A DNA stretch of 64,000 bases from Saprospiraceae bacterium (GTDB lineage: Bacteria; Bacteroidota; Bacteroidia; Chitinophagales; Saprospiraceae). The notes beneath the pieces are model-generated. The model saw only the letters and a program-made list of their open reading frames with translations. It had not been told where the DNA came from and searched no databases. This document shows, in pieces, positions 1 through 64,000 of the stretch. Position 1 is the stretch's first letter; each line of letters starts with the position of its first letter. The DNA is taken from NCBI GenBank assembly GCA_028285545.1, contig JANQPA010000076.1, positions 1-64,000 of the forward strand, written 5' to 3'. The translations under genes were made by a program, and so were the position numbers.

Positions 1-48
1 GATAGGACAAAGCAAAAAAGTGCATTTAATATATAAACTAATTATTAT

Positions 49-111
49 GTGTAAAAAGTGTGGGTAGCGATCCGCCGCCAACACTTTTTACACAACTCCG
101 GGCTGAAGCCC
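49..111. repeat. Intergenic hairpins downstream of the NamZ-like gene
   Basis: A perfect 13-bp inverted repeat, GTGTAAAAAGTGT at 49-61 and ACACTTTTTACAC at 81-93, encloses a 19-nt GC-richer loop. A second small hairpin, GGGCT-GA-AGCCC, follows at 100-111. The element lies just past the 3' end of the minus-strand gene at 147-1331, so a terminator role is possible, but no strong T tract follows on the minus strand. The rest of 1-146 holds no gene that I can see. Confidence 0.5.
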
Positions 112-146
112 TGACACAGTTTATGTAATACTACCGTTGTTTCGCA

Positions 147-1331
147 TTAACCATAAATAAGAAATGGCCCTACCTTTTCTCCCCAACCAACTGCCGAAGT
201 TAGTTTTGTTAAATCTTCTAAGTACAACCCAGGATCATTCATTAAAAGATAGAACACCTCAGTATCTCCAATCAAATACTCTAAATGTCTTTCACCAGTA
301 GGATTAGCATGAGTAGGATACCTGGCCAGGGAAATTTTTTCAGGAAAAATAATCTTCAACCAGGCTAGAAGAGTTAATCCAGTATGTATAGGGCGGTAAA
401 GTTCTCTGTCCTGAACCATCAGCCGCACTCCATGACATTCTAATCCTGAATAACGATTGGAACCAGGCTTAAAATCAACAGGCTTAAAATCAGTACCCGG
501 TATTTGAAGGTCATTTAAGCTATCTGCCAAGTCCAATGCCTTTATCCATGGTGCACCAAATTGTTGAAACGGGAAGCCTGTACCTCTCCCTTCGTTTAAA
601 TTAAGTCCTTCCATAAAACAAAGAGCTGGATAGGTCAAGAGTGTTTCAGGAAAGTTAATAGCAGGGGAGGGAGGATAAAATGGCAAACCAGAATCTGAAA
701 AATATTGTTTTCGCTTCCATCCTTCAACAGGAATAATGATTAAATCTAAGTCTTTAAATGCCCTTTCATGTTTCCAATATTTTGCAAGCTCGCCAAGGGT
801 CAGGCTATGCCTTATGGGAATATTCCATCGCCCAATAAATGTGCTTAAATTTTTTTCATCCAAAAAGGGCCCTTCAGCTAAATCTAAATTGCCGCTCAAA
901 GGATTTAGACGATCCAAAATCACCAAAGGTTTTTGGGCTTCCTGACAGGCTTCCATTAGATAACTGAGAGTCCAGACGTAGGTGTAAAATCGAAGGCCGA
1001 TATCTGGAAGATCGAATATTACGCCATCGATATTTTGCATCTTTTTAAGACTGGGGCCAAAAGTGGGGCCATATAAACTATATACTACTAAATTAGTTGA
1101 TGCATCATGTTGATTTTCTTGTGCTTCCCCGTCCACGCCTTTTGCTGATAAGCCATGTTCAGGAGAAAAAAGACATTTTATCTTCCATTTATGATCTACT
1201 AAGGCTTTTCGCGAGGGCTTTCCCGATACTAGCCTGGCTGCATCATTGGTGACCAAACCCCAGCTCATTTTTTTTAACGAAGGTTTGGGATGATGGATTA
1301 AGGAATCAATACCATTTAAAATAGAAGACAT
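147..1331 (-). CDS. DUF1343 family protein (NamZ-type exo-N-acetylmuramidase)
   Basis: The 394-residue protein matches the DUF1343 family, whose Bacillus member NamZ releases terminal N-acetylmuramic acid from peptidoglycan fragments. Visible family features are FSPEHG at 55-60, a GVDGEA segment at 65-70, the DLPDIG-RFYTY stretch around 107-119, and the conserved EGLNLNEGRGT region near 240-255. Length is normal for the family. Unlike many Bacteroidota homologues it starts directly with the catalytic region and has no evident signal peptide, so it may act in the cytoplasm on recycled muropeptides; that location is an inference. The DUF2911 gene upstream is on the same strand but about 200 bp away across a hairpin-rich gap, so it is probably a separate unit. 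Confidence 0.85.
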   Translation of the reverse strand: MSSILNGIDSLIHHPKPSLKKMSWGLVTNDAARLVSGKPSRKALVDHKWKIKCLFSPEHGLSAKGVDGEAQENQHDASTNLVVYSLYGPTFGPSLKKMQNIDGVIFDLPDIGLRFYTYVWTLSYLMEACQEAQKPLVILDRLNPLSGNLDLAEGPFLDEKNLSTFIGRWNIPIRHSLTLGELAKYWKHERAFKDLDLIIIPVEGWKRKQYFSDSGLPFYPPSPAINFPETLLTYPALCFMEGLNLNEGRGTGFPFQQFGAPWIKALDLADSLNDLQIPGTDFKPVDFKPGSNRYSGLECHGVRLMVQDRELYRPIHTGLTLLAWLKIIFPEKISLARYPTHANPTGERHLEYLIGDTEVFYLLMNDPGLYLEDLTKLTSAVGWGEKVGPFLIYG

Positions 1332-1362
1332 TTAAGAAGCTGTTTAAATTTTAAGGATTGAT

Positions 1363-1479
1363 CCAAGTTGCTTTGCAACTTGGGGTAATAGGAAAAAAGT
1401 AGAAAGTGGAAGGACAATTACCTTTATTCTTCCTTAATGGCTGATATTTTTAATGATAAGTCAAAACCTTTCTACTTTA
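1363..1479. repeat. Composite intergenic repeat: 9-bp hairpin plus TTTCTAC-type units
   Basis: At 1363-1383 a perfect hairpin has arms CCAAGTTGC and GCAACTTGG and loop TTT. It is followed at about 1399-1413 by GTAGAAAGTGGAAGG and, after a spacer, by the inverse form CCTTTCTACTTT at 1468-1479. Read on the minus strand the order is TTTCTAC-like units followed by a GTTGC-AAA-GCAAC hairpin, the same order as the element at 38861-38901. The element fills the gap between the DUF2911 and NamZ-like genes. Its function is unknown; it could act as a terminator or be a dispersed repeat. Confidence 0.6.
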
Positions 1480-1530
1480 TACCTTTTACATTCTTTAATT
1501 AAATTACGCTCCAACTCGGGGTATTTAACT

Positions 1531-2406
1531 TTAGTTTTGAAGCTCCTTAATTCGTTGAGAATATTCTTTCCACGATTTTATTTCTGCTGCTCTATCTTCC
1601 TCCTTTTCGAAGGATCTTTTTCTGGTCATTTCCAAAGCCTCATTAATTTCCATTTGGGCCTTTCCATAAAGATGTAAGTACTCATAAATTTCAATTTTAA
1701 CCCTACGGGCCCATCCATTTTCAGGATTTAATTTAATAGCTTTCTCCGCTAACTCTATAGCCTCCATTAAATTGGAATGCTGATAAAGATAATAATCTGC
1801 ACCACCAGCATAATGATCAGAATTTTGGCTTTTCCCACTTATTAACTCTTTAGTAATGAATTGTTTTATTTCCTGATCAGTAGTGGTAATCACATCAAAA
1901 CTAACCTGAGTATGATCCCATGAGATGTATATCCTTGCATTATTGGGAATCAGGTCGACGTCAATGGTTAAAGTTTCATAAAACCTTCCCGAATGTTTAG
2001 AGGGCACTAGCAATCGAATCACATCCTTTTCGCTATCATAGTCGTAACTGCCATATAAATTGGTATCCGTATTGAGAATTATGACCCATTCTTCAGGCTT
2101 GGGAATTGAAAATAGGGAATATTGTCCAGCGGGTATTCGCTGTCCGGCGATCTCTACCGCTTTATCAAATTTGATTTTAGTACAATAACCAGCTCCTGTT
2201 CGCCAGACCTTATTCCAGGGGACAAGGTGTCCAAAAATCTTACGCTGTCGTACAGAGGGTCTTTCGTATTCGATTTCGATTAATGTATTGCCAACTATTT
2301 GCGAAATGTTTCCTTTGGGACTTAAAGAGGGATAAGGATATTCCTCTTCCTGGGCCAATAAACTAATTCCTACTAATAATAATCCCCAGGCTAGTAAATA
2401 TTTCAT
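1531..2406 (-). CDS. DUF2911 protein with TPR-like C-terminal region, exported
   Basis: This 291-residue protein begins with a signal peptide (about 1-18, hydrophobic core ending in LLAQ). The DUF2911 domain follows: YERPSVRQRKIFG at 47-59 and WNKVWRTGA at 64-72 are its hallmark segments, followed by a beta-rich region to about residue 175. The C-terminal 100 residues look like TPR helices (an EAIELAEKAIKLNPENGWA stretch). The biochemical function of DUF2911 is not known. A second protein with the same architecture lies at 40026-40898, so the window holds a paralogous pair. The gene is divergent from the hybrid sensor gene at 2706 and shares a 299-bp upstream region with it, in which I could not fix a promoter. 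Confidence 0.8.
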   Translation of the reverse strand: MKYLLAWGLLLVGISLLAQEEEYPYPSLSPKGNISQIVGNTLIEIEYERPSVRQRKIFGHLVPWNKVWRTGAGYCTKIKFDKAVEIAGQRIPAGQYSLFSIPKPEEWVIILNTDTNLYGSYDYDSEKDVIRLLVPSKHSGRFYETLTIDVDLIPNNARIYISWDHTQVSFDVITTTDQEIKQFITKELISGKSQNSDHYAGGADYYLYQHSNLMEAIELAEKAIKLNPENGWARRVKIEIYEYLHLYGKAQMEINEALEMTRKRSFEKEEDRAAEIKSWKEYSQRIKELQN

Positions 2407-2705
2407 ATGGTCTGTTTTGCTTACAAAAAAATCATGGTGCTGAAAAGTTCTGATAATTTCATTGTTTTCCCAATATTAATAGCTTGAATAACATCTCTTT
2501 TGCAACTTTATCCACCTTCATTGATCTTTTTCAGAAAAAATCACCTTGATAATCAACACCAATGGACCCGAAAAAATACCATTTAGTTAGTGTCCGGATT
2601 TTTTTGTTCATAGCTGAAATTCACTTATTCCTTGAGAGATGAAAAACTTTATTTATTTTTATTGCAACAAATTTTGACTCTCAAAACTTCCTTTTTAATC
2701 CCATA

Positions 2706-5700
2706 ATGCTTTTCGATAATAAACAAATCTGGATGAAGGATTTTCCTGTAGTGTTTTCAGTATTAATTGCATTGCTTTTCTTTTTTTGCTTAAGCTGCAA
2801 TAATCAGGAAAGCACTCAAAATGCTAATAATCCTGAGTCTAATGCGGTAGGATATATTCAGCCAACCGACACCGTCAGAATAATCCCCCCCGCCCCTATC
2901 TTTTTCAATGAAGATACCTTCAAAAGAATCATTACCACAGGTCAAAAAATTAAGCATGGCAGGCCTCTAATTACCAAGTCACAATTGGCACCTGACAGAC
3001 AGTTCACTACAGAAGAAATATTTTTCAACCGAAAATCAGCCATTATCAATACACCGGGTAAAGAAGGCATCCCATTACCGAAAATTATTGACATCCCAAA
3101 AAATGGAGCAATAGTTCAATATGGAGACTCCATTTTCGCTCCTCAATCTATGCTGGCAATTAATCCTGAACCAATTACCGGAGCTACTATGGCCATCAAA
3201 GAAAGTCCCGTTTACAATATGAAGTATTTGAATGTGACTCAAGGTTTAAGCTCCTCTTATCTGTATTTTTGTGAAGAAGATTCCAGAGGCCATCTTTGGA
3301 TTGGAACCTATGCAGCGGGTGTGTGTCGGTATGATGGTTCAAATATTATCAATTACACTGAGAAAGAGGGGATTGTTGAAAATACGGTGAAAGCTTTTCT
3401 GGAAGATTCAAATGGGAATCTGTGGTTTGGAACCAATGGGGGTGTCAGCAAATTTGACGGGCGTTTTTTTACCAACTTTACTACCCGAGAAGGCCTGAGT
3501 GGGAATGTGGTCCGTGTCATCCTGGAAGACTCAGAAGGGAATATATGGTTTGGAACCAATAATGGTATTTGTAAATTCAATGGAAGCAGCTTTACTCATT
3601 ACACAGAAGAGCAAGGATTGCCAGGTAATGACATCTGGTCGATGACTATTAATGATAAGGGAGAGATTTGGAGTTTTGCATATGGACAGGGACTATCGCA
3701 TTTTGATGGAGAAAGCTTTTTGATTTATGAGCAAACCAAAGAATTTGATTCAAGTGATATTAACTGTTTACAATTTCATGAAGATGGTACGCTTTGGGTA
3801 GGTGCTGTTAAAGAATTGATTGCTGTTAAAGAAGACTCCATCATAAAACACAGTTCCTACTTCTTTAATAACAATGAAATCTTCTGGGATATCTCTTTTG
3901 ACGACCAGGATAACTTATGGATTACGTCCCTTATTGGCCTTTTCAAATTCGATGGTTCCAGGTTTACCAATATGTCCATTAGTGAAGGACTAATAGATAG
4001 AAACATTAGATCCGTTTATCTGGATAAGGAAGGAAATCTGTGGCTTACTTCGTATGGGGGGGGATTGATGAAACTAAACCCAAACCATTTTGTCAATTAC
4101 TCTGAAAAGATTGGCCTTCCTTCCTCTTCGGTACAAGGTATTCATCAGGATAAAGAAAAAAACTATTGGTTCACTACCGCTGCTGGATTAGTTAAATACA
4201 ATGGATTTGAATTTGCCACCTATACTTCAAAAGAAGGCTTTGTACCTAATCGGGGCATAACAATTACTGAGGATAGCGCACATAATTTATGGATCACTAA
4301 TACTTCTAATACCATTGGCTTAATCAAATATGATGGCAGCCATTTTATTTACTTCGATCAGTATCAAGGTTTACCTGGAGGACCCCAGAAAGTTCTTGAA
4401 GCCAAAGATGGGAACTTGTGGATTGGTTTTATGGGAGATGGTTTGTACAAGTTTGACGGGGAAGCCTTTATCCCATACCAAGGGATAGACAAAATTCTGG
4501 ATGAGGGAGTCTTCCTGATTTTTGAAAGCTCTGAGGGTACCCTGTGGGTCGGTGCATGGGAAGCTCTATTTAGTTTTAATGGTCAGTTCTTTCGTAAATA
4601 CACGATGGAAAATGGTCTCCCAGATAATTTTATTAGTGCCATTGGGGAAGACCACTCAGGAAATATTTGGATTGGGACAGAAAAGGGGCTATGTAAGTTT
4701 TCAAAATCGGATCCTGAATCTGATGATTTCGATATTATTTATCGATATACTAAAGAGGGTGGACTAACCCATGATCTGGTGCATACCATTACTCAAGATC
4801 CTCGAGGGGCTCTTTGGATAGGGAGCGAAAGAGGTATCAATCAATTGTCAGTCACTGATAGTGGTAAAGAGGACCTTTACTTACTGAACACTTACTTAGC
4901 GGAAGACGGCCTAATAGGCACCGATGTTTGGCCTTCGGCAGACTACCTGGATGCCTCTGACAATATGTGGTGGGGTACGAGCAGAGGGATCATCCAGCTT
5001 GACCTAAAGACCTTGAGTCAAGACAAAAAAATGATTAAACCAGCACTTAGCCACATCAAAATAAATCAGGAATTCATTGATTTCTCCCAATTATCGGACC
5101 CCAATTTTACGCCAAAAATTCCTTCTAATAAATACCTAAGGGCTGCTGCGGAAAAAGTTTCTTCTTTTTCTTCTTTACCCAGCACTTTAACCTTACCCTA
5201 CAAATTGAACCACCTTACCTTTCATTTTAATGCTAAAACCTGGACTGCTCGGCATAAAATTAAATATAGTTATCGAATGAAGGGCTTATCCAATAAATGG
5301 AGTCAGATAAGTGCTGAAAATAAAGCGGACTATCAAAATTTACCCCCTGGCAGCTATACATTTCAGTTAAAAGCAATAGGAGCCAATTCAGAATGGTCAG
5401 TGCCTTTGGAATATTCTTTCGTAGTACTTCCTCCCTGGTGGAGAAGCTGGTGGGCCTATTCTTTGTATGTCTTATTAATCGGAGGGGTGATTTTTTCTAT
5501 CTATCGTTTTCAGCTTTATTATCAATTAAAAAAACAAGAAGCCGAAAACCTAAAACAAATAGATGACCTAAAAACCAAATTATATGCCAATATCACGCAT
5601 GAGTTTCGCACCCCGCTAACAATCATATTGGGTATGATAGACCAGGTTGAAAAACATCCGAAAAATTGGTTAAAAGAAGGCGTTCAAATGATCAGAAGTA

Positions 5701-7112
5701 ATGGTAAAAATCTACTCAACCTCGTTAATCAGATGTTGGAGCTCCAAAAGCTAGAATTTGGAAATCTAACAGTGGATATGCAGCAAGGCGATATCATTCC
5801 CTTACTACAGTCAATCTCGAAGCAGTTTGAGGCTTTTGCCTACAGCAGTCAACAACAGTTGGAATTCAATGCTGATGTAGAAAACCTTAATATGGATCAC
5901 GATCCGGAAGTAATACTGCGGATTGTTTCTAATCTCTTGTCTAATGCCATTAAATATAGTCCTGAAAAAGGATTAATTAAGTTTTCGGTTTCCTCAGGAA
6001 CTCATCCTGCAATAACGACTAATCAGTGCTTAATAATGACCATTGAGGATAAAGGGCCAGGAATTCCTCCAAATCAATTGCCTTATATTTTCGACCGCTT
6101 CTACCGGGCTGATTCGCCAACCAAAGGGACAGAAGCCGGAACAGGTATTGGACTATCACTTACGCTGGAACTTGTAAAATTGCTTGATGGGAAAATTGAA
6201 GTAAGCAGTCAGCTTGGCGAAGGTACTACCTTCCAGGTTTTTCTACCTATTACACAGCAGGCTAAACCCTTTCAGGAAGAAGATTCCTCAAAAATCCAAG
6301 CAGCCATTTTTGGAAAAAAAGGAGCGTTTAAAAAGGAATCACCCCCCGCTGATAATCTACCCGTTGCTTTAGTAGTAGAGGACAATATTGACATTGCTAA
6401 ATACCTCCAGATATGCTTGCAAGGGAGTTACCAACTGGAATTTGCTCAAAATGGACAAGAAGGTATTAATAAGGCACTAGAACTAACTCCCGACATTATC
6501 ATCAGTGACGTGATGATGCCAGAAAAAGATGGTTTTGAACTTTGCGATACACTAAAAGAAGATATCAGGACAAGCCATATTCCCATCATTTTGCTCACCG
6601 CCAAATCAGACGTGGCATCTCGAATCGTTGGATTAAAGCGTGGAGCTGATGACTATCTGGCCAAACCCTTTAATGAAGAAGAATTACTGATACGCATGCA
6701 AAACCTCCTGGAAATTCGCCGTAAGCTCCAGGAGAGATACCAAAATGTATATGAGCAGCCACTGCCCAAAGTAAAAACTACTAATCCAAACGTTGAAGAT
6801 GCTTTTATTCTAAAACTAAAAGACATCTTTGAGGAGAAGATGATCGATCCTGAGTTTAATCTGGACGGCCTCAGCAAAGAACTCGGTCTTAGTCGCTCCA
6901 ATCTCTATCGAAAAATCAAGGCCCTAACCGGCCGCTCTCCAGCTGTATATCTTCGTTCCCTACGCCTACAAAGAGCAAGGCAAATGTTATTATCCTCAGA
7001 ACTTTCCGTCAAAGAAGTCGCCTATGACGTAGGCTTTTCCAATCCGTACTATTTTTCCAATAGTTATTCAGATGAATTTGGCGAAAGCCCCAGTAATACT
7101 AGGGATTCGTAG
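2706..7112 (+). CDS. Hybrid two-component sensor/AraC-type regulator with double propeller
   Basis: This single protein (1468 aa) joins a whole phosphorelay. A hydrophobic N-terminus ends in a lipobox-like LSC (Cys31). About 14 repeats of the LWIG...G...FDG type (residues about 195-760) fit two seven-bladed sensor propellers, followed by a Y_Y_Y domain (about 836-905) and a membrane helix (about 911-935). Inside the cell lie a HisKA domain with NITHEFRTPLT (His near 965), a HATPase with N box, DKGPGIP and GTGIGLSL, a receiver with IIISDVMMP (Asp near 1268) and KPF, and an AraC helix-turn-helix at the C-terminus. Proteins of this kind sense a periplasmic ligand, often a glycan, and activate nearby genes. 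The next gene downstream is the giant secreted protein, its likeliest target by position. Confidence 0.93.
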   Translation: MLFDNKQIWMKDFPVVFSVLIALLFFFCLSCNNQESTQNANNPESNAVGYIQPTDTVRIIPPAPIFFNEDTFKRIITTGQKIKHGRPLITKSQLAPDRQFTTEEIFFNRKSAIINTPGKEGIPLPKIIDIPKNGAIVQYGDSIFAPQSMLAINPEPITGATMAIKESPVYNMKYLNVTQGLSSSYLYFCEEDSRGHLWIGTYAAGVCRYDGSNIINYTEKEGIVENTVKAFLEDSNGNLWFGTNGGVSKFDGRFFTNFTTREGLSGNVVRVILEDSEGNIWFGTNNGICKFNGSSFTHYTEEQGLPGNDIWSMTINDKGEIWSFAYGQGLSHFDGESFLIYEQTKEFDSSDINCLQFHEDGTLWVGAVKELIAVKEDSIIKHSSYFFNNNEIFWDISFDDQDNLWITSLIGLFKFDGSRFTNMSISEGLIDRNIRSVYLDKEGNLWLTSYGGGLMKLNPNHFVNYSEKIGLPSSSVQGIHQDKEKNYWFTTAAGLVKYNGFEFATYTSKEGFVPNRGITITEDSAHNLWITNTSNTIGLIKYDGSHFIYFDQYQGLPGGPQKVLEAKDGNLWIGFMGDGLYKFDGEAFIPYQGIDKILDEGVFLIFESSEGTLWVGAWEALFSFNGQFFRKYTMENGLPDNFISAIGEDHSGNIWIGTEKGLCKFSKSDPESDDFDIIYRYTKEGGLTHDLVHTITQDPRGALWIGSERGINQLSVTDSGKEDLYLLNTYLAEDGLIGTDVWPSADYLDASDNMWWGTSRGIIQLDLKTLSQDKKMIKPALSHIKINQEFIDFSQLSDPNFTPKIPSNKYLRAAAEKVSSFSSLPSTLTLPYKLNHLTFHFNAKTWTARHKIKYSYRMKGLSNKWSQISAENKADYQNLPPGSYTFQLKAIGANSEWSVPLEYSFVVLPPWWRSWWAYSLYVLLIGGVIFSIYRFQLYYQLKKQEAENLKQIDDLKTKLYANITHEFRTPLTIILGMIDQVEKHPKNWLKEGVQMIRSNGKNLLNLVNQMLELQKLEFGNLTVDMQQGDIIPLLQSISKQFEAFAYSSQQQLEFNADVENLNMDHDPEVILRIVSNLLSNAIKYSPEKGLIKFSVSSGTHPAITTNQCLIMTIEDKGPGIPPNQLPYIFDRFYRADSPTKGTEAGTGIGLSLTLELVKLLDGKIEVSSQLGEGTTFQVFLPITQQAKPFQEEDSSKIQAAIFGKKGAFKKESPPADNLPVALVVEDNIDIAKYLQICLQGSYQLEFAQNGQEGINKALELTPDIIISDVMMPEKDGFELCDTLKEDIRTSHIPIILLTAKSDVASRIVGLKRGADDYLAKPFNEEELLIRMQNLLEIRRKLQERYQNVYEQPLPKVKTTNPNVEDAFILKLKDIFEEKMIDPEFNLDGLSKELGLSRSNLYRKIKALTGRSPAVYLRSLRLQRARQMLLSSELSVKEVAYDVGFSNPYYFSNSYSDEFGESPSNTRDS

Positions 7113-7327
7113 GCTTTTGACCATATAGTATATGCTTTTGAACAGATATTGTATCCCCTTTTTCGTGGATTAAATCACCTTTGTCACATACAAATCAAAC
7201 ACGAAATGGCCAGGCATACAATACTGTTTTTTGTGTCCATGGCTGACTACTTAACTTCTAATTTTAAGCCATGAAAAAAAGAAACGAACGTCAAATATTT
7301 CCTTCATCTGTACTTAATGTTTTTCCC

Positions 7328-10300
7328 ATGAAAAAAACAAATACTATTCTATTAAAGCGATCTGTATGGATCCTTTCAATGCTATTAATATTAATGGTAC
7401 CATTTATGATGGACCACAATTTGGACAACGAAACCAATGATGAAAATAGAGACAAGTTTATTGCCTCTTATGTCACTTTGGATGATCACAATCCTGATTA
7501 CTGGAAAGCCGATGGTCCTTTTGGCAGTTACATTAGAGAATATGAGATAACTGAATTGCGAGATAAAAATTCCAAACATTTTCCTGATGCAAATGGGAAT
7601 GTGGCGGTCATCAGTGGGGGTGCCATTCATTATCTGGATGAATTTGGTAAATGGCAGGAAATTGACACCCGTTTAAAAGCCTCTCAAGTGAGCGGTTATG
7701 CTTTTGAAAATACTCGCAATGGAATTAGAACCTGGTATCCTGATGAAACAGGAGAAACAATAGAAGTATCCGTTGATAATGAATTCTTATCTATCGGAGG
7801 GAATATGTCCCTGACTTGGGAAGAGGAAGATGGCAAGGTATTAAAGCGACAAACTTCTACTTTTTCCTTTCCTGAAGCAGACGGTAATAAGGTAGTCTAT
7901 CATGCTTTTTTCCCCGGAGTAGATAATGAATTTGAAATAAAACCCGATGTGGTTAAAAATAAACTGATCCTAAAAAGCAGGCCCGAAGCCAAAGGAAAAT
8001 ATCTCATATTGAGCGAGCAAATAGATTTACCTAAAGGTTGGACCGTTAGATTGCTAGAGGGTTTATCCACTGGTAAAGTACTTGAAACTAAAGGGGGATT
8101 TGTGCTTCAGGATGAATTAGGAATGACACGCTTGCATATTCCAGCACCAGAAGTTTACAGCATTGGTGATCAGGTTCTCCCCGGAGATGAACTACCAGCC
8201 AAATGGATATTGGAGCAAAGCGGCCAGGTATTGACCTTAAATATGCAGGTGGAACAAGCTTGGCTACAGGATAAATCAAGAGAGTATCCCGTCGTTTTGG
8301 ACCCCACGGTCCGTCTCTTTGGATCTAAATCTGGTTTTGTTAATGATAGTCCTGCTGCTGGAAACGATCCCAATGACGCACTTACCGGAACTATAAATGG
8401 AGACAATATCAGAGGGTGGATGCAATTTAATACGGGAAGTATCCCTGATGATTCCAGAATTGATCGAGTAAGAGGGTCATTTGAAACAGGATCACTTTTC
8501 GATGGAGGCCTTACAGTTAATGTGAGACAAGTAGCTGGTGTTTATGGTAATTATAATAGAAACCAAGCACTTGCTGTATATCAGGATATAGGAACTGGCC
8601 CTACCTATTTCAGTTTTGCATGTTTTAGAGAGGGTCAATATCCTCAAATTGAGGCATGGTTCAATTTTGGAACTCGGGCGGCCACGGATTTAAAAGGCAG
8701 GCTGAATGAAAACAAGTTTCAAATTGGGTTCGCTTATACCGGTAATGGATCTGCATGTCGAAGAGGGTGTAGCTTTGTAAGTTTTGATAAAAATCGTTCG
8801 TTATTGGAGGTTTTATATTGCGTACCTTTTAATATTAGAACACAACCCACAGATCAAACAGCCTGTAAAGATGGAGATGCGACCTTTACGGTTCGGACTA
8901 GAGGAAATAATCCGACTTCCCGGCAATGGCAATACTCCAATGATAATGGTGCTACCTGGAATAACCTGACAGATGGAGGATCAACACCAGCTATTTCAGG
9001 CGCTACTACCATAAATTTAAGTTTGTCAAATATACCTGAATCCTGGGAAGGGTATTTATTCCGATTTGGAGCAACTAATCCGTGTAGAGAGGGGATTATC
9101 TGGTCTAATGGTGCAAAGCTTGATTTCACACAAGTACCAAGTGTGGTCTCTAGTCCTCCTGAAGAAGTAATTGTTTGTGAGGGAGGTAGTACTTCTTTCA
9201 GTGGCTCTTTATCCGGTGCAACTGGTTTCCTGTGGCAAATATCTACAAATAAAGGCAAAAGTTGGAGCGACCTCAGTGATGATGCTAACTACAGCGGCGT
9301 TAGCACGACAACTTTAACCATTACGAATGCACCTGGTTCCCTTAACAGAAAGCTATTTAGACTTAAGGGCTATAATGATTGTGAAGAAAACTTTACTTTG
9401 GAGGTAGAATTATCTGTTACAGCATTACCCACTGTTTCAACCAATCCTACAGAGGCAACTACGGTAAGAGGACAAGATGCATCATTTTCAGCTAGCTTTG
9501 ATAGAACAACTTCTTTAGAATGGGTGTACACTACCGATAATGGAGTTTCATGGACCGCCTTATCAGATGGAGGCGCAGAACCTATTGTATCAGGCGCAAG
9601 CACCAATACACTCAACTTGAGTAATATTCCTGTAAGTTGGGATGGCAGAGAATTTGCGCTACGTGGGTTTAAAGATAATTGTGGGCCAGTCTATACAGAA
9701 CGAGCGGCCCTTTCTGTTGCCGAATGTGCTAATCCTGAGGCCATCTGCAAAAGCATTTCTGTTCAACTAGATGAAAAGAATAGTGCCTCAATCATTGCTT
9801 CAGATATAGATGGAGGAAGTACCTATGCCTGTGGGTTGAAAAACATGGAAATCAGTCAAAGTACTTTTGATTGTAGTACATTGGGAGCACAAAAAGTCAC
9901 CTTAACGATCACCGATGATTTCGAAGTAACTTCCAGCTGTGAAGCCACTGTAACCGTTGAAGATAAAACCAAGCCTGTTTTGGATGGATTCCTATTGGCT
10001 AGACAAGGCCAATGCGAGGTTACAATTGATCAAGCTCCCACCGCTACTGATAATTGTGCAGGAACTATTATCGGAACTACTAATGATCCCCTTACCTACA
10101 CCGAGCAAGGAACCTACACCATCTCCTGGTCTTTCGATGATGGCAATGGTAATATTCTATTGAGAAAACAACAAATAACTGTAAAGGATGAATCCAAACC
10201 TGTTCCTTTTATCCCCTCTTTGCCTACTTTTACTGGAGAATGTAGTGTAAATGTTAAGGAGATTCCTTTGGCCACGGACAACTGCGCGGGGACTATTACC

Positions 10301-12073
10301 GCTACCACAAATGATCCTACCTCCTATAAAGACCAGGGAACCTACACCATCACCTGGAATTTTGATGATGGCAATGGCAATGTGGAAACACAAACACAAA
10401 CGGTGATCATTGATGATGTGACTAAGCCTGTTCCAGATCTAAGTTCTTTACCAGATATTAAAGCTGAATGTTCTGTGGACGTTTCTTCTGCCCCTACAGC
10501 TACCGATAACTGCGAAGGTACTATAATAGGCACTACCAATGATCCCCTGTCCTATAGCTCCCAGGGAACTCACATCATCACCTGGACTTTCGATGATGGC
10601 AATGGAAATACTTCCACTCAAACTCAAACGGTAATTATTGATGATGTCACTGCTCCTGTTCCTGATGTGACTACCCTTCCTACCATCAATGGAAATTGTG
10701 AGGCTGGTCTGGAACCTCCTTTTGCTACCGATAATTGTGCCGGTCAGGTTATCGGCTCCACTTCTGATCCACTCTATTTTGACAAAGAAGGGATCTATAC
10801 CGTTACCTGGATCTATGATGATGGCAATGGCAACACCTCCAGTCAAGAGCAAACCATTGTCATTGAAGATGACATCGCTCCGGTTCCTGATCGGAATAAT
10901 CTGCCAACCCTTAGGGCTCAGTGTGGGTTAACCGTTTCTACAAAACCAACGGCTACTGATCGCTGTGCTGGAACCATTGTTGGAACGACTTCTGATCCTT
11001 TGACATATAACAGCCAAGGTATCCACCTCATCACCTGGATCTATGATGATGGCAATGGTAATACTTCTTCTCAAACTCAGAGGGTTGTTATCCGGGATAC
11101 CAAAGCTCCCGTGCCCGATCAAACCGGTCTGCCTACTTTGACTGGATCTTGCTCGGTCATGATCACCAATTTCCCTACCGCTACTGATAATTGTGCAGGA
11201 AAGGTTACGGCTACTACCGACAGTCCACTGGAGTTTGATCAGGAAGGAACCTTTGCCATACTTTGGAATTACGATGATGGAAAAGGAAACATCAGCACAC
11301 AAACTCAGTGGGTGATTGTAGGTGGGGCTGTTGCTCCAAATGCCCGATGTAAAGACATTTCCGTAGCACTAGGATCCGCTGATAAAGTTAGCATTGATGC
11401 ATCAGATATTGACAATGGATCTTTTGATGATTGTAGTTTAGTTACGCTGCTGATTAGTCATGCAGGTGGTTCTATTTTTGGTACTGGCCTTCCCCCTGCC
11501 CCAAGCATGGCTATTCATTGTGTGAATGGTAAAGAGCAAAACCTATTGCTTTCGGTGAGCAATGAAAAAGGCAATACAGCTTATTGTCAAGCCAAGGTTA
11601 CCCTACAAGGAACAGACTCGGATAATGATGGAATCTTAGACAGTTGCGACAACTGCCCGGATACCTACAATCCGGATCAAAAGGACAGCAATAATAATGG
11701 CAAAGGAGATGCCTGTGAAGAGAGCTCAAATCCTGACCCAAACCCAGGAGGATGGGGAGGATGGAGTTTGAAAAAGCAAGGTGATGATCAAGAGAACATC
11801 ATCACTGAACTAAAAGCTTTTCCTAATCCATTCCAGGAAGAGATCAATTTGAGTTTCAATTTGAGTCAGGAAGAAAAAACTACTGTTGAGATTTTCAACA
11901 TGCAGGGGCAAAGAGTGCATACCCTATTATCAGAAATAGCACCAAAAGGAGAGCACCGAGTCTTATGGGATGGAACCGATCAGAATGGGACCTCATTGCC
12001 TTCGGGGATGTATTTGATTCGATTGAGGGCAGGAAAGGCTTTGATTAATGAGAAAGTTTTACTGCAACGGTAG
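7328..12073 (+). CDS. Giant secreted multi-repeat protein with T9SS sorting domain
   Basis: An in-frame ATG exists at 7271, but the ATG at 7328 (residue 20 of the longer form) gives a cleaner signal peptide (MKKTNTILLKRS then a hydrophobic core), so I prefer it. In long-form numbering (1600 aa) the order is: an N-terminal beta-rich region; a DNRLRE-like region after YPVVLDPTVRLFG; three Ig-like repeats with W-x-YSNDNGATW motifs (about 520-817); six HYR-like repeats of about 76 residues carrying TATDNCAGT and DDGNGN (about 898-1353); a thrombospondin type 3-like calcium segment (DSDNDGILDSCDNCPD, about 1446-1483); and a T9SS type A sorting domain (about 1513-1600, with FPNPF and SGMYLIRL). It should be exported by type IX secretion and act as an adhesin or matrix protein. 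It follows the hybrid sensor gene. Confidence 0.88.
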   Translation: MKKTNTILLKRSVWILSMLLILMVPFMMDHNLDNETNDENRDKFIASYVTLDDHNPDYWKADGPFGSYIREYEITELRDKNSKHFPDANGNVAVISGGAIHYLDEFGKWQEIDTRLKASQVSGYAFENTRNGIRTWYPDETGETIEVSVDNEFLSIGGNMSLTWEEEDGKVLKRQTSTFSFPEADGNKVVYHAFFPGVDNEFEIKPDVVKNKLILKSRPEAKGKYLILSEQIDLPKGWTVRLLEGLSTGKVLETKGGFVLQDELGMTRLHIPAPEVYSIGDQVLPGDELPAKWILEQSGQVLTLNMQVEQAWLQDKSREYPVVLDPTVRLFGSKSGFVNDSPAAGNDPNDALTGTINGDNIRGWMQFNTGSIPDDSRIDRVRGSFETGSLFDGGLTVNVRQVAGVYGNYNRNQALAVYQDIGTGPTYFSFACFREGQYPQIEAWFNFGTRAATDLKGRLNENKFQIGFAYTGNGSACRRGCSFVSFDKNRSLLEVLYCVPFNIRTQPTDQTACKDGDATFTVRTRGNNPTSRQWQYSNDNGATWNNLTDGGSTPAISGATTINLSLSNIPESWEGYLFRFGATNPCREGIIWSNGAKLDFTQVPSVVSSPPEEVIVCEGGSTSFSGSLSGATGFLWQISTNKGKSWSDLSDDANYSGVSTTTLTITNAPGSLNRKLFRLKGYNDCEENFTLEVELSVTALPTVSTNPTEATTVRGQDASFSASFDRTTSLEWVYTTDNGVSWTALSDGGAEPIVSGASTNTLNLSNIPVSWDGREFALRGFKDNCGPVYTERAALSVAECANPEAICKSISVQLDEKNSASIIASDIDGGSTYACGLKNMEISQSTFDCSTLGAQKVTLTITDDFEVTSSCEATVTVEDKTKPVLDGFLLARQGQCEVTIDQAPTATDNCAGTIIGTTNDPLTYTEQGTYTISWSFDDGNGNILLRKQQITVKDESKPVPFIPSLPTFTGECSVNVKEIPLATDNCAGTITATTNDPTSYKDQGTYTITWNFDDGNGNVETQTQTVIIDDVTKPVPDLSSLPDIKAECSVDVSSAPTATDNCEGTIIGTTNDPLSYSSQGTHIITWTFDDGNGNTSTQTQTVIIDDVTAPVPDVTTLPTINGNCEAGLEPPFATDNCAGQVIGSTSDPLYFDKEGIYTVTWIYDDGNGNTSSQEQTIVIEDDIAPVPDRNNLPTLRAQCGLTVSTKPTATDRCAGTIVGTTSDPLTYNSQGIHLITWIYDDGNGNTSSQTQRVVIRDTKAPVPDQTGLPTLTGSCSVMITNFPTATDNCAGKVTATTDSPLEFDQEGTFAILWNYDDGKGNISTQTQWVIVGGAVAPNARCKDISVALGSADKVSIDASDIDNGSFDDCSLVTLLISHAGGSIFGTGLPPAPSMAIHCVNGKEQNLLLSVSNEKGNTAYCQAKVTLQGTDSDNDGILDSCDNCPDTYNPDQKDSNNNGKGDACEESSNPDPNPGGWGGWSLKKQGDDQENIITELKAFPNPFQEEINLSFNLSQEEKTTVEIFNMQGQRVHTLLSEIAPKGEHRVLWDGTDQNGTSLPSGMYLIRLRAGKALINEKVLLQR
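9960..11330 (+). repeat. Six in-frame tandem repeats of about 228 bp in the giant secreted protein
   Basis: Six consecutive units each encode a K/A-P-VPD... lead-in, a cysteine, a (T)ATDNCAGT core, a DPL-Y-Q-GT segment and an F/Y-DDGNGN tail. Unit starts fall near 9966, 10191, 10420, 10645, 10873 and 11102. The nucleotide sequence is also well conserved around the DNCAG and DDGNGN codons, so slippage or recombination between units could change copy number. This is direct reading; percentage identity was not computed. Confidence 0.85.
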
Positions 12074-12390
12074 AAGTACGATGGATGTAGGTCGATGTAT
12101 GCTTCCTAGCGGTCGCAATACACGGCCTACGGCCATTAATCCGAATACCGATAAGGTTCAGGCATGTCCTAACTTCAACAGGTATGATAAAACGGATAAA
12201 ACCTTTAGTTGAGCCTTCCAAAATATAATCATTACAGGAGCTGTTGAGGAGCAGGATATGTACCGAGAACTGAGGGATTTTGTTCAAACAAGCAGAAACT
12301 GCCCGAACTTATGTTCGAAAAGTGTATAATTCTTCAACATGGACGATTTCCTAGCCGACGGTGAGATTATGGGGAGTAAAATTAAATCTC
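12074..12390. other. Gene-free gap, no recognisable feature
   Basis: This 317-bp stretch between the giant secreted protein and the DinB gene contains no open frame with a recognisable product. Short frames exist on both strands, for example a fragment starting MYRELRDFVQTSRNC near 12258, but none has a family signature, so a decayed gene remnant cannot be told from chance. A tiny GGCC-TAC-GGCC hairpin lies near 12123-12134. Confidence 0.4.
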
Positions 12391-12894
12391 CTATTGTCCT
12401 ATACTCAGCCTAGGCTTATAACCTGTAATTATTTGTACCAAATGATGTTCTAAGTGAAAAATATAATCCTCAATTAAATAGGATAAAGAAGAAGGTTCTC
12501 CTTCTGGAATTCTTTTCATGGCAATTTGGTGATAGTTATGTATAGAAGTTCTCTTTTCCAATAAATCTTGAGGAATGGTATCTATTAAAAAACTCAAATG
12601 TTGGTTAGCAGCAAACCAGGTGTTAATGACTTCCTCTTTTTGGCGTTGTTGGTATTGATTTTTTTGAACCCAAGCTACCTGATCATAGCCATTAAAAATT
12701 AAATTTTCTTGTTCCCCCGCTCTGGCAAACCGCTGATGATTATTATAGGCAGAATCAATAAGATGGCCAAGAATCTCTTTTTTTGACCATTTAGATGGTG
12801 CCGGTTTGTTATTAAATTGCTCCTCCGCTATTGCCTGTAAACCAGGAAGAGCCTGGGATATTATTTTTCTAAGGGTGTTTGAGTATTTATTCAT
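12391..12894 (-). CDS. DinB family protein
   Basis: The 167-residue protein has the DinB/YfiT four-helix fold signature. The metal-binding histidines are readable: His44 in ILGHLIDSAYNNHQRF, and His147 with His151 in the C-terminal FHLEHHLVQI helix. The sequence PSKWSKKEILGHLIDS is typical of the bacillithiol-transferase-like branch. Members bind a divalent metal and some are thiol-S-transferases, but the substrate here cannot be deduced. There is no signal peptide, so it is cytoplasmic. It stands alone on the minus strand downstream of the pentapeptide-repeat gene, separated by a gap with a CCCCAATA array. Confidence 0.85.
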   Translation of the reverse strand: MNKYSNTLRKIISQALPGLQAIAEEQFNNKPAPSKWSKKEILGHLIDSAYNNHQRFARAGEQENLIFNGYDQVAWVQKNQYQQRQKEEVINTWFAANQHLSFLIDTIPQDLLEKRTSIHNYHQIAMKRIPEGEPSSLSYLIEDYIFHLEHHLVQIITGYKPRLSIGQ

Positions 12895-13018
12895 TTAAGT
12901 ATTTTTTTAAAAAGATTATGCCTTCGCTCACACCTCTATCCCCTATAAGGGAAATCCAATGGTATATTTTGGTTTTTAATTCAAAATTCATTCATTCAAA
13001 ATTTAAAATTATTTATTT

Positions 13019-13066
13019 CCCCAATACCCCAATACCCCAATACCCCAATACCCCAATACCCCAATC
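13019..13066. repeat. CCCCAATA tandem array (six 8-bp units)
   Basis: Five perfect CCCCAATA units and a final CCCCAATC run head to tail. The last unit overlaps the TGA stop of the pentapeptide-repeat gene by two bases. Just upstream (about 12977-13011) is an AT-rich stretch of ATTCAAAATT/ATTCATTC-like units. The array is a simple microsatellite-like repeat with no spacers, so it is not a CRISPR. Confidence 0.9.
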
Positions 13067-13631
13067 ACTCCACCACAATTCCATATTTATCCAACAAGCC
13101 CATGACTCCCTCTAATGAAAATTTAGCTCCCTTAAGACGATTTAATTCCGGATCAATCCTAAAATTGAAAGCAGTCCTGAAATCTGCTTTTTCTAAATTG
13201 GTTTTTTCAAAAACGGAGTTGCTAAGATCCGTATTCGAAAACTGGGCATTAGAAAGATTGGCCTGGGCAAAGTCAACTTCTTGTAAACTACATTGATTAA
13301 AGGTAATGTTTTGCAAACCTACTCCAACAAAAGAAGAAAGGTTAAGCAAACACTGGTCAAAATCTACTGAGAAAACCAATTGGTAAGAGTCTTCAAAATG
13401 TAAGCCCAGCATTTTACAATTGTTGAAGCGAACCTCTCGAAAAGCAGTTTTATGGAGCTGCACCATACTCAAATCACATTCGTGAAAGGAGCAATCGATA
13501 AACTTTATTTCTGATAAGTCTGAATTTGAAAAATTGCAATTGGAAAAACTACAATTTTCATACTCTCCTGTTTGAAGAAATGATTCAGAGTAATCTTTTT
13601 CATTAAAAACCTCACCTTCAATATAAATCAT
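13065..13631 (-). CDS. Pentapeptide repeat protein
   Basis: The 188-residue protein consists mostly of A(D/N)LXX-type pentapeptides with F or L at every fifth position, for example CSFSNCNFSNSDLSEIKF around 27-44 and VDFAQANLSNAQFSNTDL near 118-135. Such sequences fold into a right-handed quadrilateral beta-helix. The two-block layout and length resemble small cytoplasmic members, including the Qnr gyrase-protection group, but that is similarity of form only and a resistance role is not shown. A non-repeat C-terminal tail (about 155-188) contains FRIDPELNRLKGAKF. A TATTTTTG box on the minus strand at 13658-13665 could be the -7 element. The 3' end overlaps the CCCCAATA array. Confidence 0.88.
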   Translation of the reverse strand: MIYIEGEVFNEKDYSESFLQTGEYENCSFSNCNFSNSDLSEIKFIDCSFHECDLSMVQLHKTAFREVRFNNCKMLGLHFEDSYQLVFSVDFDQCLLNLSSFVGVGLQNITFNQCSLQEVDFAQANLSNAQFSNTDLSNSVFEKTNLEKADFRTAFNFRIDPELNRLKGAKFSLEGVMGLLDKYGIVVE

Positions 13632-13699
13632 GTTGTAGATCTTTTCGGTTTGTGGGACAAAAATAAGGCAGAAAGAAATAGGTAGCAGCCTAAGGCAGC

Positions 13700-13722
13700 C
13701 AGAAAAAGTAGAAGGTAGAAAG
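13700..13722. repeat. GTAGAAGGTAGAAAG repeat unit, related to the TTTCTAC elements
   Basis: The sequence AAAAAGTAGAAGGTAGAAAG sits in the gap upstream of the pentapeptide gene, next to a GGCAGCC direct repeat. Its complement reads CTTTCTACCTTCTAC, the same unit family as at 1399-1479 and 38861-38883. No GTTGC-AAA-GCAAC hairpin accompanies this copy. Confidence 0.5.
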
Positions 13723-13874
13723 ATTTTAAGGGAGGGGTGAAAATTAGCTGAAATTTATTAGGATGGATTTTATTTCAAGTCATGATTATTTAAACTATTT
13801 GGGTAAAATTTAAGTCACTAGTATTGAGAGGATTTCCTCAAGCATTGGGAATGAATTATTTGACTAAATACTGA

Positions 13875-14429
13875 TTGATGATCCAATTAACACCATATAT
13901 CCAGATTAGAGAATCTACTTTTGAAATTATTATTGCCAAAAATGGAGAAATACACTCTATCAAATTAGAACCTCAAATTTTTCAGATTCTCTTGCTTTTA
14001 GTGGAAGCCAAGGGAGAATTACTTGAAAAAGAAATTTTTATTGACGAAATCTGGGAAGGGAATTGTTTAATTGGGAAAGAAGGTCTAACCAAAAATATTT
14101 ACAAGCTGCGATCCATTTTAAAAAAGCATCAGCTGGATTCCATTTTGACCATCGAAACCATCCCCAAAAAAGGATATCGCCTTTCCATTCATCGAACTAA
14201 AATCGCTCCATATCAAACCTATAAAAAGTTTGCCCCTATAGGATTAATAGCTGCGGTAATAATTGCTTGTTTTTTCATTTTTCAAAAAAAAGAAGTTGAG
14301 GAGTATAAAAAACCTCCACTGTTAATTTATGATGAAAATCAGGATACGATAATTCAACTGGGACCAAATAAAGTCCATATTATCCGGAGGGATTCTACTG
14401 GAAAAATTATTCGATTGGATAGTTTGTGA
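13875..14429 (+). CDS. Membrane-anchored winged-helix regulator (CadC/ToxR-like)
   Basis: This 184-residue protein carries a DNA-binding domain of the OmpR/PhoB C-terminal type at the N-terminus (about 15-105): LEPQIFQILLLLVE, EKEIFIDEIW, then the recognition region EGLTKNIYKLRSIL and the closing IETIPKKGYRL wing. One membrane helix follows at about 119-137 and a short extracytoplasmic tail of about 48 residues ends in RRDSTGKIIRLDSL. The layout is that of CadC/ToxR one-component regulators, which bind DNA from the membrane in response to periplasmic signals, but the sensing tail is very small. The gene is monocistronic between two minus-strand genes. Its target is unknown. Confidence 0.8.
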   Translation: MMIQLTPYIQIRESTFEIIIAKNGEIHSIKLEPQIFQILLLLVEAKGELLEKEIFIDEIWEGNCLIGKEGLTKNIYKLRSILKKHQLDSILTIETIPKKGYRLSIHRTKIAPYQTYKKFAPIGLIAAVIIACFFIFQKKEVEEYKKPPLLIYDENQDTIIQLGPNKVHIIRRDSTGKIIRLDSL

Positions 14430-14441
14430 TGAATAAATCCT

Positions 14442-14876
14442 TTATTTCGATAAAAGATTTTGGTATAATTCCAAGGCACTACGCTCTACCCAACACTCCA
14501 CCAGTCGATTATTTTTAATGGTCCAAATAGCTATCCCTGTGAAAGAAACCTCCTGACCATCAGCAGGAAGATCAAAAATGCCATTATTCCGACCACTACA
14601 AATCCAACGGGAGACCACTTTATTTTGCTCGGAATTATTAAAAATATCGATACTCTGCGTTTTGGCATCTAGAAGTACCTCTTGAAAAGACCTGACCCAG
14701 GATTTAAATGCCTCCCTTCCTTCGATAGTCTTTCCAGCTGAATGGATGTTATAATCTTCTGTCATCAATTCATCAATGGCATCAAGATTATGAGGAGGAT
14801 GCCATACCTGATCAAAAAATTCTAAAACCAATTGTTCTGCTAAGCTTCTTTCGTATTTGCTAGATTCTTTTTTCAT
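14442..14876 (-). CDS. SnoaL-like / ester cyclase family protein
   Basis: The 144-residue protein has the NTF2-like fold signature of the SnoaL family: LVLEFFDQVWHPPHNLDAID, MTEDYNIHSAG, an EGREAFKSWVRSF helix, and the closing FTGIAIWTIKNNRLVECWVE strands. Family members range from polyketide cyclases to enzymes and binding proteins of unknown substrate, so no reaction can be assigned. No signal peptide is seen. It converges on the winged-helix regulator with a 12-bp gap and is followed upstream on the same strand by the protease gene across about 120 bp. Confidence 0.75.
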   Translation of the reverse strand: MKKESSKYERSLAEQLVLEFFDQVWHPPHNLDAIDELMTEDYNIHSAGKTIEGREAFKSWVRSFQEVLLDAKTQSIDIFNNSEQNKVVSRWICSGRNNGIFDLPADGQEVSFTGIAIWTIKNNRLVECWVERSALELYQNLLSK

Positions 14877-14996
14877 AGATTCCTTCCTTATAAATTCAAA
14901 GGGATTTTTAATGAGATGGAAGCTTTTAAAAATGCAATGATTAATGGATGCGGAAATTCAAAGCTAGAATTATCTTGAGGTACAAATATGGTTGTT

Positions 14997-16139
14997 TCAT
15001 TTATTTTTTAATTGTTCTAATGCTGAGAAGGCTTCATTTTCTTCAGCATTGGTATATTTTTCTGTAGAAATTTTATAATTCTGAATTGCTGACTTTTTGT
15101 TTCCGACTTTAAGATAGGCTTCTGCCAATAGATTATAATTCAAATAAAAATGACTGTTTTCCTGAATGTTTAGCTCAAATATTTCAATGGCCTCTTGAAT
15201 TTTTGTTGCTTCCATTAATTTTATTCCGGCTTCACGCAAACCATTCCTGTTGGCACTTCTCAGGTTGTACTGGTAATAATTTTTTTGGGCACTTTTTAGT
15301 TCCCGATACAAAGCTATGGCTTCTTTTGCCCCTTTTTCTAAAGCGATATTAAAAATTAATTCACCATAGTCCTTCTTCGCTTTATTTAAATTAGGTTTCT
15401 TATCTAACACATTTTTTAAATATTCAGTTGATACCGCCACAATGACATCCTTTCCAGTGGTATTATCTTTGGTGCTGGATGATAATATTCCTATTAGATT
15501 TCCTTCTGCATCAATTACAGGTGATCCGCTGGAGCCGCCGATGTTTTCTTCTGATACTTTCTCAATTAGCAAGTCCATACCTTCTTTTCTTAAAATTTTA
15601 CTTTCTGTAATGGTGCAATCAGGATTACTATAAGCGCAACTTAAAACATAAACCTTTTCCCCTACCTGAACGGGAGAATATCGAGGTTTCAAAGCTTGGA
15701 TGTTGCCAGTGATATTTTTTACTGAAAAAAGAAGCCAATCTCTTTCTAAAATGCTGGATTGTGGACCTTGAAGAACCTCTTCTGGATCTTCATTGATTAA
15801 TTGATCTATATGTACACTATTTTCAGAGCTGTCTTTTGTAGTCATCAGCCATTCTTGCAGGTCTTCATTGATCATTACTGCATTTGAATTTTTATTCGCT
15901 GCTATCCACAATACATGTTTGGCAGTAGCTGCCAGCAATTCCCCCTCATTATCTATTAAAAACCCGGTGCCTGCATATTCAAAAGAAGAATGGATGTATT
16001 GATCTCCATTCTTATACTTTACCTTGTTGATTAAGGCTATTGGAGGCCAATCTTCTGGACTTAATTCCACCCAGGGTATATTTTTTTGTGAACAGCTGCT
16101 CAAAAAAACTAGACTTAATAAGAAAGCCAATTGTTTCAT
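14997..16139 (-). CDS. Lipoprotein trypsin-like serine protease with TPR tail
   Basis: The N-terminus is a lipoprotein signal with lipobox LSSC (Cys16). A chymotrypsin-fold domain follows with a readable triad: His75 in TAKHV, Asp134 in ERDWLLFSV, and Ser204 in GGSSGSPVID. The motif GIL after the serine segment is typical of DegP/HtrA-like and other bacterial trypsin-like peptidases, but no PDZ domain follows; instead residues about 250-380 form TPR-like helices (AIALYRELKSA, AIEIFELNIQ, AIQNYKISTEKY). It should sit in the periplasm attached to a membrane and may process envelope proteins. A TAGGTTTG box on the minus strand at 16176-16183 is a plausible -7 element. Confidence 0.85.
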   Translation of the reverse strand: MKQLAFLLSLVFLSSCSQKNIPWVELSPEDWPPIALINKVKYKNGDQYIHSSFEYAGTGFLIDNEGELLAATAKHVLWIAANKNSNAVMINEDLQEWLMTTKDSSENSVHIDQLINEDPEEVLQGPQSSILERDWLLFSVKNITGNIQALKPRYSPVQVGEKVYVLSCAYSNPDCTITESKILRKEGMDLLIEKVSEENIGGSSGSPVIDAEGNLIGILSSSTKDNTTGKDVIVAVSTEYLKNVLDKKPNLNKAKKDYGELIFNIALEKGAKEAIALYRELKSAQKNYYQYNLRSANRNGLREAGIKLMEATKIQEAIEIFELNIQENSHFYLNYNLLAEAYLKVGNKKSAIQNYKISTEKYTNAEENEAFSALEQLKNK

Positions 16140-16247
16140 CTTTAATAAGAAATTTTAAAATGATCAAATATCTGGCAAACCTATTAAAGTGTTTAAATAG
16201 TAACTATTCCCAATTGTAAAATGATGTAAAGGATATGTAAATTGAAG

Positions 16248-16628
16248 CTACTTAGGTTCAAAAATCAGATATACAGCTGTACTATCTCCAATATTTAATA
16301 CCTCATGCCATTCTGTGCCTTCACTAAAAAAATGACTGCCAGTTACTAGTTTTACTTCACGAACTCCGTTCTGATCTTTAATTCTGAAAGTACCTCCACT
16401 AAGCGCATAACCAAAGTGCAGAGAGTGATAATGTCTCTCATGACCTACACCAGGCTCAAAAGTGCACTTTAAAACTCGAAGGTGTTTATTGTCTTCCAGT
16501 AATTCACAAACTTTTTCATTTTTCCAGCCTGCTGCTAGTGGATCGGGAAGTTGTTGCTTTGTTTTACATCCTGACAAAAGGCTTTGGATAAGCAGGAAGA
16601 GGAATAGATTTAAAATGAGGCTTCTCAT
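16248..16628 (-). CDS. Cupin-domain lipoprotein
   Basis: I chose the ATG at 16628 because it starts a good lipoprotein signal (MRSLILNLFLFLLIQSLLSGC) and avoids overlapping the methyltransferase gene that ends at 16634; an in-frame ATG at 16673 would add 15 residues. The mature part is a small single cupin barrel with FEPGVGHERHYHSLHFGYALSGG, giving several candidate metal-binding histidines, and a second motif GSHFFSEGTEWHEVLNIG. Small cupins of this shape bind metals and serve many roles, so the substrate is unknown. Tight spacing (5 bp) suggests co-transcription with the methyltransferase gene. Confidence 0.78.
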   Translation of the reverse strand: MRSLILNLFLFLLIQSLLSGCKTKQQLPDPLAAGWKNEKVCELLEDNKHLRVLKCTFEPGVGHERHYHSLHFGYALSGGTFRIKDQNGVREVKLVTGSHFFSEGTEWHEVLNIGDSTAVYLIFEPK

Positions 16629-16633
16629 GACAT

Positions 16634-17359
16634 TTATTTTTGACATTGATACCTGGTCGCATATAATAAACAATCCAGAGGAATGGTATTGGGGCCAAAA
16701 TGATGGATAATCAATTCAACCATCCTGGCATAAATGTTTTTTTGCTGAAATTTATTTTCAAAAAATTGGCGAATACTGGCCAAAGATAGGATTAGATGAG
16801 CAATTTGTGCGGGCCTAATAATGATTTGATCCCTTTTTTTGACCTGTAGCTGTTTTTTGATAAAAGAGCTGGAAAAATCGTCAAAGTTGATTTCATGATC
16901 ATAATCACTGATCAATAAGTTGTTTTCTACTCCCAGAGCGCCCAACATCTTTTCCAAAATAATCTCAAAGTCATAGATTAAAATAACCCCTTCATTTTTT
17001 AAAACACGAATAGTTTCTTTGAAAAGGTTCGATGATTTTGCATAAAAAAGAGAGCCTGCAAAAGTAATAATACCGAAGGTGTTATCCTCAAAATTTAGCT
17101 TTTCTCCTTTCTGTAAATAGTATTCAATACAGGGATGAGTAATGGCTTTATCCAACATATCCTGACTTGGTTCCAGGCCTATTACCTTCTCACAATATTG
17201 TTTTAAACTAAGGGCAGACTGGCCAGTACCACAGCCAATATCCAGTCCTTTACTAAATGTTGTATCTTTTTCTAATTGATCCTTTAGGATAAGCTCATGT
17301 AAAGGAGGACGGTAAAGCCTATAATGTTTAGCGGTGCCGCTATCGTAATCATCAATCAT
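16634..17359 (-). CDS. Class I SAM-dependent methyltransferase
   Basis: The 241-residue protein shows the Rossmann-type methyltransferase order: motif I LDIGCGTGQS (about 39-48), an acidic end of strand 2 in VIGLEPSQDML, EDNTFGIITFAGSLFY as the motif II/III region, and a RVLKNEGVILIYDFE motif typical of the UbiE/COQ5-like group (Methyltransf_11). There is no membrane segment. The acceptor cannot be read from the sequence. It precedes the cupin lipoprotein gene on the same strand. It is divergent from the sodium-dependent transporter gene, with 152 bp between them. Confidence 0.88.
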   Translation of the reverse strand: MIDDYDSGTAKHYRLYRPPLHELILKDQLEKDTTFSKGLDIGCGTGQSALSLKQYCEKVIGLEPSQDMLDKAITHPCIEYYLQKGEKLNFEDNTFGIITFAGSLFYAKSSNLFKETIRVLKNEGVILIYDFEIILEKMLGALGVENNLLISDYDHEINFDDFSSSFIKKQLQVKKRDQIIIRPAQIAHLILSLASIRQFFENKFQQKNIYARMVELIIHHFGPNTIPLDCLLYATRYQCQK

Positions 17360-17511
17360 AGTAGTGGTTATTAAATTCTGCTAACATTTGTTATTTTACT
17401 TTTCGCTTCCCTGGAAAAGTTGTTGGGGCCAGCAAATTAGGTCTTCAGCACTAAAGGAGGCCCGCGCTTAAAATATCTATTTTAATCAAAAGCAAAAAAT
17501 CAAAAGCTGCC

Positions 17512-18816
17512 ATGTCCAAACGCCCTGTATTTTCCTCCTCAATGGCTACTGTTTTAACTATGATTGGTGTGGCAGTAGGTTTGGGTAATGTCTGGCGGTT
17601 TCCTTATATGATGGGGCGTTATGGGGGAAGTGCATTTTTACTGGTGTATTTACTTTTTACCATCATTTTTGCAACACCCGCTTTGATGGGGGAAATAGCC
17701 CTGGGGAGAGAGACCAAAGAAGGGCCAATCGGGGCTTTTAGTAAAGCTCTTGGCAAAAAATGGGGACGAGGGATAGGCTACATTTTATTACTTACCATCA
17801 TGATGGCCAGTTCTTATTATGTAGTGGTAATTGCTAATGTGGTCTATACGGCCTTCTATGCTATGGTTTATGGTTTTGAGGGAGGCAATATTGCAGGGTA
17901 TGAAGCTCAACTAAATAATGGATGGTTACAATTTGCAATTGCGGTGGCCATTTTTTCTACTTGTTTATTGATTATTTACAGGGGTTTAAATAAGGGGATT
18001 GAATTGGTCAGCAAAATATTTGTGCCTTTTTTTTTACTAGCTATTCTATACTTAATCTATACAGCCTTTTCTTTAGAGGGCGCTCCTCAGTATTTTCAGG
18101 AATTTTTAAAACCAGACTTTTCTTCCCTTACTGCCACCAATATTTTTGCTGCCCTGGGCCAGGCCTTTTATTCACTTGGACTGGGAGGGACCTTTATGCT
18201 TGTTTATGGAAGCTACCTCAAGGATAACCAGAATATTCCTAAAACTGCCTTTTTAACTAATATAGGTGATGTAGGAGCTGCTTTATTGGCGTCTCTTTTT
18301 ATTGTGCCAACGGTATTAGTTTTTGGTGTCGACATAACCTCCGGACCTCGGTTGATCTTTTCTACTCTTCCTCATTTATTTGGTGAGATGGGAGGAGGAC
18401 AATGGGTTGGTCTGCTTTTTATGTTAGCCCTTAGTTTGGTGGCTATGCTTTCCTTAATCGGAGCATTTGAAGTAGCAGCAAATGAAATTATAGCCATCAG
18501 TAAGCAGAAATGGAGCCGAAAAAAGACAATTATTATAGTTGGTTTGATACAATTTATCTTGGTCCTCCCTTCTGCATTAAACCCCAATCTAATCGGTGTG
18601 TTGGATCTGGTATTTGGTTCTGGGATGCAAGTCATTGGAAGTGGTCTGGCTTTGATTGCCTTGAGTTGGGGAATGGGGAAAATGAAAGTGTTAGGGCAAG
18701 TGTTTGGTGGAGTATCTAGTCCTATCTCACAATTTTATTTTCATTGGATCCGATGGGTTGTTCCTGCCGTTTTACTAATTGTTTTAATTGGCTATATTTA
18801 TAGTTCTTTGATCTAA
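17512..18816 (+). CDS. Sodium-dependent transporter, NSS/SNF family
   Basis: The 434-residue protein is a polytopic membrane protein of the neurotransmitter:sodium symporter family. The signature is the unwound first helix GVAVGLGNVWRFPYMMG (about 19-35), followed by GGSAFLLVYLLF; later conserved pieces include SLGLGGTFMLVYGSY and GGGQWVGLLFMLALSLVAMLSLIGAFEV. Bacterial members are usually sodium-coupled amino-acid importers (LeuT, TnaT). Its length fits the shorter 11-helix bacterial type. The substrate is not deducible. The gene appears monocistronic, followed by a repeat-rich gap. Confidence 0.92.
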   Translation: MSKRPVFSSSMATVLTMIGVAVGLGNVWRFPYMMGRYGGSAFLLVYLLFTIIFATPALMGEIALGRETKEGPIGAFSKALGKKWGRGIGYILLLTIMMASSYYVVVIANVVYTAFYAMVYGFEGGNIAGYEAQLNNGWLQFAIAVAIFSTCLLIIYRGLNKGIELVSKIFVPFFLLAILYLIYTAFSLEGAPQYFQEFLKPDFSSLTATNIFAALGQAFYSLGLGGTFMLVYGSYLKDNQNIPKTAFLTNIGDVGAALLASLFIVPTVLVFGVDITSGPRLIFSTLPHLFGEMGGGQWVGLLFMLALSLVAMLSLIGAFEVAANEIIAISKQKWSRKKTIIIVGLIQFILVLPSALNPNLIGVLDLVFGSGMQVIGSGLALIALSWGMGKMKVLGQVFGGVSSPISQFYFHWIRWVVPAVLLIVLIGYIYSSLI

Positions 18817-19026
18817 GTTCCGTGTTACTAGGTTCCATGTTCCGCGTATAGTATTGCTGAAGTATGGGGATTTCTGTTATTTGAAGCTTGTTTAGCACGC
18901 AAATTCCGCAAATATCGCAGATGAATTTTGGCGGAATCTGCGTGAGAAAAAAACTCAAATAAGTAACTATACCTCAAGTCAAAAAAAAACAAAAACACGG
19001 AACTCATAACCCGGAACTCGGAACTC
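18816..19026. repeat. GTTCCG-unit inverted repeat flanking a CGCA-type hairpin
   Basis: The gap after the transporter begins with AGTTCCGTGTT (18816-18826) followed by GTTCCATGTTCCGCG, and ends with the inverse units AACACGGAACT (18994-19004), CCCGGAACTC and GGAACTC (to 19026). The ends form an 11-bp inverted repeat. Between them lies a second inverted repeat, CACGCAAATTCCGC at 18896-18909 and GCGGAATCTGCGTG at 18931-18944, with 13 of 14 positions complementary and a 21-nt loop. No gene is visible here. Confidence 0.75.
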
Positions 19027-19063
19027 AAGAAAGACTAATTACAAACAACAAAACCACAAACCT

Positions 19064-20146
19064 ATGTCAAAAGAGCAAGAAGATGGCATTAAAGCAGTTA
19101 ACCAGGATTTTCGACAATATGATCAGGTTAATAAAGAACAGACTTATCGATTAGTGGAAGATGGCTCCTCGGATGAATTTGATAATGAATATCAGATTCG
19201 AACTTGCGATATGAGCTTGTTTTTTGAAGGAGGGGAAGAAGGCAAAAAACAGTTTGCTCAAGACCTCGGTGAAGCCCTGGAGGGGATAGGTTTTGCTATT
19301 TTGAGTGGGCATGGAGTGGACCCAGAATTATACCCTAAAGCTCAGCAGAAGATTGCGGATCTATTTGAAAATACCACTTATGATGAAAGGATAGTTTTTG
19401 AAGCAGAGCGACATGGATCTGTCAATCAAGGGTATTTTCCTATGAAAACAACCACCATCATTCATCCTGATCTGGTTGAAGGTTGGGTCTTTTGCAGAAG
19501 AGCTTTTGACCTGGACGGAGATCCCAATTTTCAAGAAAAAGATTATTGGCCAAAGCCCAATTACGAGCCATTCTTCCGTAAAGTTGTCAAGTCTCATGAA
19601 GCCTTGATCCAACCCATTATGCAGAGTATATTGACCTATCTTGGTTGTGATCCTCATCTATATGATAAAAAAATGGAAGCTACTAATTTTGGATTTCGCC
19701 TCAATTATTATCCTCCTATTAAAGCAGAGGATGATGCCAGCGGTGCCGGCCGAATGTTGGGACACGAAGATGTAGACCTCTTTACCATTCTGCCTGCCCA
19801 GGAAGTAGAAGGACTCCAGGTCTTGAACCGGGAAAATGGTAAATGGATTCGCCTCAACCCAGAGCCTGGAACCATTATTCTCAACACAGGAGATTATATG
19901 CAACGCATTACCAATGATCGACTACCTTCTACTACTCATAGGGTGAGTAAACCGCAGGATAAAATTATTTTTAATAAACCTAGAATTACTTTCCCAATGG
20001 CTGTTTATGTATGGGAAGATGAAATTTTGGAAGTATTGCCAGGCTTGGGAGAACCTAAATATGAACCTATTTCTGCTTTGAAATTCCATACCAATATTAC
20101 CAGTAAATATTATGGTGACGATTATGCTTCAGAAGTAAAAAGTTAA
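19064..20146 (+). CDS. 2-oxoglutarate/Fe(II) oxygenase, isopenicillin N synthase-like family
   Basis: The 360-residue protein carries the double-stranded beta-helix of the 2OG-Fe(II) dioxygenase/isopenicillin N synthase superfamily. The iron site is readable as GHEDVDLFT (His and Asp near 233 and 235) with a distal His in TTHRVSKP (near 291), and PRITFPM supplies the expected 2-oxoglutarate-binding Arg near 306. The N-terminal DIOX_N part contains LEGIGFAILSGHGVD. The first 45 residues are acidic and less conserved. The family oxidises small molecules, and no particular substrate is indicated. Its 3' end overlaps the convergent AlkD gene by 4 bp. Confidence 0.88.
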   Translation: MSKEQEDGIKAVNQDFRQYDQVNKEQTYRLVEDGSSDEFDNEYQIRTCDMSLFFEGGEEGKKQFAQDLGEALEGIGFAILSGHGVDPELYPKAQQKIADLFENTTYDERIVFEAERHGSVNQGYFPMKTTTIIHPDLVEGWVFCRRAFDLDGDPNFQEKDYWPKPNYEPFFRKVVKSHEALIQPIMQSILTYLGCDPHLYDKKMEATNFGFRLNYYPPIKAEDDASGAGRMLGHEDVDLFTILPAQEVEGLQVLNRENGKWIRLNPEPGTIILNTGDYMQRITNDRLPSTTHRVSKPQDKIIFNKPRITFPMAVYVWEDEILEVLPGLGEPKYEPISALKFHTNITSKYYGDDYASEVKS

Positions 20147-20844
20147 GCAGGGCGGTAAATTGCCCTTGGGTAGTCTAGAATATTTACAGTTTCTTTGCTT
20201 AGTTCTCTTAAGGCATCTTTAGCAATCCACTGAGCTGCCTTATGCTCAACAGATAAAATTTCTTTAGAGACCTGAATGGCTTGCCTGTTCAGGTCTCTAT
20301 TTCTTTTACCGATACTTCTCAATGCCCAGTTAACTGCTTTTTTTACATAAATTCTATTGTCTCTCACTTCTCTTTTTATGATGGGGAAAAAGTTTTCAAA
20401 AAAATCATTGGGAGCTTTTTTATCAGCCATGCAGTAGGCAGCCATAATTACGAAGCCTGCTCTTTTTTCAAATTCTTTCTCCCTTTGGGTCCATTCTATA
20501 ATTTTAGGTAGGGCCAAATGACTTTTTGCGAATATGGTCATGCAAAAGGAATCGCAAATTTCCCAGTTGTCAAAGTAAGTGACCCATTTTTCCATTAATT
20601 CTTCGCTGAGGTTTTTAGGGTTAAAAATCTTGCTGCATAGAATTTTGCCTTCATAAATACCACTGTCAAATAATTGAAGTGCTAAGTCATCATTAGGCCC
20701 AGTTTCTTTAGCCAACTCTTTTAGATCTTTAATATAAACACCAAGGGCATTTTTAGAGGTTACCCCAAATTTTTTCTCCTTAAACAAGACTTTTTCGGGA
20801 TTACTGAGCTCATGAAGCCTGGATATAATTTGCGAATAGGTCAT
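20143..20844 (-). CDS. DNA alkylation repair protein AlkD-like
   Basis: The 233-residue protein is built from HEAT-like helical repeats of the AlkD family, DNA glycosylases that remove N3- and N7-alkylated purines. Recognisable family stretches are FGVTSKNALGVYIKDLKELAKE, an LFDSGIYEGKILCSKIF segment, WVTYFDNWEICDSFCMTIF and VKKAVNWALRSIGKRN. Length is normal. There is no signal peptide, consistent with action on chromosomal DNA. The gene is alone on the minus strand. Catalytic residues were not mapped individually. Confidence 0.88.
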   Translation of the reverse strand: MTYSQIISRLHELSNPEKVLFKEKKFGVTSKNALGVYIKDLKELAKETGPNDDLALQLFDSGIYEGKILCSKIFNPKNLSEELMEKWVTYFDNWEICDSFCMTIFAKSHLALPKIIEWTQREKEFEKRAGFVIMAAYCMADKKAPNDFFENFFPIIKREVRDNRIYVKKAVNWALRSIGKRNRDLNRQAIQVSKEILSVEHKAAQWIAKDALRELSKETVNILDYPRAIYRPA

Positions 20845-20902
20845 ATCGTAATCACTTTGCTGTTAAAGATGATTTTTTAAGTCAATTTGTTTTTGAATCC
20901 TT

Positions 20903-21014
20903 TGACCTTTTGTAGGGTCAGTATAGCCAGTTATAGCGGCAGAGCCGCGAAATAACCTTGCCTGAGACGCAAGTCTCAGGACTAAAATGTCATATGGCCA
21001 AGCTGCAGCGCAGC
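20903..21014. repeat. Cluster of short perfect hairpins with 3-4 nt loops
   Basis: Within about 110 bp lie three perfect mini-hairpins: GCGGC-AGA-GCCGC at 20936-20948, CCTGAGAC-GCAA-GTCTCAGG at 20961-20980, and GCTGC-AGC-GCAGC at 21002-21014, plus TGACC/GGTCA arms just before (about 20903-20920). The cluster sits between the AlkD gene (start 20844) and the end of the GH43 gene (21079). It may be a transcription terminator for GH43 or a dispersed repeat. Confidence 0.6.
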
Positions 21015-21078
21015 GATACAAAGGAAACAAGCAAATTATCTTTTCCCTAAATCTAATGTCTATATTTTAATCCTTAGA

Positions 21079-22749
21079 CTACCGTTGGAATCCTTTATAA
21101 TCTATCCAGTCAAAATCAGCATAATCATTGCTTTCCTGACCATTACTGGTAGCATATAATCCTAAATAAGCTCCAGTATATCCTTTACTCAATATCAGAT
21201 TAGAAGGGGTTTCTTTAAATCGTGAAAAAGGTGCATCCCTTTTAAATTTATAATGAAAAAAGTAAGACTGATCTTTTGATGTTACTTTTAAAAAAATCTG
21301 TTGATCATATTCTTCCAGGATTAAGGCTTTTAAAACTTCAGGTGCTTTGCCTGGAATAGCCTGTGTTAATTGTAACTGGATCTTGCCATTGATTTTTTTC
21401 ACGGTAAAATTAAGGTAGTTATCATCTTTTTGGAAAAGGCTCATCCCCGCTTCAGAACCATTATTTTGGGGAGAAAAATCCATGCTTATCGAATATTCAA
21501 AATCGCTTTCTTTCTGGCGCACTCCCAAAAGAGAACAGGAAGTTCTTTCTTTTATGTTGTCGGGATGGGCATTTATGCGGAGAAATCCTTTTCGATCAGT
21601 TAGAGAATAAACTCCTGGCCTGGGTACTCGTCGGAAATTCCATTCCAGATTAAGAGAAGAGGCATCAAAATTATCAGTAAAACTTATGTTTTGATATTGC
21701 GGTTTGGAAGGAAAAGGTAGAGGCGTATGCCTTTCCACCCGACCTGTTAAGGGAGCTACAACAGGCCACTCATGCTTAACCTCCTTCCACTCATAAGGTT
21801 CTCTTTCCCATTTTACGGGTAGGAGATGTGTTTCTCGCCCCATATTGGATCCTCGTTCTTCATCTCCCCGAATGCCTAGGGCTACCATGTACCATCTTCC
21901 ATCAGGTAGTTCTATCAAATCCGCATGCCCCGTGCTGTTCACCCAATTGTCGTAAGATAATTGCCGAGTTGTTAATATTGGGTTTCTGGCATTAGAAAGA
22001 TAGGGACCTGTGATATCATCGCTTACGGCAATCATTACAGCATGATCAAAGCCGGTACCTCCTTCTGCCACCATTAGATAATATCTTCCATTTCTTTTGT
22101 ACATATGGGGCCCTTCTACCCAGGTGCCTCCACAAGCGCCACGCCATAAAGCAATTCGGTCTCCCACTAAACGCCAATTTTCTAAATCAATTTCCTGGAG
22201 CCATATTTCCCCTTCTCCGGAGAAGTTGGGATTTTCAGGAGAACGAGTACCTACATACCAAACTTTTTCATCTTCATCGAAAAATATATCAGGATCGATA
22301 CCGGGTGCACCCTCCAGGACATGGGGTTCAGACCAGGGCCCTTTAATATCCTTTGCAGTGATTATAAAGTTGACAAAATCTGTTGTATTGCTTTCTTGAT
22401 GATAATAAACATTAGTAGTAATAATATAAAATAAACCCTGATGATAACGCATAGTAGGTGCGTGGATGCCCCCATTGGAATTCACATCAACTAAATTGAC
22501 AACTCCATTAACTTGATTTTCCCTATGCAAACCATAGCCTACCAATTCCCAATTGACCAGATCTTTACTATGATGAATAGGTAAGCCAGGGAAATATTCA
22601 AAAGAAGAATTGACAATGTAATAGTCATCACCTACTCTGCAAATGGAAGGATCGGGGTAGCCTCCCGGAATTATAGGATTGGTAAAGGTTTTTTCTTGTG
22701 CTGATAGGGAAATGCTCAGCAGTAAAAAAACAATAAACAGATTTCTCAT
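21079..22749 (-). CDS. Glycoside hydrolase family 43 (beta-xylosidase/arabinofuranosidase-like)
   Basis: After a signal peptide (about 1-18, ending SLSAQ) a five-bladed GH43 domain starts with NPIIPGGYPDPSICR, whose Asp33 is the expected catalytic base; GAPGIDPDIFFDED carries the pKa-modulating Asp and GGTWVEGPHMYKRNG the general acid Glu. The last 200 residues form a concanavalin-like beta-sandwich (the GH43 C2/DUF1349-type module, with FDASSLNLEWNFRR). Known relatives remove xylose or arabinose from plant glycans in the periplasm. The small membrane protein gene upstream is only 32 bp away and may be co-transcribed. No SusC/SusD pair is nearby. Confidence 0.9.
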   Translation of the reverse strand: MRNLFIVFLLLSISLSAQEKTFTNPIIPGGYPDPSICRVGDDYYIVNSSFEYFPGLPIHHSKDLVNWELVGYGLHRENQVNGVVNLVDVNSNGGIHAPTMRYHQGLFYIITTNVYYHQESNTTDFVNFIITAKDIKGPWSEPHVLEGAPGIDPDIFFDEDEKVWYVGTRSPENPNFSGEGEIWLQEIDLENWRLVGDRIALWRGACGGTWVEGPHMYKRNGRYYLMVAEGGTGFDHAVMIAVSDDITGPYLSNARNPILTTRQLSYDNWVNSTGHADLIELPDGRWYMVALGIRGDEERGSNMGRETHLLPVKWEREPYEWKEVKHEWPVVAPLTGRVERHTPLPFPSKPQYQNISFTDNFDASSLNLEWNFRRVPRPGVYSLTDRKGFLRINAHPDNIKERTSCSLLGVRQKESDFEYSISMDFSPQNNGSEAGMSLFQKDDNYLNFTVKKINGKIQLQLTQAIPGKAPEVLKALILEEYDQQIFLKVTSKDQSYFFHYKFKRDAPFSRFKETPSNLILSKGYTGAYLGLYATSNGQESNDYADFDWIDYKGFQR

Positions 22750-22781
22750 TACTTCAGATCTTTATCGAAAAAAAAGGAATT

Positions 22782-23060
22782 TTAGTTGTTAAGGATGCCA
22801 GTATAAATCATCATCCCAAGCGTTACCAGAAAAATAGCACTTAGAAAAAGGTTGCCTACCGTTTGGAATCTTCCTAAAATCACTTTCACAATTAAAAATA
22901 ATATCAAAAAGAAAAAGGAGGTGTAAATTAACATCGCTATCCAAGATCCTAAATCATTAATCCAGGCAAAATTATAGTTTCCTTCATCAATAAAAGCTAG
23001 AAAAAGGGTGAGTATCAGCGCTGTTGCTACTATTAGCGGATAGTTGTTGTCTTTTTTCAT
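22782..23060 (-). CDS. Small membrane protein, three helices, unknown function
   Basis: The 92-residue product has three hydrophobic segments (about 8-25, 36-62 and 70-88) with short polar loops such as DEGNYNFAWINDLGS. I recognise no family. Codon pattern and an uninterrupted frame on the same strand just upstream of the GH43 gene support a real gene. Function unknown. Confidence 0.6.
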   Translation of the reverse strand: MKKDNNYPLIVATALILTLFLAFIDEGNYNFAWINDLGSWIAMLIYTSFFFLILFLIVKVILGRFQTVGNLFLSAIFLVTLGMMIYTGILNN

Positions 23061-23472
23061 TTCTTTACGGTTTGTTATGAAAATAAATTCTTTTATTTAT
23101 TAGATCCTTTTATTTGAAAATCTGTGGTATTGGATAGTAGTAAAGAACCTTGTTGCATGGAAGAACAAAGTTTGGAAAATCTTCTGTAAACAATAAAAAT
23201 TAGATTAAGCAGAGGATTATTATGCTTGGAAAGATAAGCCTTTGCGGACCAACAGCTTACCAATCCCTACATTTCATTTCGGGCTTAGTAATCTAGTATC
23301 AAACAAAATTTTATATATCCATGCAACAACGCCGAAGTATATAGAAGTAGTTTGAAAAAAGCAAAGCTAATTACTTCGCCCGAAGAGCATACTTCTATTT
23401 ACTTCCATTTACTTCATTCTCCACTTGACTATGTTGATTTTGGATTATAAAATATTAAAACTCACTTTTTCT
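23061..23472. other. Long gap with ACTTC-unit inverted repeat
   Basis: About 410 bp separate the small membrane protein gene from the YcaQ-like gene. No gene is visible. The second half holds GAAGTATATAGAAGTAG at 23334-23350 and the inverse decamer run ACTTCTATTT, ACTTCCATTT, ACTTCATTCT at 23391-23420, with ACTTCG-CCC-GAAG between them (about 23373-23385). Confidence 0.65.
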
Positions 23473-23480
23473 ATATTTGA
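23473..23480 (+). promoter_or_regulatory. Candidate -7 promoter box TATATTTG
   Basis: TATATTTG matches the Bacteroidota -7 consensus TAnnTTTG. No TTG lies at the ideal distance upstream. The box overlaps the possible TTG start at 23477, which argues that translation begins downstream at the GTG at 23504. Confidence 0.45.
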
Positions 23481-23503
23481 CTTCCAATAAAATCCTTACG
23501 ACT

Positions 23504-24703
23504 GTGAAAACACTCGACATACAAGAAGCACGTGCCTTGATTCTAAAAAGCCAGCTCCTAGACCCTAAGACTAAGTTGAAAGGAAAGGCGGCTACCCTGG
23601 ATGTTATCCAGCATTTGGGCTATATACAAATCGATACTCTTTCTGTTATTGCCCGGGCCCATCATCATGTTTTGCGTAGCAGAGTTTCAGATTATAAGAT
23701 GGAATACCTAAAATCCCTTGAGGAGGAAGATCGAACTGTTTTTGAATACTGGGCTCATGCGGCCAGTTATTTACCCATGAAGGATTTTCGTTTTACCTTA
23801 CCTCGGAAAGCTACAATTGGTGATGGCGATGGCTTCTGGTATGAACGACAGCCTAAATTGATGGCCTATATTCTGGATCGGCTTCGCGATGAAGGTCCAT
23901 TAATGTCCAGAGATTTTAAAAATCCAGAAAAAAAACAATCGACTACTGTTCCCGTTTGGTCCTCCAACCCAACCAAACGAGCCTTACACCAATTATTCAT
24001 GGAAGGGCAGATTATGGTGCAGTCTCGTAAGGGCTTCCAAAAAGTATACGACCTCACCGAACGAGTATTGCCAACCGAAGTAGATCAAAGCATGCCAAGC
24101 CATGAAGAATATCTCCAATATTTGATTTTGAGAGACATTCGAGCCCATCGACTTATCAAAGCCAAAGATATCGGGTATCTGGTGAAAAATATAAAAGGAG
24201 ATCTAAAAAAACAGCTTCAGGCCATGGTAAAGGATGGTCGGATTGAAGAAGTGCGAGTCAAAGGCCATGACCAGCACCCTTACTTTGCTTTGCCCGAGAC
24301 CCTAGAGCATATTCCATCTCCGAACACTAGTAGAATGCGGATTTTATCACCTTTTGATAATGTTCTGATCCAAAGACGACGAACTGAGGAGCTTTTTGAT
24401 TTTAAATACATCCTGGAATGTTATGTCCCTGCCCCTAAGCGGGTGGTGGGATATTTCAGTTTGCCCTTATTACTGGGGACCCAATTTGTAGGCCAAATGG
24501 ATCTTAAGGCAGATCGAAAAACGAAAACACTTTGGATCAAAAATCTGGTATGGGAACCTAAAGTTAGACAAAGCAAAAAATTACACCATTCTTTTGTCCG
24601 GGCAATAAAGGAATTTGCCCAATTTAATGATTGTACAACTATAGAAGTACAGCTAAATCTTAAAGAGCATCTTGCCCCTTCCATTTTAGAAGCATTATCA
24701 TAA
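23504..24703 (+). CDS. YcaQ-like crosslink-repair DNA glycosylase (winged helix family)
   Basis: The protein of about 400 residues belongs to the HTH_42/YcaQ family, whose E. coli member unhooks DNA interstrand crosslinks. Readable family features are the LGYIQIDTLSVIARAHHHVLRSR segment early on (here split by Q-I-D, the presumed QxD catalytic motif), FEYWAHAASYLP, and the C-terminal SPFDNVLIQRRRTE ... GQMDLKADR block. The frame is open back to a TTG at 23477, but that codon lies in a -7 box and the GTG at 23504 fits the family start better; no ATG is available before the conserved region. It appears monocistronic. Confidence 0.85.
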   Translation: MKTLDIQEARALILKSQLLDPKTKLKGKAATLDVIQHLGYIQIDTLSVIARAHHHVLRSRVSDYKMEYLKSLEEEDRTVFEYWAHAASYLPMKDFRFTLPRKATIGDGDGFWYERQPKLMAYILDRLRDEGPLMSRDFKNPEKKQSTTVPVWSSNPTKRALHQLFMEGQIMVQSRKGFQKVYDLTERVLPTEVDQSMPSHEEYLQYLILRDIRAHRLIKAKDIGYLVKNIKGDLKKQLQAMVKDGRIEEVRVKGHDQHPYFALPETLEHIPSPNTSRMRILSPFDNVLIQRRRTEELFDFKYILECYVPAPKRVVGYFSLPLLLGTQFVGQMDLKADRKTKTLWIKNLVWEPKVRQSKKLHHSFVRAIKEFAQFNDCTTIEVQLNLKEHLAPSILEALS

Positions 24704-24785
24704 AATCTATGCTGATGAATACAAAAACCCTGACCAACATTCATTGATCAGTGCTAAACTTGCTATCTTATTACCTTATCTTTTT

Positions 24786-24837
24786 ATTTTCTACTTCTGC
24801 TGGTAGCTCCGGCAGTAAAGCCGGTTTTGGAAGTAAA
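24786..24837. repeat. ACTTC/GGAAGT inverted element with CCGGC hairpin
   Basis: TTTCTACTTC at about 24788-24797 and TGGAAGTAAAG at 24828-24838 form an imperfect inverted pair around a small hairpin CCGGC-AGTAAA-GCCGG at 24809-24824. It lies between the convergent YcaQ-like and SCO1 genes, so it could serve as a terminator on either strand. It resembles the other unit-built elements. Confidence 0.5.
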
Positions 24838-24971
24838 GCTTTCATTTTATTGTTTTTAGTGGTAAAAATATGCAGGAGAAGAACCCGCTTTTGTACACTG
24901 ACAAAATTATAGGGAAAATGAAGGCAGTGCTTCACCCAAAGGGGTGATTTTGCAAAGGAGAGTGGGATTAT

Positions 24972-25652
24972 TCAACTTTCTCTCTTCAAATTTTTTACAT
25001 CCGCAATAAGCTGTTGAATAGAAGCTTTGTTAAGGCCATTATAAATGCCTCTTATATGCCTGTTTTTGTCAACAAGGACAAAGTTTTCAGTATGCAAAAA
25101 ATCATCAATACTTCGTTCCAGGCCCAGGTCCTCTTCAACGAAATACTCTTGTCTTCCTAAACTGTAGATTTCTTGTCGATCACCAGTAGCGAGATGCCAT
25201 TTTTCACTATTGATTCCTTTGGCTTCTGCATAATTTTTTAATACCGAAACAGAATCTCGTTCTGGGGTGACAGAATGAGACAATAAAAGAACATCATCAT
25301 CTTTCAGAAAGGCCTGTTGTAAAATGCTCATATTGGCCGTCATTTTTGGGCATATGCCAGGGCAGGTAGCGAAAAAGAAATCCGTAACATAGATCTTATC
25401 TTCAAAAGTTTTTTCTGATATCGTGTCTCCTTCCTGATTAATTAAGGTGAAGGGCGAAATTTGATGAAAGTGCCTGAGTCCTTCCTTATCCCCCTCTAAC
25501 CAATGTGGGGTAAAGGAAGCGTCTCCATAATAAGGGAGATTTTCTACCCTGCTTTGGTGTTTTTCGGAGGAACTACAGGCTGTTATCATTAAACTTGAAA
25601 AGAGGATTAGGCTATTAATTTTGAGTCTGGATATATTCATTTTCCAATTCAT
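24972..25652 (-). CDS. SCO1/SenC/PrrC family copper chaperone, lipoprotein
   Basis: The 226-residue protein has a lipobox ITAC (Cys26; an ATG four codons later is also possible) and a thioredoxin-fold SCO domain. The copper site is complete: Cys97 and Cys101 in TCPGICP and His187 in DDFLHTENF. LLSHSVTPERDSVSVLKNYA and TENFVLVDKN are typical family segments. SCO proteins deliver copper to or reduce the CuA site of cytochrome oxidase, though many bacterial ones act in other periplasmic copper or redox tasks. The start overlaps the end of the YwqK-like gene by 26-38 bp, so it is the last gene of the 31147-24972 run. No oxidase gene is nearby. Confidence 0.93.
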   Translation of the reverse strand: MNWKMNISRLKINSLILFSSLMITACSSSEKHQSRVENLPYYGDASFTPHWLEGDKEGLRHFHQISPFTLINQEGDTISEKTFEDKIYVTDFFFATCPGICPKMTANMSILQQAFLKDDDVLLLSHSVTPERDSVSVLKNYAEAKGINSEKWHLATGDRQEIYSLGRQEYFVEEDLGLERSIDDFLHTENFVLVDKNRHIRGIYNGLNKASIQQLIADVKNLKRES

Positions 25653-26214
25653 AACAAAGATTTGCTCTTTTTAAGCCAAAAATTCGTCCATTTTTGGCTT
25701 CGTAATTATTATATAGTTTTCCATTTTCTCTCCATGATTGCTGTAAACCTTGTTCTTGACCTTTGACGAGATTTTGCCGTTTGAATTTTGCACCACTTTT
25801 ATACCACTGTAATTGAACCCCATGGGCCATACCTTCCTGATATTGAGATTTGGATCTCAACTGTCCATTTCTCCACCAGGTTTGGGTAAGACCATGTTGT
25901 TTGCCTTGAGAAAATTGGGCTTCGAATGAAAGCCTTCCATTCTCAAACCATTTCTTATAGATGCCATGTTTTTTTCCTTGTAAATAATCGATAGAGATCC
26001 TCTTAGTTTCATTTTCATCAAAGAACACTGAAGTGCCAGTAAAGACATTATCCTTATGATATACCAAACCTTCATTGGGGTGTAACTTAAGGGAGTCCTG
26101 AGAAATTATTTGATGGACTTTTAATGACTGAAGAAAAGAAACATCGGTATTACGGTATCCTTCGGATGAAGGGGAAATTAACAGGATGATGTACAGCAGG
26201 CTATTGAACAGCAT
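25615..26214 (-). CDS. YwqK/MORN-2 repeat protein, exported
   Basis: The 199-residue protein has an N-terminal hydrophobic segment (MLFNSLLYIILLISP) and then a hydrophilic part. From about residue 80 it shows repeated G-x-x-W-(Y/F)-x-N-G-(R/Q/K)-L units: KKHGIYKKWFENGRLSFEA, KQHGLTQTWWRNGQLRSKS, AHGVQLQWYKSGAKFKRQ, EQGLQQSWRENGKLYNN. These are MORN-2 type beta-hairpins as in proteins annotated YwqK; the antitoxin label attached to that family is not supported here because no toxin gene is adjacent. The start overlaps the end of the first YHYH gene by 14 bp and the end overlaps SCO1, so translation of the three is probably coupled. Confidence 0.82.
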   Translation of the reverse strand: MLFNSLLYIILLISPSSEGYRNTDVSFLQSLKVHQIISQDSLKLHPNEGLVYHKDNVFTGTSVFFDENETKRISIDYLQGKKHGIYKKWFENGRLSFEAQFSQGKQHGLTQTWWRNGQLRSKSQYQEGMAHGVQLQWYKSGAKFKRQNLVKGQEQGLQQSWRENGKLYNNYEAKNGRIFGLKRANLCYELENEYIQTQN

Positions 26215-27115
26215 TGGGAGTACCTTGATAATCGCCGGGGAATAAAATATAGTATTGATTCAAGTATAACTCATTCTGAATATGGTAATGATATTCAGCT
26301 GTATTTGAATGCTGGGTGGTACTAATATGCCCTCCTGAAGCATCTAAATCATTAGGATAATTTCCGGTTGAATTACATTTTCTGCCGTAGAGAAAGAAGC
26401 CATCAGCAATAATTCCAATTAGTTTATCATCATTCAGAGACCAGGCAATGGGTTCGATATGGTAATGATAACTTTGTGGTCCGGTATGTGCACCGGTATA
26501 ATCTAATGAACTGATGGCATTGTCAATAGGTACATTGGGACCTTCCTGATCATTATAAATCACCGCACCACTTATAGCCATACCTATGGGCCCCAATCCA
26601 GTTGATGAAGATCTTGAGGCCTTGCTGGGATTTGCTGACACTCTAAGGGTAAAGAAACCATCAAAATCATCAATGAATCCTGGAGCCATTTGATCATATG
26701 AGGTAACGGTTGGTTCTACAAAAAGAGGATGATTGGAAGTAACAGTGGCTCTTCCTCGGCCGTTAACTGAAGACCAATAGGGAGAAGTGTGGTTTGGATG
26801 TCCATTAGTTTCTAAAACAACGTCGCTACCATCCAGGTAGATGGTAAAATTTTCTTTATCAAAATCATCAAATGCACTGTGTAAGGTGATTTCAGCATTG
26901 GCACTATCATCTGTATCTGAATTGTTGGATACAAATCCCGAAGGTTGTTGGCAAGCACTTTGGCTGACATTGGGATTTCCCAAGCCATCATTATCTGCAT
27001 CCTGGTACCAGGTAGTTAGGGGACAAGAACCTTCTTCATCAGAACTGCAACCAGTGAAAAAGGCTAAGGCGATAAACATAAGAATGAATGACCGATTGGT
27101 TTTCATATTTTTCAA
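26201..27115 (-). CDS. YHYH-domain lipoprotein with MopE-like metal-binding motif
   Basis: The 304-residue lipoprotein (lipobox TGC, Cys23) begins with a short segment of the form W-Y-x-D-A-D-N-D-G-x-G-N-P ... C-x-x-P-x-G-F-V ... D-x-D-D (about 36-71). This resembles the repeat found in the copper-binding protein MopE and many secreted Bacteroidota proteins. The main domain is YHYH, with YHYH at 216-219 after HTGPQS and a second YHYH at 275-278. YHYH proteins have no established function; the clustered histidines suggest metal binding, which is inference. It overlaps the YwqK-like gene and lies in the same run as SCO1 and another YHYH gene. Confidence 0.85.
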   Translation of the reverse strand: MKNMKTNRSFILMFIALAFFTGCSSDEEGSCPLTTWYQDADNDGLGNPNVSQSACQQPSGFVSNNSDTDDSANAEITLHSAFDDFDKENFTIYLDGSDVVLETNGHPNHTSPYWSSVNGRGRATVTSNHPLFVEPTVTSYDQMAPGFIDDFDGFFTLRVSANPSKASRSSSTGLGPIGMAISGAVIYNDQEGPNVPIDNAISSLDYTGAHTGPQSYHYHIEPIAWSLNDDKLIGIIADGFFLYGRKCNSTGNYPNDLDASGGHISTTQHSNTAEYHYHIQNELYLNQYYILFPGDYQGTPNAVQ

Positions 27116-27182
27116 TTTATTGAATGATTTTACTCTTAGATGTCAATAAATTGAAAACCTTGCGCCCCCTAAGCTATATTTT

Positions 27183-27878
27183 TTATATTATCTCAAAAAT
27201 CACTTCTAAATTATAGGTCACTACTATGGGCTGGAACCCGGAAACTACTGTCTGTGTTTGCTCTGTCTGATAGAAATTAGCGCGCTCGTTAATACCACTT
27301 CGATTGTTTATTTCTGCGATGTTTAAAACTTTTCCTAGTTTGCGGCCGGAATTTTTTAGGATTAATTCTGCTTTTTGCCTGGCATTCTCAAAAGCTTTCT
27401 CTCGGCTTTTATTTAGGTAGTCTTCCCTTTCCGTATGTCTGTATTCTGTTATGTTAAAATCAACCACCATTTGATCAAATAAGTCATTTGATTCCAAATG
27501 TCGGATTAAATCAACATACTGTTTGGTGTTCTCGATGCAGATAATCAAACTCTTTTTTAACCTTCTTTTTAAATACGTCCTGTTTTCATAAGGCCTAACA
27601 ATTTCAACTCCACCCATGGTGATTTTATCTTCATCCAATTTTAATTTATTAATAGTCTTCAGGACCTTTTTCTCAATATCTTCTATAGCCACCTTACTTT
27701 CTGAGGATTCTTCTTTATCTGTAAAATATTCCTGATAGGCAATTCGGATAATGATCTCATTAGGTGAAAGATTGTATTCCGAATGGCCAGTGACTTTTAT
27801 AGTATTTTGGGCAAATAAAGTTTGACTTCCAAGGATGTTGAGTGTTAAGACAAGCACGAGTACAAAATTTCGTTTCAT
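27183..27878 (-). CDS. SIMPL (DUF541) domain protein, exported
   Basis: The 231-residue protein has a signal peptide (hydrophobic core VLVLTLNILGSQTLFA, cut near residue 23) and one SIMPL/DUF541 domain: IKVTGHSEYNLSPNEI at the start, IENTKQYVDLIRHLE in the middle, and AFENARQKAELILKNSGRKLGKVLNIAE towards the end. The family includes BP26/OMP28-like periplasmic proteins that form ring oligomers; their role is unclear. It sits between the sulfatase and first YHYH genes on the same strand (gaps of 97 and 67 bp), so it may be in the same transcription unit. Confidence 0.85.
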   Translation of the reverse strand: MKRNFVLVLVLTLNILGSQTLFAQNTIKVTGHSEYNLSPNEIIIRIAYQEYFTDKEESSESKVAIEDIEKKVLKTINKLKLDEDKITMGGVEIVRPYENRTYLKRRLKKSLIICIENTKQYVDLIRHLESNDLFDQMVVDFNITEYRHTEREDYLNKSREKAFENARQKAELILKNSGRKLGKVLNIAEINNRSGINERANFYQTEQTQTVVSGFQPIVVTYNLEVIFEII

Positions 27879-27975
27879 AATAAAGGCGTTTTTGGTTTTT
27901 TTAGTGGATAGACAAAACTGACATTGGATGACACTGGCAGGTTAGTCATCAATGGTTTTAAAAAAGATCCTAAAA

Positions 27976-29631
27976 TTAGTCTCGTAAAATACTGACTTTA
28001 AAAGTATAATGAAACGGTTCTAGTATTTCAGTGCCTGTATTTGGGAAAATATTAACGATTAACATTTGAGGGGCAATAGAAGCAAGGTCAATTTGGATTT
28101 TATCCTGCCCTTGGGGTATATTTTCTGTTTGCAAGCTTTGACCCAGAATGGTTGAGATTCTTACTATGTAATCACTCTGTGATTGAATATCTTGTTTTTC
28201 TATGGTTAAAATATGCGAAGCAGGATTGGGGTAAACTTTAAAGGCATTTGGTAGGGATATTTCATCAGTATCTGTAACCTGGCAGGGAGTACAGGAGTTT
28301 CCACCACAATCAATCCCTGTTTCATTCCCATTCTGGATAAAATCACGGCAGGACCAGGAATCCCTTATTTTTTCAGCTTCTGATTCAAGATCTGCTTTAA
28401 TGCTTTGCTGGTCTGGGTTTAGCCCAATTGCCATTAAATCATTCACCTCTAGGGAATCTGACAGAAGGTTATAAAATTCTTGAGAACCATTTGAAAAATT
28501 AATTAATTTGTATTCCTTACTTCGAATGGTCCAACCTCCATTATTTGCATCCGAAAGTTCTGAATAATTATAGTTTCTAGTAGCTCCTTGTTCATTATTT
28601 AGAAGATGATGAAAACTAAGGCTATTATAAATTCCATTGGATAATTCGATTCCTGCCATTTCTATTATAGTTGCATATAGATCAGCGGCGTGGATCAATG
28701 ACTCTTCTCTTTCTCCTTTCCTGGAAACTCCTTTGCCACTTATAATCATGGGAACTCTTATTCCGCCTTGATAAAGGGTGCTTTTTCCTCTTCCTGCAGG
28801 ATAATCTTGTACAAAACTACTTGGAGTTCCATTATCACCAATGTAGATAATGATGGTATTGGACCTGACAGGTTCTGGTATAGCATTTAATAATCTATTG
28901 ATTTCAAAGTCGACAGACTCAATCATGGCTATATATTTCCTGAAATTTGATCCCGTTGCAGGTATGGAATACATTTCTTGGGGTGGTTCATGAAAAGGGC
29001 TGTGCGGAGCAACATGAGCTAACCATAAAAACCAAGGTTGTGATTGCTGATTTATCCAGCTTATGGCCGTGTCTGTTAAGGTACTGGTCACATAACTATC
29101 TACACTGTTAGTAGTGCCTGCCTCTGTTTTGTCCCATTGAAAATAATCATCCACCTGAGCTGGTAGTATTCCCATAAAATAATCCGCCCCATGATTTAGT
29201 GGTGCCAAAGGATCGGCAGGTGAGGAGATATGCCATTTGCCAATTAATGCGTCAGAATATAGTCTATTTGTGCCTTCTTCAATGGCTTTGAAAATAGAGG
29301 TATGACTTAGATCCAAATTCCCTGGTGATCGGGTAACCCCTGTTTTAACCCCATATTTACCACTCATTATTGCGGCCCTGGTAGGCGTACATTTTGGAGT
29401 AGCCCACACGTTGTCAAAGAGTATTCCAGAATCTCTTAGGCTATCGAGCGTTGGTGTATTTGGCATTAGTGCCCCTTGATGGTAACCATTGCTAACATCG
29501 ACTCCTACATCATCTGAAATGATGAGCAAAATATTAGGTGTTTGAGCAAAAGAAAAACCAAAACATAAACTGAAAAAAATAAAGAATCGCACCTTTAGGG
29601 ATCTGAAAATTTTAAGTTGATTGCTGTTCAT
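27976..29631 (-). CDS. Secreted arylsulfatase-family enzyme with T9SS sorting domain
   Basis: The 551-residue protein has a signal peptide (about 1-30, ending FSFAQ) and a sulfatase domain: TPNILLIISDDVG supplies the metal-binding Asp pair (40-41), and KCTPTRAAIMSGKYG holds the C-x-P-x-R motif whose Cys81 must be converted to formylglycine. GKWHIS and YIGDNGTPS are further conserved blocks. A cysteine-rich linker (IQNGNETGIDCGG) and a C-terminal T9SS type A domain (FKVYPNP ... VNIFPNTG) follow, so the enzyme is exported by type IX secretion. Its closest role is desulfation of a glycan or aryl ester; no formylglycine-generating enzyme is in the window. It starts 11 bp after the DUF6702-like gene. 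Confidence 0.9.
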   Translation of the reverse strand: MNSNQLKIFRSLKVRFFIFFSLCFGFSFAQTPNILLIISDDVGVDVSNGYHQGALMPNTPTLDSLRDSGILFDNVWATPKCTPTRAAIMSGKYGVKTGVTRSPGNLDLSHTSIFKAIEEGTNRLYSDALIGKWHISSPADPLAPLNHGADYFMGILPAQVDDYFQWDKTEAGTTNSVDSYVTSTLTDTAISWINQQSQPWFLWLAHVAPHSPFHEPPQEMYSIPATGSNFRKYIAMIESVDFEINRLLNAIPEPVRSNTIIIYIGDNGTPSSFVQDYPAGRGKSTLYQGGIRVPMIISGKGVSRKGEREESLIHAADLYATIIEMAGIELSNGIYNSLSFHHLLNNEQGATRNYNYSELSDANNGGWTIRSKEYKLINFSNGSQEFYNLLSDSLEVNDLMAIGLNPDQQSIKADLESEAEKIRDSWSCRDFIQNGNETGIDCGGNSCTPCQVTDTDEISLPNAFKVYPNPASHILTIEKQDIQSQSDYIVRISTILGQSLQTENIPQGQDKIQIDLASIAPQMLIVNIFPNTGTEILEPFHYTFKVSILRD

Positions 29632-29642
29632 GCCTTGTAAAA

Positions 29643-30125
29643 TTATTCCGAATAATTAATGAAAGTAGTCATTCTATCCTTATGGAGTCTAAATCCCCTG
29701 GTTTTTCCATTTAAATGAGCATATATAAGGTTGGAATGGTCTTCGATGACATCAACCAAACAGGAATTATAAATGCCTATTTTTTGAACAGCATCTCCAA
29801 AATCCGAAAAAACTGCCTTGATTTCGTAGTGATGATCTTCTAGAGTGATTTTTTGAAAAGAAACGGATGCCTCCTGGTCATTAATGGTCCATTTTAAATG
29901 TCTTTTCAAATATTTTTTCACCAAATTATTCCTTCTAAAATGATAATAGGGAAGAGACTTTCTATTAAAATCAAAAAGAAGTGCTTTTTCAAAATCTCCC
30001 TGATCAAACACCATTACCAATTCAAGTTCATTATTTTTTAATTGTAGATCATAAGTTGCTAGAGGAATCTCATGTGCAGGCAATAAAGCATTAAGCAGTA
30101 AAAATGAAAGGGTGATGATATCCAT
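29643..30125 (-). CDS. DUF6702-like exported protein
   Basis: The 160-residue protein has a short signal peptide (MDIITLSFLLLNALLPAHE) and then a compact beta-rich domain beginning HEIPLATYDLQLKNNELELVMVFDQGDFEKAL. The layout resembles DUF6702 proteins, which are similar to the N-terminal domain of HupE/UreJ-type metal transporters; I assign this at moderate confidence from the pattern only. The mature part is rich in histidines and acidic residues (LEDHHYEIKAVFSD). It lies between the second YHYH gene (14 bp) and the sulfatase gene (11 bp), so the three are almost certainly co-transcribed. Confidence 0.6.
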   Translation of the reverse strand: MDIITLSFLLLNALLPAHEIPLATYDLQLKNNELELVMVFDQGDFEKALLFDFNRKSLPYYHFRRNNLVKKYLKRHLKWTINDQEASVSFQKITLEDHHYEIKAVFSDFGDAVQKIGIYNSCLVDVIEDHSNLIYAHLNGKTRGFRLHKDRMTTFINYSE

Positions 30126-30139
30126 GATTTTTACTTTTA

Positions 30140-31147
30140 TTAATTTTCAAAAGAAGGATGTGGAGTCCCGGAAATACATCTGCTTATCTGAGGGAAATCA
30201 TCTGTAATCACATAAAAATAGTTGAAGGTTTTGTCTCCCTCAACTGTTGGGATAGTAACATCTCTTTGGATGCCATTGCATTCATCAAGGTCACCCAGGC
30301 CATTAACGTATTCATAGTCATTTGTATATTTCCCAGAATAAGAACCGCAGGGTGCAGAAATTCCATTACCAGGTCTTAGCCCTTCTTTCAATCTGTAACT
30401 AGGTTTTAATAATGCCAAACCTCCGGTACCATCAGGGGCATACCTGTAAAGAATAGGATAACCATCCGAAGCCCAGCCAATCTGGACCGGAGCTGTCGGG
30501 ATCGCTCCCGTACTAATACCTGTGAGGAAGGTTTCAGCATATTCAAACATATTTCCATGGTAATGGTATCCCTGAGGTCCTTTGTGGGCTGAAGAACAAT
30601 CCAATGCTACCAAATCTGCTCCATTACCTTGATTCATAGTAGGTTCAAAAACCCAGTCCCAGTTGAGTTCTCCGGTTTGTGTGTTTTCAAAAATAAAAGG
30701 TTCGGCAGGAGCAGGAGCCAATAAAACACCATTTAGTGCTACGCCAAAAAAACGAGCAGGCCGATTATTGTCTCTAAGCACACTGGTAATTTCGGCGGCT
30801 AGGCTAGGACTAGCATCTACCATTAAGGTTCGATTGATGGGCTCTACTACCACTCCGGGGCGAGTGCCAAAAATATGATTGGGATAAGAATTAGTTGTAA
30901 TGGTCCTCAAATCATTATTGATCCTTTCAGCATATTCGCTAGTTGATGATGGGGCGATATCACAGCCAATATTTACGATACTGGTTGAATTATTATTAGG
31001 GCAATCCGTATCACTAATTCCCGTTCCTGGATTCGGCATTGGATTGGGAGTAGGGGTGGGGTCTTCGTCTTTTTGGCAGGAGGATAAAAAAAGAATAAAA
31101 CCTGCCATAAAAAGCAGAGAATAAAGCTTGCTTATTTTCATGTTCAT
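30140..31147 (-). CDS. YHYH-domain lipoprotein
   Basis: The 335-residue protein has lipobox LSSC (Cys24) and a proline/threonine linker (DPTPTPNPMPNPGTG) leading to a YHYH domain with HKGPQGYHYHGNMFEY (YHYH at 194-197), FGVALNGVLLAPAPAEPF, and GWASDGYPILYRYAPDG downstream. The domain is of unknown function. It resembles the first YHYH protein at 26201-27115 but lacks its MopE-like segment. It is the first gene of the minus-strand run that ends at SCO1; 93 bp separate it from the next gene upstream. Confidence 0.87.
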   Translation of the reverse strand: MNMKISKLYSLLFMAGFILFLSSCQKDEDPTPTPNPMPNPGTGISDTDCPNNNSTSIVNIGCDIAPSSTSEYAERINNDLRTITTNSYPNHIFGTRPGVVVEPINRTLMVDASPSLAAEITSVLRDNNRPARFFGVALNGVLLAPAPAEPFIFENTQTGELNWDWVFEPTMNQGNGADLVALDCSSAHKGPQGYHYHGNMFEYAETFLTGISTGAIPTAPVQIGWASDGYPILYRYAPDGTGGLALLKPSYRLKEGLRPGNGISAPCGSYSGKYTNDYEYVNGLGDLDECNGIQRDVTIPTVEGDKTFNYFYVITDDFPQISRCISGTPHPSFEN

Positions 31148-31240
31148 GTGTATAGCTTACAATTAAGAAGGTGCGAAATATTTCTGATTATAAGCTTAGA
31201 CCTGCCTTATTATAAAAGGTTTAATGGAGAAAAAAATAAA

Positions 31241-32047
31241 TTAATAGGGTGCTTGAATAGCCTTGAACTGATATTCATTCATGTCAACAATAACTCGTTC
31301 ATCTATGATTTTTTCCTTGCCAAGATCGGCCTTATGAATTTTCCCCTGCTTGGTCCAATAGATTTTTTCATCTCTAAAATCCATCCAGTCAGAGGCAATA
31401 TCCAATATAAGACCAGCATTTTTATGAATGAGTTGGTTAGAATCATAATAGACGCTTCGACCAGGTTGATCACTTTGGTTTACCCCACATCTTTTAAGAA
31501 TATGCCATTCTTTGTCGTATTTTTTTTCAAAAAAATGATTCTTACCTTCTGATTTTATCATGGTCCATCCCTCTCGAATCAATCTGGGAAAATAAACTCC
31601 CCGGCACTCATTGGTAACAATAGGAGCTTCTATTTTCCCTCTTTTTACTTCAAAATCAGAGTTTTTGTAGAGGGATTTATGCGGGAAACGCTCATTTAAA
31701 TGATAGGTTTTTTTGTCCAGAAACAAGCCACCCCCATTCCAGGCATCTCCCTTGGCCCATAAATCAATGGCTTTTAAATAGGGAAATCTGGATAGGGCCG
31801 TCCAGGCACCCTTAGTTTCACTTTTCCATTTTCCATTCAAAGCAAAATAGATAATATATTTTCCATCCGGCGACAGGTCACTTCTGCGTTCATAAATTTT
31901 GCCTTTGAGCCATTGTCCTTGAGTGAGTTCATAAGTAGCAAGATCAAAGCCAAAAAAGCCAACTCTTTTGGAAGGGCCTCTTCTAATGATGAGAACTTTG
32001 TTTAAGTTGGGCCTACTCAGAATATGCAATCTGGCTGGGAAGCTCAT
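31241..32047 (-). CDS. Uncharacterised protein, WD40-like single-chain fold suggested
   Basis: The frame opens with an ATG at 32092, but that codon lies within a TAAATTTG promoter box (minus strand, 32090-32097), so I prefer the ATG at 32047 (MSFPARLHILSRPNLN). The protein of about 268 residues has no signal peptide and reads as a beta-rich scaffold with LSPDGKYIIYFALNGKW, WTALSRFPYLKAIDLWAKGDAW, KNHFFEKKYDKEWHILKR and KIYWTKQGKIHKADL, which resemble propeller-like strands. I know similar proteins as uncharacterised conserved bacterial proteins and will not assign a function. It is divergent from the permease gene. Confidence 0.65.
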   Translation of the reverse strand: MSFPARLHILSRPNLNKVLIIRRGPSKRVGFFGFDLATYELTQGQWLKGKIYERRSDLSPDGKYIIYFALNGKWKSETKGAWTALSRFPYLKAIDLWAKGDAWNGGGLFLDKKTYHLNERFPHKSLYKNSDFEVKRGKIEAPIVTNECRGVYFPRLIREGWTMIKSEGKNHFFEKKYDKEWHILKRCGVNQSDQPGRSVYYDSNQLIHKNAGLILDIASDWMDFRDEKIYWTKQGKIHKADLGKEKIIDERVIVDMNEYQFKAIQAPY

Positions 32048-32089
32048 AAATATGTTGTTTACCACATAATAAAATTCAATTATGTCAAG

Positions 32090-32097
32090 CAAATTTA
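32090..32097 (-). promoter_or_regulatory. Candidate -7 box TAAATTTG for the uncharacterised gene
   Basis: On the minus strand the sequence reads TAAATTTG, a perfect TAnnTTTG match. Transcription would start near 32080, giving a leader of about 35 nt before the ATG at 32047. No TTG lies at the ideal upstream distance, so support comes from the -7 box only. Confidence 0.45.
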
Positions 32098-32169
32098 GGA
32101 ATAATTGGTTCCCTTACGGAATATTTTTTATTTAATGGAGATGGTGATCCAAGAGGATGTATAAATCGT

Positions 32170-34638
32170 ATGTTTACTAAAGCACTCAAAAAAATGCCTA
32201 TGAATTTTTATTACCTGAAACTGGCTTTCCGGAGTATTAAAAAGAATATTCTCTTTTCTTTCATCAATATATTTGGTTTAGGAATTGGTTTAGCAGCTTG
32301 CATCCTCATTTTCGCCTACTTATCTATTGAGTGGAATTATGATACATTCCACCCTGACTTTGAAAAGGTTTATCGAGTCAAACAGAATCTACAGAGGGAA
32401 GGTGTTTTAATGGAAAGCGCCACCACTTTTTCGAGTGTAGGACCAGAATTAAAACAGAATTATCCCGGAGTTAAGGAAAGCTGCAGGATACATCGATTAT
32501 CAGGTAATATTGCAGTAAAGTATGAGGATCAGGTTTATAGAGAAAATAAACTACTTGGAGTAGATACCAGCTTTTTCAATATTTTTAATTTTCCGTTTAT
32601 ATATGGAGAAGCTTCTTCTGCACTTAGCCAGGCCAATTCAGTAATCGTTAGTAAGTCTTTGGCACAAAAATATTTCGCCGATGCTAATCCAATTGGAAAA
32701 GAGTTGATAATTCACGGCGCCTATGGCACCTGGACAAGTGCTGGCTATGTTGAACAAACCAATTATATTGTTTCAGGAGTTATCGACGATTTACCCATTA
32801 ATACGCATCTGGAATTTGACATCCTAATATCTTTTAAATTATTTTCTAATCTGGAGCGCGAATTAAGAAACTGGGGAGATGGCTTTTATACCTATATAAA
32901 AATCAATGATGAGTCGCAATTGGATAGAATTGCAGGTGGTATGGCCAGTATTTCAGATCAATATCGATCTGGCCAGGATATAAATTTGGAATTGCAAAAA
33001 ATGCAGGGTATCCATTTATCTTCTAATCTGGTCAATGAGATAAAGGTAAATGGAAATGCAAAACTTAATTGGCTCTTATTGGGGGTAGCTTTTATATTAC
33101 TTTTAGTGGCAGGAACCAATTATATCAATTTTTCTACTGCCAGATCCTTTTATCGTAAAGATGAAATTGGCATTCGGAAAATATTTGGGGCTAACCAAAA
33201 ACAGCTATTCCATCAGTTATTATGGGAAGCATTCGCTCTCAATGCTTTATCCCTTCTTCTGGCTTTTTTTCTATTAAAATTTACCGAGCCCATTTCAAAC
33301 CAATTGATAGGGTACTCATTAATGGATGGATTAGGAGGCTTAACATTTTGGTTAATTAATCTAGGGGCCTTGGGTATCGCTACTTTGATCACCGGATTAT
33401 ATCCTGCCTATTTGATTTCAAAGCTTAAATCGGATAACTTAATTAAGGGGAATAAGAACAGCTTGTTTTCAAAGTCAAGAACTCGAAATAGCCTCCTGGT
33501 GTTCCAGTTTGCTGTTTCGATATTGGTTATTGGATGTACCCTGACACTCTTCCAGCAAATGTCTTTTATGCAAAATAAAGACCTTGGTTTGGAACTAGGA
33601 CAAACTTTGGCTGTCAATGGACCTAGTGTCAACAATGGAAATGATTCTCTTTATTTTGCTCGACTTAGTAATTTCAAAACGGAAGCCCTGAAATTTAGCA
33701 ACATAAAAAATGTAACATCCGCCAATTTTATACCTGGGCAGGAAATAAGAGGTGAAGCACAAGGCTATGTGCGCAAAGTGGGGACGCCAGAGGAAAATGC
33801 TAATGCTTATTCTTTTACTCAAATTGATTTTGATTTTATCCCCAATTTTGATATCGAAATAATTGCCGGAAGAGCTTTTGATGATTCTTATGCTTTGGAT
33901 AGAACCCCTAGACAAACTGTAATAATCAATAGGGAGGCTTGCCGTCTGCTAGGCTTTGAATCCATTGAAGAAGCCATAGGCCAAAAGATTGTATACCGGA
34001 TTAATTCTACCCCTACGATTGTGGGGGTGGTCGAAAACTTTCATCAATATTCTTTACAAAGGAATTTTCAGCCTATAATTTTTGAAGCACGAAAGACTCC
34101 TAAAGCTTTTTACTACCTGAAATTTTCTTCCCAAATTGCCCCGGAGCAACTCAATGCTTTGAGAATTTCATGGGCTAAGATATTCCCGGGTAACCCTTTC
34201 AATTACTTTTTCTTAGATGATTTTTATGATCAACAATATTATCAGGAGAGCCGCTTCTTAAAGGCTTTTAGTATTTTTTCTATTTTGGCCGTTTTGATCT
34301 CTGCATTGGGTTTGCTTGGCTTGGTTTATTTTATTGCATCTAGTAAAATTAAAGAAATAGGGATTAGAAAGACTTTAGGGGCAGGATTTTGGGATATTTA
34401 CTTAGTATTGGGAAAAGGATTCTCCAAATTTATGCTCTTATCGGGTTTGATCGGCATTCCTTTTATCTATTATTTTTCAAATGAATGGCTAGCTGAATTT
34501 GCCTTTAGGATTGATATTTCCTGGTGGATGCTGCTGACCCCTCTACTATTATTAACTTTCATTACCCTCACAATAATTACGCTGCAGAGTATCTGGTCCT
34601 ATCGAAAGGATCCGGTAATTTCCTTAAGAGAGAAATGA
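32170..34638 (+). CDS. MacB/FtsX-type ABC transporter permease
   Basis: The 822-residue membrane protein follows the duplicated layout of Bacteroidota MacB-like permeases: YYLKLAFRSIKKNILFSFINIFGLGIGLAA (first helix, near 14-45), a large periplasmic MacB_PCD domain, three helices (about 298-420), a second short coupling helix and periplasmic domain, and a final three-helix FtsX block with GIRKTLGAGFWDIYLVLGKGF. These proteins work with an ATPase in mechanotransmission, not classic transport. No ATPase gene is adjacent, so the partner must be elsewhere. Several ATGs lie within the first 11 codons (MFTKALKKMPMN), so the exact start is uncertain. Confidence 0.9.
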   Translation: MFTKALKKMPMNFYYLKLAFRSIKKNILFSFINIFGLGIGLAACILIFAYLSIEWNYDTFHPDFEKVYRVKQNLQREGVLMESATTFSSVGPELKQNYPGVKESCRIHRLSGNIAVKYEDQVYRENKLLGVDTSFFNIFNFPFIYGEASSALSQANSVIVSKSLAQKYFADANPIGKELIIHGAYGTWTSAGYVEQTNYIVSGVIDDLPINTHLEFDILISFKLFSNLERELRNWGDGFYTYIKINDESQLDRIAGGMASISDQYRSGQDINLELQKMQGIHLSSNLVNEIKVNGNAKLNWLLLGVAFILLLVAGTNYINFSTARSFYRKDEIGIRKIFGANQKQLFHQLLWEAFALNALSLLLAFFLLKFTEPISNQLIGYSLMDGLGGLTFWLINLGALGIATLITGLYPAYLISKLKSDNLIKGNKNSLFSKSRTRNSLLVFQFAVSILVIGCTLTLFQQMSFMQNKDLGLELGQTLAVNGPSVNNGNDSLYFARLSNFKTEALKFSNIKNVTSANFIPGQEIRGEAQGYVRKVGTPEENANAYSFTQIDFDFIPNFDIEIIAGRAFDDSYALDRTPRQTVIINREACRLLGFESIEEAIGQKIVYRINSTPTIVGVVENFHQYSLQRNFQPIIFEARKTPKAFYYLKFSSQIAPEQLNALRISWAKIFPGNPFNYFFLDDFYDQQYYQESRFLKAFSIFSILAVLISALGLLGLVYFIASSKIKEIGIRKTLGAGFWDIYLVLGKGFSKFMLLSGLIGIPFIYYFSNEWLAEFAFRIDISWWMLLTPLLLLTFITLTIITLQSIWSYRKDPVISLREK

Positions 34639-34658
34639 AAATGAGTTAATCGTTAATC

Positions 34659-34706
34659 GTTATTGAGTTATTCGTTATAAAACCTAATAACGAATAACTC
34701 AATAAC
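34659..34706. terminator. Perfect 20-bp stem-loop built from AATAAC units
   Basis: GTTATTGAGTTATTCGTTAT at 34659-34678 pairs perfectly with 34687-34706 across an 8-nt loop (AAAACCTA). More units continue outside the stem (CGTTAATCGTTAA before it; AAATAACCC-AATAAC-AAATAACC after it). It sits between the convergent permease and cupin genes, so it could act as a bidirectional terminator, although the stem is AT-rich and not a classic GC stem. Confidence 0.65.
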
Positions 34707-34791
34707 AAATAACCCAATAACAAATAACCTTTCCCAAATTAAGATTAGATTTATCAGCGATTCCTAATTTTTTATTTATCTGACTTTAGTC

Positions 34792-35355
34792 CTACTTCTC
34801 AATACCAGTATATTTCTTATACAATGCACGGTAGCCTAACATGCGCGCAATTGGTGTAAGAATGGTAGCCAAAAATTTTTGTACAGAGATGGGTAGACCT
34901 GCCAAATAAGAAGGGGTGTCCAAGTATTTGAGGGTTACCATAGCCTGCAAAAATTCAAGATTCCCGTCTTTGACTCTCCCATCATCAGAAAGGCCAATCA
35001 GGTTTTCGATAAAATAGTCAATATCATAAGCAGGTTCAAATATTTGAAGCATTACCAAGGGCTCATCATGAGTATTATAATGATTATGAGCGACGTTCTT
35101 TGGGAGTAGTATTTCTTCACCTGCCTGGAGTGTCTTTTCTTCTCCATTCAGAAAATAAGTCAATTGGCCAGAAATTACTTTAAAGGTTTCGTCTTGTTTG
35201 GTATGGATATGGTCAGGAGCAATTTTTACTTTACTCTTGAGCGTTTGTTTAACAACTACTCTTTCTCCATTGGTATCACTGGCTGTTTCAATAAATTCAA
35301 AAATATTTCCAGTGTTTCTGTCTGTTAAAACTTGACCTTTGTATGGCATAATCAT
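34792..35355 (-). CDS. Cupin-domain protein
   Basis: The 187-residue protein holds a single cupin barrel (about 40-110): VKIAPDHIHTKQDETFKVISGQLTYFLNGEEKTLQAGEEILLPKNVAHNHYN, with His residues in HIHTKQDETF and a NHYN segment as likely metal ligands. Residues 115-187 form a helical tail with no recognised domain. No signal peptide is seen, so it is cytoplasmic. Cupins of this general form serve as dioxygenases, isomerases or binding proteins, and nothing here identifies the substrate. It is downstream of a signalling cluster but 116 bp away, so a link is not shown. Confidence 0.8.
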   Translation of the reverse strand: MIMPYKGQVLTDRNTGNIFEFIETASDTNGERVVVKQTLKSKVKIAPDHIHTKQDETFKVISGQLTYFLNGEEKTLQAGEEILLPKNVAHNHYNTHDEPLVMLQIFEPAYDIDYFIENLIGLSDDGRVKDGNLEFLQAMVTLKYLDTPSYLAGLPISVQKFLATILTPIARMLGYRALYKKYTGIEK

Positions 35356-35471
35356 AAGGTTTTGAGTGAGAAAATGGACTTGATTTTGATTACAAAGTAG
35401 GAGCTAATGGATTGAAAGGCGATTATTTTAAGTGAGCAGCAGCTTTTTTAAGTAAGGGCAGGGATTTTTAA

Positions 35472-35849
35472 TTAAGTGATATGCTTTAAAGCCTTTTTTA
35501 GTTGGGTGTAATTATAAGGTTTGAATAAGATGACGGGGATCTTTGGATGATTAAAAAATAAAGAGATCTCTTCAGGCCGCAGAGCAGTGGTAATAATTAT
35601 GGGTGTTCGATACATAAAAATAAAACTCCAAGCCATAAAGTAGGCAAAGGCAAGATTTGCACATGCCAGATTCATAATAATTAAATCGGGAAAAAAAGGA
35701 GTAGCACTCAGGGATAAAAAAGCATCTTTTTCATCCTCAAAAACCCCAAACAAATTAAACCCCAGGTTTTTTACCTGTCTACTAAGGTCTAAGGCAATAA
35801 TAGTGTCCTTTTCTATTATCAAAACTGATTTAAAACTACTCATACCCAA
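35472..35849 (-). CDS. Degenerate response-regulator receiver lacking the phospho-Asp
   Basis: The 125-residue product is a stand-alone receiver-like domain: SVLIIEKDTIIALDL keeps acidic residues (Glu13, Asp15), ITTAL supplies the Thr87/88 position, and FKPYN supplies Lys110. The phospho-acceptor site, normally D in an IIMDI-type strand, reads IIMNLA, so Asn60 replaces the Asp. The middle (NLACANLAFAYFMAWSFIFMY) is unusually hydrophobic. It should not be phosphorylated in the usual way, so it is a pseudo-receiver, a titrating partner or a decaying gene. It follows the TPR kinase gene on the same strand by 53 bp. Confidence 0.75.
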   Translation of the reverse strand: MGMSSFKSVLIIEKDTIIALDLSRQVKNLGFNLFGVFEDEKDAFLSLSATPFFPDLIIMNLACANLAFAYFMAWSFIFMYRTPIIITTALRPEEISLFFNHPKIPVILFKPYNYTQLKKALKHIT

Positions 35850-35902
35850 GTTTAGAGATTCTTAAACTGAGGAGCGAATTTTTTAAGTGAAGGCCTTATT
35901 CT

Positions 35903-37867
35903 TTAAGTAAAAGCATAACCCTTTTGGTATCTATTGAATTGGATATTGGTCAAGAATCCGTTTTCAGAGGATTGCTGGATATTTCCCTTTAGTTTTTTAC
36001 TCAAAATTTTTATCAAATCCGTCCCAAAAGAAGTAGAGTTCTGTTTGTTATTTTGGGCTAATGCTCCCACTCCATTATCCTTTACACTGAGACAAAGGTT
36101 GTTTTCCAAGTCGATCCAAAGGTTTACTTGGATTAGCCCTTTTTGTTTATCTGGGAAAGCATATTTTAATGAATTGGTCACTAATTCATTAATGATGAGC
36201 CCCAAGGGAATAGCAGTATCTACATCAAGAGGTGGAACATCGCTTACTGCCTTTATGCTTACCTGGCCATTAAAACCGAAAGAATCCAAGAGGTGATCTG
36301 TTAGATCATGGATGTAGGTTTGCATATTTACGGAGGCAAGATTTTCTTCCGTATATAATTTTTGATGAATTAAGCCCATGGATTGTACCCGGTTGCGTCC
36401 TTCCATAACTGCATCCAAAGCAGCTGTATCCTTGATGTAATCTGATTGCAGACTCAGCAAACTTGATAATATTTGCAAATTGTTTTTTACCCTGTGATGA
36501 ATTTCTTTAACTAGGGTGACATTTTGTTCATTTTTTGTGGCCAAATCGCTGTTCAATTGCTCAAGTTTCTGATTTTTAGCCTGGTTTTTTCTATAGATAA
36601 TGAACAAACCTACAAGTAGTAGGCCTAGCAAGGCCAAAATCCCGAAACTGAGAAGCTGAACCTGACGTTGCTGTTTAATTTGGGATTCCTGCTGGGCAAT
36701 TTGCTCTTCTTTTTTTTCGGTTTCAAACTCCGTTTTCAGCCGTTCCATTTTGACCAGAGCACCCCTTTGTTGAATACTATCCTGATATATTTGGAAGTTC
36801 CTTTGATAATTGAAAGCTATCTGGTACTGGCCTAATCCATTATAACAATTGGCAATTTTTTCATAAATGGATTTGTCTTCCGGGAGAGTGGCTTCATATT
36901 GTTTATAATAATCTAAAGCAGTTTGAAATTCTTCTTTTTTGAAGTGGACATCTGCTACATAAGTATAGAATCCGACCTGATAAAGGGCATCCATGCCTTC
37001 GGCTGCTTCTATATTTAATGCTTTTTGGTAGGTAGCCAGAGCTCTATCTAATTGACCAAGTTGGGCATACATTTCTCCAAGCCAGAACAGGAATTCAGCT
37101 TCATAATAAGGGGCATCCTCAGGGGGAAGGAGTCGAATGGTTTCTAGGGCTTTATCAAAAGCCTTGAAGGCATTTAAAGTATCCCCTAAATGGAAGTAGC
37201 ACTCTGCCTGTTTTTCATAAGCATTTCCCAATTCAAAGACGTCATCTTGCTGTTCAAGAATCTCAATTCCCTTGATACTAAATTCAAGTCCTTCTTGATA
37301 GTCTTCGGTTGCAATCAATACATCCGTTATGTCATTATAATTGGAACCAATTCCCAATTGGTCGTCGAGCTTTTCAAAAATAGCCAGGGCTTCATAACAA
37401 TGCTCCAAGGCCTTGTCAAATTCCTTAAATTCAGTATAAGCATATCGGATATAACCATGAGACTTTGCCTGCATTTTCAGATCATTAATTTTTTTGAAGC
37501 TGGATAAGGCTGCCTGCCAGTAATAAAAAGCCGAATCATAATTTGAAAATTTATTACTGAAAAAAATTCCCACTACATTTTGATTAATTCCAAGCTCATA
37601 ATATTCCTCATTTTTATCAGCTAAATCCATCAATCTATGACGTAAGATTAGCGGAACATCGGAGACATAATAGTCAATGGTATTTATCATGCTATCCAAT
37701 CGAACTAACCTTTCTTTTACCGAAAGTGGTAGGTTCCATATATCTGAGAATTCCTTTTCATAGTCTAAAGAGTCATTTGTTTGAGCCTTTAAAGGATTCT
37801 GACCGTTAGAAACAAGGACTAATAGGAAGGCTAATACAAATATTTGAATCTTAAAAATTGAACGCAT
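35903..37867 (-). CDS. TPR-containing HisKA_2 sensor histidine kinase
   Basis: I prefer the ATG at 37867 (MRSIFKIQIFVLAFLLVLVSNG signal peptide); an ATG at 37897 adds 10 residues. The extracytoplasmic part carries about seven TPR units (residues about 90-370, for example AIFEKLDDQLGIGSNYNDI). A coiled coil (KKEEQIAQQESQIKQQRQ), a membrane helix (LLSFGILALLGLLLVGLFII) and a second coiled coil lead to a HisKA_2 dimerisation domain with EIHHRVKNNLQ (His near 463), a LIINELVTNSLKYAFP N box and an atypical C-terminal ATPase. HisKA_2 kinases pair with LytTR or HTH regulators; the LytTR gene immediately upstream (gap 12-42 bp) is the obvious partner. Confidence 0.9.
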   Translation of the reverse strand: MRSIFKIQIFVLAFLLVLVSNGQNPLKAQTNDSLDYEKEFSDIWNLPLSVKERLVRLDSMINTIDYYVSDVPLILRHRLMDLADKNEEYYELGINQNVVGIFFSNKFSNYDSAFYYWQAALSSFKKINDLKMQAKSHGYIRYAYTEFKEFDKALEHCYEALAIFEKLDDQLGIGSNYNDITDVLIATEDYQEGLEFSIKGIEILEQQDDVFELGNAYEKQAECYFHLGDTLNAFKAFDKALETIRLLPPEDAPYYEAEFLFWLGEMYAQLGQLDRALATYQKALNIEAAEGMDALYQVGFYTYVADVHFKKEEFQTALDYYKQYEATLPEDKSIYEKIANCYNGLGQYQIAFNYQRNFQIYQDSIQQRGALVKMERLKTEFETEKKEEQIAQQESQIKQQRQVQLLSFGILALLGLLLVGLFIIYRKNQAKNQKLEQLNSDLATKNEQNVTLVKEIHHRVKNNLQILSSLLSLQSDYIKDTAALDAVMEGRNRVQSMGLIHQKLYTEENLASVNMQTYIHDLTDHLLDSFGFNGQVSIKAVSDVPPLDVDTAIPLGLIINELVTNSLKYAFPDKQKGLIQVNLWIDLENNLCLSVKDNGVGALAQNNKQNSTSFGTDLIKILSKKLKGNIQQSSENGFLTNIQFNRYQKGYAFT

Positions 37868-37909
37868 GATTTGGAATAATTGACCAAGTTGAATCATAAC
37901 TTGAATGGA

Positions 37910-38647
37910 TTAATATTTCGGGATCTTTTCAAATAGTTCAGCTTTATAAGACCGACCTATGGGTATCATCTTTTTTTGGATATAAAGATGCCCTTCTCCA
38001 ATTTTCTCTATGGCATTCAGATTGATTATAAAGGATCTATGTACCCTCATTAGAGAGGGGTGGATTACAGAAGCTTCAAATTTTTTTAAAGTACTGACGA
38101 TGACATGCCGTTCATTGTTTGTGATAATTGAACAATAACAGCTGTCTGCTTCTACATAGTTGATGTCTTCCAGCTTAATTTTTACCAGATGATCCTTGGA
38201 CTTAACAAACACACAATCTTGGAGTTGGACGGAAAGACTGTCTTGTTCATTTTGTTGGAGTGCCTCTGGGCTCGATTCCTTATCTACAAAAGCCAGGTCG
38301 ATACTGTGTTTGACGTCGGTTAGGCGGAAAGGTTTTGACAAAAAACCATGGGGCTGGGTGAGCTTTGCTCTATTAAAGGTGCGTTCATCTGTATTCGAAG
38401 TTAGATAAATAATCGGGATGGGATATTGTTTGCTGATTTGATGAGCGGTATCTATACCATCCAAATCGCCTTCTAATTGAACGTCCATCAAAATCAAATC
38501 AGGGAGGTTCTGATGGATACTTTCCAAAGCTTCCTCACCAGATTCTACCATATTGATGACCTGGTAGCCCATCTTCTGGAGAGAACGTTTAAGATCAACC
38601 GCAATGATGGGCTCATCCTCAACAATAAGGATTTTTATTTTTTCCAT
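37910..38647 (-). CDS. LytTR response regulator
   Basis: The 245-residue protein has a receiver with a full site (Asp11/Glu12, phospho-acceptor Asp55 in LILMDVQLEG, Thr83 in YLTSNTDE, Lys105 in LSKPFR) and a C-terminal LytTR DNA-binding domain (about 145-245: KIKLEDINYVEADSCYCSII, then HPSLMRVHRSFIINLNAIEKI, then IPIGRSYKAELF). It is the first gene of the signalling cluster with the TPR kinase and the pseudo-receiver, transcribed on the minus strand. LytTR sites are usually pairs of direct repeats; none was identified. Confidence 0.92.
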   Translation of the reverse strand: MEKIKILIVEDEPIIAVDLKRSLQKMGYQVINMVESGEEALESIHQNLPDLILMDVQLEGDLDGIDTAHQISKQYPIPIIYLTSNTDERTFNRAKLTQPHGFLSKPFRLTDVKHSIDLAFVDKESSPEALQQNEQDSLSVQLQDCVFVKSKDHLVKIKLEDINYVEADSCYCSIITNNERHVIVSTLKKFEASVIHPSLMRVHRSFIINLNAIEKIGEGHLYIQKKMIPIGRSYKAELFEKIPKY

Positions 38648-38795
38648 GGTTTATTGTTTGGATATTCCATCTTTGAGGTGTAATGCTTTCCCCGCAGAAG
38701 GAGTTTAATACTTGATGTGGTAAAAATAATTCAAAGGTTTAATTCAATTGTCTTTAATTAGTGGTTCTTCAGAGTGTTTCTAGTCCAAAAATAAA

Positions 38796-38836
38796 TAAAT
38801 TAGGGCATTCCAACTATACTGGAATGCCCTAATTTA
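38796..38836 (-). terminator. Strong 17-bp stem-loop terminator of the sigma-factor operon
   Basis: TAAATTAGGGCATTCCA (38796-38812) and TGGAATGCCCTAATTTA (38820-38836) form a perfect 17-bp stem with a 7-nt loop (ACTATAC). On the minus strand the stem is followed by a T-rich TTTATTTTTGG tract, as expected for intrinsic termination of the gene ending at 38907. Confidence 0.8.
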
Positions 38837-38860
38837 TGAGTTGAAATTAATTACTAATAT

Positions 38861-38901
38861 CTTTCTACTTTCTACTTTCTACCATTATGTTGCAAAGCAA
38901 C
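38861..38901. repeat. Composite repeat: (TTTCTAC)3 plus GTTGC-AAA-GCAAC hairpin
   Basis: Three TTTCTAC heptamers run from 38862 to 38882, and after a short spacer the hairpin GTTGC-AAA-GCAAC occupies 38889-38901. The gene ending at 38907 is a few bases beyond. The same composite, in the opposite orientation, lies at 1363-1413. Confidence 0.75.
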
Positions 38902-38906
38902 CTGAA

Positions 38907-39365
38907 TTAGTAATTCTCTATAGTACTTTTGGTATTTATCTCAGGTAAGTATACTGAGTCAGGGTAGTTGTCTTCAAGTTGAGGTTTGCCAATTTGTGCA
39001 TCGGGAAAAATCCTGATTTCCTGGTGCTCTTGCCCTGAAGGTAGAGGTTTATTATCCCAGAGGCCAAAAATAAAGGAAGCTACAGCCAGTAATAAAAATC
39101 CTGCGGCTAGCTGATAGATTGGACTTCTGTGAGTGAACATAAAATGAAGACCTGATTGCTTATTTTGTAACACAGGCAGTGGCGGAGTTGAAATGTTGAT
39201 TGACGCATCTATCGACTTGAAATCAGCAATTAGTAATTGATATTCTGAATATTCTTCAGGGCTCATAAAAGGGGCCACCAATTCCTTCTCCACAGAAGAA
39301 AGCACTGAATAGGGCTTCTCAGAGAGCAAATCAAAAATCTCGCTTGGCAAATGATCAATATTCAT
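38907..39365 (-). CDS. Membrane-anchored anti-sigma-factor-like protein
   Basis: The 152-residue protein has a cytoplasmic N-terminal region (about 1-80), one membrane helix (about 84-103, YQLAAGFLLLAVASFIFGL) and a short exterior tail. It overlaps the ECF sigma gene by 4 bp (ATGA-type overlap), the usual arrangement for a sigma factor and its membrane anti-sigma factor. No zinc-finger motif (H-x3-C-x2-C) or FecR domain is visible, so the role is inferred from context. Confidence 0.65.
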   Translation of the reverse strand: MNIDHLPSEIFDLLSEKPYSVLSSVEKELVAPFMSPEEYSEYQLLIADFKSIDASINISTPPLPVLQNKQSGLHFMFTHRSPIYQLAAGFLLLAVASFIFGLWDNKPLPSGQEHQEIRIFPDAQIGKPQLEDNYPDSVYLPEINTKSTIENY

Positions 39366-39943
39366 AATTCGCTGGTTTTAGAAATATCAACTTCTTTTTT
39401 CAAACATTTAAGCGCGTAAAACAATCTCGATTTCACCGTCCCTTCACTACAATTTAATACGCTGCTAATTTCCTTTATAGTAAGATTATTAGAATATTTT
39501 AGAATCACAACTTCTTTATGGTTTTCGGAAAGACTGGCAAGCGCCATGTTTAAAGACTCTAATCTTCTTATTTTTATATCATCATCTGATTCCTGGATGT
39601 TTATTATTGAGTTTTTAATGATGAAGGGCTGATGTTTTAACTTATTGGCCTTATTTCTCAATTCATTCTTCCATTGGTTTTTGGCTACACTAAATAACCA
39701 CACCTTAAGGTTTCGAGAAGGATCAAACATTTCAGGGCGGTGATATATTTTCATAAAAATATTTTGAGCAATATCCTTTCCCAAATCCAAATCATTGGCC
39801 AGCCAGGATACATATTTGCTCAAAGTTGAAAAATACCTGTTGTAAATATGGATGAAGGCCTCTTTATCCCTGTGCTGGATAAATGCTTCCATCAGCATTT
39901 CGTCTGACAACTTCTTTGAATTTTTTTTAGGTGATCTACTCAT
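39362..39943 (-). CDS. ECF RNA polymerase sigma factor
   Basis: The 193-residue protein has sigma-70 region 2 (about 20-85: FIHIYNRYFSTLSKYVSWLANDLDLGKDIAQNIFMKIY, then LKVWLFSVAKNQWKNELR) and region 4 (about 130-185: LSENHKEVVILKYSNNLTIKEISSVLNCSEGTVKSRLFYALKCLKK). The short linker and lack of regions 1 and 3 place it in the ECF group. It is translationally coupled to the membrane protein gene. A perfect 14-bp palindrome lies just upstream at 39953-39966 and may be a regulatory site. The regulon is unknown. Confidence 0.92.
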   Translation of the reverse strand: MSRSPKKNSKKLSDEMLMEAFIQHRDKEAFIHIYNRYFSTLSKYVSWLANDLDLGKDIAQNIFMKIYHRPEMFDPSRNLKVWLFSVAKNQWKNELRNKANKLKHQPFIIKNSIINIQESDDDIKIRRLESLNMALASLSENHKEVVILKYSNNLTIKEISSVLNCSEGTVKSRLFYALKCLKKEVDISKTSEL

Positions 39944-39952
39944 CAGGTATTC

Positions 39953-39966
39953 ATCGTAATTACGAT
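39953..39966. promoter_or_regulatory. Perfect 14-bp palindrome upstream of the ECF sigma gene
   Basis: ATCGTAATTACGAT is fully self-complementary and lies 10 bp upstream of the sigma-factor start codon, inside its leader. It could be an operator or an mRNA hairpin near the ribosome site. A single short palindrome in AT-rich DNA can also arise by chance. Confidence 0.4.
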
Positions 39967-40025
39967 AATAAATTCAGCTATGGTACACCTCAAAAATTAG
40001 TAGGTTCAATATGGAGATAAAAAAT

Positions 40026-40898
40026 TTATTTTTTCCGTTTCCAATCTTCCATTTCTTTTTGATAGGCTTCTTTATAAAAAAAATATTGACCGCTTTCTAT
40101 CCCTTTTGCCAGGGCTTGCTCTCCGCTTGTGATGGCCTCCTGATAATTGTTCTTTAAAGCTAGAATTTTGGCTTTGGTCCACAAATTCATCCAATTTTTT
40201 TCAATTTTTAACGATTCATCTATCCATTCTTCTGCCTGCTGTAGATGAACCTCATGTTTTAGAAGGTGTTTTGCTCCCTTCCAGTATATCCTCCATTTAG
40301 AAGGCGATTGAGCTATTTGTTGCTTTATGTGTTTTAAAACTCTTAAATAAATGTCCACCTCCAGTTGAATCGGGATTTTAAAGTTATCCCATGAAATGGC
40401 CAAAAGAACACTGTGATCTGTCAGGTTTTCAAATGCCAGAGTGAAGGTTTCGGTAAATTCAAAGGTTTTAAGAGGGACCTTAACCCTTAGTGCATCGTCC
40501 TTTTGGGAATAATCAAATGCACCCCATAAATTGATGTTTTTGCTAAATATTACCGTACAGCTATCTTTATGCGGAATAGTATAAAGGGCATATTTACCTG
40601 GTTGAAGGGTTTGTTGTTTTTCAATAATGGTGGTGTCGGTAAGGGTAATGAAGGTAGGGTAATTGGCTCCCGTCCGCCAAACCTGATTATAGGGCACAAG
40701 CCCCCCCAAGATTTTTCTGTTTTTTACATTTGGTCTTGAATATTCTAGGGTAATATCACTTAAACCGATTCGTTGAATAAGGGTAGCCTTGGGACTTTCT
40801 TCAGGGATTTTTTGAGCCTGTAAATTCAAAGAAAATAAAAAGAGAAGCAAACTGAACGGAAGGAATGAATTTAAATTAATGTTTAAGTAGAAGGTCAT
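40026..40898 (-). CDS. DUF2911 protein with TPR-like C-terminal region (second copy)
   Basis: The 290-residue protein has a signal peptide (about 1-28) and a DUF2911 domain with EYSRPNVKNRKILGGLVPYNQVWRTGANYPT, split in the family as the RP-x-V-x-x-R-K-I-x-G and VWRTGA motifs. The remainder of the domain and a helical C-terminus (about 190-290, with YWKGAKHLLKHEVHLQQAEEW and AITSGEQALAKG) parallel the protein at 1531-2406. Its start codon directly abuts the stop codon of the hydrolase gene (TAAATG), so the two are translationally coupled. Function of the family is unknown. Confidence 0.82.
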   Translation of the reverse strand: MTFYLNINLNSFLPFSLLLFLFSLNLQAQKIPEESPKATLIQRIGLSDITLEYSRPNVKNRKILGGLVPYNQVWRTGANYPTFITLTDTTIIEKQQTLQPGKYALYTIPHKDSCTVIFSKNINLWGAFDYSQKDDALRVKVPLKTFEFTETFTLAFENLTDHSVLLAISWDNFKIPIQLEVDIYLRVLKHIKQQIAQSPSKWRIYWKGAKHLLKHEVHLQQAEEWIDESLKIEKNWMNLWTKAKILALKNNYQEAITSGEQALAKGIESGQYFFYKEAYQKEMEDWKRKK

Positions 40899-42560
40899 TT
40901 ATGGTGATTTTTTTTTAAATGTCTTTAATTTTTCAAGTGCCACTTCATTTTCTGGATCCACCTTTTTTAGGTATTGGTATGTCTTTTGAGCCTCCTCCTT
41001 TATGCCTAATATTTCCATATTTCTGCCATACCTCAAAAACCTTCCCTCCAGGCTCTTTTCATGGTACCTAAAATAATGCTTATAAATTTCTTGTGCTGAT
41101 TTTTCCTTTCCTTGTTCCAGTAGTTCATAGACCCAGACAAAACCAAAGGTCTGATTATAAATGGGATGTGGGTTTTCTTTAGTCCAAAATTTATCAAGTA
41201 ATTCCAGACTTGATTTAAGGCCATTCTTTTCAAAAAATAGCCTTAGTTGTCGAGGACTCGGTGGGTTATTGTTTTCTGAAAAATAAGGCTGCGGGAAATT
41301 CTGTCCTTTTGGCATTATTTCCACGCTTGGTGCAGTACCAATTGGAGTATTCCTATGCAAAGTTTTTAATGTTTCTAAGGATTGATGGTCATCCTTTAGA
41401 TGTGCATTTAAAAAAATGAGGATATATTCTATTAGAGTAATGTAGTCTTTGCTTAGGGATTCCAACTGTAGTTTTTTTTCCCCGATTTCAGAATCTAACT
41501 TAGAATTAACTTTGGAGGATTCTGATAAATAATGAGCTAGTTTTTTTTTCATGATCCCTTGACTGATGAATTCATTATGCTTCATCTTATCAATCGTGAG
41601 GTAATACCGATTGGATTCTTTTAAACGATCTAGCAACTGAAATATGGCACTTGGCCCTGCCACCACAAGGGAAGGATAGATGAATTGTTCAATATTTTTT
41701 AACACCGGATGAATAAAATCCCATAAAGGATTGGAGAGACTATGGTAATCCTGGGTAGTATCTAATAAAAAAAGAGCGTTAATTACTGAATTAGGCTTTG
41801 CTCCAAATCGCATGATGGCTTGTGCTCCGGCACTATGCCCTCCCAGAGCAATTTTTTTCCAATTTACAAAGGGTAATTTTTGAGCTTTAGAAATCAAAAA
41901 AGAGATGTCTGCTAAGGAAGTCTCTCCACTATCCGTATCCAATGAGTAACCATCAGTGTATTGGAAGGCACTTCCAACAACCACGTAACCATGGCTGGCC
42001 AGGTATTCACAAAGAACTGCATTATCTTCATAAGATGCCCCTGATCCGGAGCGATAGATAATAAGCGGGAATTTTCCATCGGCAGGAGGGATGTCCTTAT
42101 AGGCAAAACTGGGGCTTAGTAAATATTGTTGCCATACTTTTTTTTCAGCCATTGAAAAACCTTCTTCTGGCTTTCCCATAATTTGAGTTGCCATTATATC
42201 CCTGGTATAATCGATAAAGTGCTTCGAAAACTTGTCCAACAAGGGCTCCTTGCTTTGGATATCCAAATAGCTGGCCTGTACCATTGCTTTTGCCTGAGTA
42301 TTTTTTTGGCCTGGATACCAAAAGCAAACAAATATAGGCCTTGGTGCCTTCGAAGGAGAATAGCTGGTACTGTCTTTAAAAATGGTGTTGTAACTTCTTG
42401 AGTAATCCAATTGCCAGGAGGTTTGGAACCCTACTTCATAAGGTCCTGACTGCAGCTTATCCCAAAAAGGGTAGGTCTGCGGGAAGGCAGACTTACCCAA
42501 CAACACCATAAGCAGAGGGATCAGAATTACAATTTTCACGACTGATTTATTTAATCCCAA
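40899..42560 (-). CDS. Alpha/beta hydrolase with TPR-like tail, exported
   Basis: The 553-residue protein begins with a hydrophobic export signal (about 7-27) and has an alpha/beta-hydrolase domain in the PAF-acetylhydrolase/dienelactone-hydrolase style: FPLIIYRSGSGAS for the oxyanion side, and IALGGHSAGAQAIMRFG with the nucleophile Ser near residue 240. ADISFLISKAQKLPF separates the two. The C-terminal 130 residues are helical and TPR-like (GLKSSLELLDKFWTKEN, EILGIKEEAQKTYQYLKKVDPENEVALEKL). It would act as a periplasmic esterase or lipase of unknown substrate. The thioredoxin gene is 7 bp upstream and the DUF2911 gene directly follows, forming one operon. Confidence 0.82.
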   Translation of the reverse strand: MGLNKSVVKIVILIPLLMVLLGKSAFPQTYPFWDKLQSGPYEVGFQTSWQLDYSRSYNTIFKDSTSYSPSKAPRPIFVCFWYPGQKNTQAKAMVQASYLDIQSKEPLLDKFSKHFIDYTRDIMATQIMGKPEEGFSMAEKKVWQQYLLSPSFAYKDIPPADGKFPLIIYRSGSGASYEDNAVLCEYLASHGYVVVGSAFQYTDGYSLDTDSGETSLADISFLISKAQKLPFVNWKKIALGGHSAGAQAIMRFGAKPNSVINALFLLDTTQDYHSLSNPLWDFIHPVLKNIEQFIYPSLVVAGPSAIFQLLDRLKESNRYYLTIDKMKHNEFISQGIMKKKLAHYLSESSKVNSKLDSEIGEKKLQLESLSKDYITLIEYILIFLNAHLKDDHQSLETLKTLHRNTPIGTAPSVEIMPKGQNFPQPYFSENNNPPSPRQLRLFFEKNGLKSSLELLDKFWTKENPHPIYNQTFGFVWVYELLEQGKEKSAQEIYKHYFRYHEKSLEGRFLRYGRNMEILGIKEEAQKTYQYLKKVDPENEVALEKLKTFKKKSP

Positions 42561-42567
42561 AATGATT

Positions 42568-43032
42568 TTATTTCGAATTTAAAATGCTTTTTATTTGACT
42601 GATATACCCTTCTGCTGAATTAGGAGCAACCGACATTTGTCCGAGCACTTCTCCCTGAGTATTTAAAACCAGAACGGCGGGAAAAAAACCTTTGGGATTA
42701 TATTTTTTGAGCAATTTCCTATTCTGAAGACTTTCTTGTTCAGGTAATTGATTTTCCTTTTTTTGGGGAAAATCCAGGTTGAGTAATACAAAGGCGTCAG
42801 TGGCATATTGTGCGAAGGCCTCCGTTTCAAAAAGCGCTTCATCTAATCGCCAGCAATTCGCACACCAGTCGGATCCACCGAACCTCATTAAAATGGGAAT
42901 TGATTTAGTTTCAGATTCTTTTTTGGCTTGCTCAAAATTCACTAGCCAATTAAGCTTGGATTCTGCTTCCTGACCAATACAGGAGTTAATGATGGTACAA
43001 AAGAAGACTAGTACAAATAACAGTCTATTCAT
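42568..43032 (-). CDS. Thioredoxin-fold protein with WCANC motif, exported
   Basis: An upstream in-frame ATG at 43173 would overlap the preceding gene by 65 bp; the ATG at 43032 begins a good signal peptide (MNRLLFVLVFFCTIINSCIGQ) and is preferred. The domain has GGSDWCANCWRLD with a CxxC redox pair, then FVLLNLDFPQKKENQL and GFFPAVLVLNTQGEVLGQM, typical of DsbD-gamma/thioredoxin_7 proteins that act in periplasmic disulfide or heme-related redox chemistry. An ISC tail in the signal could also be read as a lipobox. It heads the operon with the hydrolase and DUF2911 genes. Confidence 0.83.
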   Translation of the reverse strand: MNRLLFVLVFFCTIINSCIGQEAESKLNWLVNFEQAKKESETKSIPILMRFGGSDWCANCWRLDEALFETEAFAQYATDAFVLLNLDFPQKKENQLPEQESLQNRKLLKKYNPKGFFPAVLVLNTQGEVLGQMSVAPNSAEGYISQIKSILNSK

Positions 43033-43062
43033 AATTTTATGTTTTGGGTGATCTTTTGTGTG

Positions 43063-43099
43063 TAATAGGTATGCGGCCCGTCGGCCCGCATACCTATTA
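43063..43099. terminator. Perfect 14-bp stem-loop between lipoprotein and thioredoxin genes
   Basis: TAATAGGTATGCGG (43063-43076) pairs perfectly with CCGCATACCTATTA (43086-43099) around a 9-nt loop CCCGTCGGC. It follows the stop of the minus-strand lipoprotein gene at 43109. On the minus strand there is no T tract after the stem, so it may attenuate, process or stabilise the mRNA without terminating it. Confidence 0.65.
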
Positions 43100-43108
43100 T
43101 TTTGATAT

Positions 43109-43648
43109 TTACCAGTCGGAGGCGCTGTAAGCCTCAGCATATGATTTATCAAAATGAGTGATGAATTTTTCAAGAAATTCTATGTTCATTTGATTTTCCT
43201 GGTTTCTTAATGTATCCAAGGCTTCCTGCAGGGAAGCCTTGTCATTTTCCAAAAAGGCGATACTCCCCTTTACATAACTATCCCAGGTAACAAAATCTCC
43301 CCTATAAGATTGTTTCATTTCTGATATGGCGGCATCCTTTTCACCTTTAAAGGCATGTATCTGACCCAGATGCCAGTGAAGATTTCCTGCTTCCCGGTCT
43401 GAAAGCTTATTCACCTTTATAAATTCCGGAACCAACAAACAGGTCAACTCATAATTGTTGGAATATTTTCTGAAGCCATCGGCAGATTGGTCAAAGTCAA
43501 ATGAGGGCATGCTCATTAGTCTATTATATTCCTCCTCATTTAAATGTTCTAGTATTAAATCTTTGTTTTCTTTTGAGCAGCTGAACATAACAAGACTCGA
43601 TAAAAAAACGAGGATTAGGAGGCAGGCCTTCATTTGTATACTTTTCAT
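43109..43648 (-). CDS. Helical lipoprotein of unknown function
   Basis: The 179-residue protein has lipobox FSC (Cys24) and then a helical part with one or two TPR-like units: EAGNLHWHLGQIHAFKGEKDAAISEMKQSY (about 86-115) followed by a helical stretch to ASDW. I recognise no named family. The position just upstream of the thioredoxin-hydrolase-DUF2911 genes on the same strand suggests shared regulation, though a hairpin intervenes. Confidence 0.7.
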   Translation of the reverse strand: MKSIQMKACLLILVFLSSLVMFSCSKENKDLILEHLNEEEYNRLMSMPSFDFDQSADGFRKYSNNYELTCLLVPEFIKVNKLSDREAGNLHWHLGQIHAFKGEKDAAISEMKQSYRGDFVTWDSYVKGSIAFLENDKASLQEALDTLRNQENQMNIEFLEKFITHFDKSYAEAYSASDW

Positions 43649-43700
43649 TTGTGGTGATTTTTATTTCAGCATAATATAAAGAATAGCAGTCGGTTGAGTA

Positions 43701-44624
43701 TCATTCAAGGGACATATTTAACCATGCTTTAATAATACGATTTACGATTTCGGGTTTCTCTTGCTGAATAAAATGACCGCCATCAGGTATAGTGTGGATG
43801 GTTAGGTTATTATCAATGTAATCCCAGGTATCATTCATCATTCCGGGGGGCAGTGCCTGGTCCTTTAGCCCATAGACCATTAATACTGGACACTTTATTT
43901 TCCTCACTACGACAGCTGCTTGACTTGACTTTTGAGAAGAGCTCTTGTTACCAGAAGTAGGATAGCTGGCCTTATAATAATTAAGCATAGCCTCAATACT
44001 GGATCGTTGGAAGGCCTCCAGATAATATTTATGTGCTTTAGCATCAGGTATGTAGGAGGTTAATAACTCAGCAGTAAGTCCTTCGGAACCATTTTCTTGA
44101 TAATTTTTGGCATACTGAGCTGTTTCAGGATGTTCAGCGATATATTTACTAATGTTGGCAGGGTAGGGGATGTTGCAGGCAATCAATCTGTTCACTTTAT
44201 TGGGGTAATAGAGGGCTACATTCCAGGCGATGGCGCCCCCCCAATCGTTGGCAATGAGGGTGACATTTTTATCCTGAAAATGATTGATTATAGCTACCAG
44301 GTCAGTCATCAGAATCCTCATTGTGTAATTTTCAACCCCTTTTGGTCGATCGCTTAAATTATAACCTCTCAAATCTACGGCTACTACTTTGTGGGATTTG
44401 GAAAGCTCAGGAATTAAATGCCTCCAGGAGTACCAAAAATCAGGGAATCCATGAAGCATGATGACTAATGGCCCTTCCCCCCATTCCAGGTAATGGATTT
44501 TAACTCCTTTATTATCCACAAAGCCTTCCTCTGCACTAGACTTGAGCTCATTATATTGGCCATATGTGGTGATGAAGGAAAAACACAATATTATTAGTAA
44601 TAAGTTTTTCATTGAATTTTTCAA
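43701..44624 (-). CDS. Alpha/beta hydrolase, epoxide-hydrolase-like, exported
   Basis: The 307-residue protein has a signal peptide (about 1-22) and an alpha/beta-hydrolase fold of the epoxide hydrolase/haloalkane dehalogenase group. HGFPDFWYSWRHLIPEL (58-74) carries the HGxP oxyanion motif, ANDWGGAIAW carries the nucleophilic Asp127, DLRGYNLSDRP is the next conserved block, and DGGHFIQQEKPE supplies the catalytic His near 284. In epoxide hydrolases the HGFP and cap tyrosines activate the epoxide; YYKASYPTSG is a candidate cap segment. It would act in the periplasm, and the natural substrate is unknown. A palindromic region upstream is shared with the divergent sensor kinase gene. Confidence 0.85.
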   Translation of the reverse strand: MKNSMKNLLLIILCFSFITTYGQYNELKSSAEEGFVDNKGVKIHYLEWGEGPLVIMLHGFPDFWYSWRHLIPELSKSHKVVAVDLRGYNLSDRPKGVENYTMRILMTDLVAIINHFQDKNVTLIANDWGGAIAWNVALYYPNKVNRLIACNIPYPANISKYIAEHPETAQYAKNYQENGSEGLTAELLTSYIPDAKAHKYYLEAFQRSSIEAMLNYYKASYPTSGNKSSSQKSSQAAVVVRKIKCPVLMVYGLKDQALPPGMMNDTWDYIDNNLTIHTIPDGGHFIQQEKPEIVNRIIKAWLNMSLE

Positions 44625-44695
44625 TTTAAGAGGTGAAGGAAAGAAATCGTATTTTTTTTAATAGTTCAAAACAATTCACTTTGACTGCTCATAGA

Positions 44696-44740
44696 AATCA
44701 TGAAATCCACATATGGTTTCATATTTACGGAATTTCATGA
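44696..44740. promoter_or_regulatory. Nested inverted repeats (ATGAAATCC motif), candidate operator
   Basis: ATCATGAAAT at 44696-44705 is repeated inverted as ATTTCATGAT at 44731-44740. Between them ATGAAATCCA and TGGTTTCAT form a second near-perfect inverted pair around CATA. Three related ATGAAA(T)CC half-sites in 45 bp, in the region between the divergent hydrolase and kinase genes, suggest a regulator-binding site. Confidence 0.45.
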
Positions 44741-45025
44741 TGGGTATGAGAAGTTGAAGATTTTACTCTTTGAATCTGACAATGGATTCTTTTCTTTTGA
44801 GAGAAGAACCTAAAAGAATGTCTGAATTTTTATTTTTTCACTATATCCCTGTTAATAATTGGAATTCCATTATCTGCAATTAAACAAAGTGCATACAATG
44901 ATTTGAAATTTAATGATATTAAAGATCTCTATGAATTTATCTTTAAAGTGGAGGGAAAATATATCAAATTGAAGAACCGAGAGATTTTTACCTTTAAAGA
45001 TGAGTTATCCCTCAATTTTTTTAAA

Positions 45026-46747
45026 ATGTCCTATACGTCTTTGCTGAAAAACTTTGTGTATCCTATAATTTTATTTGCTCTCCTCTATTTATTCTGTGAA
45101 GCAATAAAGGAAAGGTATGTAAGTATTTATACCAGCTATGCAGCAAAAACAACCATAAGAGTTCATGAGGGGGATTCGGCGGTCTGGCTTCAAGAAAATT
45201 ATGACGACACCCACTGGGGGCTTCAATTGCCTAAGGCACCCTATTTTGCCTGGATGCGGATGCGAATAAACCTGGACAGTAACCAGGTCGCTGGAAGGAT
45301 GCTTGGTCTGGGCTTATGGGCATACACTGGTTCTTATGATCTTTACTGGGATGGTGTCCATATTGGAAGTAATGGAATACCGGGAATAGGGTCAGAAGAA
45401 GTACCTGGGCAAATTGATAAAATTTTTAGCATTCCGGATAGTCTTCTTACAGTTGGTCAGCACCTTATAGCAATGAGAGCATCCCAACAATTTAGTAAAT
45501 CTTTAAGCACCAAACCTTATGTAATCATTGAGGAATATGAAGCTCAGATTAAGTATTTAATAATCGTTGCAGCTTTTATTCATATTCTTACTGGTGTTTT
45601 TTTAATCATTAGTATTTATTATTTCTTCATTTATTTTAAATCCTATCGACAGATCGTATTTTTTATATTTGCCATCATCTGTCTATTACTTTTTGCAGGT
45701 TCTTTTCTTCACTATTTCAAATTCTATTATAAATACCCCTATCCTTTTCACCTCATTAGAAGAATAAGTCTTGAAGCCATTATCATGTTTTTGGGGATTT
45801 CTCTAAGTGCTTACTTCCTTTTTTTGTATAAAATAAAACAGTCCCGGATTTTCTTAACAGTCATTGCCATTGTGTTTGCAGTAAGCTTTTTAGCATTTAA
45901 TCCAAATGGAATAAATCAGAAATCCTATTTATTATACAAGGAAGTCGTCTTAATCTCTTTAATGATCACAATTTGGGCCTTAGTAAAAGCAAAGGAGTAT
46001 AGTCGCTCCTCATTGTATAGCCTAATTGCACCCTTCACCATCTTATTTTTTCTTGAGCTGTATTTCTTTAACCTAATGATGTACATTAGTTTTTTCATTT
46101 TTATCATATTTAATTTATATACTCTTAGCAAAACGATGGGAGTACAGAAGAAGGAAAGAGAGAAATATCTCATTGAAAGTAATCGCCTGAAATTAGAACT
46201 ATTAAAAAAAAATATACAACCCCACTTTATTATGAATACATTGGCTTCTCTGATTTCCTGGGTCGAAGAAGCACCAATTATAGCGGTAAAATTTATTGAG
46301 GCTCTAGCTGCAGAATTCCGCATACTAGTAGACATAGCAGAGCAGGATAAAATTCCGGTAGCCAAAGAAATTAAACTATGCGAATCACATTTGAAAGTGA
46401 TGAGTTACCGTCATGAAGTAGATTATCAGTTAAAGTGTATTGATTTGGACCCTAGCCTGACCATTCCCCCTGCCATCTTTTTAACCTTACTTGAAAATGG
46501 AATTACCCATAATGAGAGTGAGATGAATAAGATCATTTTTGAACTCCAGCTAGAAAAGTCTTTTGACGGAATGACTTATCGATTTTTTTCACCCAGCATT
46601 GTTGAATATGATGATGAGCCGGTTAAGGATGGAACCGGAATGAAATATATTAAGGCCCGCTTAAGAGAAACTTTTGCAGATGCCTGGAGTATTGAATCCT
46701 TTAAAAAAAATAATGGCTGGGAAATAAAAATTAACCTGCTCAGATAA
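45026..46747 (+). CDS. LytS-type sensor histidine kinase
   Basis: The frame is open from 44801 with no ATG before 45026; a TTG at 44903 would add 41 residues of less protein-like sequence. I use the ATG at 45026 (MSYTSLLKNFVYPIILFALL). A first membrane helix leads to a periplasmic jelly-roll-like domain (GLGLWAYTGSYDLYWDGVHIG) and then about seven membrane helices, the 7TMR-DISM arrangement. The cytoplasmic part has the LytS-type His_kinase motif NIQPHFIMNTLASL and an ATPase with LLENGITHNES and GTGMKYIKARL. It forms a pair with the LytTR regulator one base downstream. Confidence 0.82.
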   Translation: MSYTSLLKNFVYPIILFALLYLFCEAIKERYVSIYTSYAAKTTIRVHEGDSAVWLQENYDDTHWGLQLPKAPYFAWMRMRINLDSNQVAGRMLGLGLWAYTGSYDLYWDGVHIGSNGIPGIGSEEVPGQIDKIFSIPDSLLTVGQHLIAMRASQQFSKSLSTKPYVIIEEYEAQIKYLIIVAAFIHILTGVFLIISIYYFFIYFKSYRQIVFFIFAIICLLLFAGSFLHYFKFYYKYPYPFHLIRRISLEAIIMFLGISLSAYFLFLYKIKQSRIFLTVIAIVFAVSFLAFNPNGINQKSYLLYKEVVLISLMITIWALVKAKEYSRSSLYSLIAPFTILFFLELYFFNLMMYISFFIFIIFNLYTLSKTMGVQKKEREKYLIESNRLKLELLKKNIQPHFIMNTLASLISWVEEAPIIAVKFIEALAAEFRILVDIAEQDKIPVAKEIKLCESHLKVMSYRHEVDYQLKCIDLDPSLTIPPAIFLTLLENGITHNESEMNKIIFELQLEKSFDGMTYRFFSPSIVEYDDEPVKDGTGMKYIKARLRETFADAWSIESFKKNNGWEIKINLLR

Positions 46748-46748
46748 A

Positions 46749-47447
46749 ATGAAAATATTAATCGTTGAGGATGAAAAACGAATTGCCTATCAGCTGGAAA
46801 AGTTGATAAGACAAATTCTAGGTAAAGAAATTAGCAGACTCAATGTCTGTCAAACCTTGAATGCTGCCAGAAATTACATTTTGAGTAATACCATTGATGT
46901 TTTATTCCTGGATTTAAATCTGAAAGGCTATGATGGGTTTACCTTGCTGCAAGAAATGGTAGCAGGATCCTTCCATACCATTATTGTATCCGCTTATACA
47001 GATAAGGCCATACTTGCCTTTGAATATGGAGTCCTTGATTTTGTAGCCAAACCCTTTAATAAAGAAAGACTTGAACAGGCCATCGCCCGTTGCCAAAATA
47101 TTCAAACCCACACTAATTATTTCACTAAACATCTTGCCATTAGAAAACATGGCAAAATTGAAATGATTGATATTAAAGACATCAATTATATCCAGGCTGC
47201 CGGCCACTACTCTGAACTTCATCTGACCAATGGGAAAAAAGAACTACACAATAAATCGATAGATAAATTATTAACCTTGCTGCCCAGTAACTTTGAACGT
47301 ATTCACCGTTCTTATGCGGTCGAAATGAACAAAATTGAACGAATCCAGCGTTATCCCGGAAGCAAATACGAAATCATTCTGAAGGATCATACCGTTCTGC
47401 CCTGCTCTAGATTAAAGTTTAAGGAGTTAAATGAGAAGTTGAGGTGA
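46749..47447 (+). CDS. LytTR response regulator
   Basis: The 232-residue protein has a receiver with Asp8/Glu9 (VEDE), phospho-acceptor Asp55 in VLFLDLNLKGYDG, a SAYTDKA segment at the Ser/Thr position and Lys101 in VAKPFN, followed by a LytTR DNA-binding domain (about 130-232: DIKDINYIQAAGHYSELHL, then PSNFERIHRSYAVEMNKIERI). It starts right after the LytS-type kinase stop, so the two are one signalling pair. The TTG-start ambiguity of the kinase does not affect it. Confidence 0.93.
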   Translation: MKILIVEDEKRIAYQLEKLIRQILGKEISRLNVCQTLNAARNYILSNTIDVLFLDLNLKGYDGFTLLQEMVAGSFHTIIVSAYTDKAILAFEYGVLDFVAKPFNKERLEQAIARCQNIQTHTNYFTKHLAIRKHGKIEMIDIKDINYIQAAGHYSELHLTNGKKELHNKSIDKLLTLLPSNFERIHRSYAVEMNKIERIQRYPGSKYEIILKDHTVLPCSRLKFKELNEKLR

Positions 47448-47448
47448 A

Positions 47449-47491
47449 AAGTGTTCAAGTGTTCAAGTTAACAAGTTAAACTTGAACACTT
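47449..47491. terminator. GTTCAAGT-unit inverted repeat between convergent genes
   Basis: AAGTGTTCAAGTT at 47457-47469 pairs with AACTTGAACACTT at 47479-47491, with an extra AAGTGTTC unit before the left arm. It fills the short gap between the convergent LytTR and YceI genes and could terminate both. The stem is built from repeats of an 8-bp unit, like other elements in this window. Confidence 0.6.
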
Positions 47492-47497
47492 GCAAAC

Positions 47498-48478
47498 TTA
47501 TTTTAGGTGTTTCAGCGCTTCCACTGCATTAAAATTCTTCTCATTCAACTCCAATGATTTATTATAAAAATCCTTGGCTTTTTTCATTTTTCCCATTTTA
47601 GCATGGATGGAACCCAAAGAATCATAAACATTAGACACATCTGGGAATTCTTTTTGATTGCGTTCCATGATGGCTAGAGCGTCCTTATCCTTATTTTGTT
47701 TCATCAACATATAAGCTACCAGGTTTAAAGCATTAGAGTTGAGATCATCTCTTTCTGACTTAAGCGTATCATATTGTTTTAGGGCCGCATCAAGTCCACC
47801 TTCTTTATAAGCTGCAAATACTGCTCCGGGAGGAGATTTGGGGTTGCGGAGGAAATTACTCAAATTCCTTTCGTTAAAACGCTTGCCAAGCATGCTGAAT
47901 TCAATGCTTACCTTATTGGAGACAGCAGCAATACCTTCCTTTATCCGGCTCCATCTCTCTCCTTTAATTCCAAATTCTGAACGATCCAAAGTATATTCTC
48001 CGGTAAAAATAACCTGATCATCTCCTCTTGTGTCCTGCATAACCCCAATGGCAGGGGCCATATTGAAACTAATGGTTTTTGTGGTTTCTTTAACGGTAAG
48101 CTCTCCAGTGACTTTTAATCCTTCCCCTTCTTTCTGGACTTTTGAGCTGATGAACTTGATGTGTGGAAACTTTTCAGCGCCAAACCAATTCTCAGATTTA
48201 AGATCTTTGTCCCTCCAGTCATGATTGGTATTAATGGATTCGACATCAATTTGGAAGGAGACAGAAGTTTGATTTACATTATTCGGATCATAATAAATGG
48301 AACCATAAAAGTTGCCAAAATTTCCTCTCACCTTGGCATAGCCCATGTAGGTGGCCACAAATTCAACATAACTGTGCCCCTTATCAATAGGAAAAAGGTT
48401 GCCGACATCGAACTTTTGTGCCTGAACAGAAACTGAAAATAGGATAAACAGAAAAACGGGTAATGTTAATTTCTTCAT
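47498..48478 (-). CDS. YceI family protein fused to TPR-like tail
   Basis: The 326-residue protein has a signal peptide (about 1-20, VFLFILFSVSVQA) and a YceI lipocalin-like domain (about 25-205): DKGHSYVEFVATYMGYAKVRGNFGNFYGSIYYDPNN, WFGAEKFPHIKFIS, GEGLKVTGELTVKETTK, and TLDRSEFGIKGERWS. YceI proteins bind polyisoprenoid lipids in the periplasm. The C-terminal third (about 215-326) is TPR-like (ALKQYDTLKSERDD, AKMGKMKKAKDFYNKSLELNEKNFNAVEALK). The fusion is unusual for the family and suggests a scaffold role. It converges on the LytTR gene. Confidence 0.87.
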   Translation of the reverse strand: MKKLTLPVFLFILFSVSVQAQKFDVGNLFPIDKGHSYVEFVATYMGYAKVRGNFGNFYGSIYYDPNNVNQTSVSFQIDVESINTNHDWRDKDLKSENWFGAEKFPHIKFISSKVQKEGEGLKVTGELTVKETTKTISFNMAPAIGVMQDTRGDDQVIFTGEYTLDRSEFGIKGERWSRIKEGIAAVSNKVSIEFSMLGKRFNERNLSNFLRNPKSPPGAVFAAYKEGGLDAALKQYDTLKSERDDLNSNALNLVAYMLMKQNKDKDALAIMERNQKEFPDVSNVYDSLGSIHAKMGKMKKAKDFYNKSLELNEKNFNAVEALKHLK

Positions 48479-48545
48479 GGTATTTTTGCGCTAAAAATTC
48501 CATGAAATTGGCATAATGTCGCCCAATCCGATAAGATTTACCTAT

Positions 48546-49688
48546 TTAAACACTTTTTTTATAGGCGGAGGGCGTCATCCCGACATGTTTTTTAAATGCA
48601 CTGTTAAAGGAGTTTTTATTGTTGAATCCAACTTCATAAGCTACTTCTAGTAAAGTGCGCGTCTGTTCACTTGCAATTTTTTCTTTGGCTTCCCTGATTC
48701 TATACCCATTAATAAAATCAAAGAAATTTTGATTTTTTTGTTCGTTGATTATTTGTGAGAGGTGATGAGTAGACATGTCAAGATCAGCTGCCAGATCAGA
48801 TAATCGCAATTCATTATTGCGATATACTTTTTCTTTTTCCAGTTTTTCATCCAATAACCTTAAATAAGCTGCCTTGGCACTATCGGCAAGACTTGACTTA
48901 GCATATTTAATTTTTTTCTGTTCTTTTTCAAAAATGAGTACAGAATTAGGATATTTCATAGCCCTGTAAGCCAGGCCAAAAACAAAAATTAAGGTGGGAA
49001 GAACATAGAAATAATCTAAATTTCGCTGCCACATCCGGGTAGCAAATTGATAGAGAACAAAACCTGAGCACAAAAGTATGATCACAATGGCTACTCCATA
49101 TAAATACTGAAGGGTCTGGATCTTATTCATAGGGAGACTAGACTGTTGATTTTTAGCTAAAGCAACAACATCATTCGTTTCTCTATAGGCGAAGAAAATA
49201 TAAATCAAGGCGTGAAAAAACTGAAGTAAAAAAATAGTCGCATATAAATAATGCCATTGAGTGATGGTTTCCCGGTTAAAAGAATCAAATACGGTTAAAA
49301 TTCCGTAGTCTGTTGACCTGGAAGTGATGATGTCATCAAAAGTGGCCGGGACAATAAGAGTGAATATCAAAAATGGAAGAAAATGCAAAATATCCTTTCG
49401 TCGTAACCTGAAATTTTTTATCAGCGAAGCTCGGTTATATAATAAAATTAAAGGCCCCACCAGAAGCCAGGAACCATATCTGGTACTATAAATAAAGGGG
49501 ACATGAGCATCCATTTTGTGTCGAATGAAAAAAAACTCAACCTGATACCACAAAAATGCAAAAAGCAAAGCAACTAATAACAAATTGGCTGTTTTTACTC
49601 CTTGCTTGCTAATGAGTACAGAGGCCATCAAAAAAAGACATTGGCCCATGCCCAAAAAAAGTAATACTGAAACGAAGTCTATTTGCAC
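48546..49688 (-). CDS. AraC family regulator with N-terminal multi-helix membrane domain
   Basis: The 380-residue protein has about seven or eight membrane helices in residues 1-240 (for example VSVLLFLGMGQCLFLMASVLI at the start) and a C-terminal AraC helix-turn-helix domain (about 285-380): LRLSDLAADLDMSTHHLSQIINEQKNQNFFDFINGYRI, then TLLEVAYEVGFNNKNSFNSAFKKHVGMTPSAYKK. Such membrane AraC proteins are common in Bacteroidota and respond to extracytoplasmic or membrane signals. It is divergent from the GH3 gene across about 400 bp, so it may control those glycosidases; this is inference. Confidence 0.88.
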   Translation of the reverse strand: MQIDFVSVLLFLGMGQCLFLMASVLISKQGVKTANLLLVALLFAFLWYQVEFFFIRHKMDAHVPFIYSTRYGSWLLVGPLILLYNRASLIKNFRLRRKDILHFLPFLIFTLIVPATFDDIITSRSTDYGILTVFDSFNRETITQWHYLYATIFLLQFFHALIYIFFAYRETNDVVALAKNQQSSLPMNKIQTLQYLYGVAIVIILLCSGFVLYQFATRMWQRNLDYFYVLPTLIFVFGLAYRAMKYPNSVLIFEKEQKKIKYAKSSLADSAKAAYLRLLDEKLEKEKVYRNNELRLSDLAADLDMSTHHLSQIINEQKNQNFFDFINGYRIREAKEKIASEQTRTLLEVAYEVGFNNKNSFNSAFKKHVGMTPSAYKKSV

Positions 49689-50090
49689 AGTCGGTAATTA
49701 TATTTAGAATGATTAGTTATTGGAAGATCACCATATTAAAAAGTAGATTTTTAATTTTTGCTTTTGCTCTATTTTAAATATAGATGGATTATATTTAATT
49801 TTCAAATAGCAAATGAAGTCCTAACCAAGATTTATAATTATCTCCAAATGCATTGGTAGATGGTTGTAATAACTGATCTGTAGTATTCCAGCTTCAGATT
49901 TACCATTAAAAAATTATGGTGTACCTACTTAAATACGCAGTAACATCAATAATTTTTGTCACAGCGTATTAAGCCTGGTAAATTTATGGTTTTTTATTAT
50001 TTCTTTACACACTTCAATGTGAAGACTGTATTTTTCCATTACAATAATAAGGTGCTGACCCGGTATCTTTAAACAACTTTAAAACAGGCG
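49689..50090. other. Upstream region of the GH3 gene (about 400 bp)
   Basis: This divergent gap between the AraC regulator and the GH3 gene is AT-rich and contains no gene that I can support. A candidate promoter at 49955-49986 is described separately; no strong inverted repeat was seen. Confidence 0.5.
49955..49986 (+). promoter_or_regulatory. Candidate promoter TTTG-N20-TAAATTTA for the GH3 gene
   Basis: TTTG at 49955-49958 and TAAATTTA at 49979-49986 are separated by 20 nt, the spacing expected for the Bacteroidota -33/-7 elements. The -7 box differs from TAnnTTTG in its last base. Transcription would begin near 49993, giving a leader of about 100 nt. Confidence 0.4.
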
Positions 50091-52607
50091 ATGAAAAGAC
50101 GATTAACTAACCTGACAACAATTTTAATAGTACTCTTTAGTATGACAGCTTGTACCGAAACTTTAGAAAAAGAAGAGGGAAGCATTCCCATAAACCCCGA
50201 AAATTGGCCTCTTACCAACGGGGGGATTCCGATAGAAGCAGAAATAGAAGCCAAGATTAGTAATCTTATTGCTTCTATGACTCTGGAAGAAATGGTAGCA
50301 CAGACCATACAGCCTGATATTGCCTCAATCACTCCTTCGGAATTTAAAAAGTATAAGTTCGGTTCAGTATTGAATGGAGGAAATTCTGCACCTGGTGGTA
50401 ATGTGAGAGCTCCCGCAACAGAATGGCTCCAACTGGCCGATGAATTCTATGCTGCCTCCATCGATACCGACAAAAATGGAGCATCCATTCCTTTGCTCTG
50501 GGGAACCGATGCAGTTCATGGCCACAATAATATAGTAGGAGCTACTATTTTTCCACATAATATTGGTTTAGGTGCAACACGAAACCCTGATTTGATTCGC
50601 AAAATAGGGCAGGTCACTGCTAAAGAAGTAAAAACAACCGGAATGGATTGGACCTTTGCTCCTACATTAGCAGTAGTCCGTGATGATCGTTGGGGACGCA
50701 GTTATGAAGGCTATTCTGAAGATCCCGAAATAGTCGCAGACTACGCCGGCGCTATGGTAGAAGGTTTGCAAGGAATTCCCGGAACAGATAATTTTTTAGA
50801 TAAAGAACATGTCTTAGCTTGTGCAAAACATTTTCTTGGCGATGGGGGAACCCAGAATGGCAAAGATCAAGGAGACAATCTGGATAGCGAAGAGGATTTC
50901 AGGAATCATCATGGAGCAGGTTACCCTCCTGCCATTGAGGCTGGTGTGCAAACGGTAATGGCCTCTTTTTCTTCTTGGAATGGCCAAAAAATGCATGGCA
51001 ATAAACAACTTCTAACTACAGTATTAAAAGAACGGATGGGCTTCAATGGTTTTGTTGTGGGAGATTGGAATGGCCATGGACAATTACCTGGTGCTGATAA
51101 GACAAATAGCCCTGCTTGTATGATAGCAGGTTTAGATATGTACATGGCTCCCGATAGCTGGAGAGGCCTATATAAGAATTTGCTGGCTCAGGTAAAATCT
51201 GGAAAGATTCCTAAATCCAGAATAGAAGATGCGGTTCGCAGGATCCTTAGAGTCAAATTCCGCCTAGGGCTTTTTGATTTGCCTAAACCTTCAGAACGAC
51301 CCTTTGCCGGTCAATTTGAATTATTGGGGGCACCAGATCACCTAAAAGTTGCCAGACAAGCTGTCAGGGAATCATTAGTGCTGCTTAAAAACCAAAATAA
51401 ATTATTGCCTTTATCTCCTAATCAAAGAATTCTTGTTGCAGGAGAGGCTGCTAATAATATAGGCAAACAATGTGGAGGTTGGACTTATTCCTGGCAGGGA
51501 ACCGGTAATGCCAATGCGCATTTTCCAAATGGACAGTCTATTTGGCAAGGTATTCAGCATGCTGTGGAGGAAGGAGGTGGAGAAGCGGTCTTTAGCCCTG
51601 GTGGAGATTACCAGCAAAAGCCGGATGTTGCCATTGTTGTTTTTGGTGAGCAACCTTATGCTGAATTTATGGGAGACCGGGAGGATTTAAAGTTTAAACC
51701 CGATGAAGGTCTTAATTTATTAAAGTCTTTTCGCGATGCTGGCATTCCAACAATAGGAATATTTTTGTCAGGCCGCCCAATGTGGGTAAACCCGGAAATT
51801 AATGCTTCTGATGCTTTTGTTGCTGCCTGGCTTCCTGGTAGTCAAGGTGCAGGAATTGCTGATGTATTAATAAACCAGGCAGATGGTTCCATTAATTTTG
51901 ATTTTAAAGGTAAACTCTCCTTTTCCTGGCCTGGAAGGGCAAATCAAACCAAACTTAATCGAAATGATTCGGATTATGATCCGCTTTTTCCTTATGGATA
52001 TGGTTTAACTTATTCAGATGAGGGGAACCTGGCCCAGTTGTCTGAAGATTCTGGAATGGAAGAACAGGCTGACTTGAAAAACCTGTTTTTTGTTAAAGGA
52101 AATGCTCAGGGGCCCTGGAAATTGATTGCAAAAACGGAATCGGAAGAAAAAACAGTTCAGGATGCTCCCCTTCAGCTTGCTCAGGAATTAAGTATTAAAT
52201 CTGTTGATCATAATGCACAAGAAGATGCCAAGCAAATAAATTGGCAGGGTGAAAGCCAAGGAGCGATACTTATTTCTGGTCTTCCGGTGGATTTAAGCCG
52301 AGAAACAAATGGAGAAATGGCTCTTTCTTTTGAATATAGAATAGACAAATTACCAGAAAATCCAGTGTTCTTGTTTATGGAATCAGGGGATGAAAAGGTA
52401 ACTGAAATAGAGATTGGAAAGCTATTCTCAAAAGATAGCCAGGGGAACTGGACTAAAAAAGAAATTAGTTTATCTTGTTTTGCCGAAGCTGGCACAGATA
52501 TGTCAAATTTAAGCACCGTTTTTGGACTTAAGACGAGAGGCACCTTTAGTATCAGCTTCTCAAAAATAGAATTGGTCTCCAATCAGGGTGAAGCAATTTG
52601 TCCATAA
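50091..52607 (+). CDS. Glycoside hydrolase family 3 beta-glucosidase, lipoprotein
   Basis: The 838-residue protein has lipobox MTAC (Cys21) and the two-domain GH3 layout. LWGTDAVHGHNNIVGATIFPHNIGLGATRN and GRSYEGYSEDPEI mark the TIM-barrel domain; GFVVGDWNGHGQLPG holds the nucleophilic Asp near residue 325, and KHFLGDGGTQNGKDQG is a substrate-binding block. The second domain carries LVLLKNQNKLLPL, and the C-terminal 160 residues form an ExoP-type galactose-binding-like module (about 690-838). It would hydrolyse beta-glucosides at the cell surface or in the periplasm. The GH125 gene follows after 33 bp on the same strand. Confidence 0.92.
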   Translation: MKRRLTNLTTILIVLFSMTACTETLEKEEGSIPINPENWPLTNGGIPIEAEIEAKISNLIASMTLEEMVAQTIQPDIASITPSEFKKYKFGSVLNGGNSAPGGNVRAPATEWLQLADEFYAASIDTDKNGASIPLLWGTDAVHGHNNIVGATIFPHNIGLGATRNPDLIRKIGQVTAKEVKTTGMDWTFAPTLAVVRDDRWGRSYEGYSEDPEIVADYAGAMVEGLQGIPGTDNFLDKEHVLACAKHFLGDGGTQNGKDQGDNLDSEEDFRNHHGAGYPPAIEAGVQTVMASFSSWNGQKMHGNKQLLTTVLKERMGFNGFVVGDWNGHGQLPGADKTNSPACMIAGLDMYMAPDSWRGLYKNLLAQVKSGKIPKSRIEDAVRRILRVKFRLGLFDLPKPSERPFAGQFELLGAPDHLKVARQAVRESLVLLKNQNKLLPLSPNQRILVAGEAANNIGKQCGGWTYSWQGTGNANAHFPNGQSIWQGIQHAVEEGGGEAVFSPGGDYQQKPDVAIVVFGEQPYAEFMGDREDLKFKPDEGLNLLKSFRDAGIPTIGIFLSGRPMWVNPEINASDAFVAAWLPGSQGAGIADVLINQADGSINFDFKGKLSFSWPGRANQTKLNRNDSDYDPLFPYGYGLTYSDEGNLAQLSEDSGMEEQADLKNLFFVKGNAQGPWKLIAKTESEEKTVQDAPLQLAQELSIKSVDHNAQEDAKQINWQGESQGAILISGLPVDLSRETNGEMALSFEYRIDKLPENPVFLFMESGDEKVTEIEIGKLFSKDSQGNWTKKEISLSCFAEAGTDMSNLSTVFGLKTRGTFSISFSKIELVSNQGEAICP

Positions 52608-52640
52608 TCCAGTCAAAGATCACATTAAAGATATTCGAAA

Positions 52641-54080
52641 ATGAAGCGAAGGAAATTTGTTTTGAATATGGGGGGAATGGTGGGAGCATTTGCCCTTAAC
52701 CCAATTGATTTGTGGACGATACGATCAACAAATAATAAGTTCCCTACCAGGCGTCCTCCATTAGAAAAAAGAACCTTTACCAGCCAAACTGTGGAAGAAT
52801 TGATACAGTTGGTTAAATCTGTAATTGCTGATGAAGAATTGGCATGGATGTTTGAAAATTGCTTCCCGAATACGCTGGACACCACTGTGGATTATGAACT
52901 AATTGATGGCAAACCCGATACCTTTATTATCACAGGGGATATTGATGCGATGTGGTTAAGAGATTCCACTGCTCAAGTATGGCCATATATGCCCCTTATT
53001 AATAAAGAGGAAAAGTTGCAAAACCTTGTTTTAGGATTAGTAAATCGACAGGTAAAATGTGTTTTGAAAGATCCTTATGCCAATGCTTTTTATAAAGACC
53101 TTTCAAAAGAATCACATTGGAAAAGTGATCAACCCAGTCCTATTCCGGGTGTTCATGAACGAAAATGGGAAATCGATTCCCTTTGCTATGTAGTTCCTCT
53201 TTCAAATGAATATTACCAACTTACCGAGGATAGATCGGTCTTTGATGAAGATTGGGATAAGGCCATGAGGTTAATTGTTAAAACCCTACGTACTGAACAG
53301 CGTAAGGATGGCAAGTCTCCATATTATTTCAGCAGGAGAACTACTCAAATGATTGATGCGCCAACTTTTAGTGGTACAGGAAGACCCATTAAGCCCACTG
53401 GTTTGATTTGTTCTATGTTTAGGCCCTCTGACGATGCTACTTTATATCCTTATTTGATCCCCTCAAATATTTTCGCTCAGGTCTCTCTACAACAATTGTC
53501 TTCTATTTACAGCCAGGTGTTGGATGACCCCCTTTTTGCCAGAGAATGTGCTGATTTTGCAAAAGAAGTAGAAGAGGGTATAGAAAAATATGCGATAAGT
53601 AAGCATCTTAATTTTGGAAAAATTTATGCCTACGAAGTAGATGGTTTTGGTAATAAAGTATTTATGGATGATGCTAATGTACCTTCGCTGATGTCTCTTG
53701 CCTATTTGGGAGCTCATCAAGCTGAAGACGCCATCTATAAACGAACTCGAAAATTTTTATTAAGCGAAGCCAACCCCTATTATTTGAAGGGAAGTGCTGC
53801 AGAAGGCCAAGCCAGTCCACATACCGGGAAAGAAAAAATATGGCCAATGGGAATTATATTGAGGGCAATGACCAGTTTGGATGAAGGCGAAATAAAGTTT
53901 TGTCTTAAAGCTTTAAGAAAAACCCATGCCGACACTGGATTTATGCATGAAGCCTTCCACAAAGACAAGCCAGAAGACTTTAACCGCTCCTGGTTTGCCT
54001 GGGCGAATACTCTATTCGGTGAATTGATATTAAAATTGTATAACGAACGCAGGGAGGTTCTAAAAATGAATTTTGATTAA
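52641..54080 (+). CDS. Glycoside hydrolase family 125 exo-alpha-mannosidase
   Basis: The 479-residue protein belongs to GH125 (metal-independent exo-alpha-mannosidase, previously DUF1237). DTFIITGDIDAMWLRDSTAQVWPYMPL is the family hallmark, followed by YANAFYKDLSKESHW, KWEIDSLCYVVPL, FRPSDDATLYPYLIPSNIFA, MDDANVPSLMSLAYLG and KIWPMGIILRAMTS. The N-terminus (KRRKFVLNMGGMVGAFAL) could be a weak Tat-like or Sec export signal. GH125 enzymes trim alpha-1,6-linked mannose from N-glycan-like or mannan substrates. Adjacency with the GH3 lipoprotein suggests a joint role in glycan use, though no SusC/SusD pair is present. Confidence 0.9.
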   Translation: MKRRKFVLNMGGMVGAFALNPIDLWTIRSTNNKFPTRRPPLEKRTFTSQTVEELIQLVKSVIADEELAWMFENCFPNTLDTTVDYELIDGKPDTFIITGDIDAMWLRDSTAQVWPYMPLINKEEKLQNLVLGLVNRQVKCVLKDPYANAFYKDLSKESHWKSDQPSPIPGVHERKWEIDSLCYVVPLSNEYYQLTEDRSVFDEDWDKAMRLIVKTLRTEQRKDGKSPYYFSRRTTQMIDAPTFSGTGRPIKPTGLICSMFRPSDDATLYPYLIPSNIFAQVSLQQLSSIYSQVLDDPLFARECADFAKEVEEGIEKYAISKHLNFGKIYAYEVDGFGNKVFMDDANVPSLMSLAYLGAHQAEDAIYKRTRKFLLSEANPYYLKGSAAEGQASPHTGKEKIWPMGIILRAMTSLDEGEIKFCLKALRKTHADTGFMHEAFHKDKPEDFNRSWFAWANTLFGELILKLYNERREVLKMNFD

Positions 54081-54081
54081 T

Positions 54082-54645
54082 TTACCTCTTTTGAGTTTTG
54101 ACAATAATTTGATCTTCTTCTTTTGCCAGGTGGACAACCATTTTGTTAAGGTCAAAATTAATATCCATTCCTGAATCATCAATAATGCCTCTTCCCGGAT
54201 CGATATCGGTAGAGCCAATGGTTCTTCCTGGATCAATATCGGTGGAACCTATACTTCTGCCCGGGTCGATATCTGTAGAGCCAATGGTTCTTCCTGTTTC
54301 ATCCTCCGGTAAGCTGCCGTCAATTCCCGGATCAATATCCGTAGAGCCGATATTTTCACTTTCCTCAATTTCTTGAATACCCTCTTTTGGAATACCTGTT
54401 ATGTATAATAGATTTGATTTAGGAATAAACATGATTTGCCATTGAAACTTTGCTGTATCCAGGGTAAAGGGCAATCTTTCCAGGTCAAGTCCTGAGCTAT
54501 CAGGAGCGGAGGAGGCACTAAGTTGATCTCCCAAAATGCCGATGATGACTCCATTATTTTCATCTAATGGAAAAGCCAAAGCGTCACCGTTATCAATTAA
54601 AAATAAAAGGCTTTGATCGGAAGATAGACAAATTGAGTTGAGCAT
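54082..54645 (-). CDS. Unknown acidic protein with four GSTDIDPG repeats
   Basis: The 187-residue protein converges on the GH125 gene with one base between them. Its N-terminal half (SICLSSDQSLLFLIDNGDALAFPLDE ... WQIMFIPKSNLLYITGIPKE) has no signal peptide and no family I recognise. Residues about 98-152 contain four IGSTDIDPG units, with R-T/S-IGSTDIDPG spacing and one interruption (IDGSLPEDETGR). The unit is acidic with D-x-D, which could bind calcium, but no canonical motif is present. The tail FDLNKMVVHLAKEEDQIIVKTQKR is hydrophilic. Whether it is translated is supported by the clean frame and repeat structure only. Confidence 0.6.
   Translation of the reverse strand: MLNSICLSSDQSLLFLIDNGDALAFPLDENNGVIIGILGDQLSASSAPDSSGLDLERLPFTLDTAKFQWQIMFIPKSNLLYITGIPKEGIQEIEESENIGSTDIDPGIDGSLPEDETGRTIGSTDIDPGRSIGSTDIDPGRTIGSTDIDPGRGIIDDSGMDINFDLNKMVVHLAKEEDQIIVKTQKR
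54194..54351 (-). repeat. Four in-frame repeats encoding GSTDIDPG
   Basis: Four copies of a 24-bp core encoding GSTDIDPG are spaced by 36 bp or so, except for an insertion between the third and fourth copies. Bases differ at wobble positions (for example ATCGATATCGG and ATCAATATCCG), so the repeats are under amino-acid constraint and not newly expanded. Confidence 0.8.
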
Positions 54646-54717
54646 ATTTAAGGTTATAGTTTTGGAATTTAATCATAGATAGGTATCTAAAGCCCTAAAA
54701 CTATAAATTTTTATTGA

Positions 54718-56115
54718 TTAATAACCTAATATTTTCAACATCTGATCTGCTTTTTGTTCTTCCTGGTAAAGGACATCTACCAGGTTACCTTTATTATCTT
54801 TGTAAATTAGGACGTGCTTGGGAGATGGAATTAAACAATGTTTGATACCCCCATATCCACTTAAGGAATCCTGGTAAGCTCCGGTATGAAAAAAACCTAA
54901 ATAAAGAGGTTCCTTATCAGAAGCGGGATAGTTGGGTAAATAAACCTGACTCTCATGTACTTCCGAATTATAGTAATCAGAATTATCGCAGCTCAAACCA
55001 CCTATATTTACCCTTCCATACTCATTAGTCCACTTATTTATAGGAAGGAGGATAAAACGTTCGCCAATACCCCAGGAATCCGGAAGGGTAGTCATCAAAG
55101 AGTTGTCAATCATATACCAAAGCTCGGATTCATTTTGTCTTTTCTGCGCCAAAACGGAGAAAATATGGGCCCCACTTTCTCCGACGGTATACTTTCCAAA
55201 TTCTGTAAATATATCAGGCTCAGGAACTCCCTCTTCTTCACAGTTGCTTAGAATGTTATTGACAATTTCTTTTACCATATATTTATAGTCGAATTCAAAG
55301 CCCAATGAATTTCGAATAGGCATTCCACCTCCAATATTAATGGCTTTTAAGTCTTTTGATTTACTCTTTAATTCGCAATACAGTTTCAGGACTTTGTTTA
55401 ATTCTCCCCAATAGTACAGGCTATCCTTTATTCCTGTATCTACAAAAAAATGCAGCATTTTAAGTTTGAATTTGGGATGATGGGCCAATTTTTTCTCAAA
55501 AAATGGAATGACCTCAATGCTCCTGAATCCTAGCCTGGAAGTATAAAACTCAAAATTAGGTTCTTCTTCAGTGGCAACCCGAATTCCTAAATTACAATGA
55601 CCTTTTATGGTCTTTTCGTAAAATCTCAGCTCTTCCTCATTATCTAAAACCGGAATGACATTTTCAAAACCCTCATTTATTAGATCAGCAATGGCTTGCA
55701 TATAGGCCTGGGTTTTAAAGCCATTACAAACAACAATGATGTCTTTTTCGATCTTTCTGTTATCATATAGTTTGCGTATCAGATCCAAATCGAATGCCGA
55801 GGATGTTTCTAAATGGACCTGATGTCGTAATACCTCATAAAGGACATGACTAAAATGTGAACTTTTGGTACAGTAACAATAATAATAGTTCCCTTTATAA
55901 CCTGCAGATTTCATCGCTCGAGTAAAAAGGTTTCTTGCCTTCTTAATTTGAGCGCCAATTTTAGGCATATAAGTGATTTTTAAGGGAGTCCCATATTTCT
56001 CTATAAGATGTTTTAAAGGCATGCCGTTAAATAGGAGATAGCCATCTTCAAGATCAAAACCTTCTTGTGGGAAATAAAAAGTTTGATCAATTAAGTCAAA
56101 GTACCTGTTTGCCAC
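54718..56115 (-). CDS. Arginine decarboxylase, fold III PLP enzyme
   Basis: The 465-residue protein is a fold III (alanine-racemase-like) decarboxylase of the Orn/DAP/Arg group, matching the short Bacteroidota arginine decarboxylases. Lys84 in YCYCTKSSHFSHV is the expected PLP lysine; INIGGGMP binds the cofactor phosphate, HFFVDTGIKDSLYYW and FTEFGKYTVGESG are conserved, and GGLSCDNSDYYN holds the CDxxD-type catalytic Cys. The C-terminal KHCLIPSPKHVLIYKD closes the barrel. It makes agmatine from arginine, the first step of polyamine synthesis; specificity is by similarity only. A TACATTTG -7 box lies about 82 bp upstream. No downstream polyamine gene is in the window. Confidence 0.85.
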   Translation of the reverse strand: MANRYFDLIDQTFYFPQEGFDLEDGYLLFNGMPLKHLIEKYGTPLKITYMPKIGAQIKKARNLFTRAMKSAGYKGNYYYCYCTKSSHFSHVLYEVLRHQVHLETSSAFDLDLIRKLYDNRKIEKDIIVVCNGFKTQAYMQAIADLINEGFENVIPVLDNEEELRFYEKTIKGHCNLGIRVATEEEPNFEFYTSRLGFRSIEVIPFFEKKLAHHPKFKLKMLHFFVDTGIKDSLYYWGELNKVLKLYCELKSKSKDLKAINIGGGMPIRNSLGFEFDYKYMVKEIVNNILSNCEEEGVPEPDIFTEFGKYTVGESGAHIFSVLAQKRQNESELWYMIDNSLMTTLPDSWGIGERFILLPINKWTNEYGRVNIGGLSCDNSDYYNSEVHESQVYLPNYPASDKEPLYLGFFHTGAYQDSLSGYGGIKHCLIPSPKHVLIYKDNKGNLVDVLYQEEQKADQMLKILGY

Positions 56116-56196
56116 CTTTGGATGAAATTTATTTTTGTGTTAATTATTTGATTTTCAGATATTTGTGAGGTTTTTGGAGGCGCAATAAGCATTCTG

Positions 56197-56204
56197 CAAA
56201 TGTA
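56197..56204 (-). promoter_or_regulatory. Candidate -7 box TACATTTG for the arginine decarboxylase gene
   Basis: On the minus strand 56197-56204 reads TACATTTG, a perfect TAnnTTTG. A TTG lies 16 nt upstream (a little short of the usual spacing). Transcription would start near 56190, with a leader of about 75 nt before the ATG at 56115. Confidence 0.5.
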
Positions 56205-56336
56205 GATAAAAATCAAATTCCAAGTGAGTAATTTTTTAAATTTCATTCACTAATTAATTTTTCCTCCTGAAAGTGTATTTTCGGGCAAAAGAATTAATTT
56301 TATCTACTTACGGACCTTTCAATAAACAAATGATAA

Positions 56337-56798
56337 ATGGAAAAGTTAGATTCCTTGAATCAGGTGGCAGAATTTCACAAAACCTTTCAACATCCTGTTG
56401 AGGAAAACCCTGTTATCCCTGCACCCGAGCGCCAACAATTAAGAATTGCTTTACTGGCTGAAGAACTGGAAGAATTAAAAAAAGCTATTGCTGACAAGGA
56501 CATCATTGAAATAGCCGATGCACTTTGTGATATACAGTATGTTTTGTCCGGGGCTGTGTTGGAGTTTGGCTTGGGAGAGAAATTTGGAGCATTATTTAAT
56601 GAAGTGCACCGATCAAATATGAGTAAATCCTGTAGTTCGGAAGAAGAAGCAGTGGCCACCATGAAGCATTATGAAGGAAGGGGTTTTGAAAGTTATTATA
56701 AAAAGGTTGGGGAACAATATCTTGTATTTAGAAAGGGAGACAACAAAACGCTAAAGTCAATAAATTATTCGCCTGCAGATTTGGAAAGTTTACTATAG
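56337..56798 (+). CDS. MazG-like NTP pyrophosphohydrolase family protein
   Basis: The 153-residue protein has an all-alpha NTP pyrophosphohydrolase core: AEELEELKKAI (Glu43 and Glu46) and IIEIADALCDIQYVL (Glu58, Asp61, Asp65) form the EExxE and ExxD magnesium site. RSNMSKSCSSEEEAVATMKHYE is typical of the phosphoribosyl-ATP pyrophosphohydrolase-like/MazG-like subgroup. It removes pyrophosphate from a nucleotide of unknown identity, often a house-cleaning role. It precedes the metallopeptidase/VWA gene by 9 bp and the AAA gene after that, so it may be co-transcribed. Confidence 0.85.
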   Translation: MEKLDSLNQVAEFHKTFQHPVEENPVIPAPERQQLRIALLAEELEELKKAIADKDIIEIADALCDIQYVLSGAVLEFGLGEKFGALFNEVHRSNMSKSCSSEEEAVATMKHYEGRGFESYYKKVGEQYLVFRKGDNKTLKSINYSPADLESLL

Positions 56799-56807
56799 TT
56801 TTGCCCT

Positions 56808-57950
56808 ATGCATTCAGATTGGATTGGAAAAATTGGTATACAGCTTATCTTGCAAGACCCATTTTATGGATTGCTTTTCCGCCAGTTGCCCAGGATTATG
56901 GAGGACAATTCGCCAGAAATAAGTTTAGTCTCTAATTCAGTGGGAAATTTATCACTTCAATTCCCCTCTTATTTGGAAGCTCAATGGAAAAATCCTGCCC
57001 TTATTCCTCTTATTCAACACGAATTGCTTCATTTTTTATTAGACCATCCCCGACAACGAGAAATGGATAATAAAAAAAAGGAGTATTTCGACCTGGCTTC
57101 TGATATTTGTGTGGAGAATTTTATACATTCCCCTGCTCCAGAATTGTTGGAATTGCAGAGAATCAATTATCTGAACTGGCCAGCTTCTCAATCCGCCTCT
57201 TATTATTACCAATTAATAACTAGAGTAATGGAAGGAGACTCAACTGCAGAAAAACATAAGTTGGAAGACTTGTTGGCAAAAAGAAGCTTGGAATTTAATA
57301 AACATGATTTATGGGAGGCTAATACAGGAAAGCCAGGGAACATACATGCCCTGTTGAGGAAGGAACTGAATTCCAATTCGAATGTTGAATGGCCAGAAGG
57401 GCTTTACACCTTATTAAATCAGGATAATACCATAAGCCAACCAATAAACTGGAAAGATCATCTTTATTGGTTAGTGCGGAGCAGCATCAAAACCAAATTA
57501 CAATATCGGAAAAATAGATATTCCAGACGCTATGGCCAGCCTCCTGGACTTAGGATAAAAAGGCAGCATCGTTTGTTATTAGCTCTTGATACCTCGGGCA
57601 GTGTTAGGGAAGAAGAAATCAATCTTTTTTTTCGAGAAATTAATCGCCTACATAAAAATAAACTGGAAATTGAAATTGTGGAATGTGATGCTGCCATCCA
57701 ACAGAGATATCTTTTTTCGGGAAACTTCCCCACCATGGTTAAGGGAAGAGGCAGTACCAATTATAATCCGCCAATCGAATTATTAAATGAGGATTCTTAT
57801 TTTGGCGGATTAATCTATTTTACTGATGGCTTGGGGCCAGAACCTTTTATTGTTCCAAAACGCCCCCTGCTTTGGGTTATCAGAGGCGAAAATCCTGAAA
57901 TATTAGACAAATTGGCTACATGGCCAGGAAGAGTAACTACCATGAAATAA
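56808..57950 (+). CDS. VWA-like protein with N-terminal metallopeptidase motif (DUF2201)
   Basis: The 380-residue protein carries two parts. Residues about 50-110 contain IQHELLHFLLDHPRQ with His71, Glu72 and His75 in a HExxH zinc site. Residues about 250-380 are VWA-like: LLLALDTSGSVREEEINLF holds a near-MIDAS DxSxS motif, and IVECDAAIQQRYLF and LIYFTDGLGPEPF follow. The combination matches DUF2201 (metallopeptidase-VWA) proteins, which are typically encoded beside a MoxR-type AAA ATPase. The AAA gene begins 12 bp downstream, so the two probably form an ATP-driven complex; the substrate is unknown. Confidence 0.87.
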   Translation: MHSDWIGKIGIQLILQDPFYGLLFRQLPRIMEDNSPEISLVSNSVGNLSLQFPSYLEAQWKNPALIPLIQHELLHFLLDHPRQREMDNKKKEYFDLASDICVENFIHSPAPELLELQRINYLNWPASQSASYYYQLITRVMEGDSTAEKHKLEDLLAKRSLEFNKHDLWEANTGKPGNIHALLRKELNSNSNVEWPEGLYTLLNQDNTISQPINWKDHLYWLVRSSIKTKLQYRKNRYSRRYGQPPGLRIKRQHRLLLALDTSGSVREEEINLFFREINRLHKNKLEIEIVECDAAIQQRYLFSGNFPTMVKGRGSTNYNPPIELLNEDSYFGGLIYFTDGLGPEPFIVPKRPLLWVIRGENPEILDKLATWPGRVTTMK

Positions 57951-57961
57951 ATATCATATAT

Positions 57962-59062
57962 ATGGAAGAATTACCTGCGAGTTGGGGACCAGAAATTAAT
58001 GCAAAAGGCCTAATTGAACTGTTGGATCAAGTCTTGGACTTTTCTGAAAAACCTGTCATTGAAGGATTGTGGCAGTTACCACTTTGTATTTGGGGGAACG
58101 CAGGTATTGGAAAAACAGCTTTAATTCATGATTTTGCTAGAGAAAGGGCGTATAAAATGGTGCATTTGGCCCCAGCTCAGATTGAAGAAATGGGAGACTT
58201 GTTGGGCATGCCTGCTATTGAGGGAACTCGAACCACATTTAGAAAACCATCCTGGATTCCGGATGAGAAAGGACCAGGAATTCTTCTGCTGGATGATTTT
58301 AATAGAGCTGATGAGCGAATTATTAAAGGATTGATGCAGCTGCTCCAGGAAAAGAAAATGATCGCCTGGTCATTACCTCCTAAATGGGTAATTGTATTGA
58401 CCGCTAATCCGGAATCGCACCAATATCAAGTAACACCATTGGATCAGGCCACTTTAACCCGGATGATACACTTAACTTTAACTTTCGATATTAAAGATTG
58501 GGTAATTTGGGCCGAAAAGCAAAAACTTCCTAATTGGTGTATTGATTTTGCCATTCTTCAGCAGGAATTATTTGAGCAAGAACGGCATACTCCCAGGACT
58601 TTTTCTCAGTTTGCCTATCAATTGAATCGACTAAAATGGGATCCTGATAATCATTTGGATGCCATTCTTTTACTGGCTCATTCTATGCTCGGGGAAAAGG
58701 TAAGTATGACCCTTAAAAACTTTTTCACGGTAGGCATTCATCAAATACCAATGATACATGAGCTATTAAAACACCCCGATTTTGAAAATCAGGTAGACCA
58801 ACTACTAAATCAATGGAATAATCCAGTAGAAGGTCAAAGAGTAGATCTATTTTCCATTCTTTGCAATCGCTTAAATGCCTATCTAAGTAAAAAATCATTA
58901 GAGCTAAAACCCTTTGAGTTAACCAACCTGAAACATTTTTTCACTATGGATGCACTCCCTGCAGACTTTAGATTTATCCTGGCTCAGGATTGGGCAAATT
59001 CTGAAAATGGGCAGTTAAATCAGTTGATTAGAGACCCAGACTTGGCTAGCCTTGTCCTTTAA
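57962..59062 (+). CDS. MoxR-type AAA ATPase
   Basis: A longer start at 57920 would overlap the VWA gene by 31 bp; I prefer the ATG at 57962 (MEELPASWGPEINAKG). The protein (366 residues) has Walker A GNAGIGKT (about 45-52), Walker B GILLLDDFNRADER (about 105-118, LLLDD), a sensor-like VIVLTANPESH segment and an ATLTRMIHLTLTF arginine-finger region. It matches MoxR-family AAA proteins that work with VWA partners as chaperone-like activators. The gene completes a three-gene set with the MazG-like and VWA genes. Confidence 0.88.
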   Translation: MEELPASWGPEINAKGLIELLDQVLDFSEKPVIEGLWQLPLCIWGNAGIGKTALIHDFARERAYKMVHLAPAQIEEMGDLLGMPAIEGTRTTFRKPSWIPDEKGPGILLLDDFNRADERIIKGLMQLLQEKKMIAWSLPPKWVIVLTANPESHQYQVTPLDQATLTRMIHLTLTFDIKDWVIWAEKQKLPNWCIDFAILQQELFEQERHTPRTFSQFAYQLNRLKWDPDNHLDAILLLAHSMLGEKVSMTLKNFFTVGIHQIPMIHELLKHPDFENQVDQLLNQWNNPVEGQRVDLFSILCNRLNAYLSKKSLELKPFELTNLKHFFTMDALPADFRFILAQDWANSENGQLNQLIRDPDLASLVL

Positions 59063-59172
59063 TTCCCAGAACTGATAGATAGAATTATTTGAATCGTAGA
59101 ATGAAAAATAGAATTTTCCAGAGTATTGTTATTTTCCAAGCTTAATCCAACCTTAATAAATAGTATGTCTAT

Positions 59173-60666
59173 ATGAAAAACCTATTGTTTTTGTTTATGT
59201 TGACCCCCGCTTTTATGTGGGCTCAAGATGGAAATCATCCAGAGTTTGATGTAAAAACTCCGGAGGTGGAATACAAACTAAGATTTTTGGCTTCTGATGA
59301 ATTAAAGGGAAGAGATACCGGATCTGAGGAAAACAATATTGCCGCCAGTTTTATTGCTGCTCATTTAGAAGCTTATGGCTTCAAACCAGCAGAGGGGCAA
59401 TCATCTTTTTATCAGACCATAAATTTCTTAAAGACAAAAGCCCCCTCCAGGGGAATGCTAAAAATTGGTGCTAATACATTCAATCAGGGAGAGGAATTAA
59501 TGATCATCTCAGGAAATTTGGAAAATACAACAGCAGAAGTTGTTTTTGCTAGACACGGATGGGTAGACGAAGCCTCTGGTCGTGATGATTATGATGATCT
59601 TGATGTAAAAGGAAAGATTGTGGTGGTGCTTCCCGGTACGGAAGAGGATCAGTCTGATCAAGCTGCTTTTGGAGCTGCAGCCGGAAAGCGGAAAATTGCC
59701 CAATCGAAAGGAGCTCTTGCATTAATAGAATTGTACCGACTACAATTTCCATGGCAGTTTTTTAAGCGGTATTTCGGAGGTGAAAGCTTATCTCAACCAG
59801 ATGGAAATAACAATGGCGAACCCACCATGCTGTACGGTTGGATGCAAGAAGGTCAGGACCAGGAGGATTTGGCAAAGGTAAGGGAAGGAAAATCTCTGGG
59901 AGGTGAAATTATGAGTGAAGGTTATGTGCGACAAGAAGCTCCTTCTCATAATGTGGTAGGAGTATTGGAAGGAAGCGATCCTGAATTAAAAGATGAATAT
60001 ATTCTTCTTTCTGCTCATTTTGATCATGTTGGGGTACAAAGTAGAGGGCCAGGACAGGATTCAATTTTTAATGGCGCAAGGGACAATGCCATGGGAACGG
60101 TGGCTATCCTTACTGCTGCTGAATCCCTTTCAAAAGAAAGACCCAAACGCTCGGTAATCATTTTGGCTTGTACAGGCGAAGAAAAAGGTCTTTTAGGCTC
60201 TAGATACTATTCTGAAAATCCACTTGTTCCTCTGGAAAAAACCATCTTTAACCTCAATACGGATGGTGCTGGCTATAATACTACTTCCTCAATAGCAGTA
60301 ATAGGTTGGGGGAGAACGGGAACCGACTATGCCATTGAAAAAAGTGCTGAAGCTTTTGGTTTGGGAATTATTAAAGACCCCGCTCCTGAGCAAGGGCTTT
60401 TTGATCGTTCTGATAATGTGTCTTTTGCTTCTAAAGGTGTACCTGCACTTAATTTTGGCCCAGCTTTCGAAAATTTTGATGCCGAAATTCAAAAGTACTA
60501 CCATCAGCCTGCAGATGAGGCGGATGCGGTGGACATGGAATACCTACTAAAATACGCCCAATCTTTTACTTACCTGGCTAGAATTATTGCCAATAATATA
60601 GAGAAACCGACCTGGAAGGAAGGAGACAAATACGAAGAAGCAGGAAAAGAACTTTATAAAAAATAA
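59173..60666 (+). CDS. M28 family zinc aminopeptidase, exported
   Basis: The 497-residue protein has a signal peptide (about 1-18, MLTPAFMWAQ) and a PA-type insertion (about 120-230, with the DVKGKIVVVLPG segment). The di-zinc site of M28 is readable in order: SAHFDHVG (His), NGARDNAMGT (Asp), CTGEEKGLLGS (Glu), FNLNTDGAGYN (Asp) and the distal YYHQPADEAD (His). SIAVIGWGRTG and LFDRSDNVSFASKGVPALNFG are family segments. It would cleave N-terminal residues from peptides in the periplasm or outside. The 3' end is followed by a bidirectional terminator. Confidence 0.9.
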   Translation: MKNLLFLFMLTPAFMWAQDGNHPEFDVKTPEVEYKLRFLASDELKGRDTGSEENNIAASFIAAHLEAYGFKPAEGQSSFYQTINFLKTKAPSRGMLKIGANTFNQGEELMIISGNLENTTAEVVFARHGWVDEASGRDDYDDLDVKGKIVVVLPGTEEDQSDQAAFGAAAGKRKIAQSKGALALIELYRLQFPWQFFKRYFGGESLSQPDGNNNGEPTMLYGWMQEGQDQEDLAKVREGKSLGGEIMSEGYVRQEAPSHNVVGVLEGSDPELKDEYILLSAHFDHVGVQSRGPGQDSIFNGARDNAMGTVAILTAAESLSKERPKRSVIILACTGEEKGLLGSRYYSENPLVPLEKTIFNLNTDGAGYNTTSSIAVIGWGRTGTDYAIEKSAEAFGLGIIKDPAPEQGLFDRSDNVSFASKGVPALNFGPAFENFDAEIQKYYHQPADEADAVDMEYLLKYAQSFTYLARIIANNIEKPTWKEGDKYEEAGKELYKK

Positions 60667-60699
60667 AAATCAGGCGGGCCACGGGCCCGCTTGATTTTT
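60665..60699. terminator. Bidirectional terminator between M28 and HtpX-like genes
   Basis: AAAAATCAGGCGGGCC (60665-60680) and GGCCCGCTTGATTTTT (60684-60699) form a 16-bp stem with one G-U pair and a 3-nt loop ACG. The GC-rich core with flanking A and T runs on both sides is a classic bidirectional intrinsic terminator for the convergent genes ending at 60666 and 60698. Confidence 0.85.
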
Positions 60700-61570
60700 A
60701 TACCCAATAGGTTCCTGGAAAATTCATCTTCAATTCATACTTTGGGGCCAAAGCTCGCAATCTCCTTATCCTTTCCTTCATGTCCGGGTGTGTACTCATC
60801 CATTTGGGGATGGCTCTTTGCAGGGGAGGCATTTTTAGAGAATTAATGTGATGTAGCTTTTGGAGGGCATTTGCTAATCCGTCTGGATCACCAGTAAGTC
60901 TGGAGGCTTCCAAATCTGCATCAAATTCACGCGTTCTGGAAATGGCCAACATCATTAAGGTACTCAGTGCAGGAGCGATGATGAGGAGAAGCACGGCAAT
61001 CCAGGAAATATGCTCTTCACCCATCAGATATAGCGGTAGATTAACAAGGAGAAGAATTTGTCCAAAGAAAGAGAAAAGCCGAGTTATTCTCCCTATCAAA
61101 TTGATGATACTGTGAAAACGTACATCATTATTATAAATATGACTCATTTCATGAGCCAATACCCCTGTTATTTCTCTCACATTTAATTGCCTCAATAAGC
61201 CATAGGTTATTCCAATAGCAGGATCATGCTTTTGACCAGTGGCAAATGCATTAATCGCTGTGGAGGGGATATAGTATAATTGTGGAGACTTGACTAACTC
61301 AGCCCTGTCTGCCAATTGCTTTACTACATTATGGACGATCGGAACTTCTACCGGAGATAAAGGACGAGCTCTGTATAAGCGCATAATATATTTTGTAGGC
61401 ATATTTGTGCTGGCCAAAAGCGCCAAAAAACCAACAATACCTACCCAAATCAGGGCATTTATTCCAAAAAACAAATATCCCAATAGTAACATCAAAGTCA
61501 ACATTGCACCAGACAACACCATCGTCCTCAAAAAATTGTTTCGCTTTTGCCTTAGAAAACTTGACTGCAT
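60698..61570 (-). CDS. htpX: HtpX-like M48 membrane metalloprotease
   Basis: The 290-residue protein has two N-terminal membrane helices (about 17-55), the zinc motif AHEMSHIYNND (His140, Glu141, His144), the third ligand Glu215 in REFDADLEAS, and further hydrophobic stretches at about 165-210. The order and length fit HtpX, which with FtsH degrades misfolded inner-membrane proteins. STAINAFATGQKHDPAIGITYGLL is a strong family block. It is on the minus strand downstream of the PLP decarboxylase gene (46 bp), so the two may share a transcript. Confidence 0.9.
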   Translation of the reverse strand: MQSSFLRQKRNNFLRTMVLSGAMLTLMLLLGYLFFGINALIWVGIVGFLALLASTNMPTKYIMRLYRARPLSPVEVPIVHNVVKQLADRAELVKSPQLYYIPSTAINAFATGQKHDPAIGITYGLLRQLNVREITGVLAHEMSHIYNNDVRFHSIINLIGRITRLFSFFGQILLLVNLPLYLMGEEHISWIAVLLLIIAPALSTLMMLAISRTREFDADLEASRLTGDPDGLANALQKLHHINSLKMPPLQRAIPKWMSTHPDMKERIRRLRALAPKYELKMNFPGTYWV

Positions 61571-61616
61571 ACTTTAATTTTATCATCTAATCACTCTTCC
61601 TCTAAATTAACACTCA

Positions 61617-62858
61617 TTATGCAGATTGTGTTGCGTGAATTTGAATCTCCTCTACAAACTCCTGGAGCTTATCGATGGTTACGTGATCCATTACGACTAT
61701 CTTATACCAATTAGGTTGATGATGATCATCTGGTACCAAACTGTATTTTTGGGCAACTTTAGGATCTAGATGATTGGCCTTAATGGTGACAATATTACCA
61801 TGTGGATGCCTGTAAAATGAAAAGCCCATCTTTTTTAACTGACCACATAACCAATTCGTACGCATTAAGAGGGTATGGATTTTTTCATACCATTCAAAAG
61901 GACCATACTTCATTAAAATCATCCATACTCCAATAGCATTTGCACCTGATCGACTACCGATTAAGGTAAGGTCAAGACCTTCAACATATTTTGCAGATTC
62001 CGTGATGGTATGGGATATCATTCCTTTTTTAACCAGAAAAATCCCAGTGCCATAAGGTGCCTGTAACATCTTATGTGCATCCAAAGTTATAGAAGATATA
62101 TATGGATGAGCAAAGTTCAACTTGTTTTCCAGATTACTGAAAGGATAGAAAAAACCACCATAAGCTCCATCAACATGAATTTTAAAAGGAACACCTTCTG
62201 TTTTGAAATGTTGAACGAATTGTTCAACATCATCCACCGAGCCAAACATGGTAGTCATCATATTGACAATTCCAATAAAATATTTAACTCCTCTACTTTT
62301 TAAGGATTCGATGGTATTTTGTAGTTCCTGATCATGGATACTTCTGGTATTTCTATCAACTGCCACTTGTCCTATTTGCACTTGTAAAAGATTGGCCGCC
62401 TTGGTAAAAGAATAGTGACTGTCTTCAGAACAGATAATCCCTACTTCCTGTGCAGAAGCTCCCATTTTTTTCATAAAATAATTCCTATAAATCCAAATAG
62501 CCTGGATATTAGCCTCTGTACCACCGGAAGCAATATATCCATCCTGATCATTTTCCTTGCCTTTGAAAATATCTTCGGCTAAGATTTTAATGACTTCTTT
62601 TTCTAATTCCTGAGTTCCACTAAAAAAAGATTCAGATTCTCCTATCGTATGGCATCCAATATGATTGGGGTTATGGATTAAGGCTGACAAAAATGGAGCA
62701 TCTTGTAAAAATGGGGCATCCTGATAAAATACCTTGCCATCTAGATGAGAGGCAGGTACCCCTAGTAATGGAGCATTAAAAAAGTTGATATTTTGTTGCA
62801 ATGCGCCAAAAATTCTGGATTTAATCTCTTTGTTGCTTAGTTTTTTCCATGTGTTCAT
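61617..62858 (-). CDS. Group II PLP-dependent decarboxylase
   Basis: The 413-residue protein is a fold I group II decarboxylase. ITLDAHKMLQAPYGTG contains the PLP lysine (near 262), FKIHVDGAYGGFFYPF the cofactor-binding Asp, and YIASGGTEANIQAIW the glycine-rich early block. GESESFFSGTQELEKEV is typical of the histidine/tyrosine decarboxylase side of the family. It makes an amine or beta-alanine-like product from an amino acid that cannot be named from the sequence. It has no signal peptide. The 465-bp region upstream carries the metX leader on the other strand. Confidence 0.86.
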   Translation of the reverse strand: MNTWKKLSNKEIKSRIFGALQQNINFFNAPLLGVPASHLDGKVFYQDAPFLQDAPFLSALIHNPNHIGCHTIGESESFFSGTQELEKEVIKILAEDIFKGKENDQDGYIASGGTEANIQAIWIYRNYFMKKMGASAQEVGIICSEDSHYSFTKAANLLQVQIGQVAVDRNTRSIHDQELQNTIESLKSRGVKYFIGIVNMMTTMFGSVDDVEQFVQHFKTEGVPFKIHVDGAYGGFFYPFSNLENKLNFAHPYISSITLDAHKMLQAPYGTGIFLVKKGMISHTITESAKYVEGLDLTLIGSRSGANAIGVWMILMKYGPFEWYEKIHTLLMRTNWLCGQLKKMGFSFYRHPHGNIVTIKANHLDPKVAQKYSLVPDDHHQPNWYKIVVMDHVTIDKLQEFVEEIQIHATQSA

Positions 62859-63097
62859 GAATTGATTTTTTGTGCTGTTAACAGGATTATTTTTTATAGC
62901 GTTAATTAGTTTAAATTTTCGCCAAAAATAATTGTTTTACTAATAATTGTCAAATTAATTAAATCAAATTTAAAAAAAACTTAGAAAGGTCAACCTAATG
63001 AGTAGGAGAGCGACCTTTGATCAGGATTAAGTAGAGTAAAAGCCAATAAAATCAAACCTATCCTCTTGAGTAGTTGGGAATAAAATGGAAGAAATTC
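62859..63097. other. Gap between PLP decarboxylase and metX leader
   Basis: This part of the long gap holds no gene. A 7-bp stem, AAAGGTC at 62985-62991 and GACCTTT at 63012-63018 with a 20-nt loop, is the only structure noticed. The remainder is AT-rich. Confidence 0.45.
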
Positions 63098-63128
63098 TTG
63101 CATCTTTAAAGATCTGACAATACATTTG
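63098..63128 (+). promoter_or_regulatory. Near-consensus promoter TTG-N20-TACATTTG for metX
   Basis: TTG at 63098-63100 and TACATTTG at 63121-63128 are separated by exactly 20 nt. This matches the Bacteroidota housekeeping pattern TTG ... TAnnTTTG in both boxes and spacing. Transcription would start near 63135, giving a 190-nt leader that contains the SAM riboswitch. Confidence 0.75.
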
Positions 63129-63201
63129 TAGCCGGATGTTAAAAGGAACATCTATTTTAATAATTCATTATAATCATTTCTTATTTAAGAATTGACTTTA
63201 T

Positions 63202-63304
63202 AACGAAGGGTGGAGAGATCGGGCTCTTTGAAACCCTGGCAACCTGGAATTACTTTAATCCAAGGTGCCAAATCCCGCCAAGTATCCGTTGATTCGGGTT
63301 TTTT
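63202..63304 (+). ncRNA. SAM-I (S-box) riboswitch upstream of metX
   Basis: The leader shows the conserved SAM-I blocks in order: GTGGAGAGA (63210-63218), TTTGAAACCCTGGCAACC (about 63227-63244) and GGTGCCAAATCC (63264-63275), with AACG (63202-63205) able to pair with CGTT (63287-63290) as P1. After the aptamer, ATCCG-TTGATT-CGGGT plus a T6 run (63284-63304) looks like an intrinsic terminator. The location directly upstream of metX, a methionine gene, fits S-adenosylmethionine feedback. How the terminator and P1 exclude each other was not resolved, so translation control also remains possible. Confidence 0.9.
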
Positions 63305-63324
63305 GGACATATAAACTCAAAGCG

Positions 63325-64000
63325 ATGAAAAATTTCTATTCAAAAGAACCTTTCTTATTAGAGTCTGGAGCCTCCCTATTAGAGCTTACAATTGCTTATC
63401 ACACTTTCGGAAAATTAAACCAACAAAAAGACAATGTCATTTGGATATGCCATGCACTTACCGCCAATTCCAATCCTGAAGAGTGGTGGCCTGGCCTGGT
63501 AGGTAAAGACAGATTATTAGATCCAAATCAATATTTTATTGTTTGTGCTAATATCATAGGATCTTGTTATGGCTCTACAGGTCCTGCCAGCCTTAATCCG
63601 GAAACGGGAGAAAAATATGGAATCAATTTCCCATTAGTCAGCATTAAAGATATGGTATCTGCCCATCAGCTGCTGCAGACGCATCTTGGTGTCGAAAAGA
63701 TAAAACTAGGAATGGGGGGATCTTTGGGTGGACAGCAAGTTTTGGAATGGGCGGCAAAGGTGCCTGATCTATTTGACAATATTGTTGTATTAGCCTCTAA
63801 TGCCAAGCACTCGCCCTGGGGGATTGCCTTTAATGAGGCACAAAGGATGACCATAATGGCAGATCCTGGATTATTGGACGAGGAAGGAGATGCCGGCAAA
63901 GCAGGGCTTGAAGCAGCCAGGGCCATTGCGATGTTATCCTACCGTTCCTACCATACCTATCAAAAAACACAATCTGAAAAATCTGATGAAAAATTAGATG
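63325..64000 (+). CDS. metX: Homoserine O-acetyltransferase, truncated by the window end
   Basis: The reading frame starts at the ATG at 63325 and runs off the window without a stop after about 225 codons. It shows family blocks ESGASLLELTIAYHTFGKLN, ICHALTANSN, GSCYGSTGPAS (oxyanion and substrate loop) and MGGSLGGQQVLEWA, whose Ser133 is the catalytic nucleophile. The catalytic Asp and His lie past the edge. MetX acetylates homoserine with acetyl-CoA to feed methionine synthesis. The SAM-I riboswitch and promoter just upstream support this identity. The start fits the family N-terminus. Whether it is homoserine acetyl- or succinyltransferase cannot be settled from the visible part, but the family is clearly MetX-type. 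Confidence 0.92.
   Translation, partial: MKNFYSKEPFLLESGASLLELTIAYHTFGKLNQQKDNVIWICHALTANSNPEEWWPGLVGKDRLLDPNQYFIVCANIIGSCYGSTGPASLNPETGEKYGINFPLVSIKDMVSAHQLLQTHLGVEKIKLGMGGSLGGQQVLEWAAKVPDLFDNIVVLASNAKHSPWGIAFNEAQRMTIMADPGLLDEEGDAGKAGLEAARAIAMLSYRSYHTYQKTQSEKSDEKLD

Follow-up and report, generated by a model that had tools for sequence, protein, structure and literature searches.

The window, by which we mean the whole stretch of 64,000 nt analysed here (positions 1 to 64,000 of contig JANQPA010000076.1, C75 in our numbering), comes from a Saprospiraceae genome (G000) of 10,158,594 bases in 129 contigs, all of which were searched. Two sites in it, at 1363 to about 1489 (copy 1) and at 38849–38913 (copy 2), are decayed pieces of a longer non-coding element that is dispersed through the genome; in its complete form this element carries at each end a palindrome that we call H (CAAGTTGC-NNN-GCAACTTG). 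A preliminary description had reported TTTCTAC-like units followed by a GTTGC-AAA-GCAAC hairpin at both sites and in opposite orientations, and this is what they contain: the minus strand of 1363–1413 reads CCTTCCACTTTCTACTTTTTTCCTATTACC-CCAAGTTGC-AAA-GCAACTTGG, that is, TTTCTAC-like units and then a perfect 9-bp hairpin, and the plus strand of 38862–38901 has three exact TTTCTAC units, 6 nt and then GTTGC-AAA-GCAAC. The hairpin had been called perfect, which holds over 9 bp in copy 1 and over only 5 bp in copy 2. The features of the two sites are as follows.

1363–1383, no strand: terminal palindrome H of copy 1, CCAAGTTGC-TTT-GCAACTTGG, with 9-bp arms; exact match to the H consensus at 1364–1382.
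1384–1415, plus strand: first heptamer arm of copy 1, GTAATAG-GAAAAAA-GTAGAAA-GTGGAAG, with tip GGAC; aligned to other copies.
1416–1466, minus strand: core of copy 1, long sub-family; BLAST relatives in the genome at 70–83% identity over at least 100 nt.
1467–1489, plus strand: second, inverted heptamer arm of copy 1, CCTTTCTAC-TTTATAC-CTTTTAC; base-paired to the first arm when the copy is folded as DNA.
1500–1518, no strand: possible eroded far-end palindrome of copy 1, assigned with low confidence (5 mismatches to H; flanks match at only 6 of 9 positions).
38849–38857, plus strand: left flank of copy 2, AATTACTAA, a possible direct repeat (8/9) of 38905–38913.
38862–38882, plus strand: heptamer arm of copy 2, with three exact TTTCTAC units and no arm opposite it.
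38886–38904, no strand: degenerate palindrome H of copy 2, TATGTTGC-AAA-GCAACCTG, with a 5-bp core at 38889–38901; the exact core is matched elsewhere in the genome.
38905–38913, plus strand: right flank of copy 2, AATTAGTAA, overlapping the stop codon of a minus-strand gene at 38907–39365.

The flanks of copy 2 can also pair with each other in inverted orientation, as they do in the DNA fold, and copy 2 stayed outside the direct-repeat test of flanks described below. Relative to shuffled sequences, DNA folding gave z-scores of −3.0 for copy 1 and −2.3 for copy 2, and a search of the window for Rfam RNAs and tRNAs returned none at either site. A terminator-like hairpin with 18-bp arms (ATAAATTAGGGCATTCCA...) lies at 38795–38837, 24 nt ahead of copy 2.

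Inside the window the hairpin alone is unremarkable (two matches at up to one mismatch, 0.84 expected), and the heptamer dimer TTTCTACTTTCTAC is enriched (7 versus 0.89 at up to two mismatches); the significance of the hairpin comes from genome-wide counts, the window alone being insufficient. With the reversed motif as the control for motif counts, the whole genome holds 334 dimers at up to one mismatch (185 forward and 149 reverse) versus 11 (7 and 4), 44 sites of H (the 19-nt palindrome CAAGTTGCNNNGCAACTTG) at up to one mismatch versus 0, 125 H sites versus 17 at up to three mismatches, and five sites of the exact core GTTGCWWWGCAAC versus 0. We also used a 1.264-Mb sample made up of the window and 60 further stretches, each of 20 kb, from contigs that had come up in the initial searches, which is not strictly random given that some stretches held places already listed by the heptamer-dimer search. 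In this sample 5 of 11 H sites (up to two mismatches) have a strict heptamer dimer no more than 60 nt away, as does only 0.5% of the DNA, and the reversed control of H is absent. Taken together, the dimer and H counts and the proximity of H to dimers reject pure chance as the origin of these repeats; the earlier claim that the two copies reflect something other than chance was thus borne out, with copies across the genome far above the control.

The composite of units and hairpin is therefore real, but the two-part repeat as first described had to be given up as the unit, since a reading of its relatives shows it to be one end of a symmetrical element. In its fuller form, this element consists of a ~9-bp direct repeat, H, GTAGAAA heptamers, a loop or core, inverted TTTCTAC heptamers, H and the direct repeat again, such that terminal inverted repeats are present, with H at both ends and inverted arms within. 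In the middle lies a loop of a few nt or, alternatively, a core of ~45–60 nt, and a complete element measures ~100–220 nt (99–221 nt between the outer edges of H in 24 two-ended elements). The 1.264-Mb sample contains 55 heptamer arrays versus 16 for the control, and all 13 pairs of neighbouring arrays within 150 nt of each other are ordered GTAGAAA-then-TTTCTAC (L→R), the control yielding no pairs. The spacers between paired arrays are 2–11 or 29–64 nt long, conserved cores occupying the longer ones, and the BLAST relatives of copy 1 (70–83% identity, at least 100 nt) have H on one or both outer sides. Among 54 readable elements the tips of the arms are unequal in 37, with one AAGGA and one AAAGA (12 are A/A and 5 are G/G), which gives the element a polarity. 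An element at another locus (L112) folds as DNA with a z-score of −5.3. Across 65 palindromes, double changes in H number 19 (~9 expected under independence), and 11 of these are complementary; as the ends of any given element are related to each other, this covariation is only suggestive. The arms of one element are marginally more alike than arms of different elements (p = 0.067; p = 0.037 in a second test, for which arm requirements of 2 nt to 30 nt retained 16 of 47 L-R elements), and this mirror order of the two arms was too marginal to be used as proof.

Many loci were picked because they carry the motifs, and counts drawn from them (gene placement, tip polarity, the two-ended flank test, lone H, gene context and stem mismatches) describe elements, not density. 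In the two-ended flank test, which excluded duplicates and any two H separated by fewer than two heptamer-like units, the best 9-mer direct matches between the flanks of 24 elements sum to 171 of 216, compared with 151.9 when flanks are permuted among elements, and none of 20,000 permutations reached this value. An inverted-match control gave p = 0.75, windows displaced by 12–60 nt on both sides gave p = 0.16–0.76, and of four asymmetric displacements one gave p = 0.018 and three p = 0.24–0.59. Where both ends lie within three mismatches of H (n = 17), nine elements reach a flank match of 8–9 of 9, with 4.2 expected. The usual target is AT-rich and ATTAATTAA-like, and background matching is high (152 of 216) because this consensus is itself palindromic; clear direct repeats that depart from it are TTATACTAA (L069), ATTAGTTAA (L112) and ATTAAATAA (L087). 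The same test found no direct repeats at arm-only hairpins (p = 0.82) or at six elements of a related genome, G072 (p = 0.49). The better matching of flanks within than between elements appears to be a signature of insertion with target-site duplication, and the mobility already suggested in the preliminary description gains support from these element-specific ~9-bp direct repeats at palindromic ends.

We infer mobility from the direct repeats together with the dispersal of the copies. A transposase supplied in trans, recognising the elements by their palindromic ends, would have inserted them and duplicated the target, after which the arms may lengthen or shorten through slippage of the 7-nt unit; H alone and a second small palindrome, Y (see below), would likewise behave as dispersed modules, with Y nesting within arms. 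No transposase partner of the element was found, and among the H sites listed at up to one mismatch no pair has the IS-like spacing of ~0.7–4 kb that would mark an autonomous copy, in an assembly of 129 contigs that may lack such copies. The one same-genus genome searched for empty sites (G058) is about 67–69% identical over its longest matches, with no synteny at the copies; queried with the DNA of both window regions, it returned only scattered genes and repeats.

The placement of the copies bears on a different explanation, namely that they act as bidirectional transcription terminators or stabilisers of mRNA 3′ ends, with stems maintained because the RNA hairpin works. Using gene calls from our own hexamer script, and leaving out duplicates and features less than 300 nt from the end of a stretch, we found that not one of the 67 composite elements falls within a called gene in DNA that is 88% coding; 11 of 51 lone arrays and 5 of 21 lone H do fall within one, and some of these may be chance matches. 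Arm-only hairpins, which lack H, lie within 20 nt of a gene on 29 of 39 stop sides versus 4 of 25 start sides. Convergent genes enclose more of them than expected (12 of 32, p = 0.0014), and ten that were folded as RNA form stems of up to 31 bp with z-scores of −5.8 to −12.3; these observations speak for a terminator. Elements bearing H, however, favour divergent regions (11 of 35, p = 0.015); they are less often close to stop codons (no more than 20 nt away on 13 of 28 stop sides) or between convergent genes (4 of 35), and no run of T follows the stem in the copies read by eye. Furthermore, the 26 short-loop hairpins retained for the count of stem mismatches (of 47 L-R elements, under arm requirements of 2 nt to 30 nt) contain 684 Watson–Crick pairs, 79 transition mismatches and 19 others, and in co-directional contexts the sense strand shows 19 G·U versus 18 A·C, i.e., no bias towards the RNA strand. 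As the polarity of the element is also unrelated to the direction of transcription (9 versus 8), selection on a transcript is not detected, and the RNA terminator was rejected as the primary cause on the lack of strand bias; we regard this explanation as unlikely. The mismatches would fit decay of an inserted palindrome by transitions. If the copies are inserted elements, arm-only hairpins would adjoin stop codons because insertion is least harmful there, and any role at transcript ends would be secondary.

One may also postulate that the heptamers are plain microsatellites, produced by replication slippage at many places and immobile, with inverted pairs arising by template switching. Many short-period arrays of several unit lengths indeed exist in the same genome, with 84 in the 1.264-Mb sample, 77 of them intergenic, and the marginal similarity of an element's own arms (p = 0.067; p = 0.037) would be expected on this account; the common palindromic caps, the common cores, the direct repeats and the conserved unequal arm tips are all left unexplained by it, and we consider it quite improbable. 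Less probable still is a REP or REPIN moved by a RAYT (Y1, IS200-like) transposase, in which the GTAG of GTAGAAA would be the REP tag. The inverted doublets, the palindromes, the GTAG and seven Y1_Tnp matches in the genome are compatible with such a system, but none of the seven loci has H, Y or a heptamer dimer within about 1.5 kb, and the proposal was rejected on this lack of association. Moreover, GTAG recurs in the arm heptamer and is not one tag beside the palindrome: H is followed by a variable RGTA or CTAGTA, and neither a GTAG nor a CGTC tag beside H was found in the elements read. To our knowledge, Y1 transposases are not expected to duplicate their target, and the apparent target-site duplications fit them poorly. 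We favour the reading in which the family consists of short, non-coding, MITE-like inserted elements and both window sites are degraded copies, to which we assign a probability of roughly 0.6. It draws on the copy number, the L→R order of neighbouring arrays, the absence of composite elements from called genes, the direct repeats, the polarity of the arm tips, the lack of strand bias and the lineage-specific amplification. The element is best described as DNA of a MITE-like, non-autonomous kind, whose arms are microsatellites and which harbours nested tiny palindromes.

The nested palindrome Y (AACTACC-NNN-GGTAGTCAGG) has 44 genome sites versus 14 for the control at up to three mismatches. Among the best 30 of these 44 sites, with contexts sorted by reading of the sequence, 21 lie inside heptamer arrays in one orientation and nine in another repeat context. 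The second context, TTTTTTCTCACGC-Y-GATTTCGCAGATTT, is an unrelated-looking repeat (L352, L362, L365, L368, L374 and L375), and several Y sites are near contig ends. H also occurs alone, between TTAATTAA-like flanks, and at one locus (L156, position 2870) it sits inside the loop of a hairpin with GAGATAAATG-like arms, which looks like a nested insertion. Of the 77 intergenic short-period arrays, 24 have a reverse-complement copy within 130 nt (2 for the reversed control, 4 direct), and these belong to several unit families.

Several further features of the window were recorded. An intergenic octamer array, (CCCCAATA)n at 13014–13070, represents one of the several short-period families in the genome, and 34652–34713 is a hairpin with 27-bp arms of degenerate 7–8-nt units (GTTAATCGTTATTGAGTTATTCGTTAT); the overlapping stretch 34679–34730 is matched at 83–88% in two contigs of G058. 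A palindromic repeat at 48–99 has several copies on both strands of G058, and TTTGAGGGGTGATTTTTAAGGAAAAAT-type palindromes of 24–28 bp, seen repeatedly in the sample, stand at the very start of contigs C33, C56 and C125. A SAM riboswitch (RF00162, 73.9 bits) at 63195–63317, the one match of the Rfam and tRNA search, lies upstream of a plus-strand gene that runs off the end of the window. The relatives of a Glycoside hydrolase family 3 gene at 50142–52604 are nearly all proteobacterial among the 80 matches listed (46–57% identity); horizontal acquisition is possible for this gene, and near records may be absent from the scan.

Across 199 genomes of the family, counts of heptamer dimers at up to one mismatch are mostly near the control and exceed it in G058 (45 versus 6), G107 (46 versus 3) and G115 (56 versus 9). 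Of 16 chosen relatives, G058 of the same genus among them, 5 show the strict short-loop hairpin pattern and none has more than three matches, so the amplification is, as far as these comparisons indicate, lineage-specific. H at up to one mismatch is present in 21 of 150 family genomes (44 sites in G000, 16 in G072, 7 in G058 and 1–3 in the others) and in 12 of 198 genomes of the phylum, where only G000 has more than one. In other genera H caps different arms: inverted ones built from a TTAGTTAT-like 7–8-nt unit in G072 and, in G104, ATGTAAAA-like ones with a GGAC tip as in the GTAGAAA elements. Given that H caps three kinds of arm, it is possible, though we put this forward only tentatively, that this bacterial family has a modular class of miniature mobile elements that owe their mobility to a conserved terminal palindrome, with microsatellite arms that are interchangeable. 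If so, the other inverted short-period arrays of the genome would arise by the same cycle of insertion plus slippage.

The element resembles the SDR/STRR mosaics of Nostoc and the BrickBuilt MITE of P. gingivalis. The SDRs (small dispersed repeats) were reportedly described by Elhai et al. in 2008 as palindromes of ~20–27 nt nested in tandem heptamers and minitransposons. On this definition, the nesting of Y in heptamer arrays at 21 of the 30 best-matching loci, together with lone H, is similar; the phylum and the sequences are different, and here the heptamers make up the two inverted arms within a larger unit, which itself ends in such palindromes and has ~9-bp direct repeats. Elhai et al. 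2008 is cited in the REPIN report (PMC3116915). REPINs and GTAG-tagged REPs (PMC3116915, PMC3733652) share with our elements extragenic, hairpin-forming inverted doublets, a non-autonomous nature and lineage-specific amplification; our elements differ in having no RAYT gene nearby, no single GTAG tag and apparent target-site duplications. In the BrickBuilt MITE of Porphyromonas gingivalis (PMC4596501), a 23-nt unit is repeated in a single direct array, and the TIRs resemble those of ISPg1/ISPg9. This is likewise a tandem array carried by a Bacteroidota element that is short, intergenic and non-autonomous, with inverted ends and no transposase remnant within; the Saprospiraceae element, however, has two inverted arrays of a 7-nt unit and palindromic ends, and no IS match was found for it. 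TAACTGA heptamer repeats are reported (PMC4679880) from Beggiatoaceae, cyanobacteria and some Bacteroidetes as direct arrays mostly just upstream of start codons; intergenic 7-nt tandem arrays and a patchy distribution are common to both, whereas inverted pairs, frequent placement at stop codons and palindromic caps set our elements apart. Neither the literal string TTTCTACTTTCTAC nor a composite of heptamer arms and H was found in the open-access papers searched, most subscription papers lying outside this search.

The finding is larger than first described, comprising a MITE-like family with microsatellite arms, palindromic caps and nested tiny palindromes. Heptamer microsatellites and tiny palindromic repeats are scattered over several bacterial phyla without an accepted route of spreading. 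Given that the heptamers form the arms of a capped element with apparent target-site duplications, both types of repeat are tied to insertion; the element thereby gives a testable route for the dispersal of heptamers and tiny palindromes, and some of the repeats of this 10-Mb genome are explained by the family.
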